Shown here: piece after piece, positions 1-23,882 of the stretch | Numbering within the stretch: the stretch's first letter is position 1 | Layout of the letters: every line of letters begins with the position of its first letter | Source: a virus | Reading direction: 5' to 3' (one strand) | IMG/VR virus record: IMGVR_UViG_3300025949_000091 | Coordinates: 1-23,882 of that record | Length of the DNA: 23,882 bases | Program-made: the position numbers and the translations under genes | The notes under the pieces: model-generated | Seen by the model: only the letters and a program-made list of their open reading frames with translations | What the model was told of the DNA's origin: nothing | Databases searched by the model: none

Positions 1-2
1 AC

Positions 3-206
3 ATCGACACCGACGGCAGCACACTGACACTCGCAGGCGCTGCCAAGGTCGCGTACGCCGCCGTTCAACTGCGCGGTATGGGCGCGACGGCCGAATGGAT
101 CTTCCATGTCACGTACGGCCCCGCAGAGCACCGCAACCGGCAACTCGCGGCGGTGGTGGAGTTGGCGCTGAACATGAGCGCGCAGACGGCCCGGAGGGCG
201 GCATGA
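3..206 (+). CDS. Hypothetical phage protein (5' end outside window)
   Basis: The third frame is open from the window edge to a TGA at 204-206, giving 67 residues of a protein whose start lies upstream. The stop overlaps the ATG of the exonuclease gene by four bases (ATGA), as at many other junctions here, which argues that it is a real gene in the same operon. The fragment is alanine-rich and mostly helical in appearance, ending in an arginine/alanine run. I do not recognise a family. Its position directly before an exonuclease and a candidate annealing protein suggests, as inference only, a small accessory protein of the recombination block. Confidence 0.6.
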   Translation: MDTDGSTLTLAGAAKVAYAAVQLRGMGATAEWIFHVTYGPAEHRNRQLAAVVELALNMSAQTARRAA

Positions 207-1054
207 AACCCGGCTTCTACGACATGACCGCGCAGGCGTACCACGAGCAGGCCGGGATTGATGTCCCGGCGCTGTCCGCGAGTGTCGCCAAGATCCTTTG
301 CGCCAAGTCGCCGGCGCATGCGTACCACTGTCACCCAAAGCTCGGCGGCGGCCGGTTCGAGTCGACGGACTCGATGGAGTTCGGCACGCTGTTCCACGCA
401 GTCGCACTCGGGCAGATGACAAACGTCGCCATCGGCGAATTCGACGCATGGCAGTCCAAAGAAGCCAAGGCGTTCAAGGCTGCTGCGGAGGCGGCCGGCC
501 AAATCCCAGTCAAGCGCGGCAAGATGGGCGTCGTCAATGCCATGGCGGCGGCGTTCGCGAAGCAGGTTGCAAACTCAGACGCTCGCGGCTTCTACGCGGA
601 CGGCACGCTCACGGAAGCGGCTGCGATCTGGGAGCACGAGGGCGTAGTTTGCAAAACCCTCTTTGACCGCGTGAACGTCGAAACCGGCGTGATTTACGAC
701 ATCAAGACGACCTCGGACGCGAGTCCCGACGCCTGTGAACGCAAGATTGTGCAGATGGGCTACGACATACAGGCCGAGTTCTACCGCATGGCGCTTGAGG
801 CGATTTACCCGGCACTGGCAGGCAAAACGCGGTTCGTTCTGTTGTTCGTGGAAACGTCCGCACCGTGGGTTATGACGCCGTACGAACTCTCGCCGATGGC
901 GGCCGCGATCGGTCGCACGAAGGTATTGAAAGCGATCGGCACCTGGCGCGAATGCCTTCTTTTTGACAACTGGCCTGGTTACTCCACACAGATTCTACAG
1001 ATTGAGCCCAAACCATGGGCGTTGGCCGAAGCACTGGCCGAGGAAACAGAATGA
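203..1054 (+). CDS. PD-(D/E)XK exonuclease, DUF3799 / exonuclease VIII-like
   Basis: This 283-residue protein is likely a phage recombination exonuclease that resects double-stranded ends so that a partner can anneal the exposed strand. The N-terminus has the family-typical pattern of a Tyr-His pair (residues 13-14), then LSAS near 24-27 and SPAHAYH near 36-42, followed by GTLFH with H65. The nuclease core is visible as E138, LFDR with D155, and YDIKTT with D166 and K168, which form the D-x(n)-(D/E)xK signature. It is followed by the MGYDIQAEFY helix (Y187, Q190) typical of lambda-exonuclease/RecB-like nucleases. The start at 203 is chosen because it overlaps the previous stop as ATGA; an in-frame upstream extension to 95 reads through the preceding gene. 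The stop overlaps the next gene's ATG in the same way, so the two are probably translationally coupled. The family call is strong; the in vivo substrate is inferred. Confidence 0.85.
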   Translation: MKPGFYDMTAQAYHEQAGIDVPALSASVAKILCAKSPAHAYHCHPKLGGGRFESTDSMEFGTLFHAVALGQMTNVAIGEFDAWQSKEAKAFKAAAEAAGQIPVKRGKMGVVNAMAAAFAKQVANSDARGFYADGTLTEAAAIWEHEGVVCKTLFDRVNVETGVIYDIKTTSDASPDACERKIVQMGYDIQAEFYRMALEAIYPALAGKTRFVLLFVETSAPWVMTPYELSPMAAAIGRTKVLKAIGTWRECLLFDNWPGYSTQILQIEPKPWALAEALAEETE

Positions 1055-1938
1055 ACGAGCTATCCCTTACCAACAACGCGATTGCCCCCACGTACCGGGA
1101 GCCTGCGGAACCGTCCGCGATCGGCCTGCGGCACGTCCTGACGCCTACGACGGTCAACGAGGCGATGGACATGGCGAAGCTGTTCCACGCTTCCGGGATG
1201 TACCAAGTCGCGAGCGTGGCGCAGGCGTTCGTGATCCTCTCAATGGGTATGGAACTTGGCCTGACGGCAACGCAAGCATTCTGCCGGATTCATGTGATCA
1301 AGGGCAAGCCGTGCCCATCGGCGGACCTGCTGGTCGGATTGGTCAAATCATCGTCTGCGTGCATCTATTTCAAAATCATCGAAACGACGAACGACCGCGC
1401 GGTCTACCAGACGCACCGGCACGGCGAAGACCCGGTGACGATGACCTACACGATGGATGACGCGCGTACCGCCGGCGTCACGGACATGTACAAAAAGTAC
1501 CCGGCGAACATGCTCCGCGCCCGGTGCGCTTCGAACCTTGCCCGCGCCGTCTACCCGGACGTTTGTGCCGGTATGTACACACCCGAAGAGATGGAGACGA
1601 TAGACGTCACACCGTCGCACCAGGAAGCCCTACAGCCGGCCGCGCCGGTCATGTCGCGAGACACGGAACGCAAGGCGATGGCCGACGCCGTGACCGCCAT
1701 CATTCAAACCCTCGACGCGCCGACCAAGGCGGTCGTTCAGACGTACATCAAAGACACCTTCGGGAAAGTGTTCGGAAAGCTTACATACGGCGAACTCGAC
1801 ACGTTGCACAGCTACCTGCTGGATATCGTGACGCCCGTTCAGCCATCGGTCGAACCGCAAGCCGAAGCGAACGAAGACGACGACCAGGGCGACCCGTTTG
1901 CGGACAGCCCGAGTAGCCCAACGGAAGCAGGCGAATAG
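1051..1938 (+). CDS. Candidate RecT/Red-beta-like single-strand annealing protein
   Basis: The 295-residue product resembles phage proteins annotated as RecT-like. Features are a central segment with AQAFVILSMGMELGL, then IHVIKGKPCPSADLLVGLV, a long helical stretch with YPANMLRARCASNLARAVYP, and a low-complexity C-terminus. Proteins of this type sit next to exonucleases and anneal complementary single strands during recombination. The neighbour here is exactly such an exonuclease, whose stop overlaps this ATG (1051). The last 25 residues are strongly acidic (DDDQGDPFADS), resembling the acidic tip of single-stranded DNA binding proteins. The call rests on sequence pattern plus context, not on a motif I can prove, so RecT membership stays probable rather than certain. 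The gene ends in TAG and the next start follows after one base. Confidence 0.6.
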   Translation: MNELSLTNNAIAPTYREPAEPSAIGLRHVLTPTTVNEAMDMAKLFHASGMYQVASVAQAFVILSMGMELGLTATQAFCRIHVIKGKPCPSADLLVGLVKSSSACIYFKIIETTNDRAVYQTHRHGEDPVTMTYTMDDARTAGVTDMYKKYPANMLRARCASNLARAVYPDVCAGMYTPEEMETIDVTPSHQEALQPAAPVMSRDTERKAMADAVTAIIQTLDAPTKAVVQTYIKDTFGKVFGKLTYGELDTLHSYLLDIVTPVQPSVEPQAEANEDDDQGDPFADSPSSPTEAGE

Positions 1939-1939
1939 G

Positions 1940-3049
1940 ATGCAAACCAAACTCGCCAGCGTTCGTCATGGCGATCCCGTCAACGGCGTTTACCTTGTGG
2001 TGAACGCCTTCCCCCTCACCTCGCCAAAGAAAGGCGCTGAGAAGTGGCGCGGGCTGTCATTGATGGTCACGGACGGCACGACGGCCAAAAAGGTATTCCT
2101 TGGCAACTGCCAGGATAACCGCGACCTGATGCAGTTCTACAGCACATGGAAAACAGTTCGTATCGTCGGCAAAGGCAAGCAAAACCAAGGCGATGTCGAG
2201 ATCGCAGCCGACGAGGTGCGCTACGAAGCGGCCGATCCGGACATGCTCACGCCCAAGGCGCTGCGACCGGCGACAGACTACGAAGCGCGTCTCGATGAAC
2301 TGATCGAGCTACTTGACGAGCCTCTGGCCGCCGTGGTCGCGGGCGTGTTCACTCCTGCTGTTCGCGTCCGGTTCTTTCGCATCCCGGCCAGTGAACGCAA
2401 GCACCACGCGGTGCTCGGTGGCCTCGCTCAGCACACGATCGAGGTGGCCGAACTCGCCGCAAACATGGCGCTGACGTGGAACAGCCTTGGCCGTCCGGTG
2501 TCGTGGTCGCTCTGCGTGGCCGGGGCGCTCTGTCATGACGTGGGCAAGATGGTCGAGTATGCGAGTGACGGCTACCCGGCGACCGTGGGTGAAGGTGGAT
2601 TGACGGGCCACATCTACGCCGGCGCTGTCACGGTAGACGAACTCGCTTTCGAAAGCCTCGGCAATACCGCGCGCTTACAGCTTCTGAACGTTCTCCTCGC
2701 TCACCACGGCACCAAGGAATGGGGCTCCCCGGTCACGCCAGCGACGCCGGAGGCGATCATCGTTCACCTGGCCGATATGTGCAGCGCTTGGGTTCAGGGC
2801 TACCACGAAGCGACGCCCGCGCATGGCGAGTTGTGGGCCAAGTCTCCGATCTGCGGATTCGTCTGGAAGGGCGACCGCTACGGGATCGAAGTGCCTGACG
2901 ACCTTGTCGAAGCCGCCGAAAAGCAGTTGGCGCTATTCGATGACCCGAAACCGGCACCTGTGCCGCCCTCACCGTTTCGCCCGCCTGCGATGGCTCCCGC
3001 GCCTGCCGCAAGCGACGACCTCGACGATCCGTTCGCAACGAAGGAATGA
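1940..3049 (+). CDS. OB-fold plus HD-domain nuclease, YhaM-like
   Basis: This 369-residue protein has the two-domain order of the YhaM family of 3'-5' exonucleases. Residues about 10-95 form an OB-fold-like beta-rich nucleic-acid-binding domain. Residues about 150-290 form an HD metal-dependent hydrolase domain. Metal ligands are recognisable: H155/H156 and H165 in HHAVLGGLAQHT, H199-D200 in ALCHDVGK, H224 in GLTGHIYAG, H255-H256 in LLAHHGTKEWGSP, and D279 in VHLADM. The tail is proline-rich and ends DDLDDPFATKE, again like a single-strand-binding-protein tip. The ATG at 1940 is preferred because it follows the upstream TAG by one base with AGCAGG upstream; the longer frame from 1898 would overlap the previous gene. 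Known YhaM enzymes degrade RNA and single-stranded DNA. In this operon a role in trimming single-stranded DNA during recombination is inferred. Confidence 0.8.
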   Translation: MQTKLASVRHGDPVNGVYLVVNAFPLTSPKKGAEKWRGLSLMVTDGTTAKKVFLGNCQDNRDLMQFYSTWKTVRIVGKGKQNQGDVEIAADEVRYEAADPDMLTPKALRPATDYEARLDELIELLDEPLAAVVAGVFTPAVRVRFFRIPASERKHHAVLGGLAQHTIEVAELAANMALTWNSLGRPVSWSLCVAGALCHDVGKMVEYASDGYPATVGEGGLTGHIYAGAVTVDELAFESLGNTARLQLLNVLLAHHGTKEWGSPVTPATPEAIIVHLADMCSAWVQGYHEATPAHGELWAKSPICGFVWKGDRYGIEVPDDLVEAAEKQLALFDDPKPAPVPPSPFRPPAMAPAPAASDDLDDPFATKE

Positions 3050-3051
3050 CC

Positions 3052-3237
3052 ATGAGCAACCCTATCGACACAACCCAGGCACCGACGTTCGCCTTTGACG
3101 ATGGCGGCGACCTGACACCGCGCCGATTCCTGCATCACACACGCACCCGCGCCTGCTGGTCGGGTGCCGGGTTCCTCCTCGCCGTTCTCGTGGGCGTCGT
3201 GATCGTGGCGGCGCTTATCGGCGCGCTGGCGCAGTAG
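3052..3237 (+). CDS. Small single-pass membrane protein
   Basis: Sixty-one residues. The first 38 are polar and include TPRRFLHHTRTR. A clear membrane segment follows (GFLLAVLVGVVIVAALIGAL), ending almost at the C-terminus, so the basic part would stay in the cytoplasm and the protein would be tail-anchored. The ATG at 3052 is chosen over that at 3046 because AAGGA at 3041-3045 is correctly spaced from 3052 and abuts 3046. No family is recognised. It could be an exclusion, holin-like or membrane-tethering protein, but nothing in the sequence decides this. A 37-base gap with a fresh ribosome binding site separates it from the next gene. Confidence 0.65.
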   Translation: MSNPIDTTQAPTFAFDDGGDLTPRRFLHHTRTRACWSGAGFLLAVLVGVVIVAALIGALAQ

Positions 3238-3274
3238 TTTTCACAAGCAAGCACAACAATCAAGGAGCAAATCA

Positions 3275-3925
3275 ATGACCGCAATCTTAGAACGCGAAAG
3301 CGCAATCGAAGCAACCGACTCAGAAATAGCCGAGACAATTACCGCCATGTTCGGCGAAAAGACGCCTGATCTCACCGCAGAAGAAGTCGGGGTCCGTGTT
3401 AGTCAAATGCTGGATGGTGTTCAGTACGAGCGCAATTTAGTTTGCACCTGCTTTGACGCCATCCCCGTTGAGCGACTGGCCGAACTCGGTCAGAAGAACG
3501 CCGAAATCGTTCAGCAGATCCAGGACCTCGAAGAAGAAGCCAGCCGGGTCGCCAAGGTGTTCAAGGCGCGTATCGCGGCCCTTGACGGCGATGTCCGCGA
3601 CCGCAGCCGCGTCATTCGCGCCAAGGTCGAATCCGTGGAAGTAGACTGCCAAGAGCTTTTCGATCGCACGTATGGCCGCGCCTACATTGTCCGCACCGAC
3701 ACCGGCGAGGTAATCGAAAACCGGCCGCTCAGCGAGCGCGAACAGCAGTTGTACATGCAGCTTACGGACGAGGACGAAACAGGCGACGAGCAGGACGGTG
3801 ACGACGAAGATGGTGGCGAGGCTACGGAGACACCGGAAACATCCGACGAGCCAGAAGTACCGCTAACACCGGCGCAGGCCCGTAAGAAGGCCCGCGAACT
3901 CGCAGCGGCTTCCGAAGGCGAATAG
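3275..3925 (+). CDS. Hypothetical acidic coiled-coil phage protein
   Basis: A textbook AAGGAG at 3262-3267 precedes the ATG by seven bases, so the start is secure. The 216-residue product has a helical N-terminal half with a likely coiled coil at about residues 68-115 (LAELGQKNAEIVQQIQDLEE onward, alternating hydrophobic and charged). A short beta-like segment follows (RAYIVRTDTGEVIENRPL), then a very acidic spacer of Glu/Asp/Thr at about 160-195 and a basic C-terminal helix. No known domain is recognised. The acidic linker and coiled coil would fit an oligomeric adaptor or DNA-mimic-like role, but that is speculation. It lies between the recombination genes and the methyltransferase with the same base composition as its neighbours. 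Confidence 0.75.
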   Translation: MTAILERESAIEATDSEIAETITAMFGEKTPDLTAEEVGVRVSQMLDGVQYERNLVCTCFDAIPVERLAELGQKNAEIVQQIQDLEEEASRVAKVFKARIAALDGDVRDRSRVIRAKVESVEVDCQELFDRTYGRAYIVRTDTGEVIENRPLSEREQQLYMQLTDEDETGDEQDGDDEDGGEATETPETSDEPEVPLTPAQARKKARELAAASEGE

Positions 3926-3949
3926 CACTCTCCCGGCAAGGATGCGCCC

Positions 3950-4240
3950 ATGGACAACCTCCACGCCCTCCAGAAGCGCATCCAGGCCCTCACGCTATCC
4001 CGCGCGGCTCCGATCCCGACGCGCCACATACTTCTCTCACGCCCGCTCTCGCAGCCGTGGGACAAGGACCGGCCGGGTGAGTGGACGAACGACCCGGCCC
4101 GGACAGCGGCGGCGGCCTGGGTAGTCGTGGACTGGATCATGGCGCAGCCGGTGATACCGCCGGGGATGGCCGGGGCGCTGGAGCGGTGCGTGGAGACGCT
4201 GGAGACGATCATATGGACGGTGGAAGGGCGATGGCGATGA
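3950..4240 (+). CDS. Hypothetical protein
   Basis: Ninety-six residues beginning MDNLHALQKRIQALTL, with a predicted helix at the N-terminus, a Pro/Arg-rich middle and a tryptophan-containing helical second half (AAAAWVVVDWIMAQPV and ALERCVETLETIIWTVEG). AAGGA lies at 3939-3943, seven bases before the ATG. Its stop overlaps the methyltransferase start at 4237 by four bases, which supports both calls. No family is recognised. The downstream methyltransferase frame is open through this gene on another frame, but that extension is glycine/aspartate-rich and looks like a composition artefact. Confidence 0.6.
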   Translation: MDNLHALQKRIQALTLSRAAPIPTRHILLSRPLSQPWDKDRPGEWTNDPARTAAAAWVVVDWIMAQPVIPPGMAGALERCVETLETIIWTVEGRWR

Positions 4241-5328
4241 GTGTTCACATGGAGATAAGACCCGAAGTGGGACGGAAAGTTGCAGGCGGGGCGGAAATCA
4301 CGTCAACTCTTCTTTGCGGCGACTCACTGACAATGCTCCAAACGCTGCCAAGCGAAAGCGTTCAATGCTGTGTTACATCGCCGCCCTATTTCGGCCTGCG
4401 GGACTATGGCAACGATGGGCAGATCGGGCTTGAAGCAACGCCGGATGAGTATATCACCGCGCTTGTGGCCGTGTTTCGTGAGGTGCGGAGAGTGCTGAAG
4501 GCAGACGGGACGCTCTGGCTGAACCTTGGGGATTCATACGCAGCAGGTGGGAACGGGACATCAGAGCGTTACCAAGAAATGCGCGGACAGAAAACAGCAA
4601 CGGCGCAAAACTTGCCTCGCAAAGTTGCACCAGCCGGTATGAAACCGAAAGACCTTGTTGGCATCCCCTGGATGGCCGCGTTTGCCCTTCGCGCCGATGG
4701 TTGGTACCTGCGCTCAGACATCATCTGGGCCAAAGAAAACCCGATGCCCGAGAGCGTCATGGACCGCCCAACCAGGTCACACGAATACCTGTTCTTGCTC
4801 ACGAAGTCCGCAAGCTACTACTACGACCACGAGGCCATCAAAGAGCCTGCGGTATCGACACATGGCAGCGGAAACGGGTTCGTGAGGGATGAACGACTGA
4901 CCATGAACGGGAGGGGCAGTGAGAAGCCGTGGACGCCAGGCAAGGGCGGAAAGAACTCGTTTAGAGGCCAGGGGCACTTCCGTGAATCCGCCGGCGGTCC
5001 CGCAAATCGCGAGGGTAGGGATATGCGCGATGTTGGGGCCGGCGATACCCGCAACAAGCGCGACGTGTGGACCGTCAACACGAAGCCATTCCCAGAGGCC
5101 CACTTCGCCACGTTCCCACCCGATCTCATAACGCCGTGCATCCTCGCAGGCTCCCGCGAATACGACACGGTTCTCGACCCGTTCAACGGCGCGGCCACAA
5201 CCGGCGTAGTCTGCAAGACACTTCAGCGGTCATACATCGGCATCGACATAAACCCGGATTACATCGAAATATCACGGCGACGATTAGCGAACACGCAAGC
5301 GCCGTTAGCTTTGGAATTCGCCTCATGA
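4237..5328 (+). CDS. DNA methyltransferase (beta-class, N4-cytosine or N6-adenine)
   Basis: A 363-residue S-adenosylmethionine-dependent DNA methyltransferase. The catalytic motif IV TSPPY lies at residues 47-51 near the N-terminus. The SAM-binding motif DPFNGAATTG lies at 314-323 and is followed by SYIGIDINPDYIEIS. This order (motif IV before motif I) is the beta arrangement. TSPPY is common in N4-cytosine enzymes and also in some N6-adenine enzymes, so the target base is not decided. Residues about 175-290, rich in Gly, Arg and Ser, likely hold the target recognition region. ATG 4237 is preferred because GGAAGGG at 4222-4228 is well spaced and the start overlaps the previous stop; ATGs at 4231 and 4249 are alternatives. 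No restriction endonuclease is adjacent, so it is an orphan enzyme, probably protecting phage DNA from host restriction or marking it. Confidence 0.9.
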   Translation: MSVHMEIRPEVGRKVAGGAEITSTLLCGDSLTMLQTLPSESVQCCVTSPPYFGLRDYGNDGQIGLEATPDEYITALVAVFREVRRVLKADGTLWLNLGDSYAAGGNGTSERYQEMRGQKTATAQNLPRKVAPAGMKPKDLVGIPWMAAFALRADGWYLRSDIIWAKENPMPESVMDRPTRSHEYLFLLTKSASYYYDHEAIKEPAVSTHGSGNGFVRDERLTMNGRGSEKPWTPGKGGKNSFRGQGHFRESAGGPANREGRDMRDVGAGDTRNKRDVWTVNTKPFPEAHFATFPPDLITPCILAGSREYDTVLDPFNGAATTGVVCKTLQRSYIGIDINPDYIEISRRRLANTQAPLALEFAS

Positions 5329-5621
5329 CCTACCGTGCCTGCCGCGTCTGCCACGAACGCGAAGAGACACACGTCGTCATGCGCGAGAAGACGACCGGGC
5401 CGATCCTGTGGAACGTGTGGACCTGCACCGAATGCCTGCCGCGTGTCGTGGAGAAGTGCGCAGCCGACGGCGAGACCGTTCGCGTCTTCGGGATCGCACC
5501 GGACCCTAACGCGAGGCCAAAGCTGACACTTGAACAACTACGCGCCCACGAACGCACGCAGCGCCGCCGACGAGACACGGCGGTGACCGCGCACCTGGCG
5601 CAGATGGAGATGGAAGCATGA
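5325..5621 (+). CDS. Small zinc-ribbon protein
   Basis: Ninety-eight residues. Two CxxC knuckles are visible, CRVC at residues 6-9 and CTEC near 34-37, separated by a beta-hairpin-like segment, so a zinc ribbon is likely. The C-terminal half is highly charged and helical (EQLRAHERTQRRRRDT), suggesting nucleic-acid contact. The ATG overlaps the methyltransferase stop (ATGA) and the stop overlaps the next start, so it belongs to the operon. No specific family is recognised; a DNA- or RNA-binding accessory role is an inference. Confidence 0.7.
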   Translation: MTYRACRVCHEREETHVVMREKTTGPILWNVWTCTECLPRVVEKCAADGETVRVFGIAPDPNARPKLTLEQLRAHERTQRRRRDTAVTAHLAQMEMEA

Positions 5622-6142
5622 ACGCAATCGCCACACGATGGCAAGAGACAGACTTCGCCCTGATGAACGCCGCGCAGCTTGACCAGGCTCACCAGGACCT
5701 CGCGTCCGCATGGTGCCACCACGTCAGCGGCAGCGGGAAGGCAGGAGACGCCACCGCAAACGCCCTGCAGATGCAAATGCGCTTCGTGGGGTTCCTCATC
5801 AACCCGGCCACCGAACCCGGGCTAAAGCGCCTGAGCGCGAGCGAAACGCGCATCGGTATCTCGATCGCGCCGGCCGAGGAGTACTTGCCCGATGTGCGGA
5901 CCAGCAAGCACCGCAAGCCCCCAACAGCATCGGCACCGATCGACGCAGCGGACGCAGCGGTGAAGGCGGCACGGCGCGGTGGGCAGCAGTACAGCAAGAA
6001 GACACGCGAAATCATACGGCTTCACCTGCAAGGCATGAGCAACCCGGAGATTCGCAAGGTTATCGGCTGCGACAAGTCCCGCGTGTGGCAAGTCGTTGAC
6101 CGCTATAAAGAGACCGGACGCGGGCTGGGGGTGGAGGCGTGA
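5618..6142 (+). CDS. Helix-turn-helix DNA-binding protein
   Basis: The 174-residue protein has a helical N-terminal domain (about residues 1-75), a Pro/Ala-rich linker, and a clear C-terminal helix-turn-helix at about 126-165. In that motif, SKKTREIIRLHLQGMSNPEI forms the first helices and CDKSRVWQVVDRYKE the recognition helix, resembling Hin/transposase-type and sigma-region-4-type folds. It may be a regulator, or a DNA-binding subunit working with the neighbouring RuvC-like nuclease whose start overlaps its stop by four bases (6139-6142). The two adjacent starts suggest coupled translation. The fold call is solid, the function open. Confidence 0.75.
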   Translation: MNAIATRWQETDFALMNAAQLDQAHQDLASAWCHHVSGSGKAGDATANALQMQMRFVGFLINPATEPGLKRLSASETRIGISIAPAEEYLPDVRTSKHRKPPTASAPIDAADAAVKAARRGGQQYSKKTREIIRLHLQGMSNPEIRKVIGCDKSRVWQVVDRYKETGRGLGVEA

Positions 6143-6909
6143 AAATCCTTGGCATAGACCAGGCCCGCGAGAAATCCGGCGTCTCCCACTGGACAGGCGA
6201 CCGCACCGGCCACACGGCTGACTACGAGACCATGCGCCTCCGTGAGATAGGAACCGCCTGCCTTCCGAAGTGGCGCGACTACATCGTGGACGAGATCGCC
6301 TGCGGTTACGACTTGATCGTGATCGAATGCCCGGTCGTCCTACGGCAAAACAACCTGATCCTATTCCAGATATCCGGCGTGATCCTCGAATACTGCGAGC
6401 GCCGCGGGCAACGCGTCCTCGTGGTGAACGTCCCGGATCTCAAGCTCTACGCGACCGGCGACCACAACGCGAGCAAAGAGCAGATGATTACCGCGGCGAA
6501 ACGCGACATCCTCGTGCCCGGTGCGCACGTCACGGCGGACGAAGCTGACGCGCTCTGGCTCGGGCACTTTGGATTCCATATACTCACCGGATGGGATTGG
6601 CTCAGCGGGCAGCGGCAAGAGATCCTGACGCGCTACAGCAAGACGCCGGAGCAGGTTGCCACCGAGAAGCGCGAGACCCGATTGGCAAAGGCCGCGGCCG
6701 AACTCGCAGCCGAGCAGAAACGGCAGGACCGCATTCGGGAGGCCAACGAGAGGGCGCAGGAGCGCACGCAGCGGGCCGCATTCCGTGAGCTTGAACGGCA
6801 GGCTATCGAGGCACGGAAACGGGCGCGTGCAGCAGCGGCAGAACAGAAGCGATTAGCCAAGCTGGCAAAACCGGCGCGGACAACGAAAGCGAATGCGGCA
6901 GCAAAATGA
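6139..6909 (+). CDS. RuvC-fold Holliday junction resolvase-like nuclease
   Basis: A 256-residue protein with the RNase H-like fold of RuvC resolvases. The first strand is MKILGIDQA with D7, the second acidic residue is E63 in LIVIECP, and the third cluster is TADEADALWLG with D134, E135 and D137. Together these give the four-carboxylate metal site of the family. Residues beyond about 165 form a long, very basic helical tail rich in Ala, Lys and Arg (about 90 residues), absent from standard RuvC and likely to bind DNA nonspecifically. Role: resolving branched intermediates before packaging, working with the exonuclease and annealing protein upstream. GTG at 6139 is the start, overlapping the previous stop. 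Its stop overlaps the next ATG. Confidence 0.8.
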   Translation: MKILGIDQAREKSGVSHWTGDRTGHTADYETMRLREIGTACLPKWRDYIVDEIACGYDLIVIECPVVLRQNNLILFQISGVILEYCERRGQRVLVVNVPDLKLYATGDHNASKEQMITAAKRDILVPGAHVTADEADALWLGHFGFHILTGWDWLSGQRQEILTRYSKTPEQVATEKRETRLAKAAAELAAEQKRQDRIREANERAQERTQRAAFRELERQAIEARKRARAAAAEQKRLAKLAKPARTTKANAAAK

Positions 6910-7718
6910 CCATTAACGAAGACGGTACCAGTATCAAAGGTTGCTCGTATATCTATGCGCCAAAAGGGCAGGCGGGTGAATACGCGCCGCTTGCAGCAAA
7001 CCCTTACCGGGGATGCGGCCACAAATGCGCTTACTGTTATGTTCCCCAAGTCCTTAGAATGGACCGCGGGGAGTTCAACGCAGGCGCGGTCGAGCGCCCG
7101 GACTTTCTGCGCAACGTGACTGCGGATGCGGCCAAATACCAAGCTGCTGGCATTACCGAACAGGTTATGCTTTCATTCACAACAGACCCCTACCATCGCG
7201 ACGACACATCACTGACACGTCAGACGCTCGAAGTCCTGCGAGAACACGGACTCGGCTTCTGCACGCTCACAAAGGGCGGCACGCGGGCGCTGCGCGACAT
7301 CGATCTATTCCGGCCCGATCGCGACGCATTTGCATCAACGCTGACAAGCCTTGACGATGCCTTCAGCCTGAAGTGGGAAGGCGGCGCGGCCCTACCGGGC
7401 GACAGGATCGAAGCGCTCAAAGCGTTCCATGCCGCCGGGATCTTCACATGGGTTTCCTTAGAGCCTACCCTTGACTGCGAATCGAGCAAAGCCGTCGTCC
7501 GCGCCACGCATGAGTTTGTGAACCTCTACAAGGTCGGCCGCGTGAACTACTTGCCCATGACAAAAACAACGGATTGGGAGACGTACACCCACGAAATGAA
7601 TGCCTTGATGGACGATCTTGGCGCAGCACATTATATCAAAAAGGACCTGCAAGAGTTCCTGCCGGAAGGCTATTCAAACCCTATTCGTGTGAAGCAGCAC
7701 CATGGAGCGAAGGCGTAA
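6906..7718 (+). CDS. Radical SAM protein, spore photoproduct lyase-like
   Basis: A 270-residue radical SAM enzyme. The iron-sulfur cluster motif is C37-x3-C41-x2-C44 within NPYRGCGHKCAYCYVPQVLR, the form seen in the SplB/Rv2578c-like branch. Following segments match the SAM barrel: FTTDPYHRDD, LGFCTLTKGGTRALRDID, and a glutamate strand WVSLEPTLD. Spore photoproduct lyase repairs thymine dimers; many relatives are unassigned. The protein is shorter than SplB (about 340 residues) and I cannot confirm the SplB hydrogen-donor cysteine, so DNA repair is a hypothesis. A tRNA- or nucleotide-modifying role is equally possible. It starts within the resolvase stop (ATGA) and shares its operon, which favours a DNA-directed substrate. 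Confidence 0.82.
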   Translation: MTINEDGTSIKGCSYIYAPKGQAGEYAPLAANPYRGCGHKCAYCYVPQVLRMDRGEFNAGAVERPDFLRNVTADAAKYQAAGITEQVMLSFTTDPYHRDDTSLTRQTLEVLREHGLGFCTLTKGGTRALRDIDLFRPDRDAFASTLTSLDDAFSLKWEGGAALPGDRIEALKAFHAAGIFTWVSLEPTLDCESSKAVVRATHEFVNLYKVGRVNYLPMTKTTDWETYTHEMNALMDDLGAAHYIKKDLQEFLPEGYSNPIRVKQHHGAKA

Positions 7719-7720
7719 TT

Positions 7721-8275
7721 ATGGAAACAGAACGACAAACAGGGCCGACAGGCTTACCTCTTTACCGCATCCGCCACGAAAGCGGGAAATACGCGGCGGA
7801 GGTCCAAGGATCGCTTATCCCCAACGAGACCGGGCACGATATCATTTTGCATCAGTCCGTTAGCGGTGGCGACTTCTGGATGATCTCGGAGGTGAGTTCG
7901 GGACTCGCACTCGCACCAAAATACTGCAATTCTATTCCGTATGTGCTCAGTGAATATTTGCCATACGCAGAGCGCAACCGCGATCTTATGCCGGGTTTAA
8001 TCGCGACATGTAACGAGAAATACGGCACGCTCGAATCTCTGCCGCTTATGCCGACTAGCGAATGGAAAATATTGGAAGATGCAGCCAATAAAACACCAAT
8101 GCCGGAGTCAATCCCAGGCCCTAATAATTCGGTAATCGCCGAGGTAATCCCGGACGTAACCGACGGCCAATCATCACGCCCCACGCTCCCCGGTGACGCA
8201 CAGCGCACAGCAGAGGCCGTCGCGAGGGTCGGGAGCATCCGGGAGACGACGAAGGCGTGGGAGGTGGTCAGTTGA
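7721..8275 (+). CDS. Hypothetical protein, lower-GC gene
   Basis: 184 residues starting METERQTG, two bases after the previous stop, with GAAGG at 7709-7713 as ribosome binding site. The middle (GHDIILHQSVSGGDFWMISE and AERNRDLMPGLIATCNEKYG) looks like an alpha/beta fold, and the last 60 residues are Pro/Ser/Thr-rich and probably disordered. No family is recognised. Codons at about 7850-8150 are noticeably more AT-rich than in the flanking genes (many AAT, ATT, TTA), which hints at later acquisition. The stop overlaps the following TTG start, so it is integrated into the operon. Confidence 0.65.
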   Translation: METERQTGPTGLPLYRIRHESGKYAAEVQGSLIPNETGHDIILHQSVSGGDFWMISEVSSGLALAPKYCNSIPYVLSEYLPYAERNRDLMPGLIATCNEKYGTLESLPLMPTSEWKILEDAANKTPMPESIPGPNNSVIAEVIPDVTDGQSSRPTLPGDAQRTAEAVARVGSIRETTKAWEVVS

Positions 8276-8766
8276 AAGCAATCACAGTTTGCCAACCATA
8301 CGCGACACTCGTTGCGATCCTGGCGAAGCTCTACGAGACGCGAGGGTGGGCCACAAAATACCGCGGGCCGCTTGCGATCCACGCGGCGGCCGCCGTGCCA
8401 GCATGGGCCGTCACGGCGACGATGGGAAGTCCGGAGATTCGCAAGGCGCTTACTGAAGCCGGTTTCCAAGGCTTCGCCGGTGGCACTCATCGTGACCGCA
8501 AGGCTATCCGGCGCGCGTTGGAGCAGTTGCCGCTCGGCGCAGTCGTGGCGATGTGCGAAGTAACCGACTGCCTTCCAACCAGCGACTTAATCGGCCACCC
8601 GACAGCGTTTGTCGAAAAGATGTGCAAAGAGGATGACCCACAGCTGCACTTCGGGGACTTCTCCCCGGATCGGTTCGCGTGGTTACTCGGGGACGTGAAG
8701 CCGCTTGAGAACCCAGCCACAGCGAAGGGCAAGCAAGGGTTCTGGAATTGGGAGCCCACGCCATGA
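8272..8766 (+). CDS. ASCH-domain protein
   Basis: 164 residues. The product has the ASCH/PUA-like pattern: N-terminal strand KAITVCQPYATL, then YRGPLAIHAA, a central strand GAVVAMCEVTDCLPT, and the closing FAWLLGDVKPLENP followed by QGFWNWEP. ASCH domains bind RNA, and some act as nucleases or on modified nucleosides. In phages they often sit near DNA-modification genes, as here near a methyltransferase and a radical SAM enzyme. The start is TTG at 8272: GGGAGGTGG at 8259-8267 is an excellent ribosome binding site at the right distance, and TTGA overlaps the previous stop. A GTG at 8257 is a weaker alternative. Confidence 0.78.
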   Translation: MKAITVCQPYATLVAILAKLYETRGWATKYRGPLAIHAAAAVPAWAVTATMGSPEIRKALTEAGFQGFAGGTHRDRKAIRRALEQLPLGAVVAMCEVTDCLPTSDLIGHPTAFVEKMCKEDDPQLHFGDFSPDRFAWLLGDVKPLENPATAKGKQGFWNWEPTP

Positions 8767-8828
8767 CCCGCAAACGCAACCGGCGCAAACGCCCACGACC
8801 CCAACCCCGCCCACGCACGCCGGCGTAG
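8763..8828 (+). CDS. Very small basic peptide, possibly truncated
   Basis: An ATG overlapping the ASCH gene stop opens a 21-codon frame of Arg, Lys and Pro (MTRKRNRRKRPRPQPRPRTP) ending in TAG at 8826-8828. The same frame continues after the TAG for 26 more sense codons to a TAG at 8907-8909, so it may be a 48-residue gene broken by an amber codon. It could equally be chance in GC-rich DNA. The overlapping start is the only positive evidence. Confidence 0.3.
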   Translation: MTRKRNRRKRPRPQPRPRTPA

Positions 8829-8905
8829 GACACGGACGACGTGATCCGCCAGGCGCTGGGGAGCGTGCACATCTCGTGGGGCGCTAGGGTGAGGGTGGGC
8901 AGGGG

Positions 8906-9121
8906 TTAGATGGGCGATTCCCCGGTCACGCTGGCCTTGAACGCCTCGACAGCCGAGCGATCGAACCGCAGATCCTCACGCAACAGCATGGGGTTCTGCT
9001 TCGGAAGCGGTTTAATCAAGCCCGCATTGATCCGGCGGTAAAGCGTGCCGCGACTGACACCGAGGTATTGGCAAACCTCATCAACGCTCATGATGTTTAA
9101 CTTGTTCTCTTTGTCCGTCAT
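8906..9121 (-). CDS. MerR/excisionase-like HTH DNA-binding protein
   Basis: The only leftward gene. Its core, MSVDEVCQYLGVSRGTLYRR followed by INAGLIKPLPK and LRFDRSAVEAFKAS, is the HTH_17 / excisionase-type winged helix-turn-helix, a domain of about 55 residues. The ATG at 9121 (MTDKENK) gives 71 residues; upstream in-frame ATGs at 9193 and 9229 would place the start on or before the promoter candidate, so they are less likely. None of the starts has a good ribosome binding site. It is divergent from the SpoVG-like and replication genes across an AT-rich control region and is a good candidate for the regulator binding the repeats there. No integrase is visible, so an excisionase role is unproven. 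Confidence 0.75.
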   Translation of the reverse strand: MTDKENKLNIMSVDEVCQYLGVSRGTLYRRINAGLIKPLPKQNPMLLREDLRFDRSAVEAFKASVTGESPI

Positions 9122-9126
9122 GTGCT

Positions 9127-9139
9127 TATTGTACCGTAT
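9127..9139 (+). repeat. Operator candidate, left arm of 13-bp inverted repeat
   Basis: TATTGTACCGTAT here is perfectly repeated in inverse orientation at 9211-9223, with 71 bases between. Each arm has partial internal symmetry around GTAC, as expected of a dimer-binding operator half. This copy lies just upstream of the leftward start codon. Confidence 0.55.
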
Positions 9140-9199
9140 GTTCAAACGATCAGAAACCGGCACCGTTACAGGTGGCAAAGTTAGAGTAGACATACCTAT

Positions 9200-9208
9200 A
9201 TTATGGCA
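9200..9208 (-). promoter_or_regulatory. Leftward extended -10 promoter candidate
   Basis: On the minus strand this reads TGCCATAAT, an extended -10 (TGn plus CATAAT, five of six matches to TATAAT). The -35 position is poor, as is common for extended -10 promoters. Transcription would begin near 9193 and leave a leader of about 70 bases before the ATG at 9121. Confidence 0.4.
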
Positions 9209-9210
9209 GA

Positions 9211-9223
9211 ATACGGTACAATA
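9211..9223 (-). repeat. Operator candidate, right arm of 13-bp inverted repeat
   Basis: ATACGGTACAATA is the exact reverse complement of 9127-9139. It lies immediately upstream of the leftward extended -10 element, in the -35/spacer position, and includes TACAAT that could be a rightward -10. Binding here would be well placed to control both directions. Confidence 0.55.
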
Positions 9224-9315
9224 GAACATAAGAACATGTGAGATATTAGGAACTATCGAACAGTATTTTACAGCTATTGGTTAGAGACACAGCGTAGCGA
9301 GAAAGGTTGCACAGG

Positions 9316-9612
9316 ATGGCAGAACAGCAGAAAAAACCCATTAAGGTAACGGTAACGGAAGTCAAGCCGATAGATTGGGGCAGCATGCGGGCGTTCGCTA
9401 CGATCCAGATCGGGCCGGTCACGATCAAGGAATGCCGGCTTGTGAAGGAAGAGAATAAAACCGCGTGGGTGTCGCCCCCGCAAAAGACGTGGGACAAAGG
9501 CGACGGCAAGAAGGGCTATGTCTCACTCGTTCAGTGGCCGCAGGAATGGAACGACGCCATAAACGCCGCCGTGCTTGCCGCCTACGCCGAAGCTACCGGG
9601 AAAGGTCTTTAG
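9316..9612 (+). CDS. SpoVG-like protein
   Basis: 98 residues. The sequence follows the SpoVG family layout: a first strand IKVTVTEVKPID, then MRAFATIQIGPVTIKECRLV, a strand-turn WVSPPQKTWDKGDGKKGYVS with the SPP(Q)K element where SpoVG has MPS, and a C-terminal helix EWNDAINAAVLAAYAEA. SpoVG proteins are small nucleic-acid-binding regulators; in phages they often stand before replication genes, as here. GAAAGG at 9301-9306 is nine bases before the ATG at 9316; a TTG at 9307 is too close to it. It is the first rightward gene after the control region and is followed directly by the primase, so the two are probably co-transcribed. Confidence 0.65.
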   Translation: MAEQQKKPIKVTVTEVKPIDWGSMRAFATIQIGPVTIKECRLVKEENKTAWVSPPQKTWDKGDGKKGYVSLVQWPQEWNDAINAAVLAAYAEATGKGL

Positions 9613-12375
9613 GTGTCTGTTGTGGACGTAAAGAAAGACCCGGACCGGAAACCGCCGACGTTAACGGTGCTGCCTGACGGAATTCCCGCGCTCCTGCGCA
9701 GTCGTGCGAAGTGGGTCGGCTGGCGCTGGGAGTGGCGTGAGGGATCATGGACCAAGCCGCCAATCAACCTGCGCACCGGCGGCAACGGCAGCTCGACGAA
9801 CAAGAAGACTTGGAGTACTTTCGAGAAGGCTGTTGAGGTCTATCAGAACCCGCATCGGGGATTCGCCCTGGACGGCATAGGCTACGCGCTTGAAGTGTCC
9901 GACGGGATTGTTGGCATGGACTGGGATCATGTGTTTGATCCGGTGACAGGTGAAATCCTGTGCGATACAGCAGAGGGTGACGCGCGCACGATGGACACCT
10001 ATATCGAACTCTCGCCCACGGGGGGCGCGTACCGCGGATTCGCGCTCGCTGACCTGCCGCCCGCCGAACGACGGGCGGGGAACTTCGAAATCTATAACTG
10101 TGGGCGATATCTCACATGCACCGGGCACAAACTCGCGTTCGCGCCGGAGACCATCGAGATCCGTCAAGAGCAAGTAGACGCTTACCATGCGCATGTGTTC
10201 AAGGATCGCATCGCCCGGAAACGCGAAGTCAAGCGCGGGCGGCCGCGCGCCGGCGGACCGATGAACCTTTCCGATTCGCAGCTCATCGACGTAGCGCGCG
10301 GAGCTCGGAACGGCGCGGCATTCTCGGCACTGTTCGACAGCGGCAGCCTCGCGGCCTACGGAGACGATCATTCGGCGGCGGATCTCGCGCTGTGCAACTA
10401 CCTCGCGTTCTACGCGGAAGGCGACGAAATGCGGATCGATCGACTGTTCCGCCAAAGCGCGCTCATGAGGGAGAAGTGGGAGCGCCCTGATTACCGGACG
10501 TGGACCATCGAACTTGCCGTTTCAGGACGCACCGAGTTCTACCATCCGCCAGGAACGGAGCAACCGCCAAGGCACCCAAAACCGCCGACGCCGGCACCGC
10601 CGCGCGGACATGACGGCCCGCCTGTCGACGACTTCGAACCGCAAGGTTCCGACCTTTTGGGAGACGCGACACCGGAGCAGGAACCGCTTGATCCCAGGTT
10701 TATTGACGGGCTGCCCTACATCGAAACGAACCGCCGGGAATACCGAACGATCGCCGACGAAATGCTTCAAGCACTCGTAGACGCCAACGATCCGCCGACG
10801 GTATTTGTCCGCGCCGGGAAGCTCGCCCGCGTGCAGACCGTCGAGGAGAAAGGAAACACGTTTGCCCAGATCCAGAACCTGAACGCCTCCATGATGAGGG
10901 ACCGGCTTTCGCGCGTGGCGAACTTCGTATCGACGTCGGAGAAGCGCGGCACGGTCCCCGTAGCCCCTCCCGCAGGCCAGGTGGAGGATTTGCTATTCCG
11001 TCCGCATTGGCCCGGGATCGCCCTGCTCAACGGGATCGTGACCGCGCCAATCGTCGGCTATGACGGATCGATCACGGCGGCACCCGGTTACCACGCGAAT
11101 GCGCGGCTTTACTACTTCGCGGAGAAACCGCTAGACATCGCGGACACGACGCCCACCAAAGAGAGGGTTGCAGCGTCGGTGGCGCTCTTGCTCGACGACA
11201 TGCTCGCCGACTTCCCGTTCGTTGACAGAGCCTCGCGCGCGCACGCGCTGGCGTATATCCTATTGCCGTTCGTCCGGCTGCTCATCAACGGCCCGACGCC
11301 GCTGCACATCATCGACGCGCCGAAGTCGGGAACGGGAAAGACGCTACTTGCCCTCGTCTGCTCCGCGCTGTTCGTCCCCGGCGGCGCGCCAGTCAAGACG
11401 TGTCCGCAGACAGAAGAAGAATGGGCGAAGGTTCTGACGACGTTCCTGATCGAAGGCGACTCGCATATCCTGCTGGACAATGCCCGCTATCTCAACTACG
11501 AAACTTTGTTCGGCGCGCTCACGTCGCCGGCATGGAAAGACCGCGTGCTTGGCTTCTCGGAGAGCGTACGCATTCCGATAAAGCTTGTATGGGCTGCGAC
11601 ATCGAACAACCTCGCAGGCAACGACGAGCTAAACCGGCGCTCGATCATGATCCGAATGGACGCCCAGGTCGAGACGCCATCAGAGCGGGACGGCTTTCAT
11701 CATCCCGACATCATGGGCTGGATCGCACAGGAACGGCCTCGTTTGGTGTCGGCGGCACTGACTATTATCCGCGCATGGATCGACGCCGGAAGGCCAGCAT
11801 ACAGCGGAGAAAACGGCACGATCGGGAGCTTCGAAAGCTGGATCGCGGTCATTGGCGGCATTCTGGAAACCGCCGGCGTAGACGGATTCCTCGGCAACCG
11901 GGAGGAACAAAAGAAGCAAATCGACAGCGAAGGGGATGTTTGGACGGGATTTATTGCCCAATGGTATGAGCGATTTAATACCAGTAAGGCGACAACGGGG
12001 CAATTAATTGATTTAGCGCGGCCGTTTTTGGCAGACAAAATCGAGTCAAAAAGCGAACGCGGCGAAATGACAAAACTCGGAAAATTATTGCAGAAATACA
12101 ATAATCGGATTTTTTCCGGGATGAAAATCGTGGCAGATGGAAGGGATTCCGGTGGAATTCAGTGTTATCGGTTACGAAATGCTGGATTAACAGGGACTTC
12201 TGGGACTTCTGGGACTTTACCCGGCCTATACGGGGAAGTATCCGGTAATGATTTAAATACAGCCAATAATACGCAATCGGAATTAAATAATAAAACAACA
12301 GATACTACCCCTATAGCGGCTGGAAATGTCCCTTACGTCCCAGAAGTCCCAGTGCGCCGAACGGAGGTCTTTTAA
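9613..12375 (+). CDS. Primase-polymerase / helicase, NrS-1 polymerase-like
   Basis: A 920-residue replication protein. The N-terminal primase-polymerase domain (about 25-205) has WVGWRWEWREGSWTKPPIN, GIVGMDWDH with the metal-binding pair D103 and D105, and NFEIYNCGRYLTCTGH (E159). The next block, about 218-310, matches the helix-bundle domain of NrS-1-type polymerases (ADLALCNYLAFYAEGD, IDRLFRQSALMREKWERPDY). After a Pro-rich linker comes an ATPase/helicase domain with Walker A PKSGTGKT at 570-577 and Walker B HILLDN (D622). The motif usually reading SPSGxGLH is SPTGGAYR (134-141), so the expected histidine is not where I look for it. GTG 9613 directly follows the TAG of the previous gene, with AAAGG at 9601-9605. 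The last 70 residues are low complexity and encoded by AT-rich DNA with repeats. Confidence 0.85.
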   Translation: MSVVDVKKDPDRKPPTLTVLPDGIPALLRSRAKWVGWRWEWREGSWTKPPINLRTGGNGSSTNKKTWSTFEKAVEVYQNPHRGFALDGIGYALEVSDGIVGMDWDHVFDPVTGEILCDTAEGDARTMDTYIELSPTGGAYRGFALADLPPAERRAGNFEIYNCGRYLTCTGHKLAFAPETIEIRQEQVDAYHAHVFKDRIARKREVKRGRPRAGGPMNLSDSQLIDVARGARNGAAFSALFDSGSLAAYGDDHSAADLALCNYLAFYAEGDEMRIDRLFRQSALMREKWERPDYRTWTIELAVSGRTEFYHPPGTEQPPRHPKPPTPAPPRGHDGPPVDDFEPQGSDLLGDATPEQEPLDPRFIDGLPYIETNRREYRTIADEMLQALVDANDPPTVFVRAGKLARVQTVEEKGNTFAQIQNLNASMMRDRLSRVANFVSTSEKRGTVPVAPPAGQVEDLLFRPHWPGIALLNGIVTAPIVGYDGSITAAPGYHANARLYYFAEKPLDIADTTPTKERVAASVALLLDDMLADFPFVDRASRAHALAYILLPFVRLLINGPTPLHIIDAPKSGTGKTLLALVCSALFVPGGAPVKTCPQTEEEWAKVLTTFLIEGDSHILLDNARYLNYETLFGALTSPAWKDRVLGFSESVRIPIKLVWAATSNNLAGNDELNRRSIMIRMDAQVETPSERDGFHHPDIMGWIAQERPRLVSAALTIIRAWIDAGRPAYSGENGTIGSFESWIAVIGGILETAGVDGFLGNREEQKKQIDSEGDVWTGFIAQWYERFNTSKATTGQLIDLARPFLADKIESKSERGEMTKLGKLLQKYNNRIFSGMKIVADGRDSGGIQCYRLRNAGLTGTSGTSGTLPGLYGEVSGNDLNTANNTQSELNNKTTDTTPIAAGNVPYVPEVPVRRTEVF
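12193..12352 (+). repeat. Tandem and inverted repeats in primase 3' end (origin candidate)
   Basis: Three tandem 9-base units start at 12193 (GGGACTTCT, GGGACTTCT, GGGACTTTA). Sixteen bases of this array (12200-12215) recur as a perfect inverted copy at 12337-12352 (GTCCCAGAAGTCCCAG). The intervening 121 bases are AT-rich with long A/T runs. Iteron-like repeats beside an AT-rich stretch inside a replication gene are how many phage origins look; the protein read-through is only GTSGTSGT and VPYVPEVP. Confidence 0.5.
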
Positions 12376-12893
12376 TGGCCTCGCAAAAGCTCCCGAAGAA
12401 AGCCCCCTGCTCTGTGGAAGCGCTCGGCGTCGATCGATTGACGACTTACCTGCACATCAGTGGCATTACGCTGGCCGTCGGGGAAGGCGATACGCTGACG
12501 ATCAACTACGAAGGCGCACCGCTCCCGGAATGGATGAAGGAAGCGCTCGCATATTACAAGGGCGCGATCCTTGACATCCTGCGCCCTTCGCCGGAGATCC
12601 TGGCTAAGCGCGAGGCGTTCCAGTTCGTCTACGACCGCATCTGCCGCATGCGGTTCGAAGACCCGGCCAAGGGCACCAGGGAAGCCGGGCAATCGTGGCT
12701 GCGCCGCAAGATCGAGGAGCTCGCCGGCGGATGCGACCTTGTCGATGGCTATACCGATCCCGGCTGCCCGTTTGCGGATTCGGCGTTGCTGGCGCTACGG
12801 ATGGAGATGGACGAACTAACCGCACCCGGCAACCCTTACCCGATCCCGAAAAGCGATCCGCGTCCGCGTTTTACGAACGGGAAATTGGAGTAA
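12375..12893 (+). CDS. Hypothetical replication-module protein with TubC-like N-terminus
   Basis: 172 residues. GGAGGT at 12363-12368 stands six bases from the ATG, and TAATG joins it to the primase. Residues about 15-70 (VDRLTTYLHISGITLAVGEG through WMKEALAYYKGAILDILRP) follow the helix-strand-strand-helix layout of TubC-type N-terminal docking domains. Small proteins with this domain occur next to phage primases, where they may dock to the replication protein. The C-terminal half (FQFVYDRICRMRF, GQSWLRRKIEELAGG) is helical with no recognised motif. A role as primase/helicase partner is inferred from position. Confidence 0.6.
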   Translation: MASQKLPKKAPCSVEALGVDRLTTYLHISGITLAVGEGDTLTINYEGAPLPEWMKEALAYYKGAILDILRPSPEILAKREAFQFVYDRICRMRFEDPAKGTREAGQSWLRRKIEELAGGCDLVDGYTDPGCPFADSALLALRMEMDELTAPGNPYPIPKSDPRPRFTNGKLE

Positions 12894-13068
12894 ACGCCTG
12901 CAATTTATCGCGCGATTGTCGCCATAAATCAACGCAACTATCTTTACCCATCCTGCCCCGCCAACGCGGGAGCCCGGATTTACTGCGATTTACTGGACCG
13001 GTGTATAACCGCTAACGACCGATTTTGACGGTTAGGCGGTGACGTGAGGAGAGAAGGAGACGAGAGCG
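12894..13068 (+). promoter_or_regulatory. Intergenic control region after the replication genes
   Basis: 175 bases without a gene. A sigma-70-like promoter candidate has TTGTCG at 12916-12921 and TATCTT at 12939-12944 with 17 bases between, four of six matches each. A small hairpin CCCGC-CAAC-GCGGG lies at 12957-12970. GATTTACTG is directly repeated at 12977-12985 and 12987-12995, ten bases apart, like two operator half-sites on one face of the helix. A 9-bp stem with a single bulge pairs 13008-13016 with 13031-13040. GAAGGAGA at 13053-13060 is the ribosome binding site of the next gene. The elements are seen; their use is inferred. Confidence 0.4.
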
Positions 13069-13755
13069 ATGAGCGAGCGATTGCGAGAGGTTTTAGAGCG
13101 GGTTGCGAAGGCGACGCCTGGCGAGTGGCATACGTGCCTTGGTTCCGGCGAGCACTTGATGACCGCTGTGGCGGCTGACGTGCCGGATAACAAGACGGTT
13201 TTGATAGCCGACTGCCTGCCGGAGTACGCACTGAAAGAGGGCTGGGTTGTCAAGGATCACAGGCCGAACATTGACCTCATCGCCCACGCTCCCGACGATC
13301 TCGCGGCGATGGCTCCCGTGGTGGCGGCTGCGCTGCGGGCCAAGGACGCAAACGACGAATGGTTGGCGCTTCAGTGTGAGTACCCAGTTCACACTGACCC
13401 TGACTTCCACGGCAAGGTATCCGAGCTTATGGCGGGTGACTTCCTCGAACGGTCGGACCAAGCGGCGACACGACACCTGGAGTTGCAGGGCGAATTGTAC
13501 GCCGCCTGTGACGCCTTCGACACGGGCGCGCCGGCCACCGACCGGGACCGGCTGCGTGACGCGGTTGTGGCGGCGGCCCTAGCCGAGCGTAAGGCTGAGG
13601 CAGTTTACAATTCGAAGTATCCTGCTGGCAGGGAGCAATATAGCAGCGAGCAAGGGCAAAAGGATTTACATGAGCTGTTCGAGGCGCACAAATCCCGCGC
13701 AGAAGCCACTGACGCTCTCTTGGCATTCGAAGCCACGAAGGAGCCCCGCCAATGA
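13069..13755 (+). CDS. Ead/Ea22-like phage protein
   Basis: 228 residues. The N-terminus carries ATPGEW (residues about 15-20), then NIDLIAHAPDDLAAMAPVVA, the pattern shared by many phage accessory proteins of the Ead/Ea22 type (ATPGPW followed by an I-A-x-A-D element). The remainder (HLELQGELYAACDAF, AALAERKAEAVYNSKYP, LHELFEAHKSRAEATDALLA) is almost all helix with probable coiled coil. Function in the family is unknown. It has a strong ribosome binding site of its own and follows a control region, so it likely heads a small-gene operon through to about 14.2 kb. Its stop overlaps the next start. Confidence 0.6.
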   Translation: MSERLREVLERVAKATPGEWHTCLGSGEHLMTAVAADVPDNKTVLIADCLPEYALKEGWVVKDHRPNIDLIAHAPDDLAAMAPVVAAALRAKDANDEWLALQCEYPVHTDPDFHGKVSELMAGDFLERSDQAATRHLELQGELYAACDAFDTGAPATDRDRLRDAVVAAALAERKAEAVYNSKYPAGREQYSSEQGQKDLHELFEAHKSRAEATDALLAFEATKEPRQ

Positions 13756-13973
13756 ACTACACCCTTTACCGCGTGGTCCCCGTGACGGACGCGCCGACGC
13801 CGGGAGTGAGGCTGGGGTAGGTGTGGACATCGGACTACTTCATGTGCCCTGAAGAAACGCCCGTTGACAGGATGGCTGAAACGATCATTGCCGGTATGGA
13901 AGACAATCCCGGCTCCGACCGCGTCGAGTGGGACCAGGACGGCGCGCATTACCTGCTGCGGAGGACGGCATGA
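13752..13973 (+). pseudogene. Small gene interrupted by an in-frame amber codon
   Basis: An ATG overlapping the previous stop (ATGA) opens MNYTLYRVVPVTDAPTPGVRLG and then TAG at 13818-13820. The same frame continues without another stop for 50 codons (VWTSDYFMCPEETPVDRMAE onward) to a TGA at 13971-13973 that itself overlaps the next ATG. Overlaps at both outer ends in one frame strongly suggest a single 73-residue gene with an amber codon at position 23. Alternatives are a nonsense mutation, read-through, or re-initiation at the GTG at 13821 right after the TAG (GAGGCTGGGG lies just upstream). TAG is a normal stop elsewhere in this window. No family is recognised. Confidence 0.55.
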
Positions 13974-14200
13974 AAACCATCACGCCCGCCGAACCGCTCT
14001 ACCGTGTCGCGTGGGTACGGAGGGATGACCCCCGCAAGACGGTGCACTATGGTGACCCGAGGCCGTTGAACGTTACCCAGGCATGGGCCGATTACCAGAC
14101 GCGCAACGACCCCGAAGCCGTTTATAGCGTGGTCGAAGCCGATGTGCCGTATGGCGACCCGGACTTCCTGAGCCTGCGGGGATTCAACCGGCTGACGTGA
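13970..14200 (+). CDS. Hypothetical small protein
   Basis: 76 residues beginning MKTITPAEPLYRVAWVRRDD. GGAGGA precedes the ATG at 13970, which overlaps the preceding TGA. The sequence alternates short strands and turns (LYRVAWV, TVHYGDPRPLN, VYSVVEAD) with one helix (TQAWADYQTRND), resembling a small alpha/beta fold. The opening LYRVAWV resembles TLYRVVPV in the interrupted gene just upstream, so the two may be related small proteins, although similarity over so few residues is weak evidence. No function can be assigned. Confidence 0.6.
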   Translation: MKTITPAEPLYRVAWVRRDDPRKTVHYGDPRPLNVTQAWADYQTRNDPEAVYSVVEADVPYGDPDFLSLRGFNRLT

Positions 14201-14318
14201 GCCAGAGCGGTAATGCCGACATTTGGCCGTTTAAAATAGTTTAAAACGCGGTTAGTCGATTTCGTGACACTTATGTCATGGGCGGCCTGCGGAGGCGGCT
14301 GGGAGAGAGGGAGAGACG
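14201..14318 (+). promoter_or_regulatory. Intergenic region with small dyad
   Basis: 118 bases. TTTAAAA occurs twice (14230-14236 and 14240-14246). A dyad TGACA-CTTA-TGTCA lies at 14265-14278 and could be an operator. The end carries a purine-rich ribosome binding site (GAGGGAGAG, 14307-14315) for the next gene. No confident promoter is seen. Confidence 0.35.
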
Positions 14319-14594
14319 ATGCCAGTTTATGATGAGAACGGTGTGCGTATTTTGCATTTTGGTTTTGGTGATTTGTCTGTGCTTCAGCGTAAACCTGAAG
14401 CCGAAGGGCCTGACGATTTCGCGAACATCGTCATGATCGAATCCGAAAGCGAGTGCCACGAGATCGGGACGGACACCGGTAGCAGACCGATGTCAAATCC
14501 TGTGGTCGTGATGGTGTTCGAGAAACCGGAATCCGTTGACGTGGTCATAAGTGCACTCCAACGGGTAAAGGATCATCTCACGGCGCAGGGCTGA
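14319..14594 (+). CDS. Hypothetical small protein
   Basis: 91 residues starting MPVYDENGVRILHFGFGD. A strong ribosome binding site stands before the ATG. The protein is acidic, with a final strand-helix unit NPVVVMVFEKPESVDVVISA followed by LQRVKDHL. No Cys cluster, signal peptide or membrane segment is apparent. Codon use in the first 25 codons is AT-richer (many TTT, GGT), then returns to the local norm. No family is recognised. Confidence 0.6.
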   Translation: MPVYDENGVRILHFGFGDLSVLQRKPEAEGPDDFANIVMIESESECHEIGTDTGSRPMSNPVVVMVFEKPESVDVVISALQRVKDHLTAQG

Positions 14595-14613
14595 CCGGAA
14601 AGGAACAAACGCC

Positions 14614-14835
14614 ATGGACAACACTGCGCCCACGCCCCCGACCTACCGGGAGCCCGCCACCGTCATCCGCGAGTGGCTCGACCACCTGCGCACGAAGGAC
14701 CCGGCGCTCAGGATCAAGGATCGCGAAGTGGCCGAACTCGTGGGCGTGTCCTACGACCAGGTGAAGCGCTTCCGCTCGACGGACCGGCGGCACTGGGGCG
14801 GGGAGCGGAGGCGAAGGGGTGAGCACAATTCATAG
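14614..14835 (+). CDS. Small HTH protein
   Basis: 73 residues. GGAAAGGA upstream of the ATG supports the start. After a Pro/Thr-rich leader there is a helix (ATVIREWLDHLRTK) and a helix-turn-helix-like segment at about 33-57 (IKDREVAELVGVSYDQVKRF), with an Arg-rich tail. It would bind DNA, perhaps as a regulator of this small-gene cluster or of the RNA unit downstream. The call is by pattern only. It overlaps the next gene by 17 bases. Confidence 0.5.
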   Translation: MDNTAPTPPTYREPATVIREWLDHLRTKDPALRIKDREVAELVGVSYDQVKRFRSTDRRHWGGERRRRGEHNS

Positions 14836-15088
14836 AGTTTTTATCGACGGTGATTTCGATTCGTGGTGGGGAATGACCGTCGTTCGATGGCGGCTCTTGT
14901 GGTGGACGGTGGGCACGTTACGATGCGATCACGACTGGCAATTCTACGCGGTCGCGCCGGAGCCCGGTACAGGTACCATGCGCCGGGAATGTCCGAAGTG
15001 TGGCAGCGTCGAATACGTCGGCCCCCGGTCGCGGCAATGGATCAGTGACCCGGAGCGGTGTTATTTGCCATCCCGCAAGCGCCCCTAA
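14819..15088 (+). CDS. Small zinc-ribbon protein
   Basis: 89 residues, started by GTG at 14819 behind GGAGGCGAAGG. A split zinc site is visible: C36-x-H38 (LRCDHDW) and C58-x2-C61 (RRECPKCGSVEYV), a common arrangement in phage and bacterial zinc ribbons that have CxHxW and CxxCG. The N-terminal part is Trp-rich (SWWGMTVVRWRLLWWTVG). No function is known for such proteins. It is the last protein gene before the non-coding tRNA/RNA region. Confidence 0.6.
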   Translation: MSTIHRVFIDGDFDSWWGMTVVRWRLLWWTVGTLRCDHDWQFYAVAPEPGTGTMRRECPKCGSVEYVGPRSRQWISDPERCYLPSRKRP

Positions 15089-15131
15089 TCCCTTAAGCGC
15101 AAATTGCTTTTAGCGCGAAGGCATCAAATGC

Positions 15132-15160
15132 TTGCTTGAGAGCTTGCGACGTGCTAAAAT
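15132..15160 (+). promoter_or_regulatory. Promoter candidate for the tRNA/ncRNA unit
   Basis: TTGCTT at 15132-15137 and TAAAAT at 15155-15160 are separated by 17 bases. The -10 matches TATAAT in five of six positions, the -35 in three. Transcription would start near 15167, about 90 bases before the tRNA. The surrounding 15089-15256 holds no gene; a palindromic ACCGGT occurs twice (15192-15197 and 15210-15215). Confidence 0.4.
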
Positions 15161-15256
15161 GTAGGTGTTCGTACGCGCTCCATTGATTGACTCTTCCTGT
15201 AAACCGGTTGCGGTAACGTGACCGGTGAGGGGTGGGGCAAGGGCGGACAGTTTTGA

Positions 15257-15328
15257 CGCGGGGTAGCTCAGTGGTAGAGAGGGTCACTCATAACGATCAA
15301 GTCGCCGGTTCGATCCCGGCCCCCGCTC
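15257..15328 (+). tRNA. tRNA with anticodon CAT (Met or Ile type)
   Basis: A 72-nt cloverleaf. Acceptor 15257-15263 (CGCGGGG) pairs with 15321-15327 (CCCCGCT) except position 1-72. The D arm is GCTC-AGTGGTA-GAGA with one end mismatch. The anticodon stem GGTCA/CGATC has a wobble and an A-C mismatch next to the loop CTCATAA, with anticodon CAT at 15289-15291. The T arm is perfect: GCCGG-TTCGATC-CCGGC. CCA is not encoded. CAT with an unpaired 1-72 end recalls an initiator tRNA, but the anticodon stem lacks the initiator GGG/CCC pairs; a tRNA-Ile whose C is modified is also possible. The mismatches may mean a decaying phage tRNA. Confidence 0.75.
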
Positions 15329-15340
15329 TTAGATGGTTTC

Positions 15341-15710
15341 CGGCCATCAGTCGGTATCGTTCAACAGACGATCAAGAAAATAGGACGGCTGCCGGTACCA
15401 CCCAAACGCGCTGCATGGGGCGCGGAGGCAGCTATGCGGGCTGGAGAATCGGGAGACCCGCTACCGACTGAAGATTTTGACGGGGTTCGATCCAAGTAAG
15501 ACGCTGGCAGACGTGTCGGAGATATAGGTGCAAGTCCTATCCCCTGTCCCAGTATAACGATCCTCCCCCGCTGGGTGGCCGTGAGACGGCGAAAGTACAA
15601 TGCGGTGACACAGGGGAACAGAATCCCTGACCTTTTCGACAGCCGGAAGAGACCGGCGCACAATTCCAACGCTTCCAGAAGCTGAGCGGCCGAAAGGCGA
15701 GAGCTTCACC
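15341..15710 (+). ncRNA. Candidate large structured non-coding RNA
   Basis: No plausible protein gene covers this stretch, and the three-frame reading gives only tRNA-shadow ORFs. Complementary segments are dense. A perfect 10-bp stem joins 15347-15356 and 15462-15471, enclosing GCTGCC/GGCAGC (15388-15393 with 15427-15432), CGCGC/GCGCG (15407-15411 with 15420-15424) and CGGG-AGA-CCCG (15450-15460). A second domain is closed by CCCCTGT/ACAGGGG (15541-15547 with 15610-15616) and holds CCCAG/CTGGG (15548-15552 with 15571-15575) and GCCGT-GAG-ACGGC (15578-15590). A third has GCCGG/CCGGC (15642-15646 with 15653-15657) and GAAGCT/AGCTTC (15678-15683 with 15702-15707) around a GCC-GAAA-GGC hairpin. 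It follows a tRNA and ends at a strong terminator, like the large ornate RNAs of phages. No known family is recognised. Confidence 0.55.
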
Positions 15711-15712
15711 GC

Positions 15713-15755
15713 AGTGACACCGGAAGGTTTTTTACCCTTCGTGTGTCACTTTTTT
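15713..15755 (+). terminator. Strong intrinsic terminator of the RNA unit
   Basis: AGTGACAC at 15713-15720 pairs perfectly with GTGTCACT at 15743-15750. The inner part CGGAAGG/CCCTTCG extends the stem with one irregularity around a T-rich loop, and a run of T follows at 15751-15755. It ends the tRNA/ncRNA transcript and isolates it from the packaging genes. Confidence 0.85.
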
Positions 15756-15773
15756 CATGCCAGGGAGTTTGAT

Positions 15774-16181
15774 TTGCGTATCTGGGAACATCTTTACCGC
15801 TCCGGTTTTGACGCGCGCTCGGCGTCCGACGCGATGAACTGTTCACGCCGAACGGCCGCCAAGAAGCTGGCCGAAGTCGGCGACCGCATCCATTCCGCGA
15901 TTGATCGTAACGACCGTAACGCCAAGGATGTATCGGTCCTGGCTGCGCGCCCAACGTCCGAGAGTTCATCGTTCCCTGCCGAATGCCTGGAGCTTGCCGA
16001 CTTCGTTCGTAATGACCACTGCGGACGCTACAACCGACAGCGCAATGTACTCGCCGCTGGTATTCCTTACGCCGAAATCACACCCACAGACGCCGTAAGC
16101 AGGGCGGACGCCGATCTGAAGGCCGCCGTCCGCTACCACGACCGCTGGGCGCAGATAGACGCGCAAGGGGCGCAGCCGTGA
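15774..16181 (+). CDS. HTH-containing hypothetical protein
   Basis: 135 residues starting with TTG at 15774, with AGGGAG at 15762-15767 six bases before. The frame is open back to a GTG at 15714, but that lies inside the terminator stem and is rejected. The N-terminus (IWEHLYRSGFDARSASDAMN followed by CSRRTAAKKLAEVGDRIHSA) is a likely helix-turn-helix. The remainder is mixed, with two cysteines and a helical end (ADADLKAAVRYHDRWAQID). It begins the rightward packaging-side gene cluster. A regulatory or terminase-accessory function is possible but not shown. Confidence 0.6.
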   Translation: MRIWEHLYRSGFDARSASDAMNCSRRTAAKKLAEVGDRIHSAIDRNDRNAKDVSVLAARPTSESSSFPAECLELADFVRNDHCGRYNRQRNVLAAGIPYAEITPTDAVSRADADLKAAVRYHDRWAQIDAQGAQP

Positions 16182-16336
16182 CCGCCAAGCGCCGACACAA
16201 ACGAGGCTGGCGGCAGCACTATCCGACCGAGATGCTTTACGACGTTGTGATGATCATGTCGATCCGGCCGGAACTGCCGTACCAGATCATTCTTGAAGCC
16301 GCCTGCGAGCGGTACGGCGTCGAGTATCGCCACTGA
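16178..16336 (+). CDS. Small hypothetical protein
   Basis: 52 residues read from GTG 16178, which overlaps the previous stop as GTGA; AAGGGG at 16165-16170 is correctly spaced. The product starts basic (VTAKRRHKRGWRQHYPTEML) and continues with two helical segments (YDVVMIMSIRPELPYQIILE, AACERYGVEYRH). No family is recognised. The overlap, ribosome binding site and codon use support a real gene despite its size. Confidence 0.55.
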   Translation: MTAKRRHKRGWRQHYPTEMLYDVVMIMSIRPELPYQIILEAACERYGVEYRH

Positions 16337-16346
16337 GATAGCCATC

Positions 16347-16601
16347 ATGCAAACCAACTGGCACACCGAATCCCGCCGCCGCGTGAGCCTCGACGAGCGC
16401 CAGCGGAACGCCTGCGTCAATCAGCTTGAGCGCATGCGGATGGCTCGTGAACGATTCTCGCGGGCCGTGTCGAGCGGAGAGGCGCGGTACGGTGGCTCGG
16501 GCTGGGGACGCCAAGAACCCGGTGACGCAGGCGCTTACCTCGTCATTGTGATCGTGGTCGGATGCATCGCAGGGGCCGCGCATTGGTTGGGGTGGATATG
16601 A
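16347..16601 (+). CDS. Small C-terminally anchored membrane protein
   Basis: 84 residues from ATG 16347. The first 60 residues are highly charged and helical (VSLDERQRNACVNQLERMRM), and a membrane segment (AYLVIVIVVGCIAGAAHWLG) ends the protein. The ribosome binding site is weak. The stop overlaps the start of a second membrane protein (16598). Two adjacent small membrane proteins could be lysis or exclusion components, but no known holin or spanin features are seen. Confidence 0.5.
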   Translation: MQTNWHTESRRRVSLDERQRNACVNQLERMRMARERFSRAVSSGEARYGGSGWGRQEPGDAGAYLVIVIVVGCIAGAAHWLGWI

Positions 16602-16723
16602 TCTCCCTTTTCCCGTTGCAATGGATCGCGCTCATTGTGGCCGCCGTCGGCTTCGGCGTGTTTGTCGGCTGGATGTGGCGGGAGCGGAAGCACGACACGC
16701 AGAGGCTGAGCAAGAAGCAATGA
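16598..16723 (+). CDS. Very small membrane protein
   Basis: 41 residues: a membrane segment close to the N-terminus (LQWIALIVAAVGFGVFVGWM) followed by a basic tail (WRERKHDTQRLSKKQ), giving an N-out, C-in topology. The start overlaps the previous stop (ATGA) and the stop overlaps the next start. Similar one-span basic proteins are frequent in phages as holin-like or unknown proteins; the assignment is open. Confidence 0.5.
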   Translation: MISLFPLQWIALIVAAVGFGVFVGWMWRERKHDTQRLSKKQ

Positions 16724-16935
16724 ACCACGACCCCGGCACCTCCGCAGGCGTCCGCCCTTGCACGCACTGCCACTGCGACCGCCCGACGATCCACGACGTT
16801 TGTGGCGGCCTCGTGGTGATCACCTGCGCCGTCTGCGGTCATCGGCTGGCGACTACCGGCCGGGTGCGGGAACTTGAGGCGGTGGCGGCCGAGGTGGTGA
16901 ATCGGGGACGGATGGTGAGAGATGGCAGACGTTGA
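16720..16935 (+). CDS. Small zinc-ribbon protein
   Basis: 71 residues starting at ATG 16720 inside the preceding stop. Two Cys pairs are visible, CTHC (residues 14-17) and CAVC (near 36-39), with further Cys/His at CHCDR, fitting a zinc ribbon. A basic helical tail follows (RVRELEAVAAEVVNRGRMVR). It overlaps the small terminase gene by 14 bases. It may be a packaging accessory because of position, but no family is recognised. Confidence 0.55.
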   Translation: MNHDPGTSAGVRPCTHCHCDRPTIHDVCGGLVVITCAVCGHRLATTGRVRELEAVAAEVVNRGRMVRDGRR

Positions 16936-17422
16936 GAAAACGAAGTGGGGGCGAATCCCTGGGCTGAGTAACGAGATCATCGATAAGATCGCCGCCGCGC
17001 TCACCAACGGCAACACGCGAAGGTCTGCGGCCAATGCGGCCGGCGTCCCGTGGCGCACGTTCACCTTCTGGATGGCGCGAGGCCGCCGGGAGGACGAGGC
17101 GCGCAACGGTGACACCAACCCGGAGACGCAGACGATCTATATCGACCTGCTTTACGAGGTCGAGTTTGCCGAGTCCCGGGCCGAGCGGTACATGGTCGAT
17201 CTCGTTTACAAGGGCGCGGTGAGTGATCCGAGGATCGCTATCGAGTGGCTGAAACGGCGGCGAAAGACGGATTGGTCCGAGCGTGTCGAGAGTACCGGCG
17301 CGGACGGTGGGCCGATTGCTTATAATCTGTCGGGACTCTCCGACGACGAACTCGAACAGCTCGCCGCGCTGAGGGCGAAGATCGATGCAAACACTGCCGT
17401 CGATGGCGGAAATACAGGCTGA
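16922..17422 (+). CDS. terS: Terminase small subunit
   Basis: 166 residues. The N-terminal DNA-binding domain has a helix-turn-helix of the terminase small-subunit type (EIIDKIAAALTNGNTRRSAA followed by AGVPWRTFTFWMARGRRED). Next comes a coiled, charged oligomerisation part (YIDLLYEVEFAESRAERYMV), the element DPRIAIEWLKRRRKTDWSER, which is typical of this family near the end of the DNA-binding core, and an acidic C-terminal peptide that would contact the large subunit. Role: recognising phage DNA to start packaging. It lies directly before the large terminase, overlapping it by 38 bases, the usual order. The assignment rests on pattern plus context. Confidence 0.8.
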   Translation: MADVEKTKWGRIPGLSNEIIDKIAAALTNGNTRRSAANAAGVPWRTFTFWMARGRREDEARNGDTNPETQTIYIDLLYEVEFAESRAERYMVDLVYKGAVSDPRIAIEWLKRRRKTDWSERVESTGADGGPIAYNLSGLSDDELEQLAALRAKIDANTAVDGGNTG

Positions 17423-18878
17423 GCGGGCGAGGCGTGGCATTCGTGTATATCGTCCGAGTTATCTGGATTATCTCAAGGCGACGGTCCCGGCGTCATGGAC
17501 GACAGACCCGAAACACATCCATGTAATTGCCGAGCACCTCGACGCTGTAGAGCGTGGCGAGATTGACCGCCTGGCGATTCATATGCCCCCTCGGCATGCG
17601 AAGACGGAAACGGTCACTGTGCGGTATGCCGCCTACTGCCTGGAAAATGAGCCTGCCGACAACGTCCTGATCACCGGCTACAACGAGCGATTTTCTCGAC
17701 GCCTCAGTCGTAAGGCTCGGACTGTCGCATCAAGCCGTATTAAACTTGCCAGCGACAAGAAGGCAGAGGACGAATGGGCGACACCGGAAGGTGGCGTCAT
17801 GATGGCGCGCGGCGTGGGCTCGCCGCCAACCGGTACGGGCTTCCGTCGCATCATTATCGATGACCCTATCCGACGGCGCGAGGATGCCGAGAGCGAGACC
17901 TATCGCGAGAAGGTTTGGGACTGGTACACGGACGACCTGTATACGCGCTTGGAGCCCGGCGGCGCGATTGTCCTGGTCATGACGCTATGGCATGAGGACG
18001 ATATCGGCACTCGCGCAGTTGCGTCGGAACCCGGCCGGTGGACGGTGTTAAAACTGCCCGCCATTGCGGAAGAAGACGACTTACTCGGGCGTGCGCCAGG
18101 CGAAGCGCTTTGGCCTGCCCGTTATACCGTCGCCGATCTCAAGCGCATCAAAGACGTTCTGACTCAGAACGAGGGCGAACGGTCATGGCTGGCTCTTTAT
18201 CAGCAGCAACCGACGGCGCGCGAAGGCGCATTCTTCAAGGTCGGACAGTTCCGGTTTATTGATGGCGTGCCTCCGGTCGTTCGATCCGTACGGGCGTGGG
18301 ATATCGCGGCGACTGAGAATGACGGGGACTATACGGCAGGTCCGAAAGTCGGATTACAAGCAAACGGCCGGTATGTGGTTATGGACGTTGTTCGCGGGCG
18401 ATGGGCGACCGACGAGCGCAACCAACGTATTCGTGAGACCGCCGAGATGGACGGCACGACGGTGCGAATCCACGGGCCGCAAGATCCCGGCGCGGCTGGT
18501 AAGGATGCGGCCCAGGCGTTCGTTCGGATGCTGGCCGGATTCCCTGTCCGGTGTGAACCGGTTTCCGGGGCAAAAGAACTTCGCGCGGATCCGTTCTCCG
18601 CGCAGGTAAACGCTGGGAATGTCGATATCGTGCGGGCCGATTGGAATAGCGCCTTTATCGAAGAGTTGCGCGCGTTCCCTGGTGGAAAGTATGACGACCA
18701 GGTGGACGGCGTGAGTGATGCGTTTACGGACTTAGCGACCGGGCGTGCAGGACTATCAGCCGCCGCCGGAAACACTCCAGTCACGATGCCGCGGACTGTC
18801 AATGTTCCCGCCTACACTCCCGGCCGGCTTCCCGCCGCGCCCGGTAACCCCTTCGCTTCAGCCATGCCCAGGAGATAA
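17385..18878 (+). CDS. terL: Terminase large subunit (packaging ATPase-nuclease)
   Basis: 497 residues. The ATPase domain has a variant Walker A PPRHAKT at 68-74, Walker B RIIIDDP with D159 and D160, and the coupling motif TLWHEDD at 200-206. The nuclease domain (RNase H-like, Terminase_6C type) begins at WDIAATEN (D306) and ends with GKYDDQVDGVSDAF (D437, D438, D441), where the metal-binding acids are expected. The protein threads DNA into the prohead and cuts the concatemer. ATG 17385 has GAGG/GAAG upstream; ATG 17403 is the alternative but lacks a ribosome binding site. The PPRHAKT form is shared with terminases of Mu-like and several prophage heads, agreeing with the DUF935 portal next to it. 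Confidence 0.92.
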   Translation: MQTLPSMAEIQAERARRGIRVYRPSYLDYLKATVPASWTTDPKHIHVIAEHLDAVERGEIDRLAIHMPPRHAKTETVTVRYAAYCLENEPADNVLITGYNERFSRRLSRKARTVASSRIKLASDKKAEDEWATPEGGVMMARGVGSPPTGTGFRRIIIDDPIRRREDAESETYREKVWDWYTDDLYTRLEPGGAIVLVMTLWHEDDIGTRAVASEPGRWTVLKLPAIAEEDDLLGRAPGEALWPARYTVADLKRIKDVLTQNEGERSWLALYQQQPTAREGAFFKVGQFRFIDGVPPVVRSVRAWDIAATENDGDYTAGPKVGLQANGRYVVMDVVRGRWATDERNQRIRETAEMDGTTVRIHGPQDPGAAGKDAAQAFVRMLAGFPVRCEPVSGAKELRADPFSAQVNAGNVDIVRADWNSAFIEELRAFPGGKYDDQVDGVSDAFTDLATGRAGLSAAAGNTPVTMPRTVNVPAYTPGRLPAAPGNPFASAMPRR

Positions 18879-18880
18879 CT

Positions 18881-20449
18881 ATGCGCAAAAACTCAGGGCA
18901 ACCGCTGGACGCGAGCGAGAAGCAAAAGAGCGACATTTCCGAGACGATCCACATCAATCCGCCACAGATCGCCGGATACAAAACAACCGCCGTAGACGCC
19001 GAGGTGCGCGGCGACGGCGCGGTGTCGAAGACGCTGACAGCTTCCGCGCTCGATGAATACGTGAGCGGTGGCGGATACGTTTGGCTCCCGCGCTATATTA
19101 AGGCGCTTCCGTTCTACGTTGACGACCTCTCCCGCGACTTCGGAGACGACATCTACGAGCGCATGATGCTCGACGCTAAGGTCGCGGCCGTGGTGAGCGT
19201 TCGCAAAGCTGCCGTACTCTCGCAGGGCGTGCAGATCAACGCAGCGACCGACATCGAGGAAACCGGGGCGAACGGCAAGCCCAAGCCAGCGTCGTCACCG
19301 CTGGCGAAAGAGATCGCCGACTTTTGCGACTGGAACCTCCGGAACCTGAGAGGCCGCGACTTTCTCGCCGTCATGTTCGAAATGCTCGACGCTATCACGC
19401 TAGGGCACAAGATTGCAGAGAAGGTCTACGAAATCCAGCCGAGCGGCAAGCACGCCGGCAAGTTGCGCTTGAAGGCGATCAAGGTCAAGCCGCGCCGGTC
19501 AACGTCATTTTGCGTTGACGTGTACATGAACGTGCTTGGCATCATTGGCTTGATCCCGGGGCAGGGCGCGCCCGTGATTGTTGAAAGTATCATCGGGGAG
19601 CCCGGGCAGATCCCGAACATTCTCCCGCGGGAAAAGTTCGCCGTCTTCTCGCATCGCATGAAGGACGCCGACCCGCGCGGAACCTCGGACCTGCGGTGGA
19701 TCTATGAGCCCTGGTGGTTCAAGCGGCAGTGCTGGGGTGCTTACCTCTCATACTTGACGGTGTTCGGCGGCGGCATCCTCGTGGGCACGACGGCCGAGGA
19801 TGCGCAGGATACTGCGATCAAGGACGAGTATGGCAATCCGACCGGTGCCGTCGTCAATCCCGAGCAGGCGATGCTGCAGACGCTCATCGAGATCAAGGCC
19901 GGTGGGGCCGCCGCGTTCCCGTTCGGGGCGAAGGTGGAGCAACTCCTGCACGCGAGTGACAACAGTCCGTATGTAGGGGCAATTGACCTGTGTGACCGCC
20001 AGATCGCCGCAGGAGTGCTCTTACAGACGCTCGCGACCGAAGAGGGGGAGCACCAGACACGGGCAGCTTCCGGCTCACACCAGGACATTCTCGGCCTCCT
20101 CGTGCGCATGGATAAGAACGAAGCCGAGTCGTTTATCCGCAATGAGATCCTTTACCACCTCGTCTCCCACAACTACGGCGAAGAAGCGGCCGACGAACTG
20201 ACGCCGACGGTCAACCTTGGCGAAGTGGCTGACCACGATATCGCCGCCATGATCACGGCGCTTGGTTCGGCCTATGCGAGCGGCTACCTGCACTGGTCGC
20301 AGCTTCAGGGCACCGACGAGATGGCGGGCTTACCGGAGCGCAATATGCAGGCGGTGATGCAGGAGCAAGAAGAAGCGAAGGCGCTTGCTGCGCAAGCTGC
20401 GGAATCGCCACCGGCGACTAAACAGAAGGACACGACGACCGATGAATGA
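18881..20449 (+). CDS. Portal protein, DUF935 (Mu gp29-like)
   Basis: 522 residues. Family signs in order: YERMMLDAKVAAVVSVRKAA near 95, FCDWNLRNLRGRDFLAVMFE near 150, a hydrophobic and basic segment with KAIKVKPRRS, FAVFSHRMKDADPRGTSDLRWIYEPWWF near 250, and YLTVFGGGILVG. These match DUF935 portals, which form the dodecameric ring at the capsid vertex. The C-terminal part (ALAAQAAESPPATKQ) is disordered and acidic or polar. AGGAG at 18870-18874 precedes the ATG. It overlaps the protease gene by eight bases. The length is as usual for the family. Confidence 0.9.
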   Translation: MRKNSGQPLDASEKQKSDISETIHINPPQIAGYKTTAVDAEVRGDGAVSKTLTASALDEYVSGGGYVWLPRYIKALPFYVDDLSRDFGDDIYERMMLDAKVAAVVSVRKAAVLSQGVQINAATDIEETGANGKPKPASSPLAKEIADFCDWNLRNLRGRDFLAVMFEMLDAITLGHKIAEKVYEIQPSGKHAGKLRLKAIKVKPRRSTSFCVDVYMNVLGIIGLIPGQGAPVIVESIIGEPGQIPNILPREKFAVFSHRMKDADPRGTSDLRWIYEPWWFKRQCWGAYLSYLTVFGGGILVGTTAEDAQDTAIKDEYGNPTGAVVNPEQAMLQTLIEIKAGGAAAFPFGAKVEQLLHASDNSPYVGAIDLCDRQIAAGVLLQTLATEEGEHQTRAASGSHQDILGLLVRMDKNEAESFIRNEILYHLVSHNYGEEAADELTPTVNLGEVADHDIAAMITALGSAYASGYLHWSQLQGTDEMAGLPERNMQAVMQEQEEAKALAAQAAESPPATKQKDTTTDE

Positions 20450-21674
20450 AGCCATTTTCGCCGCAGGGCTCGAAGGTGCGACTCGCATAATCGACGGCCC
20501 ATGGGCGGTCTATCCGAACTCGCTTCTGTTCAAGGCGGGCGACTACCCCGACAAACAGTATTCCATGTCGCCCGCCGACCTGGCGGCAGCTACGAGCGCT
20601 TTTCAGCCTGTCGGCGGCAATATTGAGCATTCCGATTTCCTGAGCGGCAGGGCCGCCACCGTGCGCCGGATGTGGGTGGATACCGACGGCGAGACACTGC
20701 GCGGCGAGGTTGCGATACCGTTCGCGCTCGACGAGTTACTGACACCGCAGGAACGCGGACTTTCGTGCGAGTGGGACCGTGCGACGAAGACGCTTTCAGG
20801 GATTGCTTTGACGCGGTCGCCGCGTGTCACGGAGGCGGCTCTGATGAGCGCCTACGCAACGTTCACCGGGCGTCACGACACGCCTCACGGGCAATACGCC
20901 GTCCAAGATCTGCACGACACCGCCTGCCGCCACGGGGCAACCTGTGACAAGGCAAACGTAAACATGGCCAGTCGCCACGAGGCGACGGCTATTCAAGAAG
21001 TCCACGACACCGCCGTCAAGCATGGCGCGAAGTGTGCGACGATCGAGGGGCGACCCTCGTACTTCAGCGACGCCGGGAACGGCGAAAGGAAAGAGAAAAT
21101 GCCAACACTGCTTGAACAGGTTGCGGCTTTCTTCACCGGCCGGGGAATCCCGGTTGACAAAGAGATCTCGCAGGCCGATTTTACAAAGATCGTGCAAGCC
21201 GCTCCGGTCGATAACCCCGAAGTCATGGCTCTCCGGGAGCAAGTCGCTCGTATGAGCGAAGACACGCGCATGAAGGATGCAACGGGATTCGCTGACCGTA
21301 TGGTGGCCGAAAAGCGCATTCTTCCTAAAGACCACGCACAGACCGCTGCTGTCTATTTCCAGGCGGCCACCGATGATGCTGCGCATCCTGTCAAGGTAAC
21401 GTTCGGCGCGAACTCGGACGGAACGCCGGTGCAAGGAACGCGCGTGGATGCCTTCAAGGCGCTGTACACCGCGCGGACGCCTCACGTGCTTACGGAGGAG
21501 CTTATTCGCGAGACGATGAGTTCCGATTCCGCAAGCGTGGTCGCCCTGTTCAACAAGGCGAAGACGGAGAACCCTCACAAGGACGGGGAATCCGCGAAGT
21601 TCGCGACGCACTCGAAAGAAAAGCTGATGGCCATGTCCCCGCTGGGCGTCGCCACCATGGAAGGGGGCAAGTAA
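20442..21674 (+). CDS. Head maturation protease fused to scaffold
   Basis: 410 residues. The N-terminal 140 residues match phage head-maturation proteases: MSPADLAAATSAF, GGNIEHSDFLSG with H63, MWVDTDGETLRGEVAIPFAL, LSCEWD with S108, and the closing SGIALTRSPRVTEAALMSAY. H63 and S108 are candidate catalytic residues. Residues 157-168 and 187-198 form an internal repeat, LHDTACRHGATC and VHDTAVKHGAKC. From 220 the protein is scaffold-like: LLEQVAAFFTGRGIPVDKEI, a coiled coil (PEVMALREQVARMS) and a polar end. ATG 20442 is chosen with GAAGGA upstream; the frame is open further up, but that part lies inside the portal gene. The protease cleaves the scaffold during capsid maturation. Confidence 0.8.
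   Translation: MNEAIFAAGLEGATRIIDGPWAVYPNSLLFKAGDYPDKQYSMSPADLAAATSAFQPVGGNIEHSDFLSGRAATVRRMWVDTDGETLRGEVAIPFALDELLTPQERGLSCEWDRATKTLSGIALTRSPRVTEAALMSAYATFTGRHDTPHGQYAVQDLHDTACRHGATCDKANVNMASRHEATAIQEVHDTAVKHGAKCATIEGRPSYFSDAGNGERKEKMPTLLEQVAAFFTGRGIPVDKEISQADFTKIVQAAPVDNPEVMALREQVARMSEDTRMKDATGFADRMVAEKRILPKDHAQTAAVYFQAATDDAAHPVKVTFGANSDGTPVQGTRVDAFKALYTARTPHVLTEELIRETMSSDSASVVALFNKAKTENPHKDGESAKFATHSKEKLMAMSPLGVATMEGGK
21099..21674 (+). CDS. Nested scaffold protein from internal in-frame start (predicted)
   Basis: Within the protease-scaffold gene, codon 220 is an ATG (21099) preceded by AAAGGA at 21085-21090 and a run of A. That is a better ribosome binding site than the main gene has. 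Initiation there yields 191 residues beginning MPTLLEQVAAFFTG, exactly where the protease part ends. Lambda (C and Nu3) and related phages make scaffold this way, in excess of protease. The frame and site are seen; actual use is inferred. Confidence 0.55.
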   Translation: MPTLLEQVAAFFTGRGIPVDKEISQADFTKIVQAAPVDNPEVMALREQVARMSEDTRMKDATGFADRMVAEKRILPKDHAQTAAVYFQAATDDAAHPVKVTFGANSDGTPVQGTRVDAFKALYTARTPHVLTEELIRETMSSDSASVVALFNKAKTENPHKDGESAKFATHSKEKLMAMSPLGVATMEGGK

Positions 21675-21675
21675 A

Positions 21676-22455
21676 TTGGCAACCACTGCTATGACGACCT
21701 ATAGCGCGAACGAGCTTCAGGCGGCGATTTATCCCGAACTCGCGCGCACGGATAATGTTGCATTCGCCGCGTCCCAGAACATCGCGGCCGGCACGATCCT
21801 CGGCGAAGTCGGCGGCGTTAGCGCCGTGTGGACAATTACGATCGCGGCATCAACATCCGGCGGCACGTTCAAGCTCACGATGACCACGCCGAGCAACGGG
21901 CAGACCGCCGCAATCACATGGAGTGCCACAAACGCGACACTGCTGGCGAATATCCAGGCGGCTTTGAACACCAAATACGGTACCACGGGCGGCGCCCCGA
22001 ACGTCCTGGCCGCGCTCGGCACTATTACAGCCGGTATCGGAACAATCACGCTGACCGGACAGAACGCGCTCAGCAATACTCCGATGGCATGGAGCGTCCA
22101 GGATAGCACGAGTGGCGGCGGTGGTGTAACCATTGCGACCACGACAACAGGCGTGGTCAACAGTGGATCGTTCAAAACACGCGACACCACGGCCACCGAC
22201 GGCTCGCAGGTCGCTAAAGCCATCGCCAAGTACGACATGCAGGTGGACGCGAGCGGAAACGTTACCTACTCGTCCACGGCATCGCAGTCAGGTGGCCCGT
22301 TCGGCCAGACGGTCATCAGCGCGCCGGTATGGATCGCAGGGTACTTCTACACGCAAGACCTCACCGGCCTTGACTCGACCGCAATCACACAACTCGGGCA
22401 CATGGAACGAGGCTCATACGGCTCAGGACAAACCGGCATTCTGCGGGTTGGATAA
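21676..22455 (+). CDS. Head decoration protein with inserted domain
   Basis: 259 residues from TTG 21676, with AAGGGGG at 21661-21667. The ends match lambda gpD-type decoration proteins: N-terminal TDNVAFAASQNIAAGTILGEV, and C-terminal ATDGSQVAKAIAKYDMQVD followed by SAPVWIAGYFYTQDLTGLDS. Between them (about 52-163) lies a Gly/Thr-rich beta domain (GTFKLTMTTPSNGQTAAITW, LLANIQAALNTKYG, GTITLTGQNALSNTPMAWSV) of a kind found in phage structural proteins but not in gpD, which is about 110 residues. It would be exposed on the capsid surface. It lies between the protease and the major capsid gene, as in lambda. Confidence 0.75.
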   Translation: MATTAMTTYSANELQAAIYPELARTDNVAFAASQNIAAGTILGEVGGVSAVWTITIAASTSGGTFKLTMTTPSNGQTAAITWSATNATLLANIQAALNTKYGTTGGAPNVLAALGTITAGIGTITLTGQNALSNTPMAWSVQDSTSGGGGVTIATTTTGVVNSGSFKTRDTTATDGSQVAKAIAKYDMQVDASGNVTYSSTASQSGGPFGQTVISAPVWIAGYFYTQDLTGLDSTAITQLGHMERGSYGSGQTGILRVG

Positions 22456-22486
22456 ACCGCCGATTACGTAAAGCGCTCAGAACGAC

Positions 22487-22515
22487 AGGTCACTCCTTAC
22501 GGGGTGGCCTTTTTG
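22487..22515 (+). terminator. Intrinsic terminator between decoration and capsid genes
   Basis: AGGTCACTCC at 22487-22496 pairs with GGGGTGGCCT at 22501-22510 (all pairs, including two G-T), loop TTAC, then TTTTT. The stem is strong. It lies 31 bases downstream of the decoration stop and 24 bases before the capsid ATG. Confidence 0.75.
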
Positions 22516-22534
22516 TTTGGGGCAGGAGAAAACA

Positions 22535-23572
22535 ATGACGACATTTACGTTTCCGACATCGGCGGAACTGATCGAGATCGCGCAGGACAAAATGCCGCGG
22601 CTTGTGCAGGACCGGCCGGTCTTCAAAATCTTCCCTATCCGCAGCGTTGACTCCCATGAGCTGATCTGGGAACAGCGCGACAATTATCAGGGTCTCCAGC
22701 AGGTTCGCGGGCTTGAGGGCGCGTTCAGCCGAGTCAAAAAGACCGGGCTGAAGCGCTACAAGATGGACCCTGGCGTCTACGGTGAGTACGAGGGCATTGA
22801 AGAGACGGAACTGACCGTGCGCCGCCAGATCGGCACGTTCGGTACGCCGATCGATATCAGTGACCTCGTGATGCCGATCCAGGATAAGCTCCTGGGGCGG
22901 CGGCTCGACCGGATCGAATACATCATCTGGACACTGCTCACCACCGGCACTTTCGCCGTCAGTGACGGGACCGGCGTTGTCAAGCACACGGATTCATTCA
23001 CCCTGCAGACGTACGCGGCAACTATCCCCTGGTCAACGTATGCGACCGCGACGCCTCTCGCCGACCTGCGCGCTATTCAGCTCAAGCACCGCGGCACATC
23101 GGCCTCGTTTGGAGCGGACGCCGAACTGTGGGTCAACCTCAAGACCGCAAACGACCTGCTGCTCAACACGAACACGGCCGATATCTACGGCCGGCGCACC
23201 GCGGGACTTGGGACGTTCAACAACCTGGAGCAAATCAACCAGCTCCTCGCTGGCGAGAACCTGCCCAAGATCGTCATTTACGACGAAGGATATTTGAGCG
23301 ACGGAACCGACGGGAACGCCGCCGGTTCGTATCAGCTCTACATCCCGAACGGCAGTGGTGTCGTGGTGGGTAAGCGCCCAGCTGGCCAGACCGTCGGCGA
23401 GTACCGAATGACCCGGAATGCGAACAACCCGGACATGGCCCCCGGGCCGGTTATGCGCGTGATCGACCGCGGCGAAACCGTCTTGCCTCGCTCTATCGAG
23501 GTGTACGATGGGCATAATGGAGGCCCGGCACTCTACTTCGGCAGCGCGATCGTCAAGGTCACCGGCCTCTAA
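22535..23572 (+). CDS. Major capsid protein, lambda gpE-like
   Basis: 345 residues. The order of segments matches the lambda gpE family (HK97 fold): FKIFPIRSVDSHELIWEQRD, then a segment where the loop is expected (GLKRYKMDPGVYGEYEGIEE), the long spine helix region LVMPIQDKLLGRRLDRIEYI, the A domain with DLRAIQLKHRGTSASFGADA, and LPKIVIYDEGYLS followed by LYIPNGSGVVVGKRPAGQTV near the end. GGCAGGAGAA stands before ATG 22535. The portal, protease, decoration and capsid order is as in lambda-like heads, although the portal is of the Mu/DUF935 type. Confidence 0.9.
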   Translation: MTTFTFPTSAELIEIAQDKMPRLVQDRPVFKIFPIRSVDSHELIWEQRDNYQGLQQVRGLEGAFSRVKKTGLKRYKMDPGVYGEYEGIEETELTVRRQIGTFGTPIDISDLVMPIQDKLLGRRLDRIEYIIWTLLTTGTFAVSDGTGVVKHTDSFTLQTYAATIPWSTYATATPLADLRAIQLKHRGTSASFGADAELWVNLKTANDLLLNTNTADIYGRRTAGLGTFNNLEQINQLLAGENLPKIVIYDEGYLSDGTDGNAAGSYQLYIPNGSGVVVGKRPAGQTVGEYRMTRNANNPDMAPGPVMRVIDRGETVLPRSIEVYDGHNGGPALYFGSAIVKVTGL

Positions 23573-23636
23573 ACACGAGCGATAACGCCGGCGCGCCATC
23601 CGTGGCAGACCGGCTTATCCTATGGAGTTCTACCCT

Positions 23637-23813
23637 ATGGCGACAGGCAAGAAAACGACCCTGCGCGTGGTTCGGGATACGGTGGGGCATTTTGCAGTCG
23701 GCGACACGTTCACCGCGGAAGACTACGGGACCGACGTAGACGCGCTTGTGAAGGCGGGTATGGTCGAAATTGTCGAAGACGAGTCCGCGCCACCGTCCGC
23801 AAAAAGCAAGTGA
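23637..23813 (+). CDS. Small head-region hypothetical protein
   Basis: 58 residues. ATG 23637 is preferred to the in-frame ATG at 23622 because GGAG at 23624-23627 is nine bases ahead of it. The product is a small beta-rich protein (TTLRVVRDTVGHFAVGDTFT, VDALVKAGMVEIVED) with an acidic, Pro/Ser tail. Small proteins of this layout (a strand pair around GD-x-F, then LVKAGMVE) occur just after capsid genes and may be head-completion or joining accessory proteins. The exact family is not recognised. Confidence 0.6.
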   Translation: MATGKKTTLRVVRDTVGHFAVGDTFTAEDYGTDVDALVKAGMVEIVEDESAPPSAKSK

Positions 23814-23825
23814 TCGGAGGTTGTC

Positions 23826-23882
23826 ATGCAGGGGTTCGACAAGAAGTCTTCGATCAATCAGATCGTCAGCGATTACCGGCTG
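23826..23882 (+). CDS. Hypothetical protein, 3' end outside window
   Basis: CGGAGG at 23815-23820 precedes ATG 23826, and 19 codons (MQGFDKKSSINQIVSDYRL) run to the window edge. The position suggests a head-tail connector or head completion protein, but the fragment is too short to classify. Confidence 0.5.
   Translation, partial: MQGFDKKSSINQIVSDYRL

Follow-up and report, generated by a model that had tools for sequence, protein, structure and literature searches.

What is the function of the gene-free stretch at positions 15341-15710 of this uncultured phage? The original prediction read it as a large structured RNA lying between a tRNA and a terminator, and suggested that it could be a new phage RNA class. 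The window, by which we mean the whole stretch of DNA analysed, is 23,882 bases long and constitutes a complete IMG/VR virus record. Its family-matched genes lie on the + strand and run from exonuclease VIII, RecT, a DNA methylase, RuvC and a primase, through a series of small genes, to the region itself and then to the terminase subunits (TerS and TerL), the portal and the major head protein. Since replication genes precede the region and TerS, TerL, portal and head genes follow it, we place it where the early genes give way to the late ones. The features that we refer to are the following.

14614..14835, + strand: gene of 73 aa, weakly matching HTH_23 (E 0.019, below the curated cut-off)
15132..15160, + strand: candidate promoter TTGCTT-17-TAAAAT, with CGACGT immediately 5' of the -10 box
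15203..15226, + strand: leader hairpin ACCGGUUGCG-GUAA-CGUGACCGGU, 10 pairs with a GNRA-type loop
15257..15328, + strand: tRNA-Met (CAT), 69.3 bits, CCA not encoded
15347..15471, + strand: possible four-way junction closed by a 10-bp stem, energy marginally below chance, no homologue found
15480..15551, + strand: degenerate tRNA or tRNA-like 3' end (T-arm, acceptor strand and CCA; 12.2 bits)
15540..15617, + strand: 8-bp stem TCCCCUGU/ACAGGGGA, in a region where stems of at least 7 bp are at chance number
15663..15712, + strand: conserved leader tail, common to positions 4216-4259 of a second viral contig, L082
15713..15755, + strand: intrinsic terminator (8-bp stem, 5-bp inner stem, UUUUUU), with a counterpart at the same place in L082
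15774..16181, + strand: P3, 135 aa, TTG start after an AGGGAG ribosome site, 56% identical to L082 P3
16922..17422, + strand: TerS, terminase small subunit
17385..18878, + strand: TerL, terminase large subunit, with the portal and major head protein behind it

Elsewhere in the window, a 101-aa ORF directly 5' of the primase (9307-9612) has a weak SpoVG match (E 0.0011, under the cut-off). Within the primase gene, at its 3' end (12190-12353), lies an inverted repeat of 53 nt that is imperfect overall and contains one exact pair of 16 bp, CTGGGACTTCTGGGAC / GTCCCAGAAGTCCCAG; the repeat could be an origin or a regulatory site.

The frame of the region is as originally described. Family search finds no gene in 15341-15710, and codon-position counts identify its tail as non-coding; the tRNA in front is the tRNA-Met listed above, and the terminator behind it is a strong one (stem 15713-15720/15743-15750, U-tract 15750-15755). 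The individual helices are also real: the 10-bp stem 15347-15356/15462-15471 is perfectly Watson-Crick paired, and the GCC-GAAA-GGC hairpin is present. The closing stem that had been given as 7 bp (15541-15547/15610-15616) exists as well, although its true length is 8 bp (15540-15547/15610-15617). What is not confirmed is that these complementarities exceed chance: both the stem counts and the fold energy are near chance level. In fact, the region contains two perfect Watson-Crick stems of at least 7 bp (within 150 nt) against 1.65 expected from dinucleotide shuffles, and a stem of at least 10 bp arises in 2.7% of such shuffles and in 7 of 128 other 370-nt segments of the contig. The minimum free energy of the whole interval 15330-15755 gives z = -1.25 with the terminator counted in. 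A contig-wide folding scan of 366 segments of 130 nt ranks the terminator end (15601-15730) 8th with z -2.58 and the first part (15341-15470) 26th with z -1.98, while the centre (15471-15600) ranks 331st with z +1.37, i.e., it folds worse than chance.

With the Rfam covariance models, tRNA is the sole match at the gathering threshold, one chance match lying on that tRNA is added at E<=10, and neither GOLLD nor ROOL is found. Searches of phages, plasmids and IMG/VR yielded no homologue of 15341-15640, and in a pattern scan of IMG/VR with an unpaired segment of this larger part all matches were judged from their context to be chance. L082, which has the tail, the terminator and the following gene, shows no detectable similarity to 15341-15640. 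Candidates for a group I intron, a tmRNA or an introned tRNA (low-threshold ARAGORN) were many, weak and mutually overlapping, and we did not believe them.

Could 15341-15710 nevertheless represent a novel phage RNA, large, structured and freed as a molecule of its own by tRNA processing and by the terminator? Its non-coding character, its site between tRNA and terminator, the inner helices that abut directly inside the 10-bp stem and the occurrence of GOLLD and ROOL near tRNAs (PMC12286853) would all suit such a molecule, but with stems and energies close to chance, no Rfam match, no homologue found, a portion that is a tRNA-like remnant and a relative, L082, that shares the tail yet has nothing similar, we regard it as quite unlikely. 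A large ornate RNA class of the GOLLD or ROOL type is not supported here. From the proposal of a new phage RNA class, what survives is a plausible non-coding RNA that would extend from the promoter across the tRNA to the terminator, and of which the last ~95 nt are conserved.

The tRNA-like piece occupies the centre of the supposed large RNA. It consists of a perfect T-arm with a 5-bp stem and a 7-nt loop (ATAGG-TGCAAGT-CCTAT, 15524-15540), an acceptor strand of seven bases (15541-15547) and an encoded CCA (15549-15551); in shuffled sequence this combination is expected at a rate of 0.03 per contig. Under a tRNA covariance model made from 13 phage tRNAs, the window's own tRNA-Met among them, and scored unfiltered on both strands, 15480-15548 scores 12.2 bits and is the second-best match of the contig (E 0.069 over the whole contig and 0.0017 over the leader). 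The exact T-arm 18-mer occurs at 34 places in IMG/VR, and at ~20 of these ARAGORN calls a tRNA on the spot or adjoining. Compared with the tRNA family (RF00005), the piece thus shares the T-arm, acceptor strand and CCA; it differs in that a normal D-arm and a seven-base anticodon loop are absent, in that it falls under the RF00005 and default ARAGORN thresholds and is called by neither, and in the G at T-loop position 55, a base that intact phage tRNAs also show there. Because the normal D-arm and anticodon loop are absent, we interpret 15480-15551 as a decayed tRNA or tRNA-like structure and not as a working tRNA.

Several readings of this piece have to be weighed. The spacer in front of the terminator might be no more than a small decaying tRNA array, with one intact and one or more degenerate members and no role of its own. 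The second rank of 15480-15548 under the tRNA model, the rarity of a T-arm with an encoded CCA and the tRNA calls at the 18-mer places all speak for tRNA ancestry, yet this accounts for only ~70 of 370 nt and leaves out the conserved tail, and the contig-wide E value of 0.069 is suggestive only. As a full explanation we find the array unlikely; it can, however, coexist with the late-leader reading developed below. Alternatively, the T-arm, acceptor and CCA piece could be the attP core of a temperate phage, copied from the 3' end of a host tRNA gene. Such cores do frequently copy tRNA 3' ends, and the T-arm is tRNA-like, but no integrase was found among the window proteins tested and integration at 15480-15551 would split the promoter from the late genes, which renders this origin extremely unlikely. 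Finally, a tRNA-like minihelix (acceptor, T-arm and CCA without a D-arm) might have been retained for a purpose and form, with the module of P3, tail and terminator, a new kind of late-gene switch. Such a minihelix could draw RNase P, or some other factor that binds tRNAs, to the nascent leader and so couple processing to terminator readthrough. We consider this very unlikely.

Tracing tRNA-like elements in other phage contigs brought out a few further observations. Two related phage contigs, L144 (14093-14200, - strand) and L164 (3835-3945, + strand), have in common an intergenic element of ~90 nt whose T-arm is the same as that of the window, followed by ACCATGC and a conserved GCAGTAGCAA. 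Its minihelix reads GGGTG/CACCC in L164 and GGGCG/CGCCC in L144, a compensatory change, and the element, which has no Rfam match, is a small tRNA-like structure without a D-arm or anticodon arm. In L150, near 7298-7315 (- strand), one gene of a phage tRNA array resembles a tRNA interrupted by a long insertion (acceptor GAAGGGT / ACCCTTC-ACCA). Behind it comes an extended region to which Rfam has no match, and a group I intron lies elsewhere in that locus. L134 carries at 5490-5590 (reverse-complement coordinates) an odd tRNA-like gene, GGGAGTG...CACTCCC; its T-arm is regular, and ARAGORN makes no call for this gene.

Conservation is found at the other end of the region. Positions 15664-15758 of the window are 68% identical to L082 4217-4303 (E 6.6e-5 in the L082 record), and the shared sequence includes GCTTC-yA-GAAGCT-GAG...AGAGCTTCACC and a terminator. 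The tail contains three arms, GCTTC (15671-15675), GAAGCT (15678-15683) and AGCTTC (15702-15707), that allow two mutually exclusive pairings. Pattern scans of IMG/VR for the tail recovered L082 (again as L086), with the remaining matches judged chance from context, so that one true relative of the tail is known and it is represented by two sequences altogether. Differences within it are spread evenly over the codon positions (same/different 20/15, 20/15 and 24/11), whereas P3 and its L082 counterpart differ mostly at third positions (44/86). We therefore conclude that conservation of the tail acts at the level of RNA or DNA and not of protein. Coding across the terminator, which tblastn implied by carrying the P3 frame upstream, was rejected on the basis of the codon-position counts and of a stop in L082.

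P3 itself has no family match. Its sole relative in 2.9 million viral contigs is the L082 protein; none was found among phages and plasmids, and the only GTDB match, L093, lies antisense to another gene and was rejected. The N-terminus appears HTH-like by eye only, and the AlphaFold model is of low confidence (pLDDT 50.6). P3 is not TerS, which is encoded at 16922-17422.

L082 and the window are significantly similar over the tail, terminator and P3 only (52.9% across 172 aa). Besides overlapping-frame shadows of P3, the other protein match is a stretch of 28 aa in the TerS region (E 4e-4). The replication, terminase and portal genes of L082 match families different from those of the window, and nothing in the L082 record matches the window primase. 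Because L082 is otherwise dissimilar, the short TerS stretch aside, the tail, terminator and P3 look like a jointly moving unit, and sequence comparison suggests that they travel together as a module. L082 has this unit without a tRNA and without anything like 15341-15640: from its promoter box to the tail there are only ~110 nt, holding one 11-bp hairpin. It follows that the large part of the region is dispensable for the role of the shared unit. What is conserved, tail plus terminator, suggests a role in regulating the late genes that follow and not a large RNA.

One form of such control would be local. P3 could bind the tail and set termination, which would make the tail an autoregulatory attenuator of P3 and not a late-operon switch worked by another factor. 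The co-occurrence of tail and P3 in two phages that are otherwise unmatched apart from the TerS stretch, and three arms capable of alternative pairing, speak for such a circuit; against it stand a protein with no family match and a low-confidence model, and two examples only. We regard autoregulation by P3 as improbable.

The position of the terminator is more telling, and was overlooked in the original prediction together with the tRNA 3' end likeness at 15480-15551: it stands directly before a gene. From the end of the U-tract (15755) to the start codon of P3 (15774) there are 18 nt, which leave no room for a promoter, and P3 must therefore be transcribed through the terminator. The packaging and late genes behind P3, on the same strand, are probably read through it as well. 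Our scan gives only two strong + strand terminators in the 23.9-kb window, and in the same scan the L082 counterpart is the only terminator in the 4.5 kb before the L082 late genes. A similar arrangement is seen in L002 (TerL 57% identical), where a near-perfect promoter, TTGACA-17-TAAAAT, is followed by a leader of ~130 nt, a terminator and then the late genes, and L004, a further TerL relative, has a terminator close 5' of its late genes. Over 36 TerL-related loci we counted 33 terminators within 3 kb upstream of terL and 6 in a 3-kb stretch after it; the loci are related and their counts non-independent, so we take this as support and not as a test.

The second strong intrinsic terminator of the window (22488-22515) is located immediately 5' of the major head protein ORF, which starts at 22517.

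At the upstream end, the candidate promoter at 15132-15160 has a counterpart in L082, TACACA-17-TAAAAT, that carries the same CGACGT and agrees with it at 13 of 16 bases. This likeness is modest, as 13/16 is reached by 3 of 60 shuffles; the window contains TAAAAT two times, and the 10.7-kb L082 locus a single time. By sequence likeness, CGACGT between -35 and -10 is a candidate factor-loading site. No -10-like pause element was recognised by eye in 15161-15185, the predicted initial transcribed sequence. The interval 15164-15256, which holds the leader hairpin, folds with z -2.89. L082 likewise encodes a 73-aa HTH protein before its promoter box (HTH_36, E 1.4e-4, below the curated cut-off); it and the 73-aa protein of the window are not alignable to each other. 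We also note CGCTCTTA at 15322-15329, overlapping the 3' end of tRNA-Met, with a 5-bp hairpin after it; this is the lambda nut boxA sequence, and may be a coincidence.

Taken together, we favour the region as the untranslated leader of the phage late (packaging and head) operon under antitermination or attenuation, to which we give a probability of roughly 0.6. Within this late-leader reading we infer the use of the promoter, the readthrough, the factor and how far the operon extends; that P3 shares its transcript with the genes that follow is suggested by gene order and strand only. Transcription would start at the 15132-15160 promoter, and the polymerase would then cross the hairpin, the tRNA-Met gene, the decayed tRNA-like piece and the spacer, to stop by default at the terminator. 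The tRNA would be cut out of this short, terminated transcript. Given an antitermination signal, the polymerase would instead cross the terminator into P3 and, probably, the terminase, portal and capsid genes. Most likely, the signal would be a phage-encoded protein that loads at the promoter in the manner of lambda Q, 21Q, AlpA or GafZ; alternatively, the tail could act as a switch in which arm 2 pairs either with arm 1 or with arm 3. The terminator could also simply be leaky, free of any regulation. Among the window proteins tested against Pfam and PHROG, no Q- or N-family antiterminator gene is recognisable. Should a new antitermination factor be at work, one would look first at P3 or at the small HTH protein encoded upstream.

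Most of what had been observed in the region is accounted for by the decayed tRNA-like piece together with the conserved terminator leader. The junction at 15347-15471, slightly more stable than chance, is covered by neither. In sum, chance stems and a tRNA-like remnant can mimic an ornate RNA, and the claim of a giant RNA becomes that of a testable late-gene switch in an uncultured phage.

How does this arrangement compare with known systems? Like the region, GOLLD and ROOL are phage-encoded and close to tRNA genes, and a Met-tRNA is located upstream of GOLLD env-38 (PMC12286853). The region differs from them in being shorter, in its near-chance folding and in having no covariance-model match. 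The Caulobacter GTA cluster, with GafY/GafZ and terGTA (PMC11150451), and AlpA (PMC9371919) offer precedents in which a promoter-loaded factor lets transcription bypass a terminator placed inside a late or lysis unit. There, too, differences exist: terGTA sits after the first gene and is built of three 150-bp repeats, and a homologue of either GafZ or AlpA was not recognised in the window. With the pR'-6S RNA-tR' system of lambda, governed by Q, the locus has in common a candidate late promoter, an untranslated leader and an intrinsic terminator right before late genes. The lambda 6S RNA is also close in length to the L082 leader, ~200 nt. The window leader is longer (~590 nt) and carries a tRNA, no Q-family match was found among the window proteins tested and no pause box was seen by eye, and P3 comes first, followed by genes toward terminase and not by lysis genes. 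Since no Q-family antiterminator gene matched among the proteins tested, we do not class the locus as a Q system. The Q architecture at late promoters is a precedent for promoter-loaded antitermination, and the conserved DNA between its -35 and -10 (PMC6606751) may have a parallel here in the CGACGT shared with L082; by analogy, the locus may work like a Q system.
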